Origin: Deltaproteobacteria bacterium
GTDB taxonomy: Bacteria; Desulfobacterota; Desulfobaccia; Desulfobaccales; 0-14-0-80-60-11
Direction: 5' to 3'
Assembly (NCBI GenBank): GCA_030018495.1
Contig: JASEFS010000023.1
Coordinates: 1 to 58,795 of the forward strand
Length of the DNA: 58,795 bases
Part shown: positions 1 through 58,795 of the stretch, in pieces
Layout: every line of letters begins with the position of its first letter
How positions within the stretch are numbered: the first letter of the stretch is position 1
Translations under genes and position numbers: made by a program
Notes under the pieces: generated by a model
The model's input: the letters and a program-made list of their open reading frames with translations, nothing else
What the model was told of the DNA's origin: nothing
The model's database searches: none

Positions 1-306
1 TCAGTATTAACCCAACCCTCTCATAAAAAGTGTCTCACTTTTGGGGGCATCTCAATCCCTCTTATAGCACGAAAAAATCAACATCTTCAATTTCTCTAAT
101 AGCCGATCGCCAAATGAAGGGACAGAATGGAAAAAATTAAAGAGGATAGAAACAGCTTAAGGGGAGAAACGAACTTGAGAGGGTTGCTGTGGATATACTG
201 ATGAGAAAAATTTGGGGAAATCATTAAAAGGATAGGACGGTTTACGCACACAAAAGGAGGCTTTAATTTTACTTATCTTCCAGCAGAATTCGAGAGAAGG
301 GATAGA
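1..306. other. Gene-free left edge, AT-rich, with an 11-bp inverted repeat
   Basis: No convincing gene is seen here. An 11-bp perfect inverted repeat (CAACCCTCTCA at 13-23 and TGAGAGGGTTG at 176-186) brackets about 150 bases. No transposase or terminator is visible. The stretch is the 3' flank of the radical SAM gene on the minus strand. Confidence 0.5.
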
Positions 307-1362
307 TTAGGGGTTGTGAGAACATTGGGGGTCCGGGGCCAGGTAGTCCGGGTTCCCTTGAGCTCTGGACCAGGCATAGGCTATGGCCCGGCAGCCCCGG
401 CATTGAGCCCAGCGCGGGCATGAACCGCATTTGCCGCGGTAGCGGGTTTTGTCCCGCAGAGCTTCCAGCACCGGGGATGCGGCCCAAATTTCCCGCAGCC
501 GGTCTTGGCGCACGTTTCCCAGAGGCACCGGCAACCGCCGGCAGGGGAGCACGGTGCCGTCCGGGAGCAGAGTAAGTCCGGTAACCCCCGCGGCGCAGCC
601 TCCCCAGGGGAAAGTGTCATCTTCGGCGGAATCGGAGGCCGCAGCCGCATCCATCTGATTGGCCAGAGGATCGCCGCTGCCCACGTCCAGGTCTTTGACC
701 TCAAGGGCATAGATCTGCCGGCAAAATGCCGCAAAGTCCTCCGCTGACAACATTTGGTCCAGAAGCGCCTCCCCCCGGCCGGAGGGCACCAGCCGGGCAA
801 AGCCCAATTCCTGAACTCCCAGAGACTTCGAGAGAGGCACCAACTCCAGGAAAGCAGCGGCGTTGAGGCGGGAAAGGGTGGTGTTAAAGGTTACCCGGAC
901 GCCCGCAGCAAGGAGATTCTCGGCCCCGGCCAAAGCTGCCGCGAAGCTGCCCGGACCCCGGATGTCTTCATGAATCGGGGCGGGGCCCTCCAGGCTGATC
1001 TGCACCCCGTCAACTCCCAATGCCGCCAGCCTCTCGGCCCACGGCTTGGTTATGAGGGTGCCGTTTGACAGGAGGTAAACCGCGAAATGCCGCTTTTTCA
1101 TTTGCTCCAAAATGGCCGGCAGTTCCGGATGCAGCAGGGGCTCTCCTCCGGTGACGTGGAAGCTGGGTGAAAAGTCGATGCCGTAAGCATCCCGCCAGCC
1201 CGACAGCATAGCGGCAGACTCTTCGATAACAGCCAGGATTTCCGGGAAAGACAATTCCCGGCCGCGTGGCGCGGCTTCCTGATAACAATGGGCGCACCGG
1301 AGATTGCAGCGCTCCGTAAGATGCCACTGGATAAAAAACTCGTAGCCTTTGATGACCGGCAT
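307..1362 (-). CDS. Radical SAM/SPASM domain enzyme, probable peptide maturase
   Basis: A 351-residue radical SAM enzyme. The N-terminal half holds the AdoMet cluster motif CX3CX2C (Cys19, Cys23, Cys26) and the GGEP motif near 72-75. The C-terminal SPASM region carries seven more cysteines (256, 274, 312, 315, 321, 324, 347), enough for two auxiliary [4Fe-4S] clusters. Proteins with this architecture mostly modify ribosomal peptides (thioether or carbon-carbon crosslinks, oxidations) or small cofactors. About 174 bases upstream on the same strand is a 33-codon gene with an excellent ribosome binding site, a natural candidate substrate. No peptidase, exporter or PqqD-like recognition gene is seen next to it. 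It could instead be an AhbC/NirJ-like heme enzyme, but no heme genes are nearby. The radical SAM/SPASM class is certain; the substrate is inferred. Confidence 0.88.
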   Translation of the reverse strand: MPVIKGYEFFIQWHLTERCNLRCAHCYQEAAPRGRELSFPEILAVIEESAAMLSGWRDAYGIDFSPSFHVTGGEPLLHPELPAILEQMKKRHFAVYLLSNGTLITKPWAERLAALGVDGVQISLEGPAPIHEDIRGPGSFAAALAGAENLLAAGVRVTFNTTLSRLNAAAFLELVPLSKSLGVQELGFARLVPSGRGEALLDQMLSAEDFAAFCRQIYALEVKDLDVGSGDPLANQMDAAAASDSAEDDTFPWGGCAAGVTGLTLLPDGTVLPCRRLPVPLGNVRQDRLREIWAASPVLEALRDKTRYRGKCGSCPRWAQCRGCRAIAYAWSRAQGNPDYLAPDPQCSHNP

Positions 1363-1439
1363 ATAAAAAAGGCTTTCCCGGAGTTTCGGCCTAAAGCCGC
1401 GAGCTCCGGCCGGGAGTGATCTTAATAGGATGGCAGGTC

Positions 1440-1488
1440 ACACCGGCAAGGGCAGGCGCCACGAGGGGACGATGGCCCCTGCCGGTGT
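1440..1488 (-). promoter_or_regulatory. Stem-loop in the spacer between the small peptide and radical SAM genes
   Basis: Arms ACACCGGCA (1440-1448) and TGCCGGTGT (1480-1488) pair perfectly over 9 bp. Pairing extends inward by GGG/CCC if one A is bulged. There is no T-run after the stem, so it is not a classic terminator. It could attenuate read-through or protect the upstream peptide transcript. The function is inferred from position only. Confidence 0.5.
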
Positions 1489-1500
1489 AAACTGCTTGAG

Positions 1501-1517
1501 GTTGCCGAACCGGCAAC
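1501..1517 (-). promoter_or_regulatory. Short stem-loop just after the small peptide gene
   Basis: GTTGCCG (1501-1507) and CGGCAAC (1511-1517) form a perfect 7-bp stem with a 3-base loop. It lies about 20 bases downstream of the stop codon of the 33-codon gene on the minus strand. No T-run follows. With the second stem at 1440-1488 it makes a structured spacer before the radical SAM gene. Confidence 0.45.
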
Positions 1518-1536
1518 GCTACTTCTTTCACTTCTT

Positions 1537-1638
1537 TCAGGAACGGCATCCCTTGCCGGGAGATGTCAGCAGCTTTTTGACATTACCCCAGAAGGCAGCC
1601 TCCTTGGCCAGGGCCTCTTTACTGAGCGCCTGCTTCAT
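1537..1638 (-). CDS. 33-residue peptide, candidate substrate of the radical SAM enzyme
   Basis: A small open frame read on the minus strand from ATG at 1638 to TGA at 1537. It is preceded by an essentially perfect Shine-Dalgarno sequence (AAAGGAGGTGA, about 6 bases before the ATG), which is much stronger than at most genes here. The peptide starts MKQALSKEALAKEAAFWGNV and ends in a basic Gly/Lys tail, SPGKGCRS. The N-terminal part is Ala/Lys/Glu-rich and looks like a helical leader. The rest has one Phe-Trp pair (16-17), a Trp-Gly-Asn triplet (17-19) and a single Cys (31), residues that radical SAM maturases commonly modify. I do not recognise the family. That it is translated is well supported by the ribosome binding site; that it is a RiPP precursor is inferred from the neighbouring SPASM enzyme. 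Confidence 0.65.
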   Translation of the reverse strand: MKQALSKEALAKEAAFWGNVKKLLTSPGKGCRS

Positions 1639-1797
1639 CCCGTCTCACCTCCTTTCATCTGAATAGGACCAGTAATAACATGCGCGGGCTGCTTCCTCAA
1701 CATTTCAGCAATACTTTGGCCACGCCGTTTTTTCTTGTCAAACGTTTCATAAGCCCGGGGGGCCCTCCTCCAGTTTCATAAATGAGCTTCTTTGGAA

Positions 1798-1825
1798 GAT
1801 TTAAGCAGGAGAAAAACCCTGTCAA
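1798..1825 (-). promoter_or_regulatory. Sigma70-like promoter candidate upstream of the small peptide
   Basis: On the minus strand, TTGACA (1825-1820) is followed after 16 bases by TAAATC (1803-1798). The surrounding 29 bases recur, 26 of 29 identical, at 55997-56025 in the same orientation, where TTGACA-N16-TAATTT is kept. It would give a leader of about 150 bases before the peptide start. A second TTGACA at 1741-1736 has no good -10 element. Confidence 0.4.
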
Positions 1826-1918
1826 GGAAGCTGAAGGAGAAGATAGCGGGAGATTTGAGAACGGCTTAAAGTCGTCGAGCGGAATGGCGGCCCGGTTGAG
1901 ACAAGGTTTTCACACCCT

Positions 1919-2635
1919 TCAGACCCCCAGATAAGCCTCCCGCACCTGGGGGTGGTCCTGCAAGGTGCGGCTGGGGCCGGCGAGCACGATCCGGCCGGTT
2001 TCCAGAATGTAGGCTTGATGGGCGATCTCCAGGGCCAGGCGGGCGTTTTGCTCCACCAGCAGGATGGTGGCCCCGGCTTTGTTGAGGCGCCGGATCACCC
2101 GGAAAATCTCCCGGACCAGCATGGGGGCCAAGCCCATGGAGGGCTCATCCAGCAGGAGCAGCCGGGCCCGGCTCATCAAGGCCCGGCCCACGGCCAGCAT
2201 CTGCTGCTCGCCGCCGGAGAGGGTGTTGCCCCATTGGCGGCGGCGTTCGGCCAGGCGGGGGAACAGCCTGAAGACCTCTTCCAGGTCCGCCTCGATTTGA
2301 GCATCCCGGCGGGCGTAGGCCGCCAGGCGCAGGTTTTCCAGGACGGTGAGGTTGCCGAAAATGCCCCGGCCTTCCGGGACGTGGGCGATGCCCGCCTGCG
2401 TGCGCCGGTGGGCCGGAAGGCTGAGGAGGTCCTGCCCGGCAAAGAGAACGGTTCCCTGGGACACCGGCAGCAAACCGGAAAGAGCCCGCAAAATGGTGGA
2501 CTTGCCCGCGCCGTTGGCCCCGATGAGGGTGACGATGTCGCCTTCCTGCACCGCAAAAGACACCCCGCGCACCGCGGCGATGCGGTCGTAGGAAATCCAG
2601 AGATCGTCTACGGTCAGTAGTGGTTGTGATGTCAT
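1919..2635 (-). CDS. livF: Branched-chain amino acid-type ABC transporter, ATPase LivF
   Basis: A 238-residue ATP-binding cassette protein, the second ATPase of a Liv/HAAT importer. It powers uptake across the cytoplasmic membrane with LivG, LivH and LivM. Walker A is at 39-46 (GANGAGKS), the signature LSGGE at 139-143 and Walker B with DEP near 159-165. The length and the AHVPEGR element (84-90) are typical of LivF. It is the last gene of the livK-H-M-G-F series. A 205-base spacer full of short palindromes separates it from livG, so it may be expressed less strongly than its partners. The transported substrate (leucine/isoleucine/valine, amides or similar) cannot be read from the ATPase. Confidence 0.95.
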   Translation of the reverse strand: MTSQPLLTVDDLWISYDRIAAVRGVSFAVQEGDIVTLIGANGAGKSTILRALSGLLPVSQGTVLFAGQDLLSLPAHRRTQAGIAHVPEGRGIFGNLTVLENLRLAAYARRDAQIEADLEEVFRLFPRLAERRRQWGNTLSGGEQQMLAVGRALMSRARLLLLDEPSMGLAPMLVREIFRVIRRLNKAGATILLVEQNARLALEIAHQAYILETGRIVLAGPSRTLQDHPQVREAYLGV

Positions 2636-2689
2636 TGGAATTATGAGCGCGTCACACTTGATTTACAAATTTTGTTTTTATGGGGGGTA

Positions 2690-2776
2690 GGGGGTCAGGG
2701 GTCATAAACCCCTGCCCCCAACCCCGAATTGGGAGCACAGGCTTCCAGCCTGTGCCTCACAGGCAAGATGCCTGTG
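2690..2776. repeat. Cluster of short palindromes (ACAGGC..GCCTGT family)
   Basis: Between livF and livG lie two palindromes: GCACAGGCT/AGCCTGTGC (2735-2743, 2747-2755) and CACAGGCA/TGCCTGTG (2758-2765, 2769-2776). They follow a GGGGTCAGGGGTCA run. The same theme recurs at 12311-12332, 18690-18710 and 47481-47497. They look like dispersed intergenic repeats rather than terminators, since no T-run follows. Confidence 0.7.
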
Positions 2777-2840
2777 TTCCCGAATAATCCGGCGGGCATA
2801 GGCCCATCCCACCGGAAGCCACATGTATCTCAGCCTCCGA

Positions 2841-3620
2841 TTACTCGGCCAAAGCGCCGTCTTTGCCCAGATATGCCTCCAGCACCGCGGGGTCGTGCTG
2901 GACCTCCCGGGGCGGCCCCGAGGCGATGGTCATGCCGAAATCCAGCACCTTGACCCGCTGGCACAGGTCCATAACCACCCGCATCTGGTGCTCGATGAGG
3001 ATGATGGTGAGGCCGAAGTCTCTTTGCATGTCCCTGATAAGTTGGATCAGGGCCTGGCTTTCCGCGTCGTTCATGCCCGCCGCGGGCTCATCCAGAAGCA
3101 AAAGGCGCGGGCCGCTGATCAGGGCCCGGGCCATCTCAACCCGGCGCTGCTCCCCGTAGGGGAGGTGGCGCGCCACGGTGTCGGCGTAGCGGGTTAGGTT
3201 GAAGCGCTCCAAAAGCTCATAGGCCTGCCGCAGCCAGGCTTGTTCCTCCCGGCGAAAGCCCCGGCTGTGCAGGAGGGCCTGCCAGATGTTGTAGCCATGG
3301 CGGGCAAAGCCGCCCAGGCGCACGTTGTCCAGTACGCTCAGATCTTTGAAAAGCCGGATGTTCTGAAAGGTCCGGGCGATGCCCGCGGCGGTGATGCGAT
3401 AGCTGGGCCAGCGGGTGATGTCTTGCCCCTCAAAGAAAATGCGGCCCTGAGAAATGCGGAAGACCCCGGTGATCAAATTGAAGATGGTGGTTTTGCCCGC
3501 GCCGTTGGGACCGATGAGGCCCACCAGTTCGCCCGGCTCCACGGTAAGGGAAAAATCAGCCACCGCACACAGGCCGTCGAAGTGGTGCGTCAGTTCTTCA
3601 ATACTGAGCATGGCGGCCAT
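2841..3620 (-). CDS. livG: Branched-chain amino acid-type ABC transporter, ATPase LivG
   Basis: A 259-residue ABC ATPase. The start at 3620 (residues MAAMLSIEEL) is chosen because GGAGGT lies 9 bases upstream, and because it removes an overlap of the longer frame with livM. The ribosome binding site is next to the livM stop codon, which suggests translational coupling. Walker A is GPNGAGKT near residue 38 and Walker B LLLLDEP near 165. The region around YGEQRRVE replaces the usual LSGGQ signature, as is normal for LivG. The long insert between Walker A and signature (about 120 residues, with the AGIARTFQN motif) separates LivG from LivF. It works with LivF, LivH and LivM in the inner membrane importer. 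Confidence 0.95.
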   Translation of the reverse strand: MAAMLSIEELTHHFDGLCAVADFSLTVEPGELVGLIGPNGAGKTTIFNLITGVFRISQGRIFFEGQDITRWPSYRITAAGIARTFQNIRLFKDLSVLDNVRLGGFARHGYNIWQALLHSRGFRREEQAWLRQAYELLERFNLTRYADTVARHLPYGEQRRVEMARALISGPRLLLLDEPAAGMNDAESQALIQLIRDMQRDFGLTIILIEHQMRVVMDLCQRVKVLDFGMTIASGPPREVQHDPAVLEAYLGKDGALAE

Positions 3621-3624
3621 GGGT

Positions 3625-4590
3625 TTATGACCTCCGGCTTCCTGCCCCAAAACGCGGGATAAACCACTTCGACTCCTTTAAACCCATAATGCCCCGGGGC
3701 CGGAAGATCATGAGCAGGACCAGCAGAAGCGGCCCCACCACCCAGCGCCACAGGCCGAGCGGCCGGAGCAGCTCCAGCAGCAGGGTGAAAATCGTCGCCC
3801 CCAGGAGCGAGCCCGTCAGGGAGCCGATGCCCCCGAGATAGACCATGACCAGCATGTCCGTGGATTTCAGAATGGAAAAGCTCCGGGGGTTGATGAATTG
3901 CAACAGGTGGGCGAACAGCCCGCCGGCCACCCCGGTGAAAAACGCGGAAATGAGAAATGCGTACATCTTGATTTTGCGTGTGTCCACGGAGGTGAGATTG
4001 GCGGCCACCTCATCCTCGCGAATGGCCATGAGCCCCCGGCCGAAATTGGAATACACCAGGTTGCGGCACAAATAAAGGGTGAGCAGCACCCAGGCCGTCA
4101 CCCAGGGCAGCGACGTCAGGCGGGGCATGCCCAGAAAGCCCCGGGGACCGCCCAGAATCTCCAGGTTTTCCAGGACGCTTTTGACAATCATGTTAAAGGC
4201 CAGGGTGACGATGGCCAGGTAGTCCCCCCGGGTGCGGAAGGAAGGGAAGGCCACCACCAAGCCGGTGGCCGCGGCGGCCAGGCCGCCGGCCACCAGCACC
4301 GCCGGAAAGGCCCAGAAGGACAGGGCCGGAGGGATCACCCACACCGTGAGGATGGAGGACATGTAGGCGCCTACGGCCATGAAGCCGGCGTGGCCCACCG
4401 AGAACTCCCCCATGTAGCCGTTCACCAGGTTGAGGGCCAGGGTGAGTATCATGTTGATCCCCACGTACATGAGTATTTGCACTACGTACGGGTTGAGGAG
4501 GCCGGACTCCGGCAAGACCCAGGACAGGGCCAGGAGGAGGGTTATACTGCCCCAGGTGAGGTAACGTCTCTGCGGCATTACCGCTGCCAT
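3625..4590 (-). CDS. livM: Branched-chain amino acid-type ABC transporter permease LivM
   Basis: A 321-residue inner-membrane permease with about nine or ten hydrophobic segments. It has the conserved LivM features LALNLVNGYMGEFSVGHAGF near 55-75 and AGVAGGLFAHLLQFINPRSFS near 215-240, plus the GGIGSLTGSLLGA loop, the EAA-like contact for the ATPases. It pairs with LivH as a heterodimeric pore. The livG start lies just after its stop codon. Upstream, a 262-base element with inverted ends separates it from livH. Confidence 0.95.
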   Translation of the reverse strand: MAAVMPQRRYLTWGSITLLLALSWVLPESGLLNPYVVQILMYVGINMILTLALNLVNGYMGEFSVGHAGFMAVGAYMSSILTVWVIPPALSFWAFPAVLVAGGLAAAATGLVVAFPSFRTRGDYLAIVTLAFNMIVKSVLENLEILGGPRGFLGMPRLTSLPWVTAWVLLTLYLCRNLVYSNFGRGLMAIREDEVAANLTSVDTRKIKMYAFLISAFFTGVAGGLFAHLLQFINPRSFSILKSTDMLVMVYLGGIGSLTGSLLGATIFTLLLELLRPLGLWRWVVGPLLLVLLMIFRPRGIMGLKESKWFIPRFGAGSRRS

Positions 4591-4599
4591 AAAGAATTG

Positions 4600-4833
4600 G
4601 TGGTCAGTGGCCGGTGGCCGGTGGTCAGTAAAAAAGCCAATAATCAGAAATCAGTCAAAATTGATTATGTTGTCTTAAAATAGAAGTTTCCTTCTAAATA
4701 GGTTCTTCGTCCTCGATAAATGTAGCGCCGGCGCCCTCGCGGGCGATAGAACCGCCGGGTGCGGCAGTTCTACATTTTAGGAGCATTGGCATTTTTCCGG
4801 GAAATTCTGGTAATTAAACCGGCCACTGACCAC
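4600..4833. mobile_element. MITE-like element with 16-bp perfect inverted ends between livH and livM
   Basis: GTGGTCAGTGGCCGGT at 4600-4615 is repeated as its exact reverse complement at 4818-4833, framing about 202 bases without a gene. Further GGTCAGT copies extend both ends. The interior is AT-rich on the left, with a GC-rich palindromic block at 4721-4774. The position inside an operon and the inverted ends resemble a small non-autonomous element or a transcribed hairpin. No target-site duplication is evident and no transposase is present in the window. Confidence 0.5.
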
Positions 4834-4852
4834 TGATCACTGACCACTGCCC

Positions 4853-5764
4853 TTAAACCCGCTCAAACATGGGCCGGCCCAAGAGGCCGGTGGGCTTGAA
4901 GACCAGCAGCAGCAGGAGCAGGGAAAAGGCCACAAAATCGCGATACGTGGACGCGGGCAGCAGCACCGGCGTGAAGATTTCCACGAAGCCAAGAATATAG
5001 CCCCCCAGCATGGCGCCCCGGATATTGCCGATGCCCCCCACCACCGCGGCAATGAAGGCCCACCAGCCGATCCTGATGCCCATATAGGGATCAAGCACCG
5101 GATACGCCAGGCCATAGAGCAGGCCTCCCGCCGCGGCGATGGCCGAGCCCACCGCAAAGGTCAGGGAAATCACCCGGTCCACGGGCACCCCCATCAAAGG
5201 CACGATGGGCCGGTTGTAAGATATGGCGCGCATGGCCATGCCCAGCAGAGTGCGCCGGATCAACAGGTCTAAAAGAACCATCAGCAGCGCGGCCAGAAGA
5301 ATGATCAGGACTTGCAGCGGGGTCAAAGTAAGTCCGAAAATGTTCCAGGGCTGCATGGGAATGAGACCGGGGAAATGGCGGGGTTGCGGCCCCAACATGG
5401 CCAGGGTGAAATTTTCCAGAAACAACCCCACCCCCAGGGCCGTTATGACCGCGGACACGCGGGGGGCCTGGCGCAAGGGCCGGTAGGCCAGGCGCTCCAC
5501 CGTCACCCCCAGGAGCGCGGTAAGGAACATGCTGAAAAGCAAGGCCCCGACAAAAACAAAGGGCAAAGGCGCCTTGAACGGCAGCCCCAGGAGAAACACC
5601 GCCGCGGCCAGACTTAAGTACGCCCCCACCATGAAAATGTCGCCGTGCGCAAAGTTGATCATGGTGAGGATGCCATACACCATGGCATAACCCAACGCAA
5701 TAAGGGCATAAACGCTCCCCAGCTGCAAAGCGTTCAAGACATTCTGTCCCAATACCTGGAGCAT
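4853..5764 (-). CDS. livH: Branched-chain amino acid-type ABC transporter permease LivH
   Basis: A 303-residue permease with about eight membrane segments. The start at 5764 (MLQVLGQNVLNALQLGSVYAL) is an ATG with GGGGAGGAA 11 bases upstream; a longer GTG start at 5794 lacks such support. Conserved LivH signatures are IALGYAMVYGILTMINFAHGD near 27-47 and the GGIGNIRGAMLGGYILG loop near 253-269. It forms the channel with LivM. The gene follows livK by about 190 bases containing GGGGTCAGGGG-type repeats. Confidence 0.95.
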   Translation of the reverse strand: MLQVLGQNVLNALQLGSVYALIALGYAMVYGILTMINFAHGDIFMVGAYLSLAAAVFLLGLPFKAPLPFVFVGALLFSMFLTALLGVTVERLAYRPLRQAPRVSAVITALGVGLFLENFTLAMLGPQPRHFPGLIPMQPWNIFGLTLTPLQVLIILLAALLMVLLDLLIRRTLLGMAMRAISYNRPIVPLMGVPVDRVISLTFAVGSAIAAAGGLLYGLAYPVLDPYMGIRIGWWAFIAAVVGGIGNIRGAMLGGYILGFVEIFTPVLLPASTYRDFVAFSLLLLLLVFKPTGLLGRPMFERV

Positions 5765-5955
5765 AGAGGTGGAAGTTCCTCCCCTATCCCTCACATCCCC
5801 ATCCCACCACGTTTATTCAGGGGCCAGGGTTTATGTCAGGGGTCAGGGGCCGGGGGCCGGGGGAAAAAGACAACTTTAACCGACTCCTGGTCCCTAATCC
5901 CTGTTAAAAGGGTTGGGAGGAATGGCGTTTGTCCGGCCCTCCCCCCGAAAAAATT

Positions 5956-7101
5956 TTACGGTTTCACGCTGGCGTGGTAGGCGAATTTGCCGTCTTTGAT
6001 CTGGAGGATAACCGCGCTTTTAATGGGGTCGCCGGTGCCCTTGAACTGCATGTTGCCGGTCACGCCTTCGAATTCCTGAATCGTGGCCAAAGCGTCCCGG
6101 ACTTTCCGGCGGTCCGGGGCGCCGGCCTTGGTGATGGCGGCGATAAGCAGGTTGCCGGCGTCATAGGTCAGAGCCGCCACATCGTCAGGCTTTTGGCCGT
6201 ATTTGGCCTCATAGTCCGTGATAAACTTCTGGGCCTTTTCAGTGGCGATATCCTGGGCATAATGGGTGCTGAAGAAGCAGCCTTCCAAATCCTTGCCGCC
6301 CAGGCGGAGAAGTTCTTCGCTGCCCCAGGAGTCGGAGCCGATAATGGCGCTGGTGATTCCCAACCGTCGGGCCTGCTGCGCCTGGAGGGGGACTTCATTA
6401 TAGTAGTTGGGGAGGAAGAGCACGTCCGGATCAGCCCCCTTTATCTTGGTGAGCTGGGCGGAGAAGTCCATGTCTCCCTTGGTATAGGATTCAAAGGCCA
6501 CTACTTTGCCGCCGTTTTCTTCGAAGAATTTTTTAAAGAATTCGGCGATGCCCTTGTTGTATTCGGAAGCCACGTCATAAAGCACCGCCGCGGTCTGGGC
6601 CTTGAGATTGGCCCGGGCGAACTTGGCCATGACCTGGCCCTGGAAGTCGTCGATGAAGCAGGCCCGGAAGACGTACTTCTTGCCTTCGGTGGTTTTGGGG
6701 TTGGTGGACCAGGGGCTTACCATGATGACCCCGGCATCTTCACAGATCCGGGCCGCGGGGATGGCGTTGCCCGAGGCGTTGGGGCCGACGATGGCCAGGA
6801 CGTTATTCTGGGTGATGAGCTTTTGGGCCGCGGCCGCGGCGGATTCGGCCTTGTCTTCATTGTCTTCCACAAAAAGGGTCACTTTCCAGGCTTTGTCGCC
6901 GAGCTTCAGGCCGCCGCTCTGATTTATCTGGGCCGCCAGAAGTTCAGCGGCATTTTTGCAGGAAGCCCCTACGGCGGGCTTGCTGCCCGTGAGTTCGGCG
7001 TTGACTCCCAGCCGGATATCAGTGGCCTCTTTCTTAGCGCAGGCTCCTGAAAAAAAGAAAAGCATCACTGCAACAAATGCAGCCCATCTTGGCAAGCTCA
7101 T
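5956..7101 (-). CDS. livK: Liv-type ABC transporter substrate-binding lipoprotein
   Basis: A 381-residue periplasmic binding protein of the Leu/Ile/Val-binding (type 1) family. The start at 7101 is chosen because AAAGGAGA sits 5-9 bases upstream and it leaves a clean signal peptide. Residues 1-21 end in the lipobox FSGAC, so the protein should be a lipoprotein. The mature part starts with IRLGVNAELTGSKPAVG, and the middle has AIVGPNASGNAIPAA, the usual ligand-pocket segments. It is the first and probably most abundant product of the livK-H-M-G-F unit. The ligand is not determined; related proteins bind branched-chain amino acids, amides, urea or aromatic acids. An inverted repeat and a promoter lie upstream. 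Confidence 0.93.
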   Translation of the reverse strand: MSLPRWAAFVAVMLFFFSGACAKKEATDIRLGVNAELTGSKPAVGASCKNAAELLAAQINQSGGLKLGDKAWKVTLFVEDNEDKAESAAAAAQKLITQNNVLAIVGPNASGNAIPAARICEDAGVIMVSPWSTNPKTTEGKKYVFRACFIDDFQGQVMAKFARANLKAQTAAVLYDVASEYNKGIAEFFKKFFEENGGKVVAFESYTKGDMDFSAQLTKIKGADPDVLFLPNYYNEVPLQAQQARRLGITSAIIGSDSWGSEELLRLGGKDLEGCFFSTHYAQDIATEKAQKFITDYEAKYGQKPDDVAALTYDAGNLLIAAITKAGAPDRRKVRDALATIQEFEGVTGNMQFKGTGDPIKSAVILQIKDGKFAYHASVKP

Positions 7102-7160
7102 GGTTTCTCCTTTCTCGGCAGGCTCCCCCGCCGCCTGGAAAAAGCTCTCAAAGCGTTTGC

Positions 7161-7190
7161 ACGATATCAAAAAGGCACGGGAGACGTCAA
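7161..7190 (-). promoter_or_regulatory. Predicted sigma70 promoter of the liv operon
   Basis: On the minus strand, TTGACG (7190-7185) is followed after 18 bases by TATCGT (7166-7161). It lies about 60 bases before the livK start. The -35 element is inside the inverted repeat at 7183-7203, so binding there would block or modify access by RNA polymerase. Confidence 0.5.
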
Positions 7191-7203
7191 CTTTTATGAC
7201 GTC
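7183..7203. promoter_or_regulatory. Perfect inverted repeat (operator candidate) between livK and the Crp-like gene
   Basis: GACGTCA (7183-7189) and TGACGTC (7197-7203) form a 7-bp perfect inverted repeat with a 7-base spacer. It overlaps the predicted liv -35 element and is 72 bases upstream of the divergent Crp/Fnr-family gene. A homodimeric helix-turn-helix regulator is the expected kind of ligand. The neighbouring Crp-like protein is the obvious candidate, by inference only. Confidence 0.5.
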
Positions 7204-7274
7204 CGGTCCGCGCCCCGGCTCTCATGGCTAACCTCAGGAAATACTTGCTATTTTAACTAAGATTGTGTTAAGAC

Positions 7275-8006
7275 ATGGAAAAAAGCTATAACGAGGCCCT
7301 GCTTGACATGTCGGCGCGTAAAGAGGACATCCTGAAAAAGATTTATTTGTTCTCGGGTCTAAGCGATAAAGACCTGGAGACCCTCTCCCGATTAGCCATT
7401 ACCCGCCGGTTTTCCCGGGACACTACGATTTTTTGGGAGGGCAGGGAGGCTCAGGGTTTTTTTATTCTGCTGGCCGGCCAAGTAAAACTGACCAAAAGCT
7501 CGCCGGACGGCAAGGAGTACATTCTGCGCATTGTTAATCCGGGAGAGACTTTCGGAGAGGCGGCGGTACTGGCGGAAGCCGGGTATCCCGCCAGCGCCAT
7601 CGCGCTGGAGGATTGTCAGACGCTCTATTTTGCCAAAACTGATTTCCTCGGCCTGCTGTCTGCATCCCCAACCCTGGCACGCAACATGCTGGCAACCATG
7701 AGCCGGCTGCTTTTTCACCTGACCAGGCAACTGGAGGATTTGTCCTTAAAGGAAGTCTCATCCCGCTTGGCGAGGTATGTTTTAGACAGGTGCTTGGAAA
7801 AACATGGCCGTATCGAAGCAGGTTTGTCTTTTGATTTGGCGATAACCAAGACCCATCTGGCATCCTATCTCGGCACCATCAGTGAAACCCTGTCACGCAC
7901 CCTTGCCAGATTGAAAGGTTTAGGGGCGATAAACGAAGATAGAGGGCGTATAATCATTAAAGACCCCACCCTATTGCAAAGCATTGCCAAGGGGACTAAA
8001 TTTTAA
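7275..8006 (+). CDS. Crp/Fnr-family transcriptional regulator
   Basis: A 243-residue cytoplasmic regulator. The N-terminal half is a cyclic-nucleotide-binding-type beta-roll (about 20-135, including IFWEGREAQGFFILLAGQVKL), then a dimerisation helix and a C-terminal winged helix (about 165-235). The recognition helix region reads LGTISETLSRTLARL, close to the Crp/Fnr consensus. The loop after GETFGEAAVL reads YPASAIAL and lacks the Arg that binds cAMP phosphate in E. coli CRP. There is no N-terminal Cys cluster as in FNR. The effector is therefore unknown. It is divergent from the liv operon and may control it or itself through the 7183-7203 repeat. No good ribosome binding site precedes the ATG at 7275; ATG at 7308 is an alternative. 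Confidence 0.9.
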   Translation: MEKSYNEALLDMSARKEDILKKIYLFSGLSDKDLETLSRLAITRRFSRDTTIFWEGREAQGFFILLAGQVKLTKSSPDGKEYILRIVNPGETFGEAAVLAEAGYPASAIALEDCQTLYFAKTDFLGLLSASPTLARNMLATMSRLLFHLTRQLEDLSLKEVSSRLARYVLDRCLEKHGRIEAGLSFDLAITKTHLASYLGTISETLSRTLARLKGLGAINEDRGRIIIKDPTLLQSIAKGTKF

Positions 8007-8093
8007 ACTATGGCGATTATTATTCCTGCACTTGGCTTTTTTTAAATAAATCTAAAAAGTCTGATGAAAAAGGGTAAAAAATGACAAAAACAC

Positions 8094-8122
8094 TTGACAG
8101 AGAATCTAGTGGGCACTAAATA
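8094..8122 (+). promoter_or_regulatory. Strong sigma70 promoter for the MucR-like gene
   Basis: TTGACA (8094-8099) is followed after exactly 17 bases by TAAATA (8117-8122). The transcript would have a leader of about 65 bases. A GAAAGGAA ribosome binding site precedes the ATG at 8197. Confidence 0.65.
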
Positions 8123-8196
8123 ATAAAAGCTCTATGTAGGATTTTAAATAAAACTGATGAACCGCCTGCAAAAATTAGAAAGAAAGGAATAATCTG

Positions 8197-8637
8197 ATGG
8201 CAACTGAAGTGCTCAAATTAACAGCTCAGATCGTCATTTCTCACGCGTCTATGAGCGAACTCACCCCAAAAGAGCTGGTCGAGGAAATCAAAGAAGTCTA
8301 TAACACTTTAATGGGGCTGGAAAGCGGCTTGGCGCTGCCGGAAGAGGCCGTCGAAAAAGGTAAAGAAGCGGAAGTCGTCAAGAAGCCTCCCATTCCTCTG
8401 GACGAAATCGTCAAGGACAAATACGTCGTCTGTCTGGAATGCGGCAAGAAAATGCGCACCTTGAAAGCCCATTTGCGCAAAGCTCATCAAGTTGCTCCCG
8501 CTGAATATTATCGCCGCTACGGGTTGGACCCCAAGAAGTTCCCCCTGGTGTGCAAAGAATATTCTGACCAGCGGCGCCGCTTGGCCAAAGAAAAAGGATT
8601 GGGCGCTAAGGGAGTCGGTCGGAAGAAATCCACTTAA
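8197..8637 (+). CDS. MucR/Ros-family zinc-finger transcriptional regulator
   Basis: A 146-residue protein. The C-terminal half has the prokaryotic zinc finger Cys79-X2-Cys82-X9-His92-X4-His97 (around CLECGKKMRTLKAHLRKAH), followed by the conserved EYYRRYGLDPKKFPLV segment. The N-terminal part has the MucR oligomerisation region (LKLTAQIVISHASMS). Ros/MucR proteins bind AT-rich DNA and act as global, H-NS-like silencers, for example of exopolysaccharide genes in alphaproteobacteria. Here the gene is monocistronic, with its own promoter and a strong terminator. The AT-rich stretches in the polysaccharide locus of this window are plausible targets, by inference. Confidence 0.93.
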   Translation: MATEVLKLTAQIVISHASMSELTPKELVEEIKEVYNTLMGLESGLALPEEAVEKGKEAEVVKKPPIPLDEIVKDKYVVCLECGKKMRTLKAHLRKAHQVAPAEYYRRYGLDPKKFPLVCKEYSDQRRRLAKEKGLGAKGVGRKKST

Positions 8638-8701
8638 ATTAGTCAAGCAGTGACAGGGGACCCCGAAGGGCGCCCTGATATTATTAAGCTACTCTCCCGG
8701 G

Positions 8702-8733
8702 AAGGGACCGGCCGCGGTCCCTTTCGCTTTTTT
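8702..8733 (+). terminator. Rho-independent terminator after the MucR-like gene
   Basis: AAGGGACC (8702-8709) and GGTCCCTT (8716-8723) form a perfect 8-bp stem with a 6-base loop, followed by TCGCTTTTTT. It separates the regulator gene from pheT. Confidence 0.85.
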
Positions 8734-8912
8734 CCCGCGGTTTCGCCCTGAGACATGAAAGTCCCTCGCTGCTTAGGCCCAAGCCCGCCAGGCTGCGAAA
8801 TTTTGCCTGAAAAGCGCGAGAAAGCTGACGGTGGCGGCCGATAAGTGTATACTCACCATGCAAGTATTGAGTGCTCTTGAGTTTTCCGAAGAGGGAGAAT
8901 ACATAAGCCATT

Positions 8913-11300
8913 ATGCGATTGTCACTGAACTGGCTCAGCGAATTCGTTGATGTTGGGGTCGCTCCGGAGGAATTGGCCGAAAAATTGACTCTGGCCGGCT
9001 TCGAAGTGGAAGCGGTGGAGAAATATGCCCCTGATTTTTCCGGGGTGGTGGTGGCGAAGGTCACCAAAGTGGAGCCCCACCCGCAAGCCGATCGTTTGGT
9101 AATCACCGAAGTGGACGACGGCCGGCGCACCTACCGGGTGGTGTGCGGCGCCCCTAATGTCACCGCGGGCACCTTATACGCCTTTGCGCCGCCGGGCGCA
9201 ATCATCTCCGGCAAGCGGGAGATCAAGGCCGTCAAGCTGCGGGGGGTGACCTCCGAAGGCATGCTTCTGGCTGAAGACGAACTGGGTATCTCCGATGACC
9301 ACAGCACCCTGATGAACATTCCCCAGGACTTGCCGCTGGGGGTGGATTTCGCGCCGGCCATGCAACTGGCGGATGTGGTCCTGGATGTGGCCGTAACTCC
9401 GAACCGTCCCGATTGCCTGAGCGTTATCGGCTTGGCCCGGGAGGTGTCCGCGCTTCTCAATCAGCCGATGCGCCACCCCAAGACGGTCTTTCCGGAAGCC
9501 GCCGAACCCATCGGACGGACGGCCAAAGTGACCATCCTGGACCCGGTGCACTGCCCGCGCTACGCGGCGCGTCTGCTGGTAGACCTGACCGTCAAGCCCT
9601 CGCCCTTCTGGATGCGGCGGCGCCTGGAACTGGCAGGACTGCGGGCCATCAACAACCTGGTGGACGTTACCAACTACGTTCTTTTGGAGTTCGGCCAGCC
9701 GCTGCACGCCTTTGATTTTGACAAGCTCTCCGGCGGGGAGATAGTCGTCCGTTTGCCGCGCCAGAGCGAGCGTCATTTTTTGACTCTGGACTCCCAGGAG
9801 CGCGCCCTCAACCATGAGACTCTCCTCATCTGCGACGCGGTCAAGCCCGTAGCCCTGGCGGGCATCATGGGCGGCTTATACTCCGAGGTTACGGAGCGCA
9901 CCCGCCGCGTGCTCATTGAAAGCGCCTATTTCAATCCGCCCACCATCCGGCGCACCAGCAAGCGATTGGGGTTGAGCACCGAGTCCTCCTATCGGTTCGA
10001 GCGGGGCGTCGACCCGGATGGGGTTATTGCCGCGCTGGAGCGCGCCGCCCAACTCATGGCGGCCCTGGGGGACGGCAAGGTTCTCAGCGGCAGGATCGAC
10101 GAATACCCCGTGCCGGTGCCCCGGGCCCGCCTGACCCTGAGGGTTTCCCGGGCCAACCGGGTGCTGGGGACGGACATTGCTCCTGAGAAGGTGGAAGAGA
10201 TTCTCGGCCGTCTCCATATCCCGTCCATCTCCTTCGACGGCGAGCATCTTGTAGTGCAGGCCCCCTCCCACCGGGGCGACTTGCAGCGGGAGGAAGACCT
10301 GATAGAGGAAGTGGCCCGCCTGGCCGGGTATGACGAGATTCCGGTGACCTTGCCAGAGGGGCTGGTGGATATTCCCAAACCCCCGCCTGAAGCGGGTCTG
10401 CGCCAGGAGGCCCGGCATATCCTTCAAGGCCTGGGTTTTTGCGAGGCCGTGACCTATTCGTTTCAGTCCGAACGCCTCCTAGGGATCCTGGGACAAAGGC
10501 AAATCACCCCTCTACCCCTGGCCAACCCCTTGAGCGAAGAGCAGGCCGTGATGCGGACCTCGCTGTTGCCGGGGCTTCTGGAGGCCTTGCGCCGCAATGT
10601 CCTGAGACAGGTGCCGACCGTGAACCTCTTTGAGATCGCCAAGGTATTTATTCCTCAGGGCGGAGCTGATCTCCCCAGGGAAGAGCAGTGGCTGGCCGGA
10701 GTCATGTACGGCAGCCGGGACGAAGATTCCTGGCTCATGCCGTCGGAGCCCCTGGACTTCTTCGACCTCAAGGGCGTGGTGGAAACCCTGCTGGAAGGCT
10801 TGCAGGTCCCGGATGCCGTGTTCTCCCAGGAAAAGCTGCCGGCGTACCTCCTCTATGGCGCCACGGTGTCTTCGGACGGCCGGAATTTGGGGACCTTGGG
10901 GGCCTTGTCCCCCGCGGCGGCCGAAAAGCTCGACCTGGAAGGCCAGGTTTTCGTATTCCAGCTTAATTTCGAGGCCCTCTGCCAGGCGGCCGCGCCTCCT
11001 CTCTATAGTCCCCTGCCCCGCTATCCCGCGGTCTATCGGGACCTGGCCCTGGTCCTGCCGGCCTCCGTCCCCGCGGCCCAGGTCACCGAGGCCCTGTACA
11101 CCCACGGCAGACCCTGGCTCCAGGAGGCGCACCTGTTCGACATGTATGCCGGCCGGCCCATCCCCGCAGGCAAACGCAGCCTGGCCTTCCACCTGACCTA
11201 CCGGGACCCGGAACGCACCCTCACGGACGAGGAGGTGGACCAGCGCCACCAGCAGTTGGTGGAGGCTTTGGCCAGGGAGCTGGGGGCGGAACTGCGGTAA
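8913..11300 (+). CDS. pheT: Phenylalanine-tRNA ligase beta subunit
   Basis: A 795-residue protein of normal length for PheT. With PheS it forms the alpha2beta2 enzyme charging tRNA-Phe. Domains in order: EMAP-type tRNA-binding domain (about 40-150), B3/B4 editing domain (about 210-380, with FERGVDPDG), B5 domain (about 405-475), the pseudo-synthetase core (about 490-690) and the C-terminal anticodon-binding FDX-ACB domain (about 705-794). The start at 8913 gives the canonical MRLSLNWLSEFVD. pheS, normally directly upstream, is absent: the upstream gene is the MucR-like regulator behind a terminator. pheS must be elsewhere in the genome. Confidence 0.97.
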   Translation: MRLSLNWLSEFVDVGVAPEELAEKLTLAGFEVEAVEKYAPDFSGVVVAKVTKVEPHPQADRLVITEVDDGRRTYRVVCGAPNVTAGTLYAFAPPGAIISGKREIKAVKLRGVTSEGMLLAEDELGISDDHSTLMNIPQDLPLGVDFAPAMQLADVVLDVAVTPNRPDCLSVIGLAREVSALLNQPMRHPKTVFPEAAEPIGRTAKVTILDPVHCPRYAARLLVDLTVKPSPFWMRRRLELAGLRAINNLVDVTNYVLLEFGQPLHAFDFDKLSGGEIVVRLPRQSERHFLTLDSQERALNHETLLICDAVKPVALAGIMGGLYSEVTERTRRVLIESAYFNPPTIRRTSKRLGLSTESSYRFERGVDPDGVIAALERAAQLMAALGDGKVLSGRIDEYPVPVPRARLTLRVSRANRVLGTDIAPEKVEEILGRLHIPSISFDGEHLVVQAPSHRGDLQREEDLIEEVARLAGYDEIPVTLPEGLVDIPKPPPEAGLRQEARHILQGLGFCEAVTYSFQSERLLGILGQRQITPLPLANPLSEEQAVMRTSLLPGLLEALRRNVLRQVPTVNLFEIAKVFIPQGGADLPREEQWLAGVMYGSRDEDSWLMPSEPLDFFDLKGVVETLLEGLQVPDAVFSQEKLPAYLLYGATVSSDGRNLGTLGALSPAAAEKLDLEGQVFVFQLNFEALCQAAAPPLYSPLPRYPAVYRDLALVLPASVPAAQVTEALYTHGRPWLQEAHLFDMYAGRPIPAGKRSLAFHLTYRDPERTLTDEEVDQRHQQLVEALARELGAELR

Positions 11301-11320
11301 GCGGTACTCTGAAAGCTTAA

Positions 11321-12178
11321 ATGGAACTCATCGACCTCCACACCCACTCCAGCGCGTCGGACGGCACCATGGCCCCGAAGGATTTGGTGCGTCTGGCTAA
11401 GGAGCGGGGTCTCAAGGCCGTCGCGCTGACGGACCACGACACCATCGACGGGCTGGCCGAGGCCGTGGCCGCGGGGGAACAGTGGGACATAGAGGTCGTC
11501 CCCGGCGTGGAAATCAGCGCCCGGCACCCGGGCGGCTCCATGCACATTTTGGGATATTTCCTGGATTATGAAAACGCCCGCCTGGATGAGCGTCTGGCGG
11601 TCTTGAAGCAGGCCCGCAAAGACCGGAACCCCCAGATTATCGCCAAACTCAACGCCCTGGGGATTCCCCTGAGGATGGAGCAGGTGGAGCGCCTCTCAGG
11701 GAAAGGCCAAATGGGCCGGCCCCACATCGCCCGGGCTCTGTACGAAGGCGGCTATGTCCGGAGCCTCCAGGAGGCCTTCGACATTTACCTGGGCAACCAG
11801 GGCAAGGCCTACGTGGAAAAATTCCGCTTCCCGCCGGAAGAGGCCATCGGCATGATCCGGGACGCCAGGGGCGTGCCGGTGCTCTCCCACCCCTTCACTT
11901 TGGGCCTGAAAAACCCTAAGGCTTTGAGAGAACAACTCCGGGAGCTGGCGCGGTTGGGGTTGGCCGGGTTGGAGGTCTTTTACCCGGAGCACAGCCCCGA
12001 AATGGAGACCCTTTATCTGTCTTTGGCCCGGGAGCTGGGGCTGCTGGTCACGGGCGGCTCCGACTTCCACGGCGACAACAAGCCGGAAGTCGAGCTGGGG
12101 CGAGTCAATTGCCAGAAAAAACTCACCTATGCCCTGCTGGAGGCCCTCAAGGCCTGGCGGCGGCGGGAGTATAAGTAG
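11321..12178 (+). CDS. PHP-domain phosphoesterase (RNase AM / YciV type)
   Basis: A 285-residue PHP-superfamily protein lying 20 bases after pheT and probably co-transcribed. Metal-binding motifs are visible: DLHTHSSASDG at 5-15, TDHDT at 37-41, PGVEIS near 61, SHPF near 190 and GSDFHG near 246. Family members remove phosphates from 3',5'-bisphosphorylated nucleotides (pAp) and trim RNA 5' ends (RNase AM). The insertion between TDHD and SHP motifs matches the YciV subgroup rather than histidinol phosphatase. Cytoplasmic, with no signal peptide. Confidence 0.9.
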   Translation: MELIDLHTHSSASDGTMAPKDLVRLAKERGLKAVALTDHDTIDGLAEAVAAGEQWDIEVVPGVEISARHPGGSMHILGYFLDYENARLDERLAVLKQARKDRNPQIIAKLNALGIPLRMEQVERLSGKGQMGRPHIARALYEGGYVRSLQEAFDIYLGNQGKAYVEKFRFPPEEAIGMIRDARGVPVLSHPFTLGLKNPKALREQLRELARLGLAGLEVFYPEHSPEMETLYLSLARELGLLVTGGSDFHGDNKPEVELGRVNCQKKLTYALLEALKAWRRREYK

Positions 12179-12494
12179 CAGGAGTCAGGGGCCAAGAGTC
12201 AGGGGTCAGGGGTCAGTGAAAATATAATGCTTCAACTCGGGTAGAAGGAAAGTCGTTATGACCTTAACAGCTTAATCCGGATAATTCCCCAAGGACCGAA
12301 GGACTCGGTGGCACAGGCTTTCCAGCCTGTGCAAAAAACACTCCGCTACTCCGCTTTTTCGAACTTTCCGTTTTATACATCTCAATGAGTTGCCGCATAT
12401 TTTGAAAAGCTCATGAATAAATGGGGTTAAACAAATTTAATAGAACCCCGGCTTCGTTTATTTCTGACCTGATGACTACTGGCCACTGACAACT
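12179..12494. repeat. Gene-free spacer with dispersed repeats
   Basis: No gene is seen. The left side has tandem GTCAGGGG copies (12183-12217). A palindrome GCACAGGCT/AGCCTGTGC lies at 12311-12332. The right side has ACTACTGGCCACTGACAAC (12474-12492), resembling the ends of the 4600-4833 element. It lies between the convergent PHP and AddA-like genes. Confidence 0.6.
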
Positions 12495-15400
12495 TTAGTC
12501 TATCATCACTGCCCGTTGGCAGGCGGTGAAGTAAATGACCGGGTGGATGTCCTCCGGCGGGACGCCCAGGGCTTTGGCGGCCATGTCCCGGTAAGCCAGG
12601 AGCTGCGGCCGGTACTTCTCCGCTTCCCCGGCCATGAACGTCTCCCAACCCTCATCGCCGGCCGGGCGGGAGGTCTTGTAGTCCACCAGCCACCAGTTTT
12701 CCCCGTCATACGCCAAGCGGTCGATTTTGCCCCGGCGGATTACGCCGTCCTCGGGCGCATCCTCCAGCAGCCACTCACTTTTGGCAACTTGCGCCCCAGA
12801 GGCAAGGAGGCGGACCAGGAAAGGGTCGCCCAGGCAAGCCGCGGCCTCGGCCAAAATTTCCGGAGCCAGCCGGTCGGCGGTTTCCCGGTCCAACCCCCCT
12901 TGGCGCAGAGCCGCGGCCACGCCCGCAACCTCCGGCAGGGGGCCGCCGTATGACGCATTCTCCAAAAGACTGTGCATCACCTCGCCCCGGACGCGCGGCA
13001 ATATCTCCGCAACCTCGACGGAAAATCCGGGCGGGGCTTCAACGCTCCCAGATTCGGTTTCCAGCCGTTCAGGAGCCTCTTTAGCCAACTGCGAAGGATA
13101 GGCAAAGGCATAAGGGGCGGGTTCCGGGGTAAAGCTCAGCGCCTCAGGAAGCTCCAAAGTTTCGGCGTCTTGGGACTCAATTTCCGGATATTCCTCCCAG
13201 ATTTCCACTTGCAAGTCCGGGCCGGCCAAAGTAACCGGCTGGCCGGTAGTCAGGTCTCCCGGCCGGTAGTGCTGCCAGAGCCAGGTCAGCGGGCTGTCGG
13301 CCGGCGGCTTGAGTCGGCCTTCCTTATCCCGGTTCAGTATGCCGGACAAAAAAAGGTGTTTTTTGGCCCTGGTGGCCGCGACGTAGAACACCCGGCGGGC
13401 TTCGGCCAGGGTGCGGGCATCCCGGAGGCGCTTGAGACTTTGATACAGCAGGCCGGAGGAGGTCTGCCAGTAAGGGGGCGCCAAAGCCAGCCCGTAGTTT
13501 GAGGAGCCGGGGATTTCCTCCAGAAGAAAAGGCGGCGGTGTGCGGCTTCCCTTTCTGAGCGGCTGCCAGTCGAGGTAAGGCACAAAAACCCAGTCAAACT
13601 CCAGGCCCTTGGCGCCATGCACCGTCAGCAGTTCCACGGGCGAGTCCTGGGCCCTGGGGTTGGGCGGCTGGTAAGCCTCGGCCAGACTAAAATCAGTCTT
13701 CAGAAAAGTGGTCTCCGGAAGCCCGGATTCCGCGTCAGCCACCAGTTCCAGATAGGTCCGGGCGTTGGCCACGCCCGCTGGGCCTTCCCAGGCCGCGATG
13801 CCGTCCCAGGCGCCGACGGCCTGCAAAAAGTCCAGCAAAGTCTGGTGCAGGGGCGCCCGCCCCACTTGGTCCTTTAGCCCCGCAAGAGTGGCGACGAGGT
13901 TAAGCAGTGTTGCGGGGCAAGGGTTTTCCGCGGCCAGGCGGCCCAGCTTCTCATACCAGAGTCTTCCCGTTGTCAGGGCGGCCTGAGCAATGACGGCCTG
14001 GGACTGCGGCCCCCAGGGGCCGGCCAAAAGCGCGGCCCAGGACAGGTCGTCGTGGGGCCGGACCAGCGCCCTGGCCAGGTTATGCAGATGTTGCACCACC
14101 GGGCTGTCGCTGAGCTTGAGCCCCTCCCGCACCCGGACGCTCAGCCCTGCCTGATCCAGGGCTTTCAGATAAGTCGTGAGATGGGTGCGGGCAAAAAGCA
14201 GGACGCCGATGTTTTCTTTGCCCTTCAACTCCCTTACAGCCTCTCGGAGCCGGGCCGCCAGCCAGCGGGCCTCGGCCTGGCGGGAGGCCAGGTTGTCGTC
14301 ATCTATAAACAGAGCCAGGCAGGGAGGGCCGCCTGCCTGGGCCGCGGGGGACGGCGACGCGGCTTGAAAATCCAGCTTTTCCGGCTCGGGGCCGCAAGTC
14401 ATCAACGTCTCAAAGACGCAGTTGACCCAGTCGATCAGGGTGGAGGTGGTCCTGAAGTTGGTGACAAGGCGCAGGGGCTCCAAGGGGAAATTGAAACCGC
14501 GGTCGCAGCGCAAACCCCGGCGGGACTCCAGGAACAGGCTCAGCTTCGCCCTGCGCCAGCCGTAGATGGACTGCTTGGGGTCGCCCACCACAAAGAGGGT
14601 GCGGCCCGGCTCCGCGTCCCAGCCCGAGAGCAGCCGGCAGAGCAGGGTCTTTTGATTTTCACTGGTGTCCTGAAACTCATCCACCAGCAGATGCTGCAGG
14701 CGCCGGTCCAGGAGCAGGAGCAGGTCGCTCAGGTCCTCGGCGGCCAACAGCCGCATGGCCGCCATCTCCAGGTCGATGAAGTCGAGGACGCCCCTTTTCC
14801 GGCAGAGTTCCTCATAGACCGCCAAGGCTTCCCACAGCAGGAGAATGAGATCCTGCAGGGCCGCCACCTCTTCGGTGAAAATCAGGGAAGGGGGCAGGTC
14901 CCGGTATTTGGCCAGCACTTCGAAAAATTCGTCGGGCAGCGCCCGCAGGGCTTCATTCCAGGCCGTGCCTGCGAATCCGGACGGCAAGCCGACAGCGGGA
15001 CCGAATTTTTTCCTGACCGTGTTTTTATTAGTAAGTATGGCTTCGGCCAATTTCTGCCAGACCGGCAGGTCCTCAAGCCTGCCCCGGGGCGGCTCGCGGG
15101 AGAGCTTCTCGGCCAGCGGGGCCTGTTGCTGCTTAAGATATTCCCAAAATTCAGGCCAGCGTTGGCCTAATTCGGAATTGGCCAGGCCCGCGGCCAGGGC
15201 CGCGAGGTCTGGAGCCAGGACCGCGGCCAGGCGGGAGGTCATCAGGCTTTCATAGGAGGAAACGTCCCGGCTCTCCTGGGCCAGGGCCAGGAAATCCTGA
15301 AGGGTGTCCCGGCGGTCCAAAAGCGTCCGCAGCTCCCCGGCCAGACGGGACCAGTTGTTGTTCAGGCGCACCAGCCGGTTTACCAGGGCCCGGCGCACCG

Positions 15401-15920
15401 GGTCATGCCCCGGCCGGGCGGCCAGCCGCCGGCGCAATTCCTCCAGGGCCTCCTGCTTGAGCCACTCCGCGTCCTGCTCCTCCACCAGACGGAAATCCAG
15501 GGGGACCCCGGCCTCCTGGGGGGCCAGGGCCAGGAGCCGGGCGCAAAAGCCGTGAAAGGTCATGACCGGCAGGCGCTCCGGGGTCAGGACCTCCTGCAGG
15601 GGCGCCTGCCTGCGGCTGAAATGGCGGAATACCTCCTGGGCCAGCTCCGCCAGCCGCTGTTCCATGGGGGAGGCGTCGGGCTTAAGTTCTGCTTCGGCCC
15701 GCAAAAGCTGCATGATGCGGACCCGCAGCTCCCCCGCGGCTTTGCGGGTGAAGGTGAGAGCCAACAGCTCTTCGGGCGCGTCAACTTGGGCCAGCAGGGT
15801 CAAGAAGCGGGCCAGGAGCACCGAGGTCTTGCCGGAGCCGGCCGGGGCCTCCAGATGGAAGCTTGCCTTGGAGTCGAGAGCCCGGTCCCGGTCCTCCTGA
15901 TCCACCGGCAGCGCGGTCAT
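12495..15920 (-). CDS. UvrD/AddA-like helicase-nuclease
   Basis: A 1141-residue superfamily 1A helicase with a C-terminal RecB-type nuclease domain. The start at 15920 is chosen because GGAGG precedes it and its ATG overlaps the stop of the upstream gene (ATGA), indicating translational coupling. Walker A is APAGSGKT at 25-32. Later come LLVDEFQDTS (motif II), GDPKQSIYGWRRAK (motif III) and LLTVHGAKGLEFDWVFVP (motif V region). The nuclease motif near the C-terminus reads GKIDRLAYDGENWWLVDYKT, with the catalytic Asp and Lys present. With the upstream AddB-like protein it should resect double-strand breaks for recombination. This is AddAB or the related UvrD/exonuclease pair common in proteobacteria, not RecBCD. 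Confidence 0.92.
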   Translation of the reverse strand: MTALPVDQEDRDRALDSKASFHLEAPAGSGKTSVLLARFLTLLAQVDAPEELLALTFTRKAAGELRVRIMQLLRAEAELKPDASPMEQRLAELAQEVFRHFSRRQAPLQEVLTPERLPVMTFHGFCARLLALAPQEAGVPLDFRLVEEQDAEWLKQEALEELRRRLAARPGHDPVRRALVNRLVRLNNNWSRLAGELRTLLDRRDTLQDFLALAQESRDVSSYESLMTSRLAAVLAPDLAALAAGLANSELGQRWPEFWEYLKQQQAPLAEKLSREPPRGRLEDLPVWQKLAEAILTNKNTVRKKFGPAVGLPSGFAGTAWNEALRALPDEFFEVLAKYRDLPPSLIFTEEVAALQDLILLLWEALAVYEELCRKRGVLDFIDLEMAAMRLLAAEDLSDLLLLLDRRLQHLLVDEFQDTSENQKTLLCRLLSGWDAEPGRTLFVVGDPKQSIYGWRRAKLSLFLESRRGLRCDRGFNFPLEPLRLVTNFRTTSTLIDWVNCVFETLMTCGPEPEKLDFQAASPSPAAQAGGPPCLALFIDDDNLASRQAEARWLAARLREAVRELKGKENIGVLLFARTHLTTYLKALDQAGLSVRVREGLKLSDSPVVQHLHNLARALVRPHDDLSWAALLAGPWGPQSQAVIAQAALTTGRLWYEKLGRLAAENPCPATLLNLVATLAGLKDQVGRAPLHQTLLDFLQAVGAWDGIAAWEGPAGVANARTYLELVADAESGLPETTFLKTDFSLAEAYQPPNPRAQDSPVELLTVHGAKGLEFDWVFVPYLDWQPLRKGSRTPPPFLLEEIPGSSNYGLALAPPYWQTSSGLLYQSLKRLRDARTLAEARRVFYVAATRAKKHLFLSGILNRDKEGRLKPPADSPLTWLWQHYRPGDLTTGQPVTLAGPDLQVEIWEEYPEIESQDAETLELPEALSFTPEPAPYAFAYPSQLAKEAPERLETESGSVEAPPGFSVEVAEILPRVRGEVMHSLLENASYGGPLPEVAGVAAALRQGGLDRETADRLAPEILAEAAACLGDPFLVRLLASGAQVAKSEWLLEDAPEDGVIRRGKIDRLAYDGENWWLVDYKTSRPAGDEGWETFMAGEAEKYRPQLLAYRDMAAKALGVPPEDIHPVIYFTACQRAVMID

Positions 15921-18622
15921 GCTTCCTCCCCCTCCGCGTCCTCCCCTGCCGCCATGCTGAAGCCGCACAGCAGAGGATAGGGGCAATACTCGCACGCCCC
16001 CAGCTTGTGCGCCACAGGCGCGGGGTAGGGGTCAGGGCGAAAATCTCCGTTTTTCAGGCGGCGGGCCGCGGCCTCCACCATATTTCCCCAGACCTGGAGG
16101 ACCTCTTCCCAATGCCGCGCTGACCTGCCGAAGTCCTGATGTTTTAAATCTCTGTCCCGGACTGATTTGAGGCAGATAAAGCCGGCCCGATGGTGCAGGA
16201 TATCCTGCAAGCCTTCCACCAACCCCTGTTTTACGGCGGCCAGATAGCCGGGGAGCTGAAACTCCTCCAACTGCTCGAATATGCGATTGGCCGCGGGGAT
16301 GGCGCCGCTTTTGTAATCCCATACCATGAGTTCACAGCCTTCCGGGCGGCAGTCCAGCCGGTCGATGCGGCCTTTGAGGGCAAAGGGCCAGCCAGGTTTG
16401 GACAGCCCCTGAAAGTCCAATTCCGCCTCCACCCACCGCCAGCCTTGAAGATAGCGCTCCTTTTCCAGGTTCAGCCAGGCAGGCAAAAGACCGGGGCAGA
16501 GGTCGCCGTTGCCGAGCCAGCGATGAAGTTCCGCCTGCCAATGAAGATCGCTTAAGTTCGGTCCCAGGAGTTCCCGAACCGATTCCTCCAGAATCCGCGC
16601 GGCCTCATCGTCCTGCCAGCCCCTTTCAGCCAAGACTTCCTGGAAACGTTTGACGAACAGGGCCACAGCCTTATGCAGCAGAGAGCCCCGCTCCGGCGGC
16701 GGAATGCCGGCCTCGATGTCCGGCAGGTCCTGGATGCCGAGCAGGACTTCAAACAGGAAGCGGCCCGGGCAGGCCAACGCGGTTTGCAATTGGGAAATGG
16801 ACAGCTCCGGCGGCAGCGCCACATTGATGGGCTCGTCGCTTGTGCAGGAGGTCTGGCCGCATCGGGGCACCGTGAACGCGGCCCTGACCGGCGCGGCCAG
16901 GAGCCAGGCTGCTTGCGGGCGGCTGAGGACGGGCTTCCAGTTCGGGGCTTCCTGCCAGCGGCCCGGCCAGAGGGGGGTGCCCACCTGCTCTTCATCGTTC
17001 ACCAGATGGGGGCGCGTCAGGGTCAGCCGGGGGGCGCATCCCAGGATATTGGCATAAAGGTTGGCGGCAAAGTCGTGCTGAGAGGCATAAGTGCCTCCCA
17101 AAACCTTTTGCCGCTCCTCCGGGCTCAGTAGCACCAGGGGGCGGGGCGGCGCCGGCAGGCTGCCGGAATTCAGGCCCAGACAAAAGACCCGGTCAAAGTC
17201 CAGACCCCGCATCTCCAGCAGGCCCAGTACCTGGACGCCGGCCTCCTGCACCCCCGGACCGGGCAGGCGGACCTCCCGGGCGCCGTGGCTGAGCCATTCC
17301 AGGAATTGCGCGGCTGACAGGGTTTCGTTTTCAAGGGCCTGGCTGAGATGGCCGAGCAGGTCCAGGAGGCGGCGATGCTGCAAGGCCTCCTGCCCGTTGA
17401 GGCCGCCGGGAAAGCCCAACAGCCGCCAACTCTCCCTAAGCCCGGCGAGCCATTGCTGTATGGGCCGGGAATTTCCCGAGAGCGCGGCAAAAGCCTGCCC
17501 CAAGGTTTGGAGAAGCCGCCCGTCGGCTCTGAATTTTCCCTCCACTGCCCGCAGAAAGATGCTCCAACCTTGATTCAGGCGCCCTTCCCGGAAAACGCGG
17601 TCCCATTGGGCCAAGACGGACCGCTGCTCCTTGAAGGCGCCATAATACGGGGAGCACAGAAGCGCGACCAGGTCTTCCCGGTGCTCCCCCAGCGCGGCGA
17701 AGCGCAGGGGCAACAGGGCTGCGGCCCAAAAGGGGGTGTCGGCCAGCCTCGGACCCGCGGAAAAGTTGTAGGCCCAGCCGTTCTCCTGCTCTTCAGGGCC
17801 GAGAAGCTCGCCCAGTATCCGGCGCAGCCGGGGGGCGTACTCATCCATGACCGGGGAGGTGACCGCCACGCGGTGCAGCGGCGCGGCCTGGGTGTGGCTG
17901 ATTCTCACCAATTCGGCCGCGACCCACTCCAGTTCCTCAGCCGCGTTGGCGAAAACCCAGGCATGCCGCACAGTTTCGGGATTGCCGCGGACCTGCAGGC
18001 GCACAACTTTGGTGTGCCGGGCCACGGCCGCAAGCCAGGCTTCTTCCAGGGGGGCGGGCATATCCAGGCCCGCCGCAAGAATTTGTCTGGGCAGGCGCAG
18101 GCGGCCCGCGTCCAGGGCCTGGAGGAGAATATCCGCCATCTGGACCGGGGCCAGCAGGTTATCTTCTTTCAGCAGCTCTTCAAAAATCCTGGTAACCTGC
18201 CGGCGCCAGGCCGTCAGGGGGGAATCGCCGAATTGGGGCGCGGTGAGGGGAAGCTGATGCCGGGCCAGGGTGTCATAGGCTTCGTCCAGGCCCCTGGCCC
18301 AGGCGAAGTCGAGTTGAACACCTTCTATGGCGGGGCCGGCCTCCAGCGCCCGGAGCCAGAGAGCCCAACGCTTCATCGCCGGGGCAGGTGATTCAGGCCG
18401 CCAGAGTTGACGGTAAAGCTCGCGCCACCAGGCGCCCAAGGTCAGGCAGGGCAGGGGTTCCCAGGCAGCGCGGCCGGAAGCGAGGTTTTGCTGCCGCTGC
18501 CGGCTCCAGATTTGCCGGGCCAGGCGCTGGTGGGGGATGATGATGAGGGTGTCGGGACCTGACTCCTGAAGGAGATAATCCTGCAATGCCGCTGAAGAGG
18601 CAAATGATTTTACTTGGGCCAT
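15917..18622 (-). CDS. AddB-like PD-(D/E)XK nuclease, partner of the AddA-like helicase
   Basis: A 901-residue protein related to AddB and to the 'probable DNA repair protein' family usually paired with UvrD-type helicases. The N-terminal helicase-like part has no Walker A motif (IIIPHQRLARQIWSR in its place), so it is a dead-helicase scaffold. The C-terminal nuclease motif is KGRIDRLDCRPEGCELMVWD followed by YKSG. An Fe-S staple is suggested by LACPGRF near 605 plus CEYCPYPLLC near 878-887 (C...CX2CX5C). The stop codon overlaps the start of the AddA-like gene. Role: DNA end processing in the cytoplasm. Confidence 0.9.
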   Translation of the reverse strand: MAQVKSFASSAALQDYLLQESGPDTLIIIPHQRLARQIWSRQRQQNLASGRAAWEPLPCLTLGAWWRELYRQLWRPESPAPAMKRWALWLRALEAGPAIEGVQLDFAWARGLDEAYDTLARHQLPLTAPQFGDSPLTAWRRQVTRIFEELLKEDNLLAPVQMADILLQALDAGRLRLPRQILAAGLDMPAPLEEAWLAAVARHTKVVRLQVRGNPETVRHAWVFANAAEELEWVAAELVRISHTQAAPLHRVAVTSPVMDEYAPRLRRILGELLGPEEQENGWAYNFSAGPRLADTPFWAAALLPLRFAALGEHREDLVALLCSPYYGAFKEQRSVLAQWDRVFREGRLNQGWSIFLRAVEGKFRADGRLLQTLGQAFAALSGNSRPIQQWLAGLRESWRLLGFPGGLNGQEALQHRRLLDLLGHLSQALENETLSAAQFLEWLSHGAREVRLPGPGVQEAGVQVLGLLEMRGLDFDRVFCLGLNSGSLPAPPRPLVLLSPEERQKVLGGTYASQHDFAANLYANILGCAPRLTLTRPHLVNDEEQVGTPLWPGRWQEAPNWKPVLSRPQAAWLLAAPVRAAFTVPRCGQTSCTSDEPINVALPPELSISQLQTALACPGRFLFEVLLGIQDLPDIEAGIPPPERGSLLHKAVALFVKRFQEVLAERGWQDDEAARILEESVRELLGPNLSDLHWQAELHRWLGNGDLCPGLLPAWLNLEKERYLQGWRWVEAELDFQGLSKPGWPFALKGRIDRLDCRPEGCELMVWDYKSGAIPAANRIFEQLEEFQLPGYLAAVKQGLVEGLQDILHHRAGFICLKSVRDRDLKHQDFGRSARHWEEVLQVWGNMVEAAARRLKNGDFRPDPYPAPVAHKLGACEYCPYPLLCGFSMAAGEDAEGEEA

Positions 18623-18801
18623 ACCGAGGTAACGTCCGGTAAAGAAAGGGATTTACAAAGTTGCGCTGGCCCGACACCTGGCGCTTTCAGTACAGGCGGG
18701 ACGCCTGTACCACCAAATCATTTTATGAAGGGTGGGCGCCGCCCACCTGATAAACTTTCTCCGTCTGCAAAATTCTTACTGTCCCAAGCTTGAGGATTGT
18801 T
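18623..18801. repeat. Spacer with a palindromic repeat
   Basis: GTACAGGCG/CGCCTGTAC (18690-18698, 18702-18710) forms a 9-bp stem with a 3-base loop, another member of the ACAGGC..GCCTGT family. It lies between ftsH and the AddB-like gene. No gene is seen. Confidence 0.65.
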
Positions 18802-20691
18802 TCAAGCCTGCTTCTCTCCTTTTTTATGCTCATTTAACAACCGCCGCAGTTCCTCGCCTTCCAGGACTTCTTTGTCCAGGAGCACCTTGGCCACCTTCTC
18901 CAGGGAGTCCCGCCGGGATTCCAGGATTTCCCGGGCCCGGTGGTAGGCCCGCTCCACCAGGGCGCTTACCTCGCGGTCGATTTCCTGGGCCGTGGCTTCG
19001 CTGTAATCCTTGGTGCCGGGCTGCATGATCTGCTCCAGGAACAGGGGGCGGCGCTCCCGCTCGAAGGTAAGGGGCCCCAGCTTCTCGCTCATGCCGTACT
19101 CCCGCACCATGGAGCGGGCGATGTCCGTGGCCCGGTAGAGGTCGTTTTGCGCGCCGGTGGAGATTTCCCCGAAGTGCAGCTCCTCGCCCACCCGGCCCCC
19201 CAGCATGACGGCCATGCGGTCCTCCAATTCGGTCTTGGTCATGAGATAGCGGTCTTCGGTGGGCAGCTGCATGGTGTAGCCCAGGGAGCCGATGCCCCGG
19301 GGGATGATGGAAACCCGGTGTACGGGGTCGACATTGGGCTGAAGCGCCTCGGCCACCAGGGCGTGCCCCGTTTCATGGTACGCGACGATCTCTTTTTCCC
19401 GGGGATTCATCATGCGGTTGCGCTTTTCCAATCCCGCGATGACCCGGTCGATGGCTTCTTCGAAATCCTGCATTTCCACGGCCGGCTTGTTTTTCCGGGC
19501 CGCCAGGAGCGCGGCTTCATTAACGATATTGGCCAGGTCCGAGCCCACCATGCCCGGAGTCCGGGCCGCCAGGGTGTCGAAGTTCACGTCCGGGGCCAGC
19601 TTCACGTTGCGGCTGTGGATTTGAAAAATTTCCTTGCGGCCGTTGACACTGGGCCGGTCCACCAGGATATGGCGGTCGAAACGCCCGGGGCGGATTAACG
19701 CAGGGTCGAGAATCTCCGGGCGATTGGTGGCGGCCATGATAATCACCCCTTTGCGGGTGTCGAAGCCGTCCATTTCCGAGAGGAGTTGGTTCAAGGTGTT
19801 TTCCCGCTCCTCGTGTCCGGATATGGGGCTTAGGCCCCTGGCCTTGCCGAGGGCATCCAATTCATCTATGAAGATGATGCAGGGAGCCTTTTCCTGAGCC
19901 TGCTGAAAGAGGTCCCGCACCCTCGCGGCGCCCACGCCCACGAACATTTCCACAAAATCGGAGCCGGTGAGGCTCAGGAAGGGCACGCCCGCCTCCCCGG
20001 CCACGGCCCGGGCCAGCAAGGTTTTGCCGGTGCCCGGCGGCCCCACCAGCAGGACGCCTTTGGGAATTTTGCCGCCCAGCACCTGAAATTTACCCGGATT
20101 CTTCAGGAATTCGATGATCTCTTTCAGTTCCTCTTCCGCTTCATCAACTCCGGCCACATCCGCGAAGGTGACCTTGGTTTCGCTCTCCACATAAGCCCTG
20201 GGGCGGCTTTTGCCCACGGACATGATGCCCCCGGCGCTGGAGCCGATCTTGCGGAAAAAGTAAATCCAGATGCCCAGGAGCAGGAGCATGGGCAATATCC
20301 AGGACAGCAGATTGGTGAGCCAGGTCTGTTCGGCCACCGCAGTGTACTTAATATTTTGCTTTTCCAGCCGTTCCACCAGGTCCCGGTCCTCCACCCTTAC
20401 AGTGGAAAAGACGGGCTCCGCCTCGAATTGCTCCTGCAAGCGTTTGGGCAAGTCCGGCTGTTCGCGCTCCTTGGCCAGATATTCGACTCCTGCGGGCAGC
20501 AGGCGCCCGGAAACGGTGTCGCTGGAAATGCGCAAATCATCCACGGCTTTCATGTCCACCAGGCGCCGGAACTCGCTGTAGGTGACATTAAAAGTGCGGC
20601 TGCCCATGACATAGGTTTGAAAGACGAGAAACAGCAATACAAAGGCCAGGATATACCAGATGGAAAAGCGAACAGGTGGTTTTTCCGCCAT
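18802..20691 (-). CDS. ftsH: ATP-dependent zinc metalloprotease FtsH
   Basis: A 629-residue membrane-anchored AAA+ protease that degrades misfolded membrane proteins and some regulators. Transmembrane segments lie at about 11-28 and 126-146, with a periplasmic domain between. Walker A is GPPGTGKT at 217-224, Walker B IIFIDELD at 272-279, the second region of homology around [20 protein letters not shown] and the zinc site HETGH at 439-443. A GAGGTAAAC ribosome binding site precedes the start. The C-terminus is Lys/Glu-rich. Monocistronic with its own promoter; it lacks the usual neighbours tilS or folP. Confidence 0.97.
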
Positions 20692-20732
20692 GTTTACCTC
20701 GGGTAGTAAAAAGCAAATGATAATTGCCTAAG

Positions 20733-20761
20733 AGTATATGAGACAGGAAGGCGATTGGCAA
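20733..20761 (-). promoter_or_regulatory. Sigma70 promoter of ftsH
   Basis: On the minus strand TTGCCA (20761-20756) is followed after 17 bases by TATACT (20738-20733). The transcript would start about 35 bases before the ftsH ATG. Confidence 0.65.
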
Positions 20762-20858
20762 GACAACCTGATCGCGCCCGATAACACGAATTTTCCTCAA
20801 GTTGCCGTTTTTATGCTAAGATAGCTGCTACCAATGGCTGGATTTAAGGGGAATTTCA

Positions 20859-21629
20859 ATGCTCAAATGGAAGACATTCAGAATATTCCGCAGCCGTCCG
20901 GCAATGTTGTTTTTCGGCGGCGCGCTTCTGCTGTTTGCCGGCGCTTTGCTTGCTGCTGCTGAGGCAAGGGCTCAAGAAGCCGCAACCATTGAAGTGGAGG
21001 GGGAAGGCGAAGTCCTGGCCAAACCGGATATCGCCCACCTGACCCTGGCCGTGGAAACCCAGGCCCCCCAGGTGGAAGAAGCCCGGGCAGTCAATGCCAG
21101 GGCCTCCGAAGCTTTGCTTAAAGCCGTGAAAGGCATGTTGAAGGACGACGAGAAAATCCAGAGCGTCAGCTATCAGGTGTATCCCGTTTATCAACAGCGG
21201 GAAAAGTCTCAGGCCGGGCAAAAGGTCAAAACTACGGAAGTCGCCGGTTATAAAGCCTCGCATTTCTTCCGGGTGGAACTGAGAGACCTCAGCCGCATCG
21301 GCCAGATAGCCGACGCGGCCCTGAAAAGCGGGGCCAGCCGGGTGCAGGGGCCGTATTTCGACCATTCCCAGAAGGACAAACTTCAGCAGCAGGCCGCGGT
21401 CCTGGCCCTGAAGCGGGCCCGGGAGCTGGCGGAGGCCCTGGCCCAAAGCGCGGGTCTGAAAGTGATGCGCCTCAAAAAGCTATCCACCGCGGCGGCGCCT
21501 CGTCCGGTAAGGATGGCCAGGGCCGAGCTGTCTATGGCCCCCGGCGAGGCGGCCCCGGAGACCCCCGTTGAGGTCGGGGAAGAGAAATTTCAGGCCCGGC
21601 TCACTGCGATCTTTGAAGTCGGCCCTTAA
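20859..21629 (+). CDS. SIMPL (DUF541) domain exported protein
   Basis: A 256-residue protein with an N-terminal signal peptide (hydrophobic 16-34, cleavage probably after ARA, residues 36-38). It has a SIMPL domain: IEVEGEGEVLAKPDIAHLTL near 44-63 and VSYQVYPVYQQ in the middle. Family members form ring-like oligomers in the periplasm or outer membrane and are linked to oxidative stress tolerance (YggE); their biochemical role is poorly known. An AAGGGGAA ribosome binding site is present. It is divergent from ftsH and 91 bases upstream of the NifU-like gene. Confidence 0.85.
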   Translation: MLKWKTFRIFRSRPAMLFFGGALLLFAGALLAAAEARAQEAATIEVEGEGEVLAKPDIAHLTLAVETQAPQVEEARAVNARASEALLKAVKGMLKDDEKIQSVSYQVYPVYQQREKSQAGQKVKTTEVAGYKASHFFRVELRDLSRIGQIADAALKSGASRVQGPYFDHSQKDKLQQQAAVLALKRARELAEALAQSAGLKVMRLKKLSTAAAPRPVRMARAELSMAPGEAAPETPVEVGEEKFQARLTAIFEVGP

Positions 21630-21720
21630 GGGAGCGATGAGGCTAACTTTTGCAAACTTGCCTTTACAAAGGGAATTTGCCTGGTTAACATATATTGAAT
21701 AAACTTTCCGGAGGCTGTCA

Positions 21721-21951
21721 GTGGAAGATTTCAAAAAAAATGTCGAAGTGGCTTTAGCCAAAATCCGCCCCTTCTTGCAGCGGGACGGCGGGGATATCGA
21801 ACTGGTGGAAATTGAGGACGGCGTCGTCAAAGTCCGCTTAACCGGAGCCTGCAAAGGCTGTCCCATGTCCCAGATGACTTTGAAGCAGGGTGTAGAACGC
21901 GCCCTTATGAAAGAAGTTCCGGGCTTGAAGGAAGTCCAGGCGGTTAGTTAA
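21721..21951 (+). CDS. NifU C-terminal-like Fe-S scaffold protein
   Basis: A 76-residue protein made only of the NifU C-terminal (Nfu) domain. The cluster-binding motif is GACKGCPMS (CX2C), preceded by RPFLQRDGGDIELVEIEDGVV. Nfu proteins carry a [4Fe-4S] cluster between two subunits and pass it to apo-proteins. Translation starts at GTG 21721 with GGAGG six bases upstream. No other isc/suf gene is adjacent. The many Fe-S enzymes in this window (radical SAM, Kor, AOR, ferredoxin) are potential clients, by inference. Confidence 0.92.
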   Translation: MEDFKKNVEVALAKIRPFLQRDGGDIELVEIEDGVVKVRLTGACKGCPMSQMTLKQGVERALMKEVPGLKEVQAVS

Positions 21952-22013
21952 AATTCAGGGGAGACCGGAGCGCGGCTGCGCTCGACGGTCAAGTCCTCCA
22001 AAATCCTTATAAG

Positions 22014-22055
22014 AAGGCCGGTGAAAAACGGGCGCGCCCGTTTCCCGGCCTTTTT
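22014..22055 (+). terminator. Rho-independent terminator after the NifU-like gene
   Basis: AAGGCCGG (22014-22021) pairs with CCGGCCTT (22045-22052), with an inner AACGGGC/GCCCGTT stem, and runs into TTTTT. It ends the plus-strand transcript facing the convergent HAD gene. Confidence 0.85.
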
Positions 22056-22092
22056 GATTACGCAAATTTGAGGGCAGAGGCGGCTGGCCCTG

Positions 22093-22698
22093 TCAGACGG
22101 ACTCAAACAGCAGCCGGGCCAGATCCTGCCAGTCCCGGACTTCCAGGAAGGGATGGGGCCGGCGGTTCCAGGGTTGGGCAAACAGGATAGGGGTGATGCC
22201 CGCCCTGGCCAGGTCGAAGCAGGTTTCCAGACGGTCCTCCACAAAGTAATCAATAGCGTGGGTCCGAAGATAATGCACCTTGCCGTCCGGGTCGCCGGTG
22301 GCCATGACCCAGATGGACCTGTCCGGCACCAGGGCCAGGGTTTTCCTGAGCCAGTACTGGATGGGTTCAGCCCGGTCCCGGGCCGTGACAAAGACCAGGG
22401 GGGATTCCTCGGCCAGCCGCGTCAAAACGGGCACGGCCCCGGGAAAGGGTTCGACCGGCAATTCATGGGGCCGGTCGATGAGCTCCCGGATGAGGATGTC
22501 GATGAGTCCGGAGGGTAAGTCCAGGCACTCCTCCAAACGGAAAGTGGTGATGTGCTCATAACTGTAAGGATGGGGGCCGTTACGCTCCTTGGCCATATCC
22601 AGGAAAGTGGTCATGATGTCGGCCACCACGCCGTCGATGTCAAAGGCCAGGCGGTCCAGGGGGATATCGCCGGGTAAAGGAGGTTTAAAGAAATTCAC
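22093..22698 (-). CDS. HAD-superfamily hydrolase (5'-nucleotidase type C-like)
   Basis: A 201-residue HAD-fold protein. Motif I is AFDIDGVVAD near 18-27 with both catalytic Asp residues, motif II is FVTARD near 97-102 and the later acidic motif is YFVEDRLET near 150. The size and the cap region (SYEHITTFRLEECLDLP) resemble the deoxy-5'-nucleotidase type C / YorS-like group, which dephosphorylates nucleoside monophosphates or phosphorylated sugars. It starts at GTG 22698. Convergent with the NifU-like gene and not in an obvious operon. The substrate is not known. Confidence 0.75.
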   Translation of the reverse strand: MNFFKPPLPGDIPLDRLAFDIDGVVADIMTTFLDMAKERNGPHPYSYEHITTFRLEECLDLPSGLIDILIRELIDRPHELPVEPFPGAVPVLTRLAEESPLVFVTARDRAEPIQYWLRKTLALVPDRSIWVMATGDPDGKVHYLRTHAIDYFVEDRLETCFDLARAGITPILFAQPWNRRPHPFLEVRDWQDLARLLFESV

Positions 22699-23042
22699 GT
22701 TTTTTGTAAGACAGGAAATAAGCCTTGCTTTGAATAATTCCTATTTGCGCCAAATTTCTGATTTAAAGAGACAGCCAATTAACCCCCTGAAGTTTCCCCC
22801 CTCACCCCGACCCTCTCCCCCCGCAAGCGGGTGGGAGAGGGTGGTTGTGAAGGTGACCGTCATGTTTTAAACTTCTACCCTCTGGGTGAGAGAGAAAGGA
22901 GTCCGGGGCAGCGTCATAATTTTCGGGCGGCTTCAAGATTCCCTGCTGAGTTCTTAACCTTTTGCCCTCACCCCCATTTTTGGGGGAGAGGGCAGGACTA
23001 CATACCATAAGTTTGGCGTTAAGAGCATAACTTATTTAAAAA
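22699..23042. repeat. Gene-free spacer with two CCCTC..GAGGG palindromes
   Basis: CCCTCTCCC (22811-22819) pairs with GGGAGAGGG (22833-22841). TGCCCTC(A)CCCCC pairs with GGGGG(A)GAGGGCA across 22963-22994. Both belong to a widespread intergenic repeat style. No T-run follows either stem, and no gene is seen. Confidence 0.7.
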
Positions 23043-23687
23043 TTACTTGGTTGCCGCTGCGTCCTGCGGTTCTGTCAAAAGCTCTCTTAAGGCCTCTTTG
23101 CCCTCCTTCAGGATTTCCAGCCGCTGCTTTACTTTGCCGTCCACCACCACGGCCAGCTTTTGGCCTTCCAGGGCCAGGTAGCCCAGGTGTTGGCTGTCGA
23201 GGCTGAACTGGAGAGTTTCGACCCAGATGTATTGAAAAGGGGCGTGCGGCCGGCCGTCCACCATGGCCTGCCAGTCGCCGCCGTCAACAGCCACCAGGGC
23301 CAGGCGGCGGTAATCAGGGCTCACTTTCATGCTGTCCTGAGCCACTTGAGCCTTCAGGGGCCATTCATCGCCGTCCAGAACCAGCAGCCGCTTCCCTTCC
23401 CGCTTGGCTTCATAGGCCAGGTGGTGGCCGTCCACCATGAAGGTGAGCCCGGAAATGTCTTCGTATTCCGGCCCTGGTATGCCGTCCACCCGCACCAGCC
23501 GCTTGTCGCCGCGCTGCACGATTTCGGCGGTGCGGAGGCTGTCGGGAGCCTTCACCACCTTGAGGACCTTTTCCGGGGGGCCCTCCTGCTTAGGGGATTC
23601 CGCAGGGGGTTGGCTGCAGGCCTGCACGGCCAATAATGCGGTTGCCAAACAAATGGTGCCGAGTTTCAGTTTCCTGCCGTGTATCAT
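23043..23687 (-). CDS. Lipoprotein with WD40/YVTN-like repeats, unknown function
   Basis: A 214-residue protein. The signal peptide (hydrophobic 10-23) ends in AVQAC, a lipobox, and is followed by a Pro/Glu-rich linker. The rest is a series of about 25-residue units of the type FMVDGHHLAYEAKREGKRLL and FSLDSQHLGYLALEGQKLAV, each with a VDG/LDG turn. They resemble half-blades of a small beta-propeller, too few for a closed one. The ATG overlaps the stop of the phosphoribosyltransferase gene (ATGA), so it is the last gene of a coupled operon. Probably anchored facing the periplasm. No specific function can be assigned. Confidence 0.75.
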   Translation of the reverse strand: MIHGRKLKLGTICLATALLAVQACSQPPAESPKQEGPPEKVLKVVKAPDSLRTAEIVQRGDKRLVRVDGIPGPEYEDISGLTFMVDGHHLAYEAKREGKRLLVLDGDEWPLKAQVAQDSMKVSPDYRRLALVAVDGGDWQAMVDGRPHAPFQYIWVETLQFSLDSQHLGYLALEGQKLAVVVDGKVKQRLEILKEGKEALRELLTEPQDAAATK

Positions 23688-24367
23688 GCTGTCGCCAATG
23701 AAGCGAGAATGGTCATAACCTCGGCTTCATCCAGATCATACCAGTTCTCATAAGCGTCGGCCACCGCGAAGGACCAGCCGCCGCGCACATTGAGGCAAAC
23801 CAGGACATCTGTCAGCGGCAGGAGGTCCTGGACGGTGCGGGCCGAGCCGGTGGGCACTGCGACGATGACGGCCTGAGCGCCTTTGCCCCGGAGAAACCGG
23901 ATGGCGGCGCGCATGGTGAAACCTGAAGCCAGGCCGTCATCCGCGATAACCGCGGTCTGCCCCGTTAGGTCCGGATAAGGGCGGCCGCCCCGGAAGCGGG
24001 TCTCCCGTTCCTTCAAAGTTTCCAGGGTTTTTTTGATTTGAGTCTCGATCTCTTGGCGGGTCAGGCCGGTGCGCTCAACGAGCGGCTCGTTCAAGATCGC
24101 CTGGCCGTCGGGGTCCAGGGCCCCGAAGCCGGCTTCCGTGGTCCAGGGCAGTTGAATTTTGCGGACGATGATCAGGTCCAGGGGCAGTCCCAGGCCTTTG
24201 GCGATTTCGGCGCCCACCGGCACGCCGCCCGCGGGGATGGCGAAGAGGTGCAGGTGCGGGGCTTTCAGCTCTGCAAGCTTGGCCGCAAGCCGTCGGCCGG
24301 CCGCGCTCCGGTCGGCAAAAACGTACAACTTGTCTCTTAACCCCGGGTCTTCAATGAGTTTGCCCAT
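23684..24367 (-). CDS. Predicted phosphoribosyltransferase
   Basis: A 227-residue type I phosphoribosyltransferase-fold protein (COG1926-like). The PRPP-binding loop reads VIADDGLASGFTMRAA near 145-160, a variant of the usual DDGxATG with Ser in place of Thr. The N-terminal part has LFAIPAGGVPVGAEIAKGLG followed by RKIQLP. The start at 24367 is supported by GAGGAA 11 bases upstream; it overlaps the ATP-grasp gene by 31 bases. Related proteins are often linked to hydrolases or found alone, with unknown base acceptors. Coupling to an ATP-grasp ligase and a lipoprotein suggests a shared pathway. Cytoplasmic. Confidence 0.85.
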   Translation of the reverse strand: MGKLIEDPGLRDKLYVFADRSAAGRRLAAKLAELKAPHLHLFAIPAGGVPVGAEIAKGLGLPLDLIIVRKIQLPWTTEAGFGALDPDGQAILNEPLVERTGLTRQEIETQIKKTLETLKERETRFRGGRPYPDLTGQTAVIADDGLASGFTMRAAIRFLRGKGAQAVIVAVPTGSARTVQDLLPLTDVLVCLNVRGGWSFAVADAYENWYDLDEAEVMTILASLATA

Positions 24368-25116
24368 GCGGCCGCAAATTCCTCTTCCAGACGTGAAATT
24401 TTTTCCCGAAATCCCGCCTGGCCGATTCGGGAGCCTTTCAGGCCCCCTTTTAAGCTGATCTCTGAAATAAATATGTCGCCGCCGGGGCTCAAAAGCAAGT
24501 CCAGGACAGCATAGGGGAACCTGCCCCGGGCCATGACTTCCCGGCAAAATTCCAGATGCGCCGCGGCCAGGTCCAAAGGCCGGGAATACCCGCCCTGGAA
24601 GAGGTTTTTCCGAAAGCTGTGAGGATTGAGGCGCTCATAGGCTTCGGCGTATTCTCCCGCCACTACCACCCGGATGTCCCTGGCTTCAGGCAAATAGGGC
24701 TGGATGACCAGGGGATAGGGAAGCCGCTGCACCCCCGCCAGGCTCACCAAGGCCTCGAGGCCGGGCCAGAGGCTCACCCCCAAACCCAGGTGGGCCTTGT
24801 CAGCTTTGCACACTACTTTATTTTGCAAAAGCGGTGCCGCTAGCTGGGCGGCCAGATCCGAAACTCCATAGGCCACCATGGTGCCCGGCACCATGAATTT
24901 CTTCAGCACCGCAGCCTGGGCGGCTTTGGAGCGGCTCAGAAGCTGCGCCAGCACCTCCGGAAACGTGCCGATTCCCCGGTCCCGAAGCTCAATAAGCTTG
25001 ATCTCTTCTCCGGCTTTGAGCGGCAGAGGGCCGAGCACCAAGTCGCCGGGCTGCAAGTCGTCATACACCTGGCGAAACTCGGTAACGGAACGGATGAGGC
25101 GAAAATTCTGTCTCAT
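24337..25116 (-). CDS. RimK-like ATP-grasp protein
   Basis: A 259-residue protein with an ATP-grasp fold. Visible elements are the lysine strand and glycine-rich loop (VVCKADKAHLGLGVSLW near 99-115), the hinge LVIQPYLPEARDIRVVVAGE near 136-155, and the metal-binding end segment AVLDLLLSPGGDIFISEIS, whose Asp and Glu coordinate Mg-ATP. Such enzymes ligate a carboxylate to an amine or thiol through an acyl phosphate, as RimK and GshB do. The N-terminal domain is shorter than in RimK. It sits between a GT39-type glycosyltransferase (30 bases upstream) and the phosphoribosyltransferase (overlapping). The substrate is unknown. Confidence 0.75.
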   Translation of the reverse strand: MRQNFRLIRSVTEFRQVYDDLQPGDLVLGPLPLKAGEEIKLIELRDRGIGTFPEVLAQLLSRSKAAQAAVLKKFMVPGTMVAYGVSDLAAQLAAPLLQNKVVCKADKAHLGLGVSLWPGLEALVSLAGVQRLPYPLVIQPYLPEARDIRVVVAGEYAEAYERLNPHSFRKNLFQGGYSRPLDLAAAHLEFCREVMARGRFPYAVLDLLLSPGGDIFISEISLKGGLKGSRIGQAGFREKISRLEEEFAAAWANSLKTRG

Positions 25117-25146
25117 AGCAGATTATCGGCTGCGGCCCGGTCGGTC

Positions 25147-26697
25147 TTAAAAGGGCAAGACATTTTTTAAAGACGCGGCGTCCGTCAGGGTTTTGCGAAT
25201 ATAAATATCGTAAAAGTCCACCTGGGCCAGTTTGCGCCAGTTTTTGGCCACCTGGCCCGGCGGATAGACCTCCTGAAAGACGCTCTTGCCGAAACTGCCC
25301 AGCACCAGATAGTCCGCGCTGTTTTCTTCAAAATCATATCGGCGTGGCCGGGGGTTCAGAAGCACGGTGCGGTTTTCGTCAGACTCCACAAAATAGAAAG
25401 CCGGCATGAGATGAAAGCGGTGGTTGTCATCCAAAAAGGCTAATTCGTACTCCGGCGTTTCAATAAGGCACTGCGGCGGGACGTGGGTTTTCAGGTAAGC
25501 TTTGATGTTTTCGGCCGGAGAAGTCTTACAAGTCAGGATTGTTCCCAGAATGTCGAGACCTGCAAAGGGATAGCTGAGAAACAAAAAACCGCCCAAGGTG
25601 AACCCGGCCAAGCCTTGTGCCAGGCGGCTGATAAGCTGGGCCGACAGGCGGCGGTACAGGCGGACAAGGAGATAGGCCCCAGGGGCGCAGGCCAGAAACA
25701 AGGCCGGCAAGGCAAACCGGTGCCAGTAGACCGCGGTGAGATAGATGAGGCTCCACAACAGAAAATTCGCCAGCCACAGGGTGAGGCCCGGGCTGGGGCC
25801 GGCGCGCCGCCAGCACCAGACACATCCCGAAAGTCCCAGCCAGAACAGGGGATGCCCCAGTAGATAAGCGAAGCTTTCGGGGTAAATGCGGCCCAAAGTC
25901 AGGGGGGTGAAAAATTCATATCGGAGCAATACCTTCTGGTCCAGAAAATGCCCGACCGCGGCGGAGAGACTGCCCAGGATGGCCACCTTAAGGAGCAGGT
26001 AAGCCGCCAGGGGCAGGGAAATCCCAAGACAGAACAGCGCGCCTTGCCTGATGAGCCGCTTCGGATTGCGCCACGTCCTGCCGGCCAGCACCAGCAGCGG
26101 CGGCAGGAACGCTGCCCCATAAAATTCCTTGGCGGTAAAGGCCAGCCCCAGGCACAGGCCTCCCAGGAAAAGGTGCCGGTCCGGCCCGGAATCGAGGCTC
26201 TGGAGGAGAAACCAAAGGCCAAGGAGAAAAAAACTCAGGGCCGGCACGTCCCCCATCACGGAGCGCCCCCAATAGAGGACGTCGGTCCCCAGAAGAGCCA
26301 AGAGCACCGCCAAAGCGCCGGTGGTGGAGCCCCATAGCCGGCGGGCCGCCAGGTAAAGGGCCGCGAAGGCAAGCAAGAGGTAAGCGGCCGCTATCAGGCG
26401 TCCGGGCAGCAAGCCGACTCCCAGGAGGCGATAAGCCAGAGCCACCGGCAGGATAACCGCAGGGCCGACACTTATGCGGAAGTCAAGGTCGGAGAACTGG
26501 TCCGGGCTCTGCACCGTCATGGCGTACCGCCCCGATTGGCTGAGATTGGCGGCGGTTTCGGAAAATATGGCCTCATCCCACCACAGAGTGGGATAATTGT
26601 GCAGATTGTAAAAGCAGGCTGCCAGGAGCACGGCTCCCAAAAACAGCCAGGCTGCCAGGCGGGTGTAGGCAAAGCGGGAAGGTATGGTCGGGTTCAC
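25147..26697 (-). CDS. GT39/ArnT-like membrane glycosyltransferase
   Basis: A 516-residue polytopic membrane protein with about 11-12 hydrophobic segments and a soluble C-terminal tail. The first extracytoplasmic loop has the family's acidic catalytic motif (YPTLWWDEAIFSETAANLS near 32-50). Dolichyl-phosphate-mannose transferase-like enzymes (PMT, ArnT) move a sugar from a polyprenyl phosphate donor to lipids or proteins at the outer face of the inner membrane. It starts at GTG 26697 and is the first gene of the operon that continues with the ATP-grasp, phosphoribosyltransferase and lipoprotein genes. Acceptor unknown. Confidence 0.87.
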   Translation of the reverse strand: MNPTIPSRFAYTRLAAWLFLGAVLLAACFYNLHNYPTLWWDEAIFSETAANLSQSGRYAMTVQSPDQFSDLDFRISVGPAVILPVALAYRLLGVGLLPGRLIAAAYLLLAFAALYLAARRLWGSTTGALAVLLALLGTDVLYWGRSVMGDVPALSFFLLGLWFLLQSLDSGPDRHLFLGGLCLGLAFTAKEFYGAAFLPPLLVLAGRTWRNPKRLIRQGALFCLGISLPLAAYLLLKVAILGSLSAAVGHFLDQKVLLRYEFFTPLTLGRIYPESFAYLLGHPLFWLGLSGCVWCWRRAGPSPGLTLWLANFLLWSLIYLTAVYWHRFALPALFLACAPGAYLLVRLYRRLSAQLISRLAQGLAGFTLGGFLFLSYPFAGLDILGTILTCKTSPAENIKAYLKTHVPPQCLIETPEYELAFLDDNHRFHLMPAFYFVESDENRTVLLNPRPRRYDFEENSADYLVLGSFGKSVFQEVYPPGQVAKNWRKLAQVDFYDIYIRKTLTDAASLKNVLPF

Positions 26698-26800
26698 TGC
26701 TCGGACACCGAATCGGTTAACATCGCCGGCGCTTTTTGGATAATCTGATGGATCTCTTCAGCACTTTTCGGAATTGCGCCGGACCTTCAGCTTTTCTTGA

Positions 26801-26836
26801 GAAACAAAAGCCTGCCTTATTATAAGGCAGGCTTTC
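26801..26836 (-). terminator. Rho-independent terminator after the U32 gene
   Basis: AAAGCCTGCCTTA (26807-26819) and TAAGGCAGGCTTT (26823-26835) make a perfect 13-bp stem with a 3-base loop. On the minus strand it is followed by TTGTTTC. It separates the U32 gene from the GT39 operon. Confidence 0.85.
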
Positions 26837-26878
26837 AGCAAATAATAGCTTTCAAATAGTATTAAATCAAAAATCGGC

Positions 26879-27907
26879 TTACAATCCGACGATGTGTTTA
26901 TGCAGTTCCTTGGTTTTCTCCAGCCGGGCCCGATCCCGTTCCCTGACGATATCCTTCAAACGGTCCTGAATGCGCTGAAAAATGGGGCCGTTGATATCCT
27001 CGCCCCGCATATGCGCGTCGATAAGCGTCCGGTAGCAGCAAATCATCTTGGAGATCATGGAAACCGCATATTCCCGCCCCTGGACCTTTATGGTAGCCAA
27101 GCCAAGATCGAGGTAAGCTTTGAGTTCATCTCCCAGGATGGCGAAGGCCACATTGGGCTGGCGGCGGACCCGCTCGTTCAAGGATTCAATGAACTCCAGG
27201 CTATGGCCGCGGCGGCTCAATACTTTCTGGCGCTGCTCGTCCGTCAGGAGGCACAGCCGGAAGCAACTGCCGCTTCGATCCGGCCAGCCTACATATTCCA
27301 CGATTTCATTGCCCTCTTCGTCCCGGAAGACCCGCTTGACATAGCTGTCGGCAATAAGTTCGTGGAACAGACAATTTCCCACCCCGCCGATACAGCGGTT
27401 GCCGTGAACCAGGACCTCGGTCTTCAACCCAAGGGAATCGGCCTCCCGCTTGAACCGGGCCAGCTTTTCCACCGTGTTGATCTCGGTGGAGGCGACAAGC
27501 TGGGTGGCCCCGTATGATTGAAACCGGGCCATGTCGTCTTTGGTCTGTATATTACAACCCACGCTGGCATGGATGACCAACTCCGGGAATAGCCGGTGGA
27601 TCTCCTGCATGACGGCCGGCGTCTTGACAATCACCCCTTCGATACCGAAGTGGGCGTACTTCTCCACTTTGCTGAGAACCAGGGGCAGTTTTTCCGGCGG
27701 GATTTCGGCGTTGAGGGCCACCCTCACCTTGCCCTGGTAGCCGTTGCCGATGCGCACCGCCTCGCGGATCTGGCTGTCCTCCAGTTCCCATTCGCATTTG
27801 CGGCGGCTGAACCCCTTGGCGCCCACATAGACGGCGTTGGCGCCGTTTTTGAAAACGGCTTCCACCATCTCCAGGCTGCCGCCGGGGGCTAATAGTTCAT
27901 TAATCAT
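26879..27907 (-). CDS. Peptidase U32 family protein
   Basis: A 342-residue U32-family TIM-barrel-like protein. The start at 27907 ([20 protein letters not shown]) gives the canonical N-terminus and is preceded by AAGGAGGT. Four cysteines in the centre ([11 protein letters not shown] and SGSCFRLC) match the cluster-binding pattern of UbiU/UbiV and TrhP, which use [4Fe-4S] clusters for O2-independent hydroxylation of quinones or tRNA. The [16 protein letters not shown] segment is typical. Whether it acts on RNA, quinone or something else cannot be told; proteolysis is not established for most of the family. It is followed by a strong terminator. Confidence 0.85.
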
Positions 27908-28148
27908 CGTTCTCCCACACCTCCTTGAGCCTGTTCGCCAGGTTCCCCGGTGCAAACATTCCCTGCGTCAGCGCCTCAAGGTAACCCCCAGGTCTGGTGG
28001 GCTCCATTATCAGGTTTTCGCGTCTGGCCCTTATATCAACCACTTCAATTATAACGTAAGGTCAAATAAACCGTCAGATAAATCTGGTTGTCGCCGATAA
28101 CCGGATTAACCCTTCACGGTGCCGCGGTTTATCCTCCGGATTGGCCCT

Positions 28149-28313
28149 CTAGCCGCGTAAATATTGGATCGCGAGCACGAAGGTAAGCCCGATTTGCACT
28201 GACCAGGTCAGGAGGTAGATGAGCAGTTCCATGCGGTTGTAATCTTCCTCCAGGAGGATGTGGTTGGGTTCTTTCAGAATCTCCCAAGAGGATTTTTCAA
28301 TGATTGAGGTCAT
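28149..28313 (-). CDS. 54-residue single-pass membrane protein
   Basis: A small protein starting at ATG 28313 with AAGGAGA six bases upstream. Residues 1-28 are polar (MTSIIEKSSWEILKEPNHIL...), and about 31-50 form one transmembrane helix (LLIYLLTWSVQIGLTFVLAI), ending YLRG. It lies 58 bases downstream of korB on the same strand, possibly in the same transcript. I do not recognise the family. Confidence 0.6.
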   Translation of the reverse strand: MTSIIEKSSWEILKEPNHILLEEDYNRMELLIYLLTWSVQIGLTFVLAIQYLRG

Positions 28314-28371
28314 AGCCGGTCTCCTTGAGACTTTGCCCGAAACCACGGGCTTAAGAATTATATCACATATA

Positions 28372-29226
28372 TTAATAAAAATCTTCCAGAAGTTTAGAGA
28401 TAGGCCTCTCTATTTCCTGCCGGGCCAGGGGGCCTTCGGCTAATACTGCAAATGACTCCTCGAAGATGGGGCGCGGGTTTTTATAAATCACCCCGATGGG
28501 AATACGCGGCCCCCACTCCTTGGCTTTTTGATAAGCCCAAAGTTCGTTCTCCGGGTCATAATCCGGTGACTCTTCCACTTTGTACACCCGCTCCTGATAC
28601 CACTTAAAGGTGTTGACCTTGTTGAAGGTGACGCACGGCTGCAAAACTTCCAGCAAGGCCAGGCCCCGGTGATTAATGGCCTGCTTGTAGAGCTCCTTCA
28701 GATGGTCCACCATACCTGCGAAGCCGCGGCCCACCCAGGAGCAGTCCTGGGCCACGGCCAGAGCCAGTCCGTGCAGCGGCGGGTAAGGGACCCCTTTGGG
28801 CTGGATGGGAGTTTGATAACCCTGCTCGCTGGTGGGGGAGGCCTGGCCTTTGGTCAATCCGTACACCTGATTGTTGTGGACCACCAGCGTTATGTCAGGA
28901 TTGCGGCGGAAGGTGGCCAGCAGATGATTGCCTCCCTCACCGTACTGGTCGCCGTCGCCGGCCGTGACCACCACTGTAAGGTTCGGGTTGGCCAGCCTGC
29001 ACCCGGTGGCCGCCGGCAAGCCGCGGCCATGAATGCTGTTAAAGGTGTTGCACTTGACATAATGGGGAAATTTGCTGGATTGACCGATTCCCGACACCAC
29101 CAAAATATTCTCCGGCCGGATTTCCAATTCCGCCAGGGCCTGCTTGAAGGCCTTAAGCATGGGGAAGTTGCCGCAGCCGGGACACCAGGCGGATTCAATA
29201 CCCTGATACATTTCTATCGGCAGCAT
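28372..29226 (-). CDS. korB: 2-oxoacid:ferredoxin oxidoreductase, beta (TPP) subunit
   Basis: A 284-residue thiamine-diphosphate-binding subunit. The start at 29226 (MLPIEMYQGIESAWCPGCGN) has AGGAAGGTG upstream. The TPP/Mg motif is GDGDQYGEGGNHLLATFRR with the following N (VVHNNQVYGLTKGQ), and the WCPGCG motif and C-terminal CVTFN match KorB/PorB proteins. With the alpha/gamma fusion next door it oxidatively decarboxylates a 2-oxoacid to acyl-CoA and reduces ferredoxin. 2-oxoglutarate is likely from the two-gene layout, but branched-chain oxoacids are possible. No delta (ferredoxin) subunit is encoded beside it. Cytoplasmic. Confidence 0.92.
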   Translation of the reverse strand: MLPIEMYQGIESAWCPGCGNFPMLKAFKQALAELEIRPENILVVSGIGQSSKFPHYVKCNTFNSIHGRGLPAATGCRLANPNLTVVVTAGDGDQYGEGGNHLLATFRRNPDITLVVHNNQVYGLTKGQASPTSEQGYQTPIQPKGVPYPPLHGLALAVAQDCSWVGRGFAGMVDHLKELYKQAINHRGLALLEVLQPCVTFNKVNTFKWYQERVYKVEESPDYDPENELWAYQKAKEWGPRIPIGVIYKNPRPIFEESFAVLAEGPLARQEIERPISKLLEDFY

Positions 29227-29236
29227 GGGCACCTTC

Positions 29237-30943
29237 CTAAATCTGGCCTTTGAGTTCCCGGAGAATGTACTCCGGAGTGAAAGGCCGTCCGTCATATTTA
29301 AGAATCAAGCGGTCCGCGGTGATTCCCGTCTCCTGGCGCAGCAGTCGGTTAAGCTGGCCGGTGGCGTTGCCCTCCACGCCGATTATCTTTTCCGCGTTCT
29401 GGAGAGCTTTGGTAACCGCGTCCTTGGGGAAGGGCCACAATTCGCTCAGGTGCACCATACGCACCGGCGTATTTTCCTGCTGCAAACGGTCCAGCGTCTC
29501 TTTTACCGGGCCGAAGCTGGAACCCCAGCAAAGCAGCGTTAACCCGGCATCCTCCCGACCCGCGACAGTAACGCCGTCCAGTTCCTGGACCAGGCCCTTA
29601 AGCTTCCGCAGGCGCTTATCGTGCATCGCGATTCTGACTTCCAGGTCCTCGGTGAGGTGGCCGTCCGGAGTGTGCTCGTCGGAGTCCGCGACCACCAACT
29701 CCGGGCCGAAGCCGGGGAGCCGTCGGGGCGAGACGCCGCTTTCCGTGATGGCATACCGCTCGTAAGCACCCTCGGAGGGGCCGAAGACCACGGCGCTTTC
29801 AACCTTGACGGCCGGAAAATCCTTGGCCGTGCAGGTAACCTGACTGTCCGCGAAAAATTGGTCGGTGAGAATAAAGACCGGTATCTGGTAACGCTCTGCC
29901 AGATCAAAAGCCTTGACGGTCAGAGCGTAGCCCTGGGCGGGTGTGCCGGGCGCCAGGAGCGCCCGGGGTGAATCGTCCTGTCCGGCAAACAGCACAAACT
30001 CCAAATCTCCCTGAGAGGTGCGGGTGGGAAGGCCGGTGCTGGGTCCGGGCCGCATGGCCACGACGCACACCAGGGGGGTTTCAGTCATGGCGGCCAGGCC
30101 CACGGTTTCGGTCATGAGACAAAAACCGCCGCCGGACGTGCCGGTCATGGCCCGGGCCCCGGCAAAAGAAGCCCCCACGGCCATGCCCATGGCGGCGATT
30201 TCATCTTCGGCCTGCTCCACCACCACGCCCCACTCCAGGGCCCGCTGACTGACCGCGGTGAACAGACTGGTCCACGGTGTCATGGGGTAGCCGCTGATAA
30301 AATTCAGTCCGGCCGCCAGGGCCCCTAAGGCCATGGCCTCATGGCCGGCGATCAGCAGGCGGGGTTGCGCGGGTTTGGCAATATCGGCTAGGGAGAAAGG
30401 GTGGCCCTTGTCTTTCCCCATTTTATGGCCGTTTTGGGCGGCTTGCCGGTTCCAACCCACCACCTCTTCGCCTTTGGCCCCGAAAGTCTCTTCCAAAAGG
30501 CTTACTAGGCCTGCTACCGGCACGTTAACAAGCCCCAGGATGGCGCCGCAGGCGCCGGCATTGACCGCGATGTCTCCCGCCTCGGTATCAGGCAGGACTG
30601 TATCCGGGGACAGAGCCAGGGACTTGATGCCTTCGGGAGTTTCCTTTACCTGGGAGGCGTCGTAGATGACGATGCCTTCGGGTGATACTTCCTCGCGGTG
30701 CAGGTCCAAGGTTTCCTGATTCAGGGCCACCAGGATGTCCACGCCCAGCCTTGGCGAACTTAAGGGTGCGTCGCTGACGCGGATGACATTAAAAAGGTGG
30801 CCGCCCCGGATGCGGGATTGATAATCCTGAATGGTGAACACATGGGCGCCATGCCGCACCAGGGCTTTCCCGAGGGGTGCGCTGATGGAATGCACTCCCT
30901 GACCCGCCGCGCCGCCGATCAAAATGTTTAAATCGATAGTCAT
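29237..30943 (-). CDS. korA: 2-oxoacid:ferredoxin oxidoreductase, fused gamma-alpha subunit
   Basis: A 568-residue fusion. Residues 1-180 are the gamma domain (LIGGAAGQGVHSISAPLGKAL, then YQSRIRGGHLFNVIRVSD). About 200-560 are the alpha domain with GHEAMALGALAAGLNFISGYPMTP and TSGGGFCLMTETVGLAAMTETPLV. This arrangement is typical of KorA of the two-subunit class. The gene is first in the korA-korB unit, 10 bases before korB. The energy link is ferredoxin-based, consistent with strict anaerobic metabolism; the downstream acceptor may include the AOR/ferredoxin system elsewhere in this window. Confidence 0.92.
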   Translation of the reverse strand: MTIDLNILIGGAAGQGVHSISAPLGKALVRHGAHVFTIQDYQSRIRGGHLFNVIRVSDAPLSSPRLGVDILVALNQETLDLHREEVSPEGIVIYDASQVKETPEGIKSLALSPDTVLPDTEAGDIAVNAGACGAILGLVNVPVAGLVSLLEETFGAKGEEVVGWNRQAAQNGHKMGKDKGHPFSLADIAKPAQPRLLIAGHEAMALGALAAGLNFISGYPMTPWTSLFTAVSQRALEWGVVVEQAEDEIAAMGMAVGASFAGARAMTGTSGGGFCLMTETVGLAAMTETPLVCVVAMRPGPSTGLPTRTSQGDLEFVLFAGQDDSPRALLAPGTPAQGYALTVKAFDLAERYQIPVFILTDQFFADSQVTCTAKDFPAVKVESAVVFGPSEGAYERYAITESGVSPRRLPGFGPELVVADSDEHTPDGHLTEDLEVRIAMHDKRLRKLKGLVQELDGVTVAGREDAGLTLLCWGSSFGPVKETLDRLQQENTPVRMVHLSELWPFPKDAVTKALQNAEKIIGVEGNATGQLNRLLRQETGITADRLILKYDGRPFTPEYILRELKGQI

Positions 30944-31340
30944 GAATTACCGGCTTTCCTCGGAAACCTCCGGCCTGAGGATTTATAATTACCTGCTCAC
31001 GCGACCGCTTGTCAACATGATTTGTGAAAAAATCAACAAGTTAATTTTTCCAACAAAGACAAGTTTGTTTGAGGGGAGGGGGCCAACGTCACCTGCCCCT
31101 CCCCCGAATCCCCACCCGCAAAACCTTATGGGGGTGGGGCTCAGAATCATCTACACCAACTTGAGTATTTAGTAATCATCTCTTCCCTTGTCTGCAAGGC
31201 GGCAGCAGGGCCAATGGCACCGCTCTCGGCCCGGTTTTTGCCGAAAAGATGAATTGGGGAAATTCCAGGTGAAGGTTTAAGGGAAGCGGGAGGTCGCCCA
31301 GGAGCAAGAACCGTCGAGCTGGCCGGCAGTTTATTACCAA
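30944..31340. other. Gene-free spacer upstream of korA, with palindromes
   Basis: No gene is seen. A promoter candidate for korA lies at 30981-31015. CCCCACCC/GGGTGGGG-type arms around 31111-31140 form a stem without a T-run. The 31165-31330 part is GC-rich and uncharacteristic; I compared it by eye to known riboswitch patterns and found no match. Confidence 0.5.
30981..31015 (-). promoter_or_regulatory. Possible promoter of korA
   Basis: A perfect TTGACA -35 element (31015-31010, minus strand) is followed by an AT-rich GTAATTATAAAT block. The best -10 match is 20-22 bases away, longer than ideal. Transcription from here would give a short leader before the korA ATG. Confidence 0.4.
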
Positions 31341-32507
31341 TTACTGATTTTTAATCGTGGTTATGCCGTTTTTCACGGAATTCCAGATCTTTCTTAGAAC
31401 ACTCTCGTCCTGGCCGGCAGGTTCGGTAAAGGTCGCGCTCTGACCCCCGGTTTCTTCTTTGGCCAGTTCCTTTAGCAGTTCCTGCTGGCGGGGGGTGAGG
31501 CTGGTGGGAATGACGACCTTCAACTGGACCAGCAGGTCACCCCGCCGCGCTCCCTTGGGGTAGGGAACGCCTTCATTTTTGATCCGGATGATTTCCCCGG
31601 GCTGGGAGCCCGGAGGAATGGTCAGCTCCTGGGAGCCGGTGAGGGTCGGAATGGTCAGGCGGGTGCCCAGCGCGGCCTGGACAAAGGAAATGGGCACCTC
31701 CAGGCGCAAATCAAAGCCCTCGCGCTTGAACAGTTGATGGGGCTTTACCTGGAGGATGATGTAGAGGTCGCCCGGCGGCCCGCCGAAGCGGCCTTCATTG
31801 CCTTCTCCGGCCATGATGAGGTGGGTGCCGCTTTCCATGCCGGGCGGGATTTTTACCTTGAGCTTCTTTTTATCCCGCACCTGGCCTTCTCCGTGGCAGG
31901 CCGGGCAAGGCTCCGCGACGAACTCCCTCAACCCGCCGCAGCGTGAACAAGTGGTGGTGATCTGAAAAATGCCGTGAGTGCGGGAGACCACCCCCCGGCC
32001 GCCGCATTGGGGACAGGGGATTTTGGACGTGCCCGGCTTCGCGCCGGAACCGCCGCAGGTGCGGCAGTTGATAATCCGGGGGACTTCGATGGTCACCTCG
32101 GTGCCCAAAGTGGCATCCATAAAGTCCAGCACCAGGTCGTAGCGCAGGTCGCTGCCGGCCTGGACCCGGCTTTCCCGAACGCCGCTGAAGCCGCCGAAGC
32201 CGAAAAGATCCTCAAAGATATCGCTGAAGGACCGGAAGATATCAGAGAAATCATGAAACCCGGTAAATCCGGTGGAGGAGACCCCCTCGTGCCCATAAAG
32301 GTCGTACAGGCGGCGCTTCTCCGGATCATGGAGAACCTCATAGGCCTCCGCGGCTTCTTTAAACTTCTCTTCCGCCTGTTTGTTGCCGGGGTTGCGGTCT
32401 GGATGGTATTTCAGGGCCAGCTTACGGTAGGCTTTTTTAATGTCTTCGGGGGTGGCGTTGCGCGCCACCCCCAGTATGCGGTAGTAATCTTTTTTATTGT
32501 TCGGCAT
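31341..32507 (-). CDS. dnaJ: Chaperone DnaJ
   Basis: A 388-residue Hsp40. The J domain (1-70) has HPD at 35-37, followed by a short Gly/Phe region and a four-repeat zinc-finger domain ([32 protein letters not shown]). The third repeat departs from the CXXCXGXG pattern at its last residue. Substrate-binding beta domains and a C-terminal dimerisation region follow. It stimulates DnaK ATPase and delivers unfolded clients. Unlike the usual hrcA-grpE-dnaK-dnaJ order, it lies 3 bases after a thiamine-binding-family gene and near a receiver-domain gene. Confidence 0.95.
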
Positions 32508-32510
32508 ATG

Positions 32511-32810
32511 CTATTTCAGTCGGGCCTCCACTGAGCGGGCTTTGTCACCCAATCCCACTTCCTTGTCACGACGGTCATCGATGGCGATATGGGTGATCAC
32601 TCGCTTGACTCCCTTGGCAAAAGGCAATTCATGCAGATCTTGGGCCACCTTCAGCAGTTCGGCGGCGCTCCCCGAAACCGTCGTCCCCATATCCGTGAGT
32701 TGATGCGGAATATGGTTTTTCCGCAAATACTCTTCAACCAAGGCGATGTAATCACCCACGCTAACCTGGCCCAACCCCAAAGGAATTACGCTTATTTCCA
32801 TGAGCGCCAT
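32511..32810 (-). CDS. MTH1187/YkoF-family thiamine-binding protein
   Basis: A 99-residue protein of the MTH1187/YqgV family: MALMEISVIPLGLGQVSVGDYIA at the start, IPHQLTDMGTTVSG in the middle and a C-terminal KGVKRVITHIAIDDRRDK segment. Members are small ferredoxin-like-fold proteins that form tetramers and bind thiamine or related ligands; their cellular role is unclear. It is the middle gene of a tight receiver-MTH1187-dnaJ unit (spacings 10 and 3 bases). Confidence 0.85.
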   Translation of the reverse strand: MALMEISVIPLGLGQVSVGDYIALVEEYLRKNHIPHQLTDMGTTVSGSAAELLKVAQDLHELPFAKGVKRVITHIAIDDRRDKEVGLGDKARSVEARLK

Positions 32811-32820
32811 TGCCAGCTCC

Positions 32821-33177
32821 TTACTGGTGGTTGCGCACCAAGGTGCGCACGGTTTCTTTCAGGCTCGCCAGATCCGGGGATTTGAGCACATAGGCGTCAG
32901 CGCCCCATTGAGAGAGATCCGGCGGCGGCTGGTAATGGGAATAATAGACCAACCGGGTCTGTTTGCGCGTGCCTTTGACCATCCTCCCGGTTTCCAGGCC
33001 CGACATATCTTTCAAGATAACTTCCAGGATGACGACGTCGGGGTTAAAGGTATCGACCATCCGCACCACATCCCCTCCGGAACCGGCCACCAGGACTTCA
33101 TAACCCTCGTCCTGCAGCTCTTCTCTGCAGAGCTGTTGAATGTGCGGTTCGCTATCCACAAAAAGGATGCGTCTCAC
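32821..33177 (-). CDS. Stand-alone receiver-domain protein with Glu at the phospho-acceptor site
   Basis: A 118-residue single REC domain. GTG at 33177 is the preferred start because AGGAGG lies 7-8 bases upstream; a GTG at 33186 would overlap that site. The sequence fits the family (RRILFVDSEPH at the N-terminus, the GADAYVLKSP switch Lys near 99), but the phospho-acceptor Asp is replaced by Glu: DVVILEVILKDMSG, Glu52. The second acidic residue of the first loop is Ser (VDSE). It may be a pseudo-receiver locked in an active-like state, or a phosphorylation-independent protein-interaction module. No histidine kinase is near. First gene of the unit leading to dnaJ. Confidence 0.85.
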   Translation of the reverse strand: MRRILFVDSEPHIQQLCREELQDEGYEVLVAGSGGDVVRMVDTFNPDVVILEVILKDMSGLETGRMVKGTRKQTRLVYYSHYQPPPDLSQWGADAYVLKSPDLASLKETVRTLVRNHQ

Positions 33178-33239
33178 CAGGAGCACCTCCTTCCTTTCGG
33201 CGCTCCCCCCTCAGGCTGTCTACCTCCGCCTCCTTAAAA

Positions 33240-33267
33240 TATATAATCACTGCTGAACTTTTGTCCA
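33240..33267 (-). promoter_or_regulatory. Promoter candidate of the receiver-MTH1187-dnaJ unit
   Basis: On the minus strand TGGACA (33267-33262) is followed after 16 bases by TATATA (33245-33240). The leader to the GTG at 33177 would be about 55 bases. No CIRCE or sigma32-like element was seen. Confidence 0.5.
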
Positions 33268-33383
33268 GTCTTAAAAATGAATCCAAACAAACTAGATCAG
33301 AAGGGCTCCATCTTCAGCCGTGCAAATTTTTCCCGGGTGCAGCTCAGTTTGAGAGTATCGGATGCCGCTATAAATTCAAATAA

Positions 33384-33424
33384 AAAAGGGAGAGGCCCGG
33401 TCCGGTCTTGAGCCACTCCCCTTA
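33384..33424 (-). terminator. Terminator after the small zinc-ribbon gene
   Basis: On the minus strand AAGGGGAG and CTCTCCCTT form an imperfect stem over about 30 bases, with a run of six T after it. It sits about 100 bases beyond the stop codon of the zinc-ribbon gene. Confidence 0.6.
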
Positions 33425-33521
33425 TTGCTTTAAACTGATTGGAATTTGAATGGGTGGATTTGCCTGGCGGGGCTATGCTGCGATTCAGTCGCCAAAGAGG
33501 CTTTTGGGATACTCGATGCGC

Positions 33522-33716
33522 CTATTCCTCTTCTTCAATTTCATATTTGGCTTTCATGGGAATAGCGCACTTGGGGCACATCATAGGTTCGCCGGGCTCC
33601 CCTTTGAAAGCATGCTCCTCATTGCATTCCGGGCACATCAGCACATTGGCGCCTTCTTCGCCGCTAAATCCGCCTTTGCCGCCTAATTCCGGGGCATGGG
33701 GTTTTTCTTTAGCCAT
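33522..33716 (-). CDS. Small acidic zinc-ribbon protein, 64 residues
   Basis: A 64-residue protein with an AAAGGAGG ribosome binding site. Two CPXC pairs (Cys28/Cys31 in MCPECNEEH and Cys47/Cys50 in MCPKCAIPM), 15 residues apart, form a zinc ribbon. The N-terminus is Gly/Lys-rich and flexible, and the C-terminus ends YEIEEEE. No other domain is present. Function unknown; such stand-alone ribbons often bind proteins or nucleic acid. It is monocistronic, with a terminator. Confidence 0.8.
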   Translation of the reverse strand: MAKEKPHAPELGGKGGFSGEEGANVLMCPECNEEHAFKGEPGEPMMCPKCAIPMKAKYEIEEEE

Positions 33717-33961
33717 AACGTCCTCCTTTGGTAATGCGGTTGTCTGCGATGGTTTGCCAAAGCTTGACTTTTGCAGTTAAATTAAACAGCCAGAAAGGGA
33801 ATGCAAGGCAAGGGAAATTAATTTCCCTATTGTTGATGTAAGGCAACCAAGGCGCGGCTGGGTAGTTTAAAACTGCAAGCGCGGCAGAGCCGCCCCGTCG
33901 CGCCAATTATCAGGAATATGGCTTCCATTGCTCAGGTAAGGGAAGCTTTACAGGTGATGTT

Positions 33962-34705
33962 GTGATATTTCCCACGCTTACCAGAATCTACCGCTGGTGC
34001 CGCGACCGCAAACGGCAGGTGGACAAATATACCAGGTGGCCGCCGGTGGGCGCCCTGGAATTGGGGGATCTCCGGCGGCTGACTCCGGTCAGCAAGAATT
34101 TCGGGCTTGACCGTGGCCAGCCCATCGACCGCTACTATATCGAAAAATTTCTGGACCGGCATGCCGCGGATATCCGCGGCCGCGTCCTGGAAATCGGCGA
34201 TCCTCGCTACACCCGCAGGTTCGGCGGCAACCGGGTCACCCGGTCCGACGTCCTGCACGTGAACCTGCAAAAGCCGGATGTGACCATCATCGGCGATCTG
34301 ACCGCCGCCGACCATGTTCCTTCGGAGGCGTTCGATTGCCTCATCGTCACCCAGACTCTGCAATGCATCCATGACGTGAAGGCCGCATTGGCCACCTGCT
34401 GCCGGATTCTCAAGCCGGGCGGCATCATGCTGGCCACTTTCCCGGGCATCAGCCGCATCGCCCGGCCGTCATTTGGGGAGACCTGGGAGGACAACTGGCG
34501 TTTTACCAAAACCGGCGCTGAAAAGCTGTTTAAAGAGGCTTTTCCCGGCGGCCAGGTGCAGGTGGAGGCCTACGGCAATGTCCTCAGCGCCATCGCCTTT
34601 CTCCACGGCTTGGCCGCGGCGGAGTTGGCACCGGAGGAACTGGATTATCAGGATCAGGATTTTGAATGCCTCCTGGCGGTCAGGGCGGTTAAGCAGGCGG
34701 CATAA
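33962..34705 (+). CDS. SAM-dependent methyltransferase, first of a tandem pair
   Basis: A 247-residue class I methyltransferase-like protein starting at GTG 33962. Motif I is VLEIGDPRYTRRFGG near 75-89, unusual in lacking the usual GXGXG. Later come DCLIVTQTLQCIHDVKAALATCCRILKPGG, the motif II-III region of type 11 methyltransferases, and WRFTKTGAEKLF. The next gene is a close paralogue (about 60 percent identical by eye). The pair stands at the left end of the polysaccharide locus, divergent from the zinc-ribbon gene, and probably modifies sugars or glycan ends. The methyl acceptor is not known. Confidence 0.85.
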   Translation: MIFPTLTRIYRWCRDRKRQVDKYTRWPPVGALELGDLRRLTPVSKNFGLDRGQPIDRYYIEKFLDRHAADIRGRVLEIGDPRYTRRFGGNRVTRSDVLHVNLQKPDVTIIGDLTAADHVPSEAFDCLIVTQTLQCIHDVKAALATCCRILKPGGIMLATFPGISRIARPSFGETWEDNWRFTKTGAEKLFKEAFPGGQVQVEAYGNVLSAIAFLHGLAAAELAPEELDYQDQDFECLLAVRAVKQAA

Positions 34706-34811
34706 CCCTGGCTTGTCCCGAGAAGTGATAGATGCGGCGAAATAGCCTTAGCGTAAGCTTGGGAAAAAGGATCAGCATCCAGAGAAGCTTCTCCTCCCGG
34801 AGAACGATAAG

Positions 34812-35549
34812 ATGTCTCCATTATTAACTAAAGTCTATGGCTGGCTGCGTGCCGGCAAGCGGAAAGTGATCCGCCACACCCGGTGGCCGCCTGTGGGCGT
34901 CGTGGATTTTGGGGACCTGAGAAGGCTTTCCCCCATAAGCAAGAATTTTGGGTTTGACCGGGGCCAGCCTGTGGACCGCTACTACATAGAGAAATTCTTG
35001 GGCCGGCATGCGGCCGACATTCGAGGCCATGTCCTGGAGATCGGCGATCCCCGTTACACCCGCCGGTTCGGCGGAAAGCGGGTGACTCACTCTGATGTTT
35101 TGCATGTCAATTTACAGGCACCGGATGTGACGATAATTGCCGATCTTACCGATGCCCCTCAGCTTCCGGCGGACAGGTTTGACTGTTTCATCGTAACCCA
35201 GACCCTGCATGTCATCTATGACTTCCGGGCCGCCATCCGGACGGCTTATCGCATTCTCAAGCCGGGCGGGGTTTTGCTCGCGACTCTGCCGGGCATTACG
35301 CCGGTATATTTTTCTCCCCCTTCCGAAGGGGATTACAAGGACTTCTGGAGGTTCACTTCTCTGGCAGCGGAGCAGGTCTTTGCCGAGGTTTTCCCCTCCT
35401 CCAACCTCACGGTCGAAGGCTATGGCAATCTTCTTGCCGCAGTTGCCTTTTTATACGGGTTGGCCGCAGCGGAATTAAGCCCTGAGGAGCTTGACTATAC
35501 AGACCCCAAATATGAGGTGTCCGTGTGCGTCCGGGCGGTGAAGCCCTAA
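34812..35549 (+). CDS. SAM-dependent methyltransferase, second of a tandem pair
   Basis: A 245-residue paralogue of the preceding protein. Long blocks are shared, including SKNFG.DRGQP.DRYYIEKFL.RHAADIRG, VLEIGDPRYTRRFGG and the C-terminal GLAAAEL.PEELDY. Differences cluster between residues about 165 and 200 (PVYFSPPSEGDYKDFWRF versus ARPSFGETWEDNWRF), which is near the expected acceptor site. The two may therefore have different acceptors. The gene starts at ATG 34812. It is convergent with the deacetylase gene 47 bases downstream. Confidence 0.85.
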   Translation: MSPLLTKVYGWLRAGKRKVIRHTRWPPVGVVDFGDLRRLSPISKNFGFDRGQPVDRYYIEKFLGRHAADIRGHVLEIGDPRYTRRFGGKRVTHSDVLHVNLQAPDVTIIADLTDAPQLPADRFDCFIVTQTLHVIYDFRAAIRTAYRILKPGGVLLATLPGITPVYFSPPSEGDYKDFWRFTSLAAEQVFAEVFPSSNLTVEGYGNLLAAVAFLYGLAAAELSPEELDYTDPKYEVSVCVRAVKP

Positions 35550-35596
35550 ACGAGGGGTGGTTCGGGAAGGCGGGGTTCGGTCCTCCTCGAATTGGC

Positions 35597-36538
35597 CTAT
35601 GCTCCAAATAACAGCGGACGCTTCACCCTATCCCAAAACAGTCGCAGGGGCTCAATGAAATCATACGCGCCTCGCAATTTGCGTTCAAAGGTGTCCAAAG
35701 AATCTTGCTGATATATGAGGAAGCGCGGCAGGATTTCCGGTAGGCGGGAAAGCCGGGCGCGTCCCATGTGAGTGCCGAAAAGATACTGCACCCTATGGCG
35801 CCTGAATAGAGGTAGGGTTTCCGGACGGTAGGAATCGTGCCATCCGTAGGGAAAGGCGAAAAACTCTGAGGTTATCCCTAGCCTCTCCTTGAGAGCAGCT
35901 TGTCCTGAGGCGATTTCGGCCTCTGTCTCATCCGGGCCCAGCCGGGCGAAATTGCGGTGGCTGTGGCCATGAAGCCCGATGCCCATCCCATCTTCATGCA
36001 TCTCCCTTATTTCCTGCCAATTGAGGGGTCGCCACAAGTGGGGATATTTTTTAATATGGAAACCGAGGGCATCAGGCTTTTCCTGCCTATCGGCGATAGC
36101 TGTCTGAAAATAATACCCGTCCAGCGTCATCATTAAAGGCTCAGGCCTGCCGATGAAGCCGGTGGTCACAAAAAGGTTCAGCTTGATATCGTATCGGCGG
36201 GCGATGCTCCGGGCGATGGCGTGGATATCGGCATACCCGTCATCAAAAGTGACTAGGACTGACCGCTTTTTTGGCGGCTTCAGGCCGCGGGCTGTTTCGG
36301 CAAATTCTTGCAGGGTCAGGGAATCATAGCCTTCTCTGGCGAGAAAAGCCATCTGAGCTTCGAACTGCTCCGGCAGCACCGTATATATTGGGCTGTTTTC
36401 TGACTCGATGAATTCCGGCAAAACCCGGTGGTAGCAAAGAATTGGAATGAAGGAAGAATCTTGCTGCCGCCTCTTATAAACCAGTTTCCAGGCAAGGCCG
36501 GCCACCGATTCGGAGATTGCGAGCTTTAGTTTTCGCAT
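35597..36538 (-). CDS. Polysaccharide deacetylase (NodB/CE4 domain)
   Basis: A 313-residue NodB-homology protein. Motif 1 is VTFDDGYADIH near 99-109 (catalytic and metal-binding Asp pair), motif 2 is HGHSHRNF near 194-201 (His ligands) and motif 3 is FFAFPYGWHDSY near 229-240. CE4 enzymes remove N-acetyl groups from sugars in glycans. There is no clear signal peptide, only a moderately hydrophobic N-terminus, so it may act on lipid-linked intermediates in the cytoplasm or be exported in another way. The start overlaps the 3' end of the GT2 gene by 13 bases (translational coupling). Confidence 0.88.
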   Translation of the reverse strand: MRKLKLAISESVAGLAWKLVYKRRQQDSSFIPILCYHRVLPEFIESENSPIYTVLPEQFEAQMAFLAREGYDSLTLQEFAETARGLKPPKKRSVLVTFDDGYADIHAIARSIARRYDIKLNLFVTTGFIGRPEPLMMTLDGYYFQTAIADRQEKPDALGFHIKKYPHLWRPLNWQEIREMHEDGMGIGLHGHSHRNFARLGPDETEAEIASGQAALKERLGITSEFFAFPYGWHDSYRPETLPLFRRHRVQYLFGTHMGRARLSRLPEILPRFLIYQQDSLDTFERKLRGAYDFIEPLRLFWDRVKRPLLFGA

Positions 36539-37416
36539 TGATCAGATAGGTGCAGTATCCCGGCGAGCTTATGTAACTGCCAGCGCCGCAGAAAGCGGCG
36601 GAACTCGTTATCCTCAAATTGCTTTCCTTTTTGAAGACAGGCATTGAGATAACCGATCAGGAGGCAAAGTCCGCCGATAAGGTAAGGTCTGCTCGCCACA
36701 TGATAAAGGGCGCCGGCCAATACCCACAGGGGATGGGCCCCGGCGAAATGGAGGGCCCTGCCCCGTCTTGCCCAATTCCGGCATACCAGGGAAAATGGAC
36801 CCCGCCAGGGTCGCAGGTGAAGGGCCAGGAGGTCCGGGTCTAAAAAGGTGGCGGTCTGCCAGCCGTGCCGGATAGCCTGAATGCAGTCGATGCCGTCCCA
36901 GCTTTCTCCCGGGACCAATCCGCCTATCTGCTCAAAGCAGGCCCGCCGCCAACACTTGACGGCTCCGCCCATGCCTTGGGTTTGCCCCCTTTCTTTGGCG
37001 AGTTTGCCGTTTACCAGGTCATATATATTACCCACGGCAATCCCCAACCTCGGGTCAGCGTCAAATTTTTCAAGCATGCCCTCAAAATAGCGCGGGGCCA
37101 GCACAATATCCGCATCAATATTAAAAATAAATTCGTAATGGAAGTTTGAGACCTGGGCCAAGCCCTCATAAATGGCCCCTACCACGCCGCCTCCCCAGTC
37201 AGGGTGGCCCCGGTCCGGGCGGGTGTGGACCTTAATCCAGGAATTTGACCGAGCGGCTTCGGCGGCAATCCGGCCCGTGTCGTCGGTGGAGCCGTCATCA
37301 ACTATGACCCAGGCCGCGGGAAACAGGGTTTGAGACAGCACGGATTTGATGGTCTGGTCAAGGTAGCCCGCCTCGTTGCGAGCCGGGGTGATGACGATGA
37401 ATGCTCCGTGAGGCAC
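36526..37416 (-). CDS. GT2-family glycosyltransferase
   Basis: A 296-residue family 2 glycosyltransferase. The nucleotide-sugar pocket is visible in VITPARNEAGYLDQTIKSVL followed by WVIVDDGSTDDTG (about 36-48). The metal-binding motif appears as FNIDADIVLAPRYF near 97-110, and the acceptor region GESWDGIDCIQAIRHGW near 170. The C-terminal part is moderately hydrophobic (WVLAGALYHVAS, PYLIGGLCLLIGYLNA) and may lie against the membrane. Probably adds a sugar to the growing lipid-linked repeat unit. Overlaps the deacetylase gene. Confidence 0.88.
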   Translation of the reverse strand: MPHGAFIVITPARNEAGYLDQTIKSVLSQTLFPAAWVIVDDGSTDDTGRIAAEAARSNSWIKVHTRPDRGHPDWGGGVVGAIYEGLAQVSNFHYEFIFNIDADIVLAPRYFEGMLEKFDADPRLGIAVGNIYDLVNGKLAKERGQTQGMGGAVKCWRRACFEQIGGLVPGESWDGIDCIQAIRHGWQTATFLDPDLLALHLRPWRGPFSLVCRNWARRGRALHFAGAHPLWVLAGALYHVASRPYLIGGLCLLIGYLNACLQKGKQFEDNEFRRFLRRWQLHKLAGILHLSDQCEN

Positions 37417-37499
37417 TGCTGGTCCTTATCCCTTCAGGAAGATCAATCCAGAGGCTTTAACTTTTTAGCTTCTATCCTCATTATAGTTAATATTAAATC

Positions 37500-38468
37500 T
37501 CAAGGAGAAAAAAGAACCCGGCTTACATGCTTTTGCGGAAAGATCCGGGGCAGCAATTGGGCCAGGCTGCCTCTAAGAAAGGCAAACGTCCACCAGATAG
37601 CGATTTTGGTGTCAATCAGTTGAGCTTTTGGTCCAAATAACCTTCGTGCGAGGTAAGGCACTGAATCTCTGAACAACAGAATGCCTAGACGCTGGAGCGC
37701 TAAAAGGGCCAAAATACCGGGACCTGCATTTTTGCGCACAACTCCGGCAAAAGTGAAAGCTCTCCTATAGCAAGCCCTTTTCAAGGCCTCACCATCCAGG
37801 CGAACTGCGGGGACGATATGACGGATCAGGGCGCCGGGTGCGAACCAGGCTGAAATCCCCAGCTTTTCCAATCTCCAGAACAGGTCGGTATCCTCGCAAG
37901 CGCTAAGGTTGGTGTCAAAGCCGCCGGCTTCAATAATTAAGGATCTCTTGATCAGCAGGTTGCCGGTGCCTTTATAATCTTTTAAAAACCGGGGTCCGGG
38001 ATTTTTACTGAAAAGTTTTTCACCGAAAAAGGCGCGTGTCCTGGGACCGGGATAAAATGGCGGATTATCCGGAAGCTCGAGGGCGACCGCGCCGTCCACG
38101 CAATCCACCCCTTTGTCGAGAGCGGTTTGATATAACCCGTCCAGCCAGCGGGGGTCGGCCAGTTGATCGTCGTCAAAGAAGGTCAGCCATGGGCCGCGGG
38201 CCGCGGCAAGGCCCCGGTTGAGCGCGGCGCTGAAGCCGGCATGTTCTTGATAAATATATTGCCAGGAAACAGTGGGGTGATTATCAACTGTTTCCCGGAT
38301 TACTGCCGCGGTGCCATCGCTGGAGCCGTCATCCACCACCACGATTTCAAAAGTGAATGCATCTGCGGTTTCCTGAGAAACCAGGCTCTCCAGGGCATGC
38401 CGGAGCATCCCGGCCCGGTTGAAGGTGGGCACCACAATGGAAATATCAACTTCCGGGACACTTGGCAT
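37500..38468 (-). CDS. GT2-family glycosyltransferase
   Basis: A 322-residue GT2 enzyme. The start at 38468 (MPSVPEVDISIVVPTFNRAG) is chosen because the domain begins at once. The frame extends to 38615, but the extension is not like a glycosyltransferase, and neither start has a good ribosome binding site. Motifs: VVVDDGSSDGTAAVI, FFDDDQLADPRWL (DXD) and ACEDTDLFWRLEKLG (catalytic ED region). The C-terminus holds a hydrophobic pair. It lies between the exported unknown gene (terminator between) and the GT2/deacetylase pair. Confidence 0.87.
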   Translation of the reverse strand: MPSVPEVDISIVVPTFNRAGMLRHALESLVSQETADAFTFEIVVVDDGSSDGTAAVIRETVDNHPTVSWQYIYQEHAGFSAALNRGLAAARGPWLTFFDDDQLADPRWLDGLYQTALDKGVDCVDGAVALELPDNPPFYPGPRTRAFFGEKLFSKNPGPRFLKDYKGTGNLLIKRSLIIEAGGFDTNLSACEDTDLFWRLEKLGISAWFAPGALIRHIVPAVRLDGEALKRACYRRAFTFAGVVRKNAGPGILALLALQRLGILLFRDSVPYLARRLFGPKAQLIDTKIAIWWTFAFLRGSLAQLLPRIFPQKHVSRVLFSP

Positions 38469-38590
38469 TATATTAGGGAATGATATGAAAAAGGCAGGGA
38501 TTGCGCAAGACCGGGGCGCCATAGTTACATGGCGAGAAGTTTGAGCCGCGAAAAAGTAGAAGATAGCTTTAGACTTCCTAAAAATTAAGA

Positions 38591-38617
38591 TAGTGGCGGG
38601 CTTATAACCCGCCACTA
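38591..38617 (-). terminator. Strong stem-loop terminator after the exported unknown gene
   Basis: TAGTGGCGGG (38591-38600) and CCCGCCACTA (38608-38617) make a perfect 10-bp stem with a 7-base loop. Minus-strand sequence after it is T-rich (TCTTAATTTTT). On the plus strand CCTTTTT follows, so it could work both ways. It also fits the palindromic-repeat style of the genome. Confidence 0.7.
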
Positions 38618-38632
38618 CCTTTTTAAGCTGGA

Positions 38633-39376
38633 TTATTCGTCTTCTTTAATTATGCCGCGAACCTGGAGAGTCGGGTACAACACAGTGGTTAAGGCTATCC
38701 GATTCACGCCATTAAATACGCCGCAAGCTGCTTCGCCTGGGGTGTAATCCAGGCCACCCACCAGAGCCTCAAGTGATTCAGTGGTGACCAGGAAGAAAGT
38801 CCCTTGCAGGTGGAAAGGGATAGATCCATCCACCTGAGTGGGATAGGGATAAGTTATGTTGGGGCAGCAACCCGCAACTACCTGGAAGCTGCTGCGGATT
38901 TTGCCGATTTTCAATTGTTTTACTTTTGTCAAACCCAACACCAGAATAGTGTGATTATCAGAAGGAGTCGTATCTTCTGGCGGGTATTGACTCAAATCAG
39001 GAACAAAAACCAGGGCGTATTCGCCGTCATCGGTTACATTTAACCGAGTCGAATCCCCGACATTGGCAGCCTTGAAGTCAAAGTAGAAGCAGCCGTTATT
39101 TTTGTAAAATTCCAATTTACCGCCGGCGTCGAAGACAAACGTGCCATTTGGATCATCACTTCCCTCATGCGGCAAAAGGTAGAACTCCGCCCGGGCCATT
39201 TGCGGCGCAAATTCCGGGAGCTGTTTTTTCAACTGGCCTGGAGGCATGGATTCGCCCTGCCAGCCGGTTTTTTTGCCCCTGAACCATCCCAGCGGCGAAG
39301 AGTCGTCCGGGGGGGCGGCCCATGCCAGCGGGGCCACAAGCATTACAGCTAATGTCAGGACTAGCAGCTTTTTCAT
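38633..39376 (-). CDS. Exported protein of unknown function
   Basis: A 247-residue protein with a clear signal peptide (MKKLLVLTLAVMLVAPLAWA, cleavage before APPDD) and a GAGGAGGAA ribosome binding site. The mature part has a GGKLEFYKNNGCFYFDFKA segment, a Cys-Cys pair (VAGCCPNITY) and alternating strand-like stretches, suggesting a beta-rich secreted or periplasmic protein. I do not recognise a family. It has an AT-rich upstream region and a strong terminator, so it is an independent transcription unit inside the polysaccharide locus. Confidence 0.75.
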   Translation of the reverse strand: MKKLLVLTLAVMLVAPLAWAAPPDDSSPLGWFRGKKTGWQGESMPPGQLKKQLPEFAPQMARAEFYLLPHEGSDDPNGTFVFDAGGKLEFYKNNGCFYFDFKAANVGDSTRLNVTDDGEYALVFVPDLSQYPPEDTTPSDNHTILVLGLTKVKQLKIGKIRSSFQVVAGCCPNITYPYPTQVDGSIPFHLQGTFFLVTTESLEALVGGLDYTPGEAACGVFNGVNRIALTTVLYPTLQVRGIIKEDE

Positions 39377-39640
39377 CTTGGTCTTCCTCCTCGCGAGATC
39401 TCGAAGAACGCAATTTTATCCTCAGAGGAGCCATTATCCCCGGCCAGGCGTCCTTATGAGGAGTAACATTTTTAATTCAAATAATGTGCCACGTTAAATA
39501 AATTAATGATATTAATAAGTTGAATAAATTTATTCATAATAAAATTCCATTAAATGTTCAACTAAATGAAATTGCGTTAAAAAATATAAACATTTAATCT
39601 AGAAAAAATATTGTATATCAATAATATTTTCATAGTATTA
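39377..39640. other. Very AT-rich spacer upstream of the exported unknown gene
   Basis: About 39470-39640 is strongly A/T-biased in a GC-rich neighbourhood, with repeated AATAAATT, TTAAAT and AATATTTT words. It holds the promoter region of the exported gene. The composition would suit silencing by an AT-binding protein such as the MucR-like protein, or recent acquisition. No gene is seen. Confidence 0.5.
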
Positions 39641-40624
39641 TCAAATTTGCTCGAAAAGGAGCAAATCTTTGAGAATACTTCTCATGCCGTTGGAACAACG
39701 ATGGTAGCGGCCGTTAATAGCCTCTTGCCAAATTAAGGGCAGCCGCCGGGCCAGAGAACCAGGCATTGTAGCCCGGGCCTGGAGATGCTTGATTTGATCG
39801 ATGGCAGCAGTCAGAAATATTTTCTTTATGTTTAAATCTTTGTGGGAGCATAAAAGAGATATCGCCGACACCCATCTGGAGGCAAATTCGAGGTAATATT
39901 TCCTTTGGACGTGCTTAGTCCCTCGCAATTCCTCAAAAAGTGACGCTCGTTTCACTCCATAACATTGAGCCGCGTGCTGGCGATACTTATTCAGCTGATG
40001 CGGCAGCACAGAAATTTCGGCAGAGGCACAGAAAACAAAGGAGAGCCATTCGTCGTGATACAAATCGGCAGGAAAGGGAATGAACGGCCGCACGAGTTGG
40101 GTTCTGAAGGCCATGGTCGCACCCGCTATAACCCAACCTTTAAGAATAAATTGATGAAATTCCTTTTGAGCAGGATTCCGGTAACGCGGTTTAAAATCTA
40201 TGGCATCCCAAAGGGAGTAGTGCAGCGGCTGAAGATGTTCATCGACCGCCATGGCATCGCTGAATACACAGCCGACCTCAGGCGATGCTTCAAATGTACG
40301 TTCGATTATCGCCAGTTTTTCGGGCAGCCAGACATCATCCTGGTCAGAAAGCGCGGTGATATCGCCAGAACAAAGAGAAATGGCCTTCTCGAAGTTTTTG
40401 GCGACACCCAAATTCTCCGGATTGATGAAAATTCGTACCGGGAAGGGCGCCCGTGAGGCAAAATCATGGAGCAGTGCCAGGGTGTTATCTTGGGAACTGT
40501 CGTCGCATATCACCACCTCATCAGGCAAACGGGTTTGAGCGGAGAAGCTTTCGAGCTGCTCCTGCACAAAACGCTCGCCGTTGTAAGTGCACATGGCGAT
40601 GGAAATGGTCAGAGAAGAGGGCAT
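39641..40624 (-). CDS. GT2-family glycosyltransferase
   Basis: A 327-residue GT2 enzyme. The ATG at 40624 is preferred over a TTG at 40639; it follows the upstream methyltransferase stop by one base, suggesting coupling. Motifs: ISIAMCTYNGERFVQEQLES, VVICDDSSQDNTLALL and DITALSDQDDVWLPEKL (DXD-type). The C-terminal half lacks membrane segments. The layout resembles rhamnosyl- or fucosyl-transferases with the SDQDD motif. Part of the glycan assembly set; the sugar is not known. Confidence 0.88.
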   Translation of the reverse strand: MPSSLTISIAMCTYNGERFVQEQLESFSAQTRLPDEVVICDDSSQDNTLALLHDFASRAPFPVRIFINPENLGVAKNFEKAISLCSGDITALSDQDDVWLPEKLAIIERTFEASPEVGCVFSDAMAVDEHLQPLHYSLWDAIDFKPRYRNPAQKEFHQFILKGWVIAGATMAFRTQLVRPFIPFPADLYHDEWLSFVFCASAEISVLPHQLNKYRQHAAQCYGVKRASLFEELRGTKHVQRKYYLEFASRWVSAISLLCSHKDLNIKKIFLTAAIDQIKHLQARATMPGSLARRLPLIWQEAINGRYHRCSNGMRSILKDLLLFEQI

Positions 40625-40625
40625 G

Positions 40626-41678
40626 TCATTTTTCGGCAATCAAGACCAGCTCTTCCCCCAAGTCGCGCTTCCATTTAAGCAAGGCCCACTCCAGCCAGAA
40701 AAAGATTCTGCTCCTCAACCTTTCTCCAAGAGGGGCCACCGAGTCTATCCTGTATCGGCCGGCCGAGGCGATAACCCGGCTGGCTTCGAAGATAAAGGGG
40801 GCTCCCACCGGAGAAGTCCTTAATGTCTGAATGGCAAACTCAGCTTTGCGTGCTGACGATTCCATGGATCTCAGAGTAAACAAATATAAATGTCGGGGAG
40901 GTTCCAGTCCTCTCCAGGCACTCTGGAATTTGCTATGCCCCCAGCTTTCCAGATTAGGCGTGGTCGCCACCAGGAGTCCTCCGGGCCGGAGAATGCGGCG
41001 GCACTCCCGGAGCAGGCCGATGGGGTCATGGACATGCTCGATCACATGGCTCAAGGTGATTCCATCAAAAAAATCAGGCGGATATTGCTGCTCATCCAGG
41101 GTCCCCAGGCGGACTGTCAGACCTTTCGACCGGGCCTGCTCAGCGGCCTTGGGGTCAACTTCCACCCCTTCTACCCGCCAGTCAAGCGATCTAAAGGTTT
41201 CCAGCAGAGCACCGCTGCCGCAGCCCACATCCAGCAGGCGGCCTCCCGGCTTGGCCTTAAGCCACAATATGCTTTGGTCCAAAGCGGCGCGCCGGCCGGG
41301 ATGAAGCAGGAGCAAGGCGCCGGTTAATTTTTGGAACAAGGTACCCGCCGTGTGATAACCATACCGCCAGGCCAAATAGCCGCCCTTGATAAATTGCAGA
41401 GCCCGCTTGAGCAGGCTTCTCAGTCTGCCCTCAGTGTTTCGGAAAACTTCGTCTTCGTGAGTGTAATAATTCTTATATGCCAGGCCGATAGTCTCTTTGG
41501 TGGGCATGGGGTCCAGCCAGGCCAAGCCGCACTCCGGGCAGCGTCTGAGGTTCCAACTGCCCGGCGCCTCGAACAGCCGGTCTTCAAGATTGCTGTATAA
41601 AGGCTCCCCCGGGACACCGCACAAATAACAGTGACTGACGGAGAGGGCGGCTATGGTAATTTCATGGGGATCGGTCAT
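40626..41678 (-). CDS. Class I methyltransferase with N-terminal zinc ribbon
   Basis: A 350-residue protein. An N-terminal CX2C...CX2C ribbon (Cys17, Cys20, Cys47, Cys50) is followed by the methyltransferase fold. SAM-binding motif I is GRLLDVGCGSGALLETF, and the post-I and II motifs are VEGVEVDPKAAEQARSKG and GITLSHVIEHVHDPIGLLRECRRILRPGG. This architecture is common in polysaccharide gene clusters, in sugar C- or O-methyltransferases and in proteins that modify glycan ends. It lies 12 bases after the flippase gene and is coupled to the following GT2. Confidence 0.88.
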   Translation of the reverse strand: MTDPHEITIAALSVSHCYLCGVPGEPLYSNLEDRLFEAPGSWNLRRCPECGLAWLDPMPTKETIGLAYKNYYTHEDEVFRNTEGRLRSLLKRALQFIKGGYLAWRYGYHTAGTLFQKLTGALLLLHPGRRAALDQSILWLKAKPGGRLLDVGCGSGALLETFRSLDWRVEGVEVDPKAAEQARSKGLTVRLGTLDEQQYPPDFFDGITLSHVIEHVHDPIGLLRECRRILRPGGLLVATTPNLESWGHSKFQSAWRGLEPPRHLYLFTLRSMESSARKAEFAIQTLRTSPVGAPFIFEASRVIASAGRYRIDSVAPLGERLRSRIFFWLEWALLKWKRDLGEELVLIAEK

Positions 41679-41690
41679 GGACCTTGCCGG

Positions 41691-43223
41691 TCATTTGGAG
41701 GATTTGTCCAAGTTAATTCTACTTAAAAGAATTTCTTTTTCGGATACATCCAGTAAGTATTTCCACGACAGCCAGGCATAGCCGATGACGATGGCCGGCA
41801 GGAGAACCAATTTGACTGTCAGGCTGGGGATCATGATCGAGAAAAGGACGGCCGCGGTAAGGATGATAATATTTAAGATGCAGCCTCTGCCGAATTCTCC
41901 ATAATGCGTCGCTTTCGAGGGCATCAAGTAATGCATCAGCCAGAACAGCAACCCTGCATCAATGCTGACTCGCAACACCCAGACCAGGGCCGCGCCGATA
42001 AGGCCCATAATTTTCAGCGAGAGCCAGAGGATGCCCAAAAAGACGGGCAATTCCAGCAGATGGAGCTTGGCCGGGAGATCCGGGCGGTTCATGGCCTCGA
42101 TGGCGCTGACCGGCACCCAGGCCAGGGCATTGACCAGTACGCCGAGGGCCAGCAGTTGCATCAGGAGAGTGCTCTCCGCGCCGAATTCAGGACTGATCCA
42201 AAAGCTTAAAAAAGGCTGGGCGAATACCAATACGCCAATGATAAACGGAGCCAGAATCAGAAAAATATATTTAACGGCACGCTGGTGCAGCGCGGCCAGT
42301 TTGGGCTCCTGTTCCGAGGCATAGGCGCTGAAAACCGGAAACAACACCGGGGTAAGGCTGGCAGGGATAATCCATAATTTGGTCACCAACTCATAGGGAA
42401 TAATGTAATAGGCCACCGCCTGCATGGTCAACAACGACCCGATTAAAAAGCGATCCATGTAGACGATGATGGGGCCAACAAGGTTGGAAACCGTCAGCCA
42501 GCCGCCGAAACGCCAGAGCTGTTTCAGGTGTTCCAGACTGGGCTTGCTCGGGAAGCGCACGTCAAGGAAATCCCTGAAGATGAAATATGAGAACGCCAGC
42601 CATACCAGAAAACGCGAAATGACCAGCATCGCAGTAATTAAGTACAAACTTTGAGAAAAAAGTAACACGGGCAAGGGAGCCACATAGTTCAGAATGCTTG
42701 CCGGGGTCCGGATCGCGTTTATCAGGCCGAAACGCTGCTGCGCCTCCAATATGCCGTTCAAGCAGGTGGTGCTCAGCACGAAGGGAATACCGACGGCCAT
42801 TACATAAAAAGCTTTTTTGGTTTCTCCCCATAACTCAGGCGGGATATTGAAAGTCCTTTCAACCAGCCAGGGGGTAACAAAAGCCAAAGCTATCCCGCCC
42901 GCCAGGCCCAGAGCAGATACTGAAATCACCGAAGTCCAGATCAAGCGGGGCAAGTCTGCCAATTTGTCCAAGGACAGATACTCGGCCACAAATTTGGTGG
43001 TAGCCCGGCCCATGCCCAAGTCGAAGATGCTGAAATAGCCCACGATCATCCACACCAAAGCCAATATGCCGAAGCGGTCCACTCCCATTTTATGGATCAT
43101 AATGGGAATAGAGATAAGGCCTGCCAGCAAGGGCAAGATATTGCCCAGAAGGTTGTAAAAAGTATTGTAAACCAACAGTCGGTTGGATATTCGAGGTATG
43201 AAGTATTTTATTCTGTTATCCAA
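41691..43223 (-). CDS. Wzx-type polysaccharide flippase
   Basis: A 510-residue polytopic membrane protein with about 12-14 transmembrane segments, of the polysaccharide biosynthesis (MOP superfamily) family. Early signatures are YNLLGNILPLLAGLISIPIM and GRATTKFVAEYLS. Wzx proteins flip undecaprenyl-diphosphate-linked oligosaccharides to the periplasmic face. The start appears to be TTG 43223 with AAGGA six bases upstream; no ATG start was found close by. It argues for a Wzx/Wzy-dependent pathway, although no wzy gene is found in this window. Confidence 0.9.
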   Translation of the reverse strand: MDNRIKYFIPRISNRLLVYNTFYNLLGNILPLLAGLISIPIMIHKMGVDRFGILALVWMIVGYFSIFDLGMGRATTKFVAEYLSLDKLADLPRLIWTSVISVSALGLAGGIALAFVTPWLVERTFNIPPELWGETKKAFYVMAVGIPFVLSTTCLNGILEAQQRFGLINAIRTPASILNYVAPLPVLLFSQSLYLITAMLVISRFLVWLAFSYFIFRDFLDVRFPSKPSLEHLKQLWRFGGWLTVSNLVGPIIVYMDRFLIGSLLTMQAVAYYIIPYELVTKLWIIPASLTPVLFPVFSAYASEQEPKLAALHQRAVKYIFLILAPFIIGVLVFAQPFLSFWISPEFGAESTLLMQLLALGVLVNALAWVPVSAIEAMNRPDLPAKLHLLELPVFLGILWLSLKIMGLIGAALVWVLRVSIDAGLLFWLMHYLMPSKATHYGEFGRGCILNIIILTAAVLFSIMIPSLTVKLVLLPAIVIGYAWLSWKYLLDVSEKEILLSRINLDKSSK

Positions 43224-43379
43224 ACCGCGCTATCCTTGCATAAATTATCAATTGGATTCAGTGAGCAAACGCCTTAAAGACCGTCTGCGCAACAGGGTCG
43301 GGTCAGTCTGGCACTTGAATGATAATCAAGAATAAGGAGGATTGAAAAGAAAATGAGCCAGCCTGTTTGAGGGGTCTCA

Positions 43380-44708
43380 TCAATAAGGAGCATATCTTTT
43401 CATAAGGCTGACAGGAGATTTTATGATGGAGGCCCTGCGATTTTCCATGGCCGCCCGGTAGATACCTGCCATGTACTTGCCATTAAGGCTCCACAAAAAC
43501 CGCTGAGCACGCGCCACTGCCCCCCTGGAAAGGGCATTTATTCTTTCCGGGTCATGCGCCAAGTCCGTTATGGCATCCTTTAAGCCCAGAATAACCTTTT
43601 CAGGAGTGGTCACCGGGATTTTCACGCCGCATTCATCGGTCACCAAATATTTTACCCCCTGATGATCCAGGCAGATGACCGGCACCCCATGGCCCAAGGC
43701 CTCCAGCACTACGCTTCCGGTTGTTTCCCGCAAACTGGTAAAAACCAAAATATCGGCCCATGCATACTGCTCCAAGGCCTGGTCATAAGGCAGCCAGCCC
43801 TCCCAACGGCAGCGGTGCGCCACCCCCAAACGCCGGGCAAGTTGCTTCCATCTGGACTCCAATGGCCCTTTCCCCAAGATTTTGAGTTCAAAGGAGAGCT
43901 CCGGCGGCAGGAGGGCAAGAGCCTGCAATAATAAATTGAGAGCTTTATGGTGCTTTAAATCCCCGCTCCACAGGAGGCGCAGGGGATTGCTCAGGATGCG
44001 GTTTGAGGTTTCCCGCTTTGGAATCTCCTCCAGACCGATGTCCAGGAGGATTTCGGTTTTAACTCCATGGATTTTCCAAAAATTTTGCTGAATATCAGGA
44101 TTAGCGGCCAGCACGCAGGCGGCTTTCCGGGCCGCCAAGCGAACCCGGGGGCTAAACCGGAATTGGCAAAAATTAACGACAGTGCGCAGCCCTTCCAGGA
44201 GAACCCCGCTTAACCCGGCCTGGTACAAGAAACGCCAGGGATAATTTTGAGTGCCCCCCACCGGTCCCCAAACAAAAGGAGCGTCGAGCTTCCAGAGAAA
44301 GCTGGGTTCCCTGAAACCGACGAGGGAAACCTGATGAGTGAGGTCGAATTTTAACTGCTGGTGGAGTTGCCGGGCCAGCTTAAAGGCACGACGCTGCCAG
44401 AGATGGTAATCAAGAAAATGCGTGTAAAAAAAAGGCTGGATATACTTAAGCAATTCATCGAGCCGGGTGGCATTGACAAAGCAAAAATGCAACCGCGGTA
44501 TCTCGCCCTTTTCCCTTAGATAGCGTTGAATGTCCGCCCGGTCCGAGGCGCTGCAGATCACCCAGGTATCGAAATATTTGGCGGTTTCCAGGGCGCGGTG
44601 CCAGCCGACCGCGCAATCAGAGCCCCTGAAGGGGTTACAGGCAGCGGCCAGCAAAAGGACCCGCTTGACCCCGCCATGCTCCGGAACACCATCCGATCTC
44701 CTGCCCAT
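43380..44708 (-). CDS. GT4-family glycosyltransferase
   Basis: A 442-residue GT-B glycosyltransferase. The N-terminal domain starts with RVLLLAAACNPFRGSDCAVGWHRAL, and the C-terminal nucleotide-sugar domain has RLLWSGDLKHHKALNLLLQAL and the retaining-enzyme motif ETTGSVVLEALGHGVPVIC (E-X7-E). Probably transfers a hexose to a lipid-linked intermediate at the membrane. A 156-base spacer separates it from the flippase gene, so it may start its own mRNA or belong with wcaJ upstream (50 bases). Confidence 0.9.
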   Translation of the reverse strand: MGRRSDGVPEHGGVKRVLLLAAACNPFRGSDCAVGWHRALETAKYFDTWVICSASDRADIQRYLREKGEIPRLHFCFVNATRLDELLKYIQPFFYTHFLDYHLWQRRAFKLARQLHQQLKFDLTHQVSLVGFREPSFLWKLDAPFVWGPVGGTQNYPWRFLYQAGLSGVLLEGLRTVVNFCQFRFSPRVRLAARKAACVLAANPDIQQNFWKIHGVKTEILLDIGLEEIPKRETSNRILSNPLRLLWSGDLKHHKALNLLLQALALLPPELSFELKILGKGPLESRWKQLARRLGVAHRCRWEGWLPYDQALEQYAWADILVFTSLRETTGSVVLEALGHGVPVICLDHQGVKYLVTDECGVKIPVTTPEKVILGLKDAITDLAHDPERINALSRGAVARAQRFLWSLNGKYMAGIYRAAMENRRASIIKSPVSLMKRYAPY

Positions 44709-44758
44709 TTAAGCAAAATAGCCCAAACAGGTCCCGACTACAACCCCAAAACCTACGC

Positions 44759-46174
44759 TTAATAAGCGTTTCTATCGCTGAAAATTAAGAAAACCGAGGA
44801 GGCGATGATTTTGAGGTCAAGCCATAAGGACCAGCGACGCAAATATTCCAAATCGTATTCGAGGCGTTTTTGCATGTCCTGCAAGGCGCTGCCGCCGCGG
44901 AAACCGTTGATCTGAGCCCAACCGGTGATGCCCGGCCGAACCTTGTGGCGGAGCATGTAGCCCGGAACTTGTTGACGAAAGAATTCATTATGGGCCACGG
45001 CATGCGGCCTGGGCCCGACTATGGACATGGAACCCATGATGACATTGACAAATTGCGGCAATTCGTCCAGGCTGGTGCGGCGTAAAAAAGACCCGAAAGG
45101 AGTCAGGCGGTGATCATTGCGTTCAGCCTGCTGAACCTCCCCTCCATCCTCGCATACCGTCATGGTGCGGAATTTATAGACATTAATTTCCTGGCCGTTC
45201 AGGCCCCAGCGGCGCTGTTTGAAAATTACCGGACCGGGTGAGGACAGTTTCACTCCGATGGCGATCACTGCCATAACCGGCAAGATACAAATTAAAATGA
45301 GACTGCCGAGAATGAGGTCTTCGGCCCGTTTGAGCCAGCCGTTGACCCCGAAGAAAGGGGTTTCCCAGAGTGAGATAAGCGGGATGCCCCGCAAATCAGT
45401 GAGGCCGGCTCTAAGCAGTGAAAAGATAAACACGTCAGGAGCCAGATATAATGAAGCTGTGGTATCCTGTAAGGCTTCGCTTATTTCCCTGATCCGGTTT
45501 TCAGCCCGGAAAGGCAGAGCCAGGTATACCATGTCCACTTTATGGTGGCGCACAAAATCTACCATATCATCCAGATTGCCCAAAATCGGAAAGCTGGTGC
45601 CGGCGTCAACCTGGAGCTCAACCTGGCCTTGATGATTGTCATCGAAAAACCCCAGAATTCTCATGCCCATACTGCGGACCTGGAGGATGTTAACAGCGAG
45701 GTTTTTCCCCAAGTCGCCGGCTCCGCCGATTACCACGGCCCTGGTATTGTAGCCCCGAGCCCGGGCCCATCCCAAGATCCAATAAACCACTAGGCGCAAG
45801 GCCACCATGGCGGCAGGCGCGGCGACAGTCCAGGTCAGCAGAACCTTGCGGGAATACCCTTCGGTTTTTTTGGTGGCGAATCCCAGGAGAGCCAGAATCG
45901 CAATAATGAAAATCCAGGAAAGGACGATCCTTGCGATCAACCGCGTAATTTGCACGCCTCGCCAGGGCTGATAAAGCTTTACCGCGGAGAAAATGAAGAG
46001 GCCCAAAAACGAGGTGACAATTGCCAAGGTAAAGTAATCCGGATGAAATTCTATTTGGTGAAAGTAGCACAAAAGGAGGAGCAATGAAAAAATAACCGCA
46101 GCATCCAGCAGTTGCTGGATTCTGGCAATCAACTGATGATATTGCTGGAACAAGCCTATAGGCTCACCCGACAT
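44759..46174 (-). CDS. wcaJ: Undecaprenyl-phosphate sugar phosphotransferase (WcaJ type)
   Basis: A 471-residue polyprenyl-phosphate hexose-1-phosphate transferase. The N-terminal third has four transmembrane helices, and the middle has a CoA-binding-like (Rossmann) domain (RAVVIGGAGDLGKNLAVNIL). The C-terminal catalytic domain has the re-entrant helix, FKQRRWGLNGQEINVYKFRT, DELPQFVNVIMGSMSIVGPR and KVRPGITGWAQINGFRGGS. It starts assembly by placing a sugar-1-phosphate, often glucose or galactose, on undecaprenyl phosphate in the inner membrane. The symbol reflects family similarity; the sugar is not known. Confidence 0.92.
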   Translation of the reverse strand: MSGEPIGLFQQYHQLIARIQQLLDAAVIFSLLLLLCYFHQIEFHPDYFTLAIVTSFLGLFIFSAVKLYQPWRGVQITRLIARIVLSWIFIIAILALLGFATKKTEGYSRKVLLTWTVAAPAAMVALRLVVYWILGWARARGYNTRAVVIGGAGDLGKNLAVNILQVRSMGMRILGFFDDNHQGQVELQVDAGTSFPILGNLDDMVDFVRHHKVDMVYLALPFRAENRIREISEALQDTTASLYLAPDVFIFSLLRAGLTDLRGIPLISLWETPFFGVNGWLKRAEDLILGSLILICILPVMAVIAIGVKLSSPGPVIFKQRRWGLNGQEINVYKFRTMTVCEDGGEVQQAERNDHRLTPFGSFLRRTSLDELPQFVNVIMGSMSIVGPRPHAVAHNEFFRQQVPGYMLRHKVRPGITGWAQINGFRGGSALQDMQKRLEYDLEYLRRWSLWLDLKIIASSVFLIFSDRNAY

Positions 46175-46409
46175 TTATCTTCTCGAGGCTAGGTCAAAGT
46201 GTGCATTTCTGATGCAAAGGTAATGCCCTGCGAAAATTTATCAATATCTCTGGTTCAAAATTCCAAAATAAAAATTTTTTGTTTAATACTTTAGGCAACT
46301 TGGAAAATTTTATGTTCAAAATAATGAACAAAAGAATTGCAGGTCACCTAAACTCGCACATTAGGGAAACGGAGAGGAGGGAAATCAATTAACCAGTCTA
46401 AATCAAAGC
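46175..46409. promoter_or_regulatory. AT-rich upstream region of wcaJ with an inverted repeat
   Basis: An AT-rich control region between the beta-barrel gene and wcaJ. TGTTCA (46313-46318) and TGAACA (46325-46330) form an 18-base inverted repeat with a 6-base spacer, about 140-155 bases before the wcaJ start. It is an operator candidate; the binding factor is unknown and no clear -35/-10 pair was found. Confidence 0.4.
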
Positions 46410-47192
46410 TTAGAAATGATAGGCTGCTCCCACCAGAATATTAAACAGATTGTAGGTGGTATACATGGGGATGTAAACGCCTCCATAAGGAGGTTGAAAG
46501 GGAATATTGAAAACCTGATCATCCACATCAACGTGAATTCTGACGTAGCGATACCGGAAGGAGGCGCTCAACGAAATATTTTTTCGGACCATGTAGCGCA
46601 CCCCTGTTTCCAGGGCAAATCCAAGGTCAGCTTCTGAAGATTTGTAATCCCTGCCGATGTTTAGATGTGTTCTGGTAAACACTACGGCAGGGCCGATTCC
46701 CACGTATGGTTGGAGACGCCCGAAAGGCACATCTTTGTCCGGGAGAAAGCCATAGCGCCCCATTAAAAGAAAGCAGGCGGTTACCATGTAGCCGTCATTC
46801 TCGATAGGGATGCGGAGATTTATGGGGTTGATGGTGACATTTTGCCGCGGCCAGTCAAGGTTGTGATAATCAAGGGCGATTTCAAGACCTAAATATTTCA
46901 TCCAATCCGGGTAGTCAAAACTGAGAAAGCCCTCCCGGGAAAACCAGTAGCCGATTTTTCCTCCAATTACAAAAGCCGGGTCCACTGAAATATTATTAGC
47001 CGTGAAGGTGCGCACCGGGATGGGCGGGGGAATTTCCGTCCCCTGGATTTTTTTGGCTTCCCAGCGGGGGTCGGTATCTGCAGAAAAATTTCCCCCGATG
47101 TAAAGCCCGGTGTACATCTCTGCAGCCACTACAACCGGCAATACCACCAGAACCGCCAAGGCGGCTAATATAAGCAGAGGTTTTTTCTGCAT
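46410..47192 (-). CDS. Outer-membrane beta-barrel protein
   Basis: A 260-residue protein with a signal peptide (hydrophobic 5-23, cleavage near VAAEM) and an OmpA/OmpW-like eight-strand beta-barrel pattern. Alternating strands occur at LYIGGNFSAD, FVIGGKIGYWFS, LGLEIALDYHNLDW, VTACFLLMGRYGF, PYVGIGPAVVF, LGFALETGVRYMV, SASFRYRYVRI and FNILVGAAYHF. It ends in a C-terminal Phe, the usual signal for BAM insertion. Probably sits in the outer membrane; whether it takes part in polysaccharide export is not known. GGGGGAAA precedes the ATG. Confidence 0.85.
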   Translation of the reverse strand: MQKKPLLILAALAVLVVLPVVVAAEMYTGLYIGGNFSADTDPRWEAKKIQGTEIPPPIPVRTFTANNISVDPAFVIGGKIGYWFSREGFLSFDYPDWMKYLGLEIALDYHNLDWPRQNVTINPINLRIPIENDGYMVTACFLLMGRYGFLPDKDVPFGRLQPYVGIGPAVVFTRTHLNIGRDYKSSEADLGFALETGVRYMVRKNISLSASFRYRYVRIHVDVDDQVFNIPFQPPYGGVYIPMYTTYNLFNILVGAAYHF

Positions 47193-47579
47193 TTGTTTCC
47201 CCCGTTAATTTGATAAGGAATTTATACTAACTTCTTAGGTACTGCTTAACGGCAGAATTTATAGCAAGAGCTATGCCTTCTTATAAAGAGAAATTATTTC
47301 AATTAAGGTCGGGATACTGAGAAGATGAGAACGATTATAGAATGCTCTCCCATAAAGTCAAGGTGATGTCGCCTTCCTTTTCCATATTATAGAAAAAAGG
47401 CCCCTTTTTCAGAAAATAGTAGGCCCTAAGCTTACCGATTTCCGCTATTGCACCACATTGTGGATGTTCATTTATAAGGGACAGGCATCCCGCCTGTTCT
47501 TTGCAAAATCTGCCGGGGATTATAAGAGAGAAGAGCATCTTGGATGCATCAGGCCCACACGCATAAGGAGTGAAACGAT
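47193..47579. other. Divergent spacer between beta-barrel and beta-helix genes
   Basis: No convincing gene. A short minus-strand frame at 47335-47538 lacks a ribosome binding site and runs through an ACAGGC..GCCTGT palindrome (47481-47497), so I treat it as noise. The region must hold promoters for the two divergent exported-protein genes; none is clear. Confidence 0.5.
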
Positions 47580-49679
47580 ATGCCTAGCATTTTGGCGCTG
47601 ATTATGGTGATGATTTTAGTAGGCCAGGCGGCTGCGGGAACCTGGACGGAACATCAATTTATTTACAAGCCTTCCCTGGGAGCCAGGGGCGAGATCCAGA
47701 AAAACGCCTTTGACTCCGGCCTGGACCGGGTGGACGCCCATCTGGGCAAATACAAGACTTTGGGCGACCCGGGCTATGAAACCCTGGCCGCGGCCCTGAC
47801 CACCATCGGCGGCAACAGCGTCTGCCTGACCATTCCGGCGGGCGCGGTGAGCATTGCAGCCAATACCACCATTCCAGCCAACGTCCATTTAAAGGTGCTC
47901 AATGGGGGCAGCTTAAATATCAGCGACGGCGCCACCCTGACCATCAACGGCCCTTTTGAGGCTGGACCTTATCAAGTGTTCTCGTGGGCCGGCACCGGCA
48001 AGGTGGTGTTCGGGACCGGCGCGGCGGAGCGGGTTTACCCCGAGTGGTGGGGGGCCAAGGCGGACGGCACGACCGAGTGTGCCACGGCCTTCCAGAAAGC
48101 CTTTGACGCCTGCCCCAACGTCCGGTTGGGTAAAGGCAGCTATAAGCTCACGGATACCTCCGTTTTGCTGAACAGCACTACCGTGGCGATGGGCTACACC
48201 TTCAGGGGCGAGGGGATGGAGACCAAGCTCCTGCTCTATGGCTACACTGATAAGTATGCCTTCCATCTCAACGCCGACGCCTCAAAGAACAGAGTGATAG
48301 ATTGGCCTCAAGGTCCCCGCCTGGTGGTGGGGGATATGCTGGTTCATGGGGGCAATTCCACCAGCGCCAGCTTCCTCTACGCCCGGCAGTGCTGCGTCAA
48401 GGTGGAAAACATCCGGTTTAACTATCTCTACAAGGGTTTTTATTTCGAGGATTACTGCGACCGGCTGACCCTGCGGGACATCCACTGGACAGACCCCAAG
48501 GCCAACGGGCAGTTCTTCCATCTCCGGCAAGGCGACACCCTAACCATAGACGGGATAAACATCTATCCGCACAACAACAACGGTTGCAGCATCAATTACT
48601 CCGGCGGCTTCCGGGTCTCCAACATCATCGGGGGGATTCATAAGTTCGAGTATTGTCAGGGCGGGACGTTTGAGAACTGCCACATAGAGGGCGGCGAGGT
48701 CAAAATCGGCAACAGTACCATGACCCTCAGGAACAACTTTTTCTACAACAGGAACCTGCCCAACGGCTACGCCGTCCTGTGCGACGGCAACCTCGGCAGT
48801 TATTGGCACCCCCATAACCACATCGTCTTTGAGAACAACGTCTTCTCTTTTGTGGGCATGGCGGCAGGGGATGTCCGCGGCTACGACATCAAGATCATCA
48901 ACCCGAAGGGCCGGGATGTCTATGTCTTCCGCAACAACGTGGGCAATCTGGCGGCCCCGGCCACGGAGTTCATCTCCGAAAAAGCGGGCATTGTAGTCTA
49001 CTCCGATGACGCCAAACTCGGCCCGGCGCTGCAAAAATTCAAAGGGCGGGTGTCCGGCGACTTGACGCTGGCTTATGACGACGGCTACTTGCACGATTGG
49101 GTTGCGGTTGTGCCGGGAGCCAGGGAAGTGCAGTATTCCCCGGCCCCGACTTTCGACTGGTCGGGTGAAGGCGTCAAACCCTCCAATCTGCCCCAGGGCA
49201 CCTATTATTACAAGATGGCCTGGTACAACGAAGTCGGCCACACCACTCCCAGTTCTCAGACCCAAGTGACGACCAGCGCTCCCAACAAGAGCATCGAACT
49301 GACGATAAACGGCAGGCAGCCTGACGGTTTCCTGCGGGTCTGGCGGGGGCCGTCCTCCGGCAGTTATGACCGCTACGTGGACATCCCCCTCAGCGGGCCG
49401 CATATCAGCCTGCACGATATGGGCAGCACTCTGAGCGGCTATGCCTGGATCACTTCGGGCGTCCCCTCCGTACCGGCTGCCAACACTACCATGCACGGCA
49501 TCATCACCGCCCGTGACAAGCGGCAGTTCTGGTCGTCGGCGGCACCTTCGTCTGCGGAGTTCACCGGGGTGGTCGGAGATATTGTCTGGAAGGAGAACCC
49601 GGCGGTGGGGCAACCGAAGGGTTGGGTATGCACCGTAGCAGGCTCGCCGGGCACCTGGGTGAGCCTGGGCAATCTGTAG
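47580..49679 (+). CDS. Secreted right-handed beta-helix protein, pectate-lyase-like
   Basis: A 699-residue exported protein. The signal peptide is short (MPSILALIMVMILVGQAAAG), preceded by AAGGAGTG. About residues 85-150 form a beta-rich cap (IPAGAVSIAANTTIPANVHL onwards). The pectate-lyase-superfamily entry motif YPEWWGAKADG lies near 153-163, and a right-handed parallel beta-helix spans roughly 200-480, with Asn-rich turns such as NNFFYN and NNVFSF. The C-terminal part has a fibronectin-like stretch (YYYKMAWYNEVGHTTPS) and ends with a small domain containing DIVWKENPAVGQPKGWVC, also seen on tail spikes and surface glycan-binding proteins. It may cut or remodel the glycan made by the surrounding locus, or bind it. 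Enzymatic activity is unproven. Confidence 0.82.
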   Translation: MPSILALIMVMILVGQAAAGTWTEHQFIYKPSLGARGEIQKNAFDSGLDRVDAHLGKYKTLGDPGYETLAAALTTIGGNSVCLTIPAGAVSIAANTTIPANVHLKVLNGGSLNISDGATLTINGPFEAGPYQVFSWAGTGKVVFGTGAAERVYPEWWGAKADGTTECATAFQKAFDACPNVRLGKGSYKLTDTSVLLNSTTVAMGYTFRGEGMETKLLLYGYTDKYAFHLNADASKNRVIDWPQGPRLVVGDMLVHGGNSTSASFLYARQCCVKVENIRFNYLYKGFYFEDYCDRLTLRDIHWTDPKANGQFFHLRQGDTLTIDGINIYPHNNNGCSINYSGGFRVSNIIGGIHKFEYCQGGTFENCHIEGGEVKIGNSTMTLRNNFFYNRNLPNGYAVLCDGNLGSYWHPHNHIVFENNVFSFVGMAAGDVRGYDIKIINPKGRDVYVFRNNVGNLAAPATEFISEKAGIVVYSDDAKLGPALQKFKGRVSGDLTLAYDDGYLHDWVAVVPGAREVQYSPAPTFDWSGEGVKPSNLPQGTYYYKMAWYNEVGHTTPSSQTQVTTSAPNKSIELTINGRQPDGFLRVWRGPSSGSYDRYVDIPLSGPHISLHDMGSTLSGYAWITSGVPSVPAANTTMHGIITARDKRQFWSSAAPSSAEFTGVVGDIVWKENPAVGQPKGWVCTVAGSPGTWVSLGNL

Positions 49680-49706
49680 GATAGTAGGCGGAACTGGCGA
49701 CCTGTC

Positions 49707-50864
49707 TCAATTGTTGCAGCTGGGACAGCCTTGCGCTTGGTTTGGCGAGCATGATAAGACACTCAGGTATAAAGCCAAAGTGGCCTCGGCGATTTTGTCC
49801 CAATTGAATTCTTCCACCAATCTATCTTGAAGACGCCGGGTCCAATCAGGGGCTTGCGACCGGCTTAAGGCGGCAAACAGGCGGGCCCGGAGCGCCTGCA
49901 CATCCCCGGGTGGAAAGGTCCATTCCGGCTCAGACAGGATCTCCAGATTGGCGGGGATGGCGCTCACCAAAGCAGGCAGGCTGTAACTTAGCGCCTCCAG
50001 CAGCACCAGGGGCAGGCCTTCGTGATAGGAAGGCAGTACGAACAGGCGGGCGTTGGCGTAAATTTCCGCCAGCTCCCGCCCGGTGACGATGCCGGTGATA
50101 ATCACCCGGCTATTTTTTGCTGCTTGAGTTTTCAAGGCTCTGCTGTAATCGTCTTCGTGATCGGCCCCCCCGGCGAGAACCAGTCGGACTTCACCGGGGA
50201 GATCGCGACAGGCCGCCAAAAGGTCGTGGAAACCTTTTTCCGGCACAAAACGTCCAACCGCCAAAACGTACTGTCCGGGTACCAAGCCAAAACGCGCCAG
50301 GACGGGGCCGGGACCCTGTTTGGCGGGGACGACCACGCCGTTGGGGATATAGGTGCTTTGTCTTCCGTACTTTTCCAGGAGCAGCGCCTGAATGGTTTTG
50401 GACACGCTGATGACGGCATGGGCATACCTGGCGGACACGGCCTCGCCCAGGTGCAGCATCGTTTTGGCCAGCCGGCCCCATTTTTTCCGCTCATAATCAG
50501 GGCCATGGTTGGTCACCACGATTTTAAATCCCGCCAGGCGCGCCGCCGGGGTAAACAAACCGGGGCCGATAGTATGAATATGGACCAGGTTAAACCTGGG
50601 TCGGGTCCGAGCCGCCTGATACAGCGCCCAAACCGAATGGCTGACAGCTTCCAGGTTTTTCCGTCTTATTGAGGGGAGCGGAACGACTTTGACGCCGCGA
50701 TAATTATAGGCCTCAGCCGGCAGATACCCCCTGCGTCCAAAAACCGTAATATCCAGTCCCTTAGCCGCCAAGCGAGGATAGAGCTCCTGGCAGTGGGTTT
50801 CCACCCCGCCTTGAACGCCCGGAAAGCCCCGCGTGCCCAGAACTGCAACCCTTAATTCTGCCAC
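49707..50864 (-). CDS. GT4-family glycosyltransferase (rhamnosyltransferase-like)
   Basis: A 385-residue GT-B enzyme starting at GTG 50864. The N-terminal motif GTRGFPGVQGGVETHCQELY is the acceptor-domain signature of a GT4 subgroup involved in rhamnose or mannose transfer in lipopolysaccharides. The C-terminal domain has AVGRFVPEKGFHDLLAAC and EGLPLVLLEALSYSLPALVS, with the E-X7-E motif. The tail ends in Cys-rich SCSPNQAQGCPSC. Convergent with the beta-helix gene (27 bases), and 90 bases from the next glycosyltransferase gene. Confidence 0.9.
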   Translation of the reverse strand: MAELRVAVLGTRGFPGVQGGVETHCQELYPRLAAKGLDITVFGRRGYLPAEAYNYRGVKVVPLPSIRRKNLEAVSHSVWALYQAARTRPRFNLVHIHTIGPGLFTPAARLAGFKIVVTNHGPDYERKKWGRLAKTMLHLGEAVSARYAHAVISVSKTIQALLLEKYGRQSTYIPNGVVVPAKQGPGPVLARFGLVPGQYVLAVGRFVPEKGFHDLLAACRDLPGEVRLVLAGGADHEDDYSRALKTQAAKNSRVIITGIVTGRELAEIYANARLFVLPSYHEGLPLVLLEALSYSLPALVSAIPANLEILSEPEWTFPPGDVQALRARLFAALSRSQAPDWTRRLQDRLVEEFNWDKIAEATLALYLSVLSCSPNQAQGCPSCNN

Positions 50865-50954
50865 TCAAATTGTCCCAAGCTGCTTTTGATATTGCTGACA
50901 ATGCTGCGGAGAGCAAAGATTTTATGATTTTAATTTAAGTTTTGATAGTTGCCT

Positions 50955-52016
50955 TTAAAATTTAGGAATCTGTTTAGTTAATAGATCGGCTACTCTGCTC
51001 GCGAAGGAGGCTGGGGAGAAATGTTGCCTGATATATTCCTGCAACAAATTAGCTTTTATCAGTCTTTCTTCGTCATTATGCCAAAGTTGTTGTAAAACAC
51101 TGCTTAGCCTTTCTGCGTCACCCATCGGCAATAAGAGGCTTCTACACTCCGGAGGATAATAATTTATGGTTGCAGGGGTTTCCGTAGTAATAACTGCTTT
51201 CCCCATCAAAATTGACGCCTTAAGTACAATAAGACCGGCAGTGACATCGCTGTTTAAAGGTAGAATGACCAAACGAGAATTAGCCACCTTGCCGTAAAAT
51301 TCCTCCTCAGAGGTATCAAAGTAAACTTTTAAATTAACGGGAATTTCCTTGGAGTGGTCCCAATATTTGCGCCTCGCTATGACCACAAAAGGAATATCTG
51401 GACACTTTTGCGCCACTTTTATCACTGTGTCCCAATCCCTGGCGGCTTCCCCGCCGGAAAATACATAATCGGAATAATTGGGCTTAAGAATTGAGGTTGG
51501 AATACTATAAGGATCTTGCAAAATTGCGATTTTGTCTTGATGAATGTCATATTTATTAATGTATTTTTCCCGCATTTCCTTTGAATTAACAGTTATAAAA
51601 ATATCGGTTTTTTTAAAAGCTAATTTATAGATATAATCCCTTATAGTTTCAATAATAATGCCCTTTTTTCGGGCGATCATGTTCAATGCAATAACTTTTA
51701 AATCCTTCATGAAAAAAAATTTCAATATTATGGCAGCAAAAATACCTGGAATAAAGCTCCATGAAAGTATTACCCCATTATGATGCTTGGCCTTCTTGGC
51801 TCCGCGCCATCCTAAAGCGAAATACTGTCCCCATAATATTAGTTTTCGCCATTTTACCTCGGTATTTTTGCTATTGAAATTTTCAATTCCTTCTAAAATA
51901 ACATTAAAACCTTTTCTCCTTAACTCATCGGCCAGCCAGAATTTCTTACCTTCAGCCGGCCAGTCCACCAGCAAAATGGAAGTCGCTACCTTGGCTTTTT
52001 GTTGTGGATTTTTCAT
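50955..52016 (-). CDS. GT4-like glycosyltransferase, AT-rich
   Basis: A 353-residue protein with a GT-B-like organisation. The C-terminal domain has PNYSDYVFSGGEAARDWDTVIKVA and GLIVLKASILMGKAVITTETPATINYY, but the usual first Glu of the E-X7-E motif is missing, so the sugar donor contacts may differ. Base composition is clearly lower in GC than its neighbours (many AAA, AAT and TTA codons), which suggests recent acquisition. The ATG at 52016 has no clear ribosome binding site. It is the right end of the polysaccharide locus. Confidence 0.75.
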   Translation of the reverse strand: MKNPQQKAKVATSILLVDWPAEGKKFWLADELRRKGFNVILEGIENFNSKNTEVKWRKLILWGQYFALGWRGAKKAKHHNGVILSWSFIPGIFAAIILKFFFMKDLKVIALNMIARKKGIIIETIRDYIYKLAFKKTDIFITVNSKEMREKYINKYDIHQDKIAILQDPYSIPTSILKPNYSDYVFSGGEAARDWDTVIKVAQKCPDIPFVVIARRKYWDHSKEIPVNLKVYFDTSEEEFYGKVANSRLVILPLNSDVTAGLIVLKASILMGKAVITTETPATINYYPPECRSLLLPMGDAERLSSVLQQLWHNDEERLIKANLLQEYIRQHFSPASFASRVADLLTKQIPKF

Positions 52017-52404
52017 ATGGGGTAATTAATGTCAGGATTTCAGACAGCTGCAAAATGGGGTCATAATCCAGGCTTTTTCGCCCTATCTCGCCTCCGGAGG
52101 CGATGGAGGCACAGAACAGTACATTAAAGAAGTAACAAAAACTGCGAGCTAAAGCAATATGACGCACCCCGCCCTCAGTATCCTGGCGGTTGCCGGGGGG
52201 CTGTCTGCCGCAAGCGCTGTTTTCCCTTGCCAGGGAAAACGCGACCGATTTGGACCAAAATTCTTCCCGCCAAACCGGGCAAAGCGCCTGAAACCTTTGG
52301 GAAGGCGTTTAAGTCCCCATCACATATGTTGCAATAATTCCATATAGATGCCCGCATGGAAAGAAGGTGGGCCGTCCCCGAGCCTGAGCTCCCGCCTTCT
52401 TTGC

Positions 52405-52433
52405 TTGACTAAGCCCTCAGAGTGTGTTAGAAG
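52405..52433 (+). promoter_or_regulatory. Sigma70-like promoter of the HExxH gene
   Basis: TTGACT (52405-52410) is followed after 17 bases by TAGAAG (52428-52433). The expected start point is near 52440. Confidence 0.5.
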
Positions 52434-52443
52434 CTATCCCTCG

Positions 52444-52461
52444 ATAGGTAATCCTACCTAT
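52444..52461 (+). promoter_or_regulatory. Inverted repeat at the predicted transcription start of the HExxH gene
   Basis: ATAGGTA (52444-52450) and TACCTAT (52455-52461) form a perfect 7-bp inverted repeat with a 4-base centre. It lies immediately downstream of the predicted start, a position typical of a repressor operator; it could equally be a leader hairpin. Confidence 0.45.
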
Positions 52462-52495
52462 AGCCCTGCCCCTAAATCCATTTAAAGGAAGGTTT

Positions 52496-53977
52496 GTGCG
52501 CCTCAAGAATCAACTAGAAGGAAAATGTACGCCGTCTCTGCTGGCCTCTCTGCTGATCTTCCTGTTGCTGATATCAAACGGCTTGTCTAAAGAAACCGAC
52601 CGCCCTGGGCCGGCGGCTAATCATCCTGAAGGGTCTTCCTCTGCCCAGCCGGAAGGCCTTGTCGAGAAGATCAATCTCCTCGCTCTTTATACAGTTGACG
52701 AGGGGAAAAAGCGCGTGCTTTTTTATCAAAGGAAGGACCTGCGGTCTTTAAAACCTCTGAATATAAAGGGATACGTCACCGGTGTGGTGATGCTCTTGAA
52801 TGACGAACTTGCGGTCAGCCTGGACGGCATGCCGATGAGCAGGATTCGCACTAATGACGACGGCACCCTGACTTGCAAGTACTTCGGCCCCCTCGAATCA
52901 GTGGGATCGATTTCTCCTTACATTGAGTCTGTTTCCCACAAAGCGCCTGAAAATGCGGCCGCCGAAACCGGCGCGGCCAAATACCTCTTCGGCGGTTACT
53001 CCTGTTTCCCGTTGGTGCGTGGGGCTGGCGTATCACGTGAGAAGCAATTTTTCATCTCACTCAAAAAAGGAAATGACTCGCTCCGGATAGTCGTACGCCA
53101 TCAGGGCTCTCGCGCCATCTTCGCAGCCAAAAATGAAAGCGGGAAGCAGATCAGTTTTCATTACCAGGGAACCTCACTGCCAAACAACTTTGCCAAGGAC
53201 CCGGAGCTGCGGTCTAGATTGCAGGCAATTTCAGCAGGAATCCGGTCGGTGGAAGGCAAGTTCGGGGTGGACTTGGTGTCCCGGGTAAACCTGGTGGACT
53301 ATGAAAAAATTCGCAACGCCGTGACCTGCGGGGGCGAAAAAGAAATCTGGTTTTATCTCAAAGTGCTCAGAGAAGAACCTCTGGAAGAGCTGAGAACTAT
53401 TGCCGCTCATGAGACCCTCCACCTGCTGGTGGAAAGTCAAGGATTTGCGGAAGATGCCGCACTGCGGGAGCATTTTGCCGATCTCAAAGGCTTCGATTTC
53501 CTTTCTTATGAACGCTTCATGCTCATTACCAAAGGCATTGTGCTGGAAAAAGGCAAGGAAGACCTCAAAGATGAGGCTATTTTCTTTGCCTTCCTGGACG
53601 AGCGCAATTTCCTGAAAGGAATGAAGGGTGGACATGCCTATCAGAATCCTGAGGAATTTTGCACTTCCTTTCTTCATTCCTTGATGTTTGTCGAGCGCCT
53701 GAAGGACAACCTGGATCGGCCGCTGTTTTTAAGGGGTCGCCAGGAGCCATATTTTTTGAGTCAAACAGAAAAACAGAACATCCTAAAGGAGTACGTCAAG
53801 ACCCTGGAAATCCTGAAGCAGTCGCTTCCAGGCGGACAGCAGGCCGGCTTTTCTGTTGAAAAGGTGGGCAGCATCCTCGAACAAGCCCACCATCGGGCCA
53901 AACATGAATGGAAAAGGCGGGAGATGACAGTCGGGGCCGGCGTCCGGCTCAGCTGTGCCGACCTCCCGTCTTTTTAA
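52496..53977 (+). CDS. Exported HExxH metallopeptidase candidate
   Basis: A 493-residue protein starting at GTG 52496 with AAGGAAGG upstream. A hydrophobic segment (14-29) acts as a signal peptide or anchor, followed by a Pro/Ser-rich linker. The C-terminal half has AAHETLHLLVE, a zinc-binding HExxH motif at 305-309. A later NPEEFCTSFLHSLMF segment (384-398) offers a Glu third ligand, as in gluzincin-type enzymes of the MtfA/lethal-factor kind. The N-terminal half (60-290) has no recognised domain. It may cleave periplasmic or secreted proteins. I know of no named family for it. It is monocistronic, with a promoter and a possible operator. Confidence 0.7.
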   Translation: MRLKNQLEGKCTPSLLASLLIFLLLISNGLSKETDRPGPAANHPEGSSSAQPEGLVEKINLLALYTVDEGKKRVLFYQRKDLRSLKPLNIKGYVTGVVMLLNDELAVSLDGMPMSRIRTNDDGTLTCKYFGPLESVGSISPYIESVSHKAPENAAAETGAAKYLFGGYSCFPLVRGAGVSREKQFFISLKKGNDSLRIVVRHQGSRAIFAAKNESGKQISFHYQGTSLPNNFAKDPELRSRLQAISAGIRSVEGKFGVDLVSRVNLVDYEKIRNAVTCGGEKEIWFYLKVLREEPLEELRTIAAHETLHLLVESQGFAEDAALREHFADLKGFDFLSYERFMLITKGIVLEKGKEDLKDEAIFFAFLDERNFLKGMKGGHAYQNPEEFCTSFLHSLMFVERLKDNLDRPLFLRGRQEPYFLSQTEKQNILKEYVKTLEILKQSLPGGQQAGFSVEKVGSILEQAHHRAKHEWKRREMTVGAGVRLSCADLPSF

Positions 53978-54277
53978 CTGCATCAGGCGAGCACCCGGCC
54001 ATCCGAAAAATTTTGCTTTAAGCATTCTTAGCTGACTGCGGGCCCCTCCCGGTTAAATGAAGCCGTGTGTTTTCAAGCCTGGGCGCAGTCAGCCCCCAAT
54101 AGGCTCCGACTTCGCATTGTAATCCATCAAATACGTAAAATCCCACCCGAGAATACGACAGCCCTCCCCTTGCTGCCAAACCTGCCGCCTCCTACGTTTA
54201 AAGGCAAATGGAACGTTCTTCCGCCTGCGAGCGCAGGTATTTTAAAGGAGAACGAAAAGAAAAAGGAGGTAGTTTAC
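53978..54277. other. Spacer before the PRC-barrel gene
   Basis: The frame of the downstream gene is open from 54065, but this part reads as non-coding. The real start at 54278 has its own ribosome binding site and signal peptide. No clear promoter or repeat was found. Confidence 0.5.
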
Positions 54278-54826
54278 ATGAAAAGAATTATTGCAGTTTT
54301 GGCCGTGTTGATGCTTGTCTGTGTTTTTGTCGGCGCCCAGGCGTTTGCCGCCGGGGAAAGAGAACGGGGTCAGACTTACGAGCGCGGGACGACGCAGCAG
54401 CAGATGACCACCGGGGAAAAGGCCCGGATGGGTGAACAGGCCATGGCGAACCGGGCCAGCGAGATTATCGGCAGCACCGTTAAAAACGAAAAGGGCGAAC
54501 AGCTGGGTACGGTTAACGACATCGTGCTCGACAGGAGAGGTGAAGTGCAATACATCATCCTGTCTCACGGCGGTCTGCTGGGCATCGGCGACAAACTGAT
54601 CCCCATCCCCTTCAGGGCAGCCAAGATGCAGGAAGACACCGTGGTTCTGCAAAATGTGGACAAGCAGAAACTCGAGCAGGCTCCGAACATCAGCCAGCAA
54701 GAGTGGGAAAAACTCGCACAGCCTGATTTTGAGAGAAGGGTTTACAGCTACTATGGTCAGGAACAACGCGAGCCTGGAACCATGAGGAGATGGGAAGAGC
54801 AGCCGAGGCAGAGACAGCAGCAGTAA
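54278..54826 (+). CDS. Exported PRC-barrel domain protein
   Basis: A 182-residue protein. The start at 54278 is set by AAAAGGAGGT seven bases upstream and by a typical signal peptide (MKRIIAVLAVLMLVCVFVGA, cleavage after AFA). After a Gln/Arg/Thr-rich linker comes a PRC-barrel domain (about 60-130): SEIIGSTVKNEKGEQLGTVN, DIVLDRRGEVQYIILSHGG and KLIPIPFRAAK. The C-terminus is rich in Gln, Arg and Glu. PRC-barrels are small beta-barrels found in stress and envelope proteins and in RimM. It probably sits in the periplasm, perhaps stress-related. Followed by a perfect hairpin and a strong terminator. Confidence 0.87.
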   Translation: MKRIIAVLAVLMLVCVFVGAQAFAAGERERGQTYERGTTQQQMTTGEKARMGEQAMANRASEIIGSTVKNEKGEQLGTVNDIVLDRRGEVQYIILSHGGLLGIGDKLIPIPFRAAKMQEDTVVLQNVDKQKLEQAPNISQQEWEKLAQPDFERRVYSYYGQEQREPGTMRRWEEQPRQRQQQ

Positions 54827-54840
54827 TGCTTCTCTTAACA

Positions 54841-54864
54841 GGCGCTCCGGTCAACCGGAGCGCC
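54841..54864. repeat. Perfect 10-bp hairpin
   Basis: GGCGCTCCGG (54841-54850) and CCGGAGCGCC (54855-54864) pair perfectly around a TCAA loop. It starts 14 bases after the PRC-barrel stop codon and has no T-run. It may protect the mRNA 3' end, ahead of the true terminator 23 bases further on. Confidence 0.7.
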
Positions 54865-54887
54865 GAACCAGCCAGATTTTGTAAGGC

Positions 54888-54919
54888 ACCGGCGATGCAG
54901 CAGCCTCGCCGGTTTTTTT
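54888..54919 (+). terminator. Rho-independent terminator after the PRC-barrel gene
   Basis: ACCGGCGA (54888-54895) and TCGCCGGT (54906-54913) form a perfect 8-bp stem, followed by a T-run continuing to 54919. It also separates the convergent response regulator gene. Confidence 0.9.
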
Positions 54920-54933
54920 ATGCAGGGCGATGC

Positions 54934-55596
54934 CTATTTGGTCACAAGGCCGTGTTCGATAGCAAATCTAACCAGCGCGGAAGTTTTGTGGATATTCAGT
55001 TTTTTCATGATGTTGTAGCGATGAGTTTCGGCGGTCCTCCGGCTGATATAAAGATACTCCGCAATATCCCGGATAGAATAGCCTTCCCCGATCAGCTTCA
55101 GGATATCCTGCTCGCGGAAGCTGAGTTGCTTTAAGGGACCCTCGATGAATTCCTGTTTGCCCCTGAGATAGACATCCAGGACATTGTGCAGGATGCTCGG
55201 GCTGACATAAGGTTTGCCGTTGAGCACGTTGCGAATGGCGATAAGCAGTTCATCCCGGGTGATGTCGTCTTTCAAACAGTAGCCGTTGCCGCCCAGCCTG
55301 AAGACCTCCATAATGTGATCGTCATTGTTGCGAATGGTCAAAACGAGTATTTTGGCTTCCTGCACCTGCTTGCGGATGCTTCTGAGGACCGCGATTCCGC
55401 TCATTTTGGGCAGGTTCAGTTCCATCAGGATCAGGTCCGGCCGGATCTTTTCAATGGCGCGGATAACCGACATGCCGTCCGCGGCTTCTCCCACTACTTC
55501 AAAATCAGGAGAGGAACTGAGCATAGCCCTCAGGCCTTCCCGCATAAGCGTTTCATATTCTGCAATAAAGATGCGGTATTTCTGCTGCTCATTCAT
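54934..55596 (-). CDS. NarL/FixJ-type response regulator lacking the phospho-acceptor Asp
   Basis: A 220-residue protein with an N-terminal receiver domain (about 5-125) and a C-terminal LuxR helix-turn-helix (about 150-215: LSFREQDILKLIGEGYSIRDIA, ISRRTAETHRYNIMKKL). The DNA-binding half looks intact. In the receiver, the phospho-acceptor position holds Glu59 (DLILMELNLPKMSG), and the first acidic pair is Ala-Glu (IFIAEYETL) rather than Asp-Asp. Thr and Lys of the switch (LVLTIRN, YCLKDD) are kept. It may therefore act without phosphorylation, in a constitutive or ligand-controlled manner. No histidine kinase is adjacent. Confidence 0.9.
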   Translation of the reverse strand: MNEQQKYRIFIAEYETLMREGLRAMLSSSPDFEVVGEAADGMSVIRAIEKIRPDLILMELNLPKMSGIAVLRSIRKQVQEAKILVLTIRNNDDHIMEVFRLGGNGYCLKDDITRDELLIAIRNVLNGKPYVSPSILHNVLDVYLRGKQEFIEGPLKQLSFREQDILKLIGEGYSIRDIAEYLYISRRTAETHRYNIMKKLNIHKTSALVRFAIEHGLVTK

Positions 55597-56091
55597 AGTT
55601 TATACCCCGAAAAAGATTCCCAAGGATTCTCCCGTCTTGCCGCTTCGGCAGGCAGAAGGGCGGGGCACCCCGCCGGGTATAACCCAGCAATTCAAGCCGA
55701 AGCACCTGCAGTATGGTTTAACGGGTGGGGCAAAAGCCGGGCTGAACCTTGGAATCGTGGAAACAGAACCTATTGCCTTCGGCGGCAGGACTGTATCGGG
55801 ATGAGCCTTCCCAGCCCGCTTCTCCCACAGGCTTTGGCTGCACCGGACGCCTCTCAATAACCCCACGTAGGTTAACGCTTATTTATCGAACCTCCTGGAA
55901 ATGATCTGACTGCTTGAACCACACCGCCAAAGGGGGATCTAGGGGAGGAGGCGATAGCAGCGTAACGAAAATATGAAACCAGCTTTTTCTGCAAAATTAA
56001 ACAGGAGAAAAAAACTGTCAAGGAAACCTAGTGCATGGAAGTCTCAAGACGTAAGGGAGCGGTTTGAAGGGGAGGGAAGGGCGAGGCAAAG
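55597..56091. other. Spacer with a palindrome and a repeated promoter-like element
   Basis: No confident gene. GGCGGGG/CCCCGCC (55659-55665, 55668-55674) is a short palindrome. On the minus strand TTGACA-N16-TAATTT (56021-55994) lies in a 29-base segment also found at 1801-1829. It points at the response regulator gene, with a leader of about 390 bases. Confidence 0.45.
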
Positions 56092-56361
56092 GTGGAAGTT
56101 GCCGAAGAAATTGTGTTTTCCTGGCAGACTCGTTTCTTATATGGCGCTGCCGCTTTCCTTATGCTAATATTGTTTGGAAAAAATTTCGCCGTATTCATTT
56201 TGGGCGGCGAGGGGCATCTTTTTGCCGGCTGCGGGGAATCAGCGGCCGGTGTTTACGGGAAAATAGTCCCCCAGGGAATTATAGATATCGCCAGGTTCCT
56301 GCACTTTGTTTTTCCTCTTCTGATCTGCGGCGATGACCTGCCCCGGATCTGCCGCCGTTAA
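56092..56361 (+). CDS. Possible small membrane protein upstream of the ferredoxin gene
   Basis: An 89-residue frame starting at GTG 56092 with only a weak ribosome binding site. Two hydrophobic stretches (FLYGAAAFLMLILFGKNFAVFIL, about 15-37, and ARFLHFVFPLLIC, about 67-79) could be membrane segments. It ends 48 bases before the ferredoxin gene. The translated product resembles no family I know. It could be a leader or noise. Confidence 0.35.
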   Translation: MEVAEEIVFSWQTRFLYGAAAFLMLILFGKNFAVFILGGEGHLFAGCGESAAGVYGKIVPQGIIDIARFLHFVFPLLICGDDLPRICRR

Positions 56362-56409
56362 AATCACCTGAAAGACAATCTACCTGCGCCATCGGGAGAA
56401 ATATCCGGT

Positions 56410-56829
56410 ATGAAATTGATCGTTGTGGATTCGGAACGTTGTGTGGGCTGCCAGAGCTGCATGTTTGCCTGCGCCCGGCGGCATCACGAAGCCGGGCTGG
56501 CCAAGAGCTGCATCGGGGTGCACTCCAGCGGCGGCATGGAGCGGGGTTTTAACCTGAAAGTCTGCCGGGCCTGCGAGGACCCTCCGTGTCTCAAGATGTG
56601 CCCCACCGGCGCGTTGCGCCCGGCCCGCCGCGGCGGCGTGCGACTTGACCTGGAAAAATGCCACGGCTGCGGCAACTGCCGCAGCGCCTGTCTGCTGAAC
56701 GCCGTTTTCTGGAACAGCGAAATCAACAAGCCCATGATTTGCAGCCACTGCGGCTACTGCGCCAAATTCTGCCCGCACGGCGTCATTGCGGTGTTCAAGG
56801 AAGAGGAGGCCAAGGAACATGCTTTGTGA
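56410..56829 (+). CDS. Four-cluster [4Fe-4S] electron-transfer protein
   Basis: A 139-residue ferredoxin-type protein. Sixteen Cys ligands fall into four groups: 11/14/17/21, 52/55/60/64, 84/87/90/94 and 111/114/117/121, predicting four [4Fe-4S] clusters. The HycB/DmsB-like arrangement matches the electron-transfer subunit of multi-subunit tungsten AORs and of benzoyl-CoA reductase-like complexes. The last 11 bases overlap the start of the AOR gene, so the two are translationally coupled. It should pass electrons between the tungstoenzyme and ferredoxin or another carrier in the cytoplasm. Confidence 0.92.
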   Translation: MKLIVVDSERCVGCQSCMFACARRHHEAGLAKSCIGVHSSGGMERGFNLKVCRACEDPPCLKMCPTGALRPARRGGVRLDLEKCHGCGNCRSACLLNAVFWNSEINKPMICSHCGYCAKFCPHGVIAVFKEEEAKEHAL

Positions 56830-58570
56830 TCAAGGCCTGAGCACGGTTTTACATATCGATTTGTCGAAGAAGTCCTTCCGGACCGAGAAGCGGCCGGAAC
56901 TTTTTGAAAAGTACCTGGGCGGCGCCGGGGTGGCCATCCAGCTTCTGCATGAAAACTGCCCCAGGGATTGCGACCCTTTGGGACCGGAAAACCCCATTAT
57001 TTTGGCGGTGGGGCCCTTGACCGCGCTTTTCCCGCTGGGTTCCAAGACGGTGGCCATGTTCAAGTCGCCCCATACGGGCAACCTGGGTGAGAGCCACTGC
57101 GGCGGCCGCAGCGCCGTGGCTTTGCGCATGGCCGGCTACGGCGCCCTGGTGATCAAGGGAGTCAGCGAATCCCCCATCTACGTCGCGGTGCATGGGAATA
57201 AGGTTTATTTCCGGGACGCCTCCTCCATCTGGGGGCTGGGAAGCATCGTCACCGGCCAGATTCTGAGGGAGGCGGAGAGCGGAACGGGCTTCAGGACCAT
57301 CATGCGCATCGGCCCGGCCGGAGAGAAGCTGGTGTCCTATGCCTGCGTGACCACGGAGACCTACCGCCATTTCGGGCGCCTGGGACTGGGTGCGGTTTTC
57401 GGCAGCAAGAAGCTCAAGAGTTTAATCATTTCCGGCCAGCAGTCCCTGCAGGTCACCGATCAAAAGCTTTACCGGGAAACTTACGAGGAAATTTACGAAA
57501 AAGCGGTGACCTCGCCCCTCATGAAAAAGTACCACGACCTGGGCACCGCGGAAAACATCATGCCCTTGAACGAACTGGGGGGGCTGCCCACCCGCAACCT
57601 CAAGGAAGCCAGGCTGGCGGAAGCCGCCGATATTTCCGGAGAGTATTTCGCCGAACACTACCTGGGCCGGCGTCTGGCCTGCTCCCACTGCCCGGTGGGC
57701 TGCATCCACATCGCCGCGCTCCGGGAGCCGGACCCGTTGAAGCCCTACTTCTATAAAACCTCAATGATTTCCTATGACTACGAGCCCATGTACGCCCTGG
57801 GTTCCATGCTCGGCGGCAGCGACGCCAAGGGCCTCATGCAGTTGATGGACCGCATCGAGGCCTTGGGGCTGGACGCCATGAGCGCCGGCGTCATCCTGGC
57901 CTGGGCCACCGAGGCCCTGGAGAGGGGCAATATCTCGGAAAAGGAAACCCAGGTGCCCCTGGCCTGGGGCCATTATCCCGGCTATCTGAAGGCCGCCCGC
58001 TTCATTGTGGAGCAGCCCAACCACTTTTACCGGGCCCTGGCCCAGGGGGTGGAGCGGGCCGCCTCTCTTTACGGCGGGCGCGACTTCGCTCTGTCCTTCG
58101 CGGGCAACGAGATGCCGGGTTATCACACCGGGCCGGCCGCGCATTTGGGGGTCTTGGTGGGCGCCCGCCACAGCCACCTGGACAACGCCGGCTACAGCCT
58201 GGATCAGAAAGTTCTGGCCAAGAACCTGGCCAGTCCCCAGGAGGTGGCCGAGGCGCTTTTGACCGAGGAATACTGGCGGCAAATCCTATCCAGCCTGGTG
58301 GTCTGCTTTTTTGCCCGGGAGATTTACAAAAAAGAGGTGGTGGCCAAAGCCTTGCAGCTTTCCGGTTTTGCCGTCGACCCCGAGGCCTTGCTTGACATCG
58401 GCAAAGAAATTCACCGGGAAAAATACCGCTTCAAAATGCGGGAAGGCTTCGGGCTGGACCGGCTGCGCATCCCCAAACGCATCCTGGAGACGCCGTCCCT
58501 GGTGCAGGGCTGGGATGAAAATTACCTCATCCAGGTGCTGGAGCACGTCAAGGAAGCCCTGTCCCTTTAA
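56819..58570 (+). CDS. Aldehyde:ferredoxin oxidoreductase family tungstoenzyme
   Basis: A 583-residue AOR-family protein. ATG 56819 has GAGGAGG nine bases upstream. The N-terminal domain has the family's pterin-binding features (KYLGGAGVAI, GSKTVAMFKSPHTGNLGESHCG, AALRMAGYGALVIKG). The [4Fe-4S] ligands are Cys288, Cys291, Cys295 and Cys496, at nearly the same positions as in Pyrococcus furiosus AOR (288, 291, 295, 494). AORs oxidise aldehydes to carboxylic acids, or the reverse, with ferredoxin; the tungsten is bound by two pterins. A partner ferredoxin subunit suggests an AorAB-like complex. A flavin subunit, if present, would be beyond the window. Confidence 0.93.
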   Translation: MLCDQGLSTVLHIDLSKKSFRTEKRPELFEKYLGGAGVAIQLLHENCPRDCDPLGPENPIILAVGPLTALFPLGSKTVAMFKSPHTGNLGESHCGGRSAVALRMAGYGALVIKGVSESPIYVAVHGNKVYFRDASSIWGLGSIVTGQILREAESGTGFRTIMRIGPAGEKLVSYACVTTETYRHFGRLGLGAVFGSKKLKSLIISGQQSLQVTDQKLYRETYEEIYEKAVTSPLMKKYHDLGTAENIMPLNELGGLPTRNLKEARLAEAADISGEYFAEHYLGRRLACSHCPVGCIHIAALREPDPLKPYFYKTSMISYDYEPMYALGSMLGGSDAKGLMQLMDRIEALGLDAMSAGVILAWATEALERGNISEKETQVPLAWGHYPGYLKAARFIVEQPNHFYRALAQGVERAASLYGGRDFALSFAGNEMPGYHTGPAAHLGVLVGARHSHLDNAGYSLDQKVLAKNLASPQEVAEALLTEEYWRQILSSLVVCFFAREIYKKEVVAKALQLSGFAVDPEALLDIGKEIHREKYRFKMREGFGLDRLRIPKRILETPSLVQGWDENYLIQVLEHVKEALSL

Positions 58571-58599
58571 TAGGTCAACTCGGTTATGACCCAGGGTGA

Positions 58600-58795
58600 T
58601 GGAGCGCCGACGCCCCCGGGCGGCGCGTCTCGCCCGGGCAGCCGGTTGAGTTCTTTTCTCATCTGGTTCCCAAGCTCCTGCTTGGGAACCGTCCTGGATG
58701 CAAAGCTTTGCTTTGCTTAAAAAATGAGGGCATGATCGGTTTGCCAAGCGGAGCTTGGCGGCCATCTGCGTCCCCAAGCAGGAGCTTGGGGACGA
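58600..58795. repeat. Cluster of palindromes at the right edge
   Basis: Three stem-loops of one theme: GGTTCCCAAGC/GCTTGGGAACC (58665-58675, 58680-58690), GCCAAGC/GCTTGGC (58743-58749, 58753-58759) and GTCCCCAAGC/GCTTGGGGAC (58770-58779, 58784-58793). Each has a 3- or 4-base loop. They share the AAGC-loop-GCTT core and sit after the AOR gene. The cluster is cut by the window edge. Confidence 0.75.

Follow-up and report, generated by a model that had tools for sequence, protein, structure and literature searches.

The locus raises the question of what the small reading frame in front of a radical SAM/SPASM gene encodes, and whether its product is the substrate of that enzyme. Both genes lie in the window, i.e. 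the whole stretch of 58,795 nucleotides that was analysed, from contig JASEFS010000023.1 of a Deltaproteobacteria bacterium. A preliminary description had proposed a 33-codon frame with a strong Shine-Dalgarno sequence next to a radical SAM/SPASM gene on the same strand, and all of these elements were found in place (Table 1), as were a Phe-Trp pair and a single Cys in the peptide.

Table 1. Features of the peptide/radical SAM cassette, in window coordinates.
Feature	Position	Strand	Basis or remark
Radical SAM/SPASM enzyme gene, 351 aa	307..1362	minus	Pfam Radical_SAM 4.7e-24, SPASM 3.7e-11
Very stable hairpin between peptide and radical SAM genes	1433..1495	minus	-42.8 kcal/mol, z -6.8
Predicted bacterial SECIS hairpin GUUGCCGGUUCGGCAAC	1501..1517	minus	just past the stop codon; covariation, fdhF comparison, published model
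Predicted selenopeptide gene, 39 codons plus TAG (1521-1519)	1519..1638	minus	translation with TGA=U
Second predicted Sec codon, UGA (codon 37)	1528..1530	minus	9 nt past the first UGA in every locus
First predicted Sec codon, UGA (codon 34)	1537..1539	minus	TGC (Cys) in G278 and one G215 copy
Candidate 33-codon frame, first part of the selenopeptide gene	1537-1638	minus	standard-code ORF
Shine-Dalgarno sequence AAGGAGGTGA of the peptide gene	1645..1654	minus	read from the sequence

The UGA codons of the peptide gene

The stop codon of the 33-codon frame is a UGA, and the frame continues behind it as AAG AAG UGA AAG AAG UAG. Translated with TGA as selenocysteine (U), the product would read MKQALSKEALAKEAAFWGNVKKLLTSPGKGCRS-U-KK-U-KK. 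The length of 33 residues was not upheld: across the family described below, the TGA that closes this frame and another TGA three codons behind it are both conserved in frame. Judged from this comparison, both in-frame UGA codons almost certainly specify selenocysteine, and the predicted true peptide is 39 aa long, not 33 aa. Both Sec and the SECIS hairpin had been overlooked before because UGA was taken as a stop.

A family of homologous peptides

To define the family, radical SAM searches were carried out in 99 related genomes, with a profile against 395 genomes of the phylum and in a separate contig collection, so that the whole-genome collections covered one phylum; the contig collection added one further member, from a Desulfobulbaceae MAG. 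A homologous peptide ending in C-x-x-U-K-x-U-K was present 5' of every radical SAM orthologue with enough upstream DNA. The profile of the peptide, run independently of the enzyme, was matched by 18 copies, spread over 17 of 390 genomes searched in the phylum. Fifteen of them have TGA at both sites, two have Cys at the first site and TGA at the second, and one has TGA followed by TAA. Because the genomes with this peptide and those with the orthologous radical SAM gene are the same, the peptide frame is more than a chance occurrence. Thus, the profile search that had been proposed bore out the pairing: homologous peptides adjoin the radical SAM genes, co-occurrence is strict across the phylum, and a conserved small frame, whose absence would have spoken against the cassette, was present wherever the DNA sufficed. 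Additionally, a DNA pattern consisting of two UGAs and a hairpin, in which the enzyme was ignored, recovered these loci again together with three additional places, with 27 matches including chance hits against one in the reversed control.

Over all searches, 21 loci were collected in 20 genomes, the two overlapping contig ends of G256 being counted once. Eighteen loci have UGA at both sites, two have Cys and UGA (G278 and one G215 copy) and one has UGA and UAA (the other G215 copy); the UGA-UGA spacing is 9 nt in 18 of the 21. Invariant among the 19 complete peptides are E13, W17, C31, K35, K38, Sec/Cys34 and Sec37. The suspected importance of the C-terminal Cys therefore survives, with C31 invariant, and is enlarged to a Cys-Sec-Sec region. 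The Lys that follows position 34 is retained where this position is Cys, and is therefore not merely a readthrough context. No all-Cys form of the peptide was found in the 390 genomes. Substitutions counted by codon position in the short peptide tail were too few to be informative. GGAGGTG-type Shine-Dalgarno sites also precede most of the homologous peptide genes.

In the case of G215, two copies of the cassette are present (L042 and L047), one with CxxCxxU and one with CxxU-KS-stop, in which UAA replaces the second UGA; as a naturally occurring pair, they bear on which Sec is required. In the G215/G278 group (L043, L047 and also L042), the peptide gene's UGA stop and the radical SAM gene's ATG overlap (ATGA), and the SECIS hairpin lies within the first radical SAM codons, which encode MIAGSAI.

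Searches of the peptide family against Pfam and PHROGs found no family, and no NCBIfam model fits it, with weak, chance-level matches for only a few relatives (best E 0.02).

SECIS hairpin and selenocysteine machinery

A hairpin of the form GUUGC(N)GG(U)..GCAAC was found 3' of the stop codon in every locus checked. In the window its apical loop lies 17 nt past the second UGA and 26 nt past the first, and across loci about 16-21 nt and 25-30 nt, respectively (in G137 the automatic pick of the script was a different hairpin, at 22/31 nt). The published bacterial SECIS model places the loop 16-37 nt from the UGA (PMC13188914), and its features of stem, loop and distance were found for both UGAs. 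Hairpin energies ranged from -7.3 to -11.7 kcal/mol, a few being marginal. The stem showed covariation at two of six pairs, with 100% of alignment cells paired. In G142 the entire stem is exchanged for another (GCCGCC-AGGU-GGCGGC), with place and distance unchanged, and the hairpin GUUGCAGGUCUGCAAC of G122 and G244 is nearly identical to the E. coli fdhF hairpin GGUUGCAGGUCUGCACC. The folding free energy of the SECIS segment alone was unremarkable (z-score -0.2), so the argument rests on comparison and not on fold energy. An Rfam scan of the region gave nothing above chance and no match to a SECIS family.

The genome of the window contains tRNA-Sec, SelA and SelB. SelB was found in 16 of the 18 carrier genomes tested and not in G036 and G137, both of which are incomplete assemblies. 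On the strength of the conserved UGAs, the SECIS hairpin (fdhF-like in G122 and G244) and the presence of tRNA-Sec, SelA and SelB in the genome, selenocysteine decoding of the peptide appears near certain.

The radical SAM/SPASM enzyme

The radical SAM CxxxCxxC motif and the seven SPASM cysteines are conserved in the enzyme; compared with the rest of the family, the G244 orthologue (L070) appears to contain an inserted stretch of about 35 residues. The AlphaFold model (mean pLDDT 85.6) matches SuiB, SkfB, ChlB, anSME and CteB with Z values of 25-28. The best NCBIfam matches were AhbD, ACGX and NirJ2 with 159-169 bits and GeoRSP with 135; TIGR04082 aligned with 138 bits. In a tree of 36 rows, which took in only part of the related SPASM families, the radical SAM enzymes of the cassettes form one group (94/85), apart from SbtM (100/100) and from the genome's own paralogues.

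No RRE domain was detected in the enzyme, the predicted model starting directly with the barrel, and a search for a PqqD homologue (PF05402) gave no match anywhere in the genome of the window. Some radical SAM enzymes of RiPP pathways have no leader recognition domain, and for this reason its absence does not exclude a RiPP maturase.

Arrangement of the locus

The radical SAM gene lies 3' of the peptide gene in all 21 loci, one of which is cut by a contig end, and separate searches with peptide and enzyme return the same genomes. Distances between peptides correlate with those between enzymes (Mantel r 0.71, reached in 0 of 5000 permutations), a value to which shared descent contributes. Taken together, the proposal of a RiPP-type pair of peptide and radical SAM/SPASM enzyme is supported by strict co-occurrence, co-divergence and the maturase fold; the W-x-N cyclophane site put forward with it lacks conservation. 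Trp itself is invariant, and Asn occupies position W+2 in only 3 of the 19 complete peptides; an aromatic-X-Asn cyclophane (triceptide-type) RiPP was rejected on this ground. As far as can be told from sequences, it is likely that the enzyme and the peptide are an enzyme-substrate pair.

In 22 neighbourhoods, no conserved neighbours were found beyond the peptide and radical SAM genes. The earlier remark that exporter and peptidase are missing thus applies to the conserved neighbours of 22 loci. In the genome of the window itself, the downstream side is out of view, since the window begins where the contig does, 306 nt past the radical SAM gene, and downstream partners would be unseen. Directly upstream of the cassette, on the same strand, is a complete branched-chain amino-acid ABC transporter operon (1919-7170, minus strand; LivF, LivG, LivM, LivH and LivK-like), which is not conserved beside other cassettes.

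The very stable hairpin between the two genes is probably an attenuator or a processing site. Where the gap is long, a comparable intergenic hairpin of different sequence, often with a U-run, is present in most homologous loci. Such attenuator-like hairpins are consistent with the production of more peptide than enzyme.

Proposed mechanism

We consider it quite probable that the two genes encode a small selenopeptide and a radical SAM/SPASM enzyme that modifies it. Both UGAs would be read as Sec through SelB and the single SECIS after the stop codon, a step strongly supported by comparison, to give a peptide of about 40 aa that would end in Cys-x-x-Sec-Lys-x-Sec-Lys. The helical N-terminal half (KEAAFW..KK) may serve as a leader that is docked directly by the enzyme, because an RRE is neither fused to the enzyme nor encoded beside it. 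Using a 5'-deoxyadenosyl radical together with a pair of auxiliary Fe-S clusters, the enzyme would then oxidise the Cys/Sec region.

Selenoether/thioether crosslinks (Se-C or S-C) would be our first choice for the chemistry, with a probability that comes close to even. The second choice, an SbtM-type (seleno)oxazole, is unlikely, and we hold it equally unlikely that the peptide itself is not modified; another modification is improbable. All of these weights are rough. With neither an exporter nor a protease conserved in the neighbourhood, the product would have an intracellular role, probably in redox reactions or metal binding. A more far-reaching reading, which we hold somewhat less likely than not, is a new RiPP class in which a Cys and two Sec, served by one SECIS, would be locked by the dedicated SPASM enzyme in selenoether/thioether or oxazole-type rings to yield an intracellular selenium cofactor-like peptide.

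Alternative explanations

Under the standard code the 33-aa frame follows directly. On this reading, translation would end at the first UGA, the peptide would have 33 aa and a single Cys, and the hairpin would be a terminator or mRNA stabiliser. We give this hardly any credence: none of the 21 loci has TAA or TAG at codon 34, two of them have Cys there, the second UGA, both Lys codons and the spacing are all kept, the hairpin has the form and spacing of a SECIS and no U-run on the minus strand, and the Sec machinery is present in the genome. A second alternative is that only one UGA is efficiently decoded, the second mostly acting as a stop (CxxU-Kx), or that a selenium-dependent, regulated mixture is made. 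That one SECIS should serve two UGAs, at distances of 17 and 26 nt, is unusual and a point against dual decoding; moreover, UAA at the second site in a G215 copy and Cys at the first in two loci show that either Sec alone can occur. However, the distances of both UGAs fit the published SECIS range, and the second UGA and the following Lys are kept in 20 of the 21 loci, so we leave this variant only a slight chance and retain decoding of both UGAs.

The role of the peptide can also be construed differently. It could be a free-standing mini-selenoprotein, a redox carrier or metal ligand that helps the enzyme, for instance as its reductant or metallochaperone, with the radical SAM protein acting on another substrate. 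The resemblance of CxxUxxU to redox or metal-binding motifs and the occurrence of UxxU in other selenoproteins speak for it; the similarity of the enzyme model to peptide maturases, the two-gene unit with no third conserved gene and the leader-like N-terminal half with its invariant E and W argue against it, and it seems doubtful to us. We regard it as highly improbable that the cassette belongs, as a divergent form, to the SbtA/SbtM thio(seleno)oxazole systems. Both share the general plan of a Sec peptide and a SPASM radical SAM enzyme, TIGR04082 aligns, and SbtM is the neighbouring group in the small tree. Nevertheless, 138 bits stand against a cut-off of 350, the cassette enzyme lacks the N-terminal ~200 residues of SbtM, and SbtA peptides share no motif with the selenopeptide. 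True SbtM coexists with the cassette in G073, G137, G165, G215 and G263, and is absent from the genome of the window. Membership in SbtA/SbtM was accordingly rejected, the peptide being unrelated, the enzyme far below the cut-off and both systems coexisting in at least five genomes.

Significance

A 2026 inventory holds 119 prokaryotic selenoprotein families, among which SbtA ('selenobacteriocin') is the sole Sec peptide/RiPP (PMC13188914). The selenopeptide matched none of these families, and a literature search found no description of CxxUxxU or of a selenobiotic. Judged from NCBIfam and this one inventory, the evidence points to modified, selenium-containing peptides of a family not yet described, of the Sec-containing radical SAM RiPP kind. 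It would be the second Sec RiPP family, unrelated to SbtA, with two Sec in a 40-residue peptide and one SECIS. With a two-gene cassette, the selenium chemistry of radical SAM enzymes becomes testable. The case also illustrates how standard gene-calling software shortens or overlooks genes of this kind.

Comparison with known systems

Two Sec three residues apart and decoding by a bacterial SECIS are shared with the UxxU selenoproteins, for example Prx-like PF00578, metal-binding NF041115 and FmdB-like TIGR02605 (PMC13188914). Those are domain proteins, unlike the peptide of about 40 aa with its own radical SAM enzyme, and none of their models matches it. The best NCBIfam matches link the enzyme to SPASM enzymes of the AhbD heme b synthase, ACGX, NirJ2 and GeoRSP types, yet its scores are far below their cut-offs of 400-500 bits, and the genome of the window has a separate AhbD at 515 bits.

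With SkfB and CteB (sactipeptide/ranthipeptide-type), SuiB, ChlB and PqqE, the cassette shares a radical SAM core with a seven-Cys SPASM domain and a small upstream precursor, and SkfB, CteB and other RiPP SPASM enzymes are the nearest structures to the predicted model. In contrast to those maturase systems, no RRE was detected, the precursor would contain two Sec, and no exporter, protease or immunity gene is conserved. The suggested link to sactipeptides/ranthipeptides comes only from the fold similarity of the model to SkfB and CteB.

The closest known system is SbtA/SbtM (TIGR04081/TIGR04082), a thio(seleno)oxazole RiPP system according to Lewis et al. 2021 as cited in PMC11002830. SbtA is longer, with a KKLLAG leader and repeated S[GS]UGG, whereas the selenopeptide has a single C-terminal CxxUKxUK, and SbtM, at about 516 aa, is larger than the cassette enzyme. 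In L088-L099, the SbtA precursors 5' of SbtM are multi-Sec, with at least two SGUGG/SSUGG/SSUSG units; L098 reaches four. The SbtA/SbtM system and the cassette are found in one and the same phylum and combine a short UGA-containing precursor and a SECIS beside a SPASM radical SAM gene, and in both Sec is the likely site of modification.
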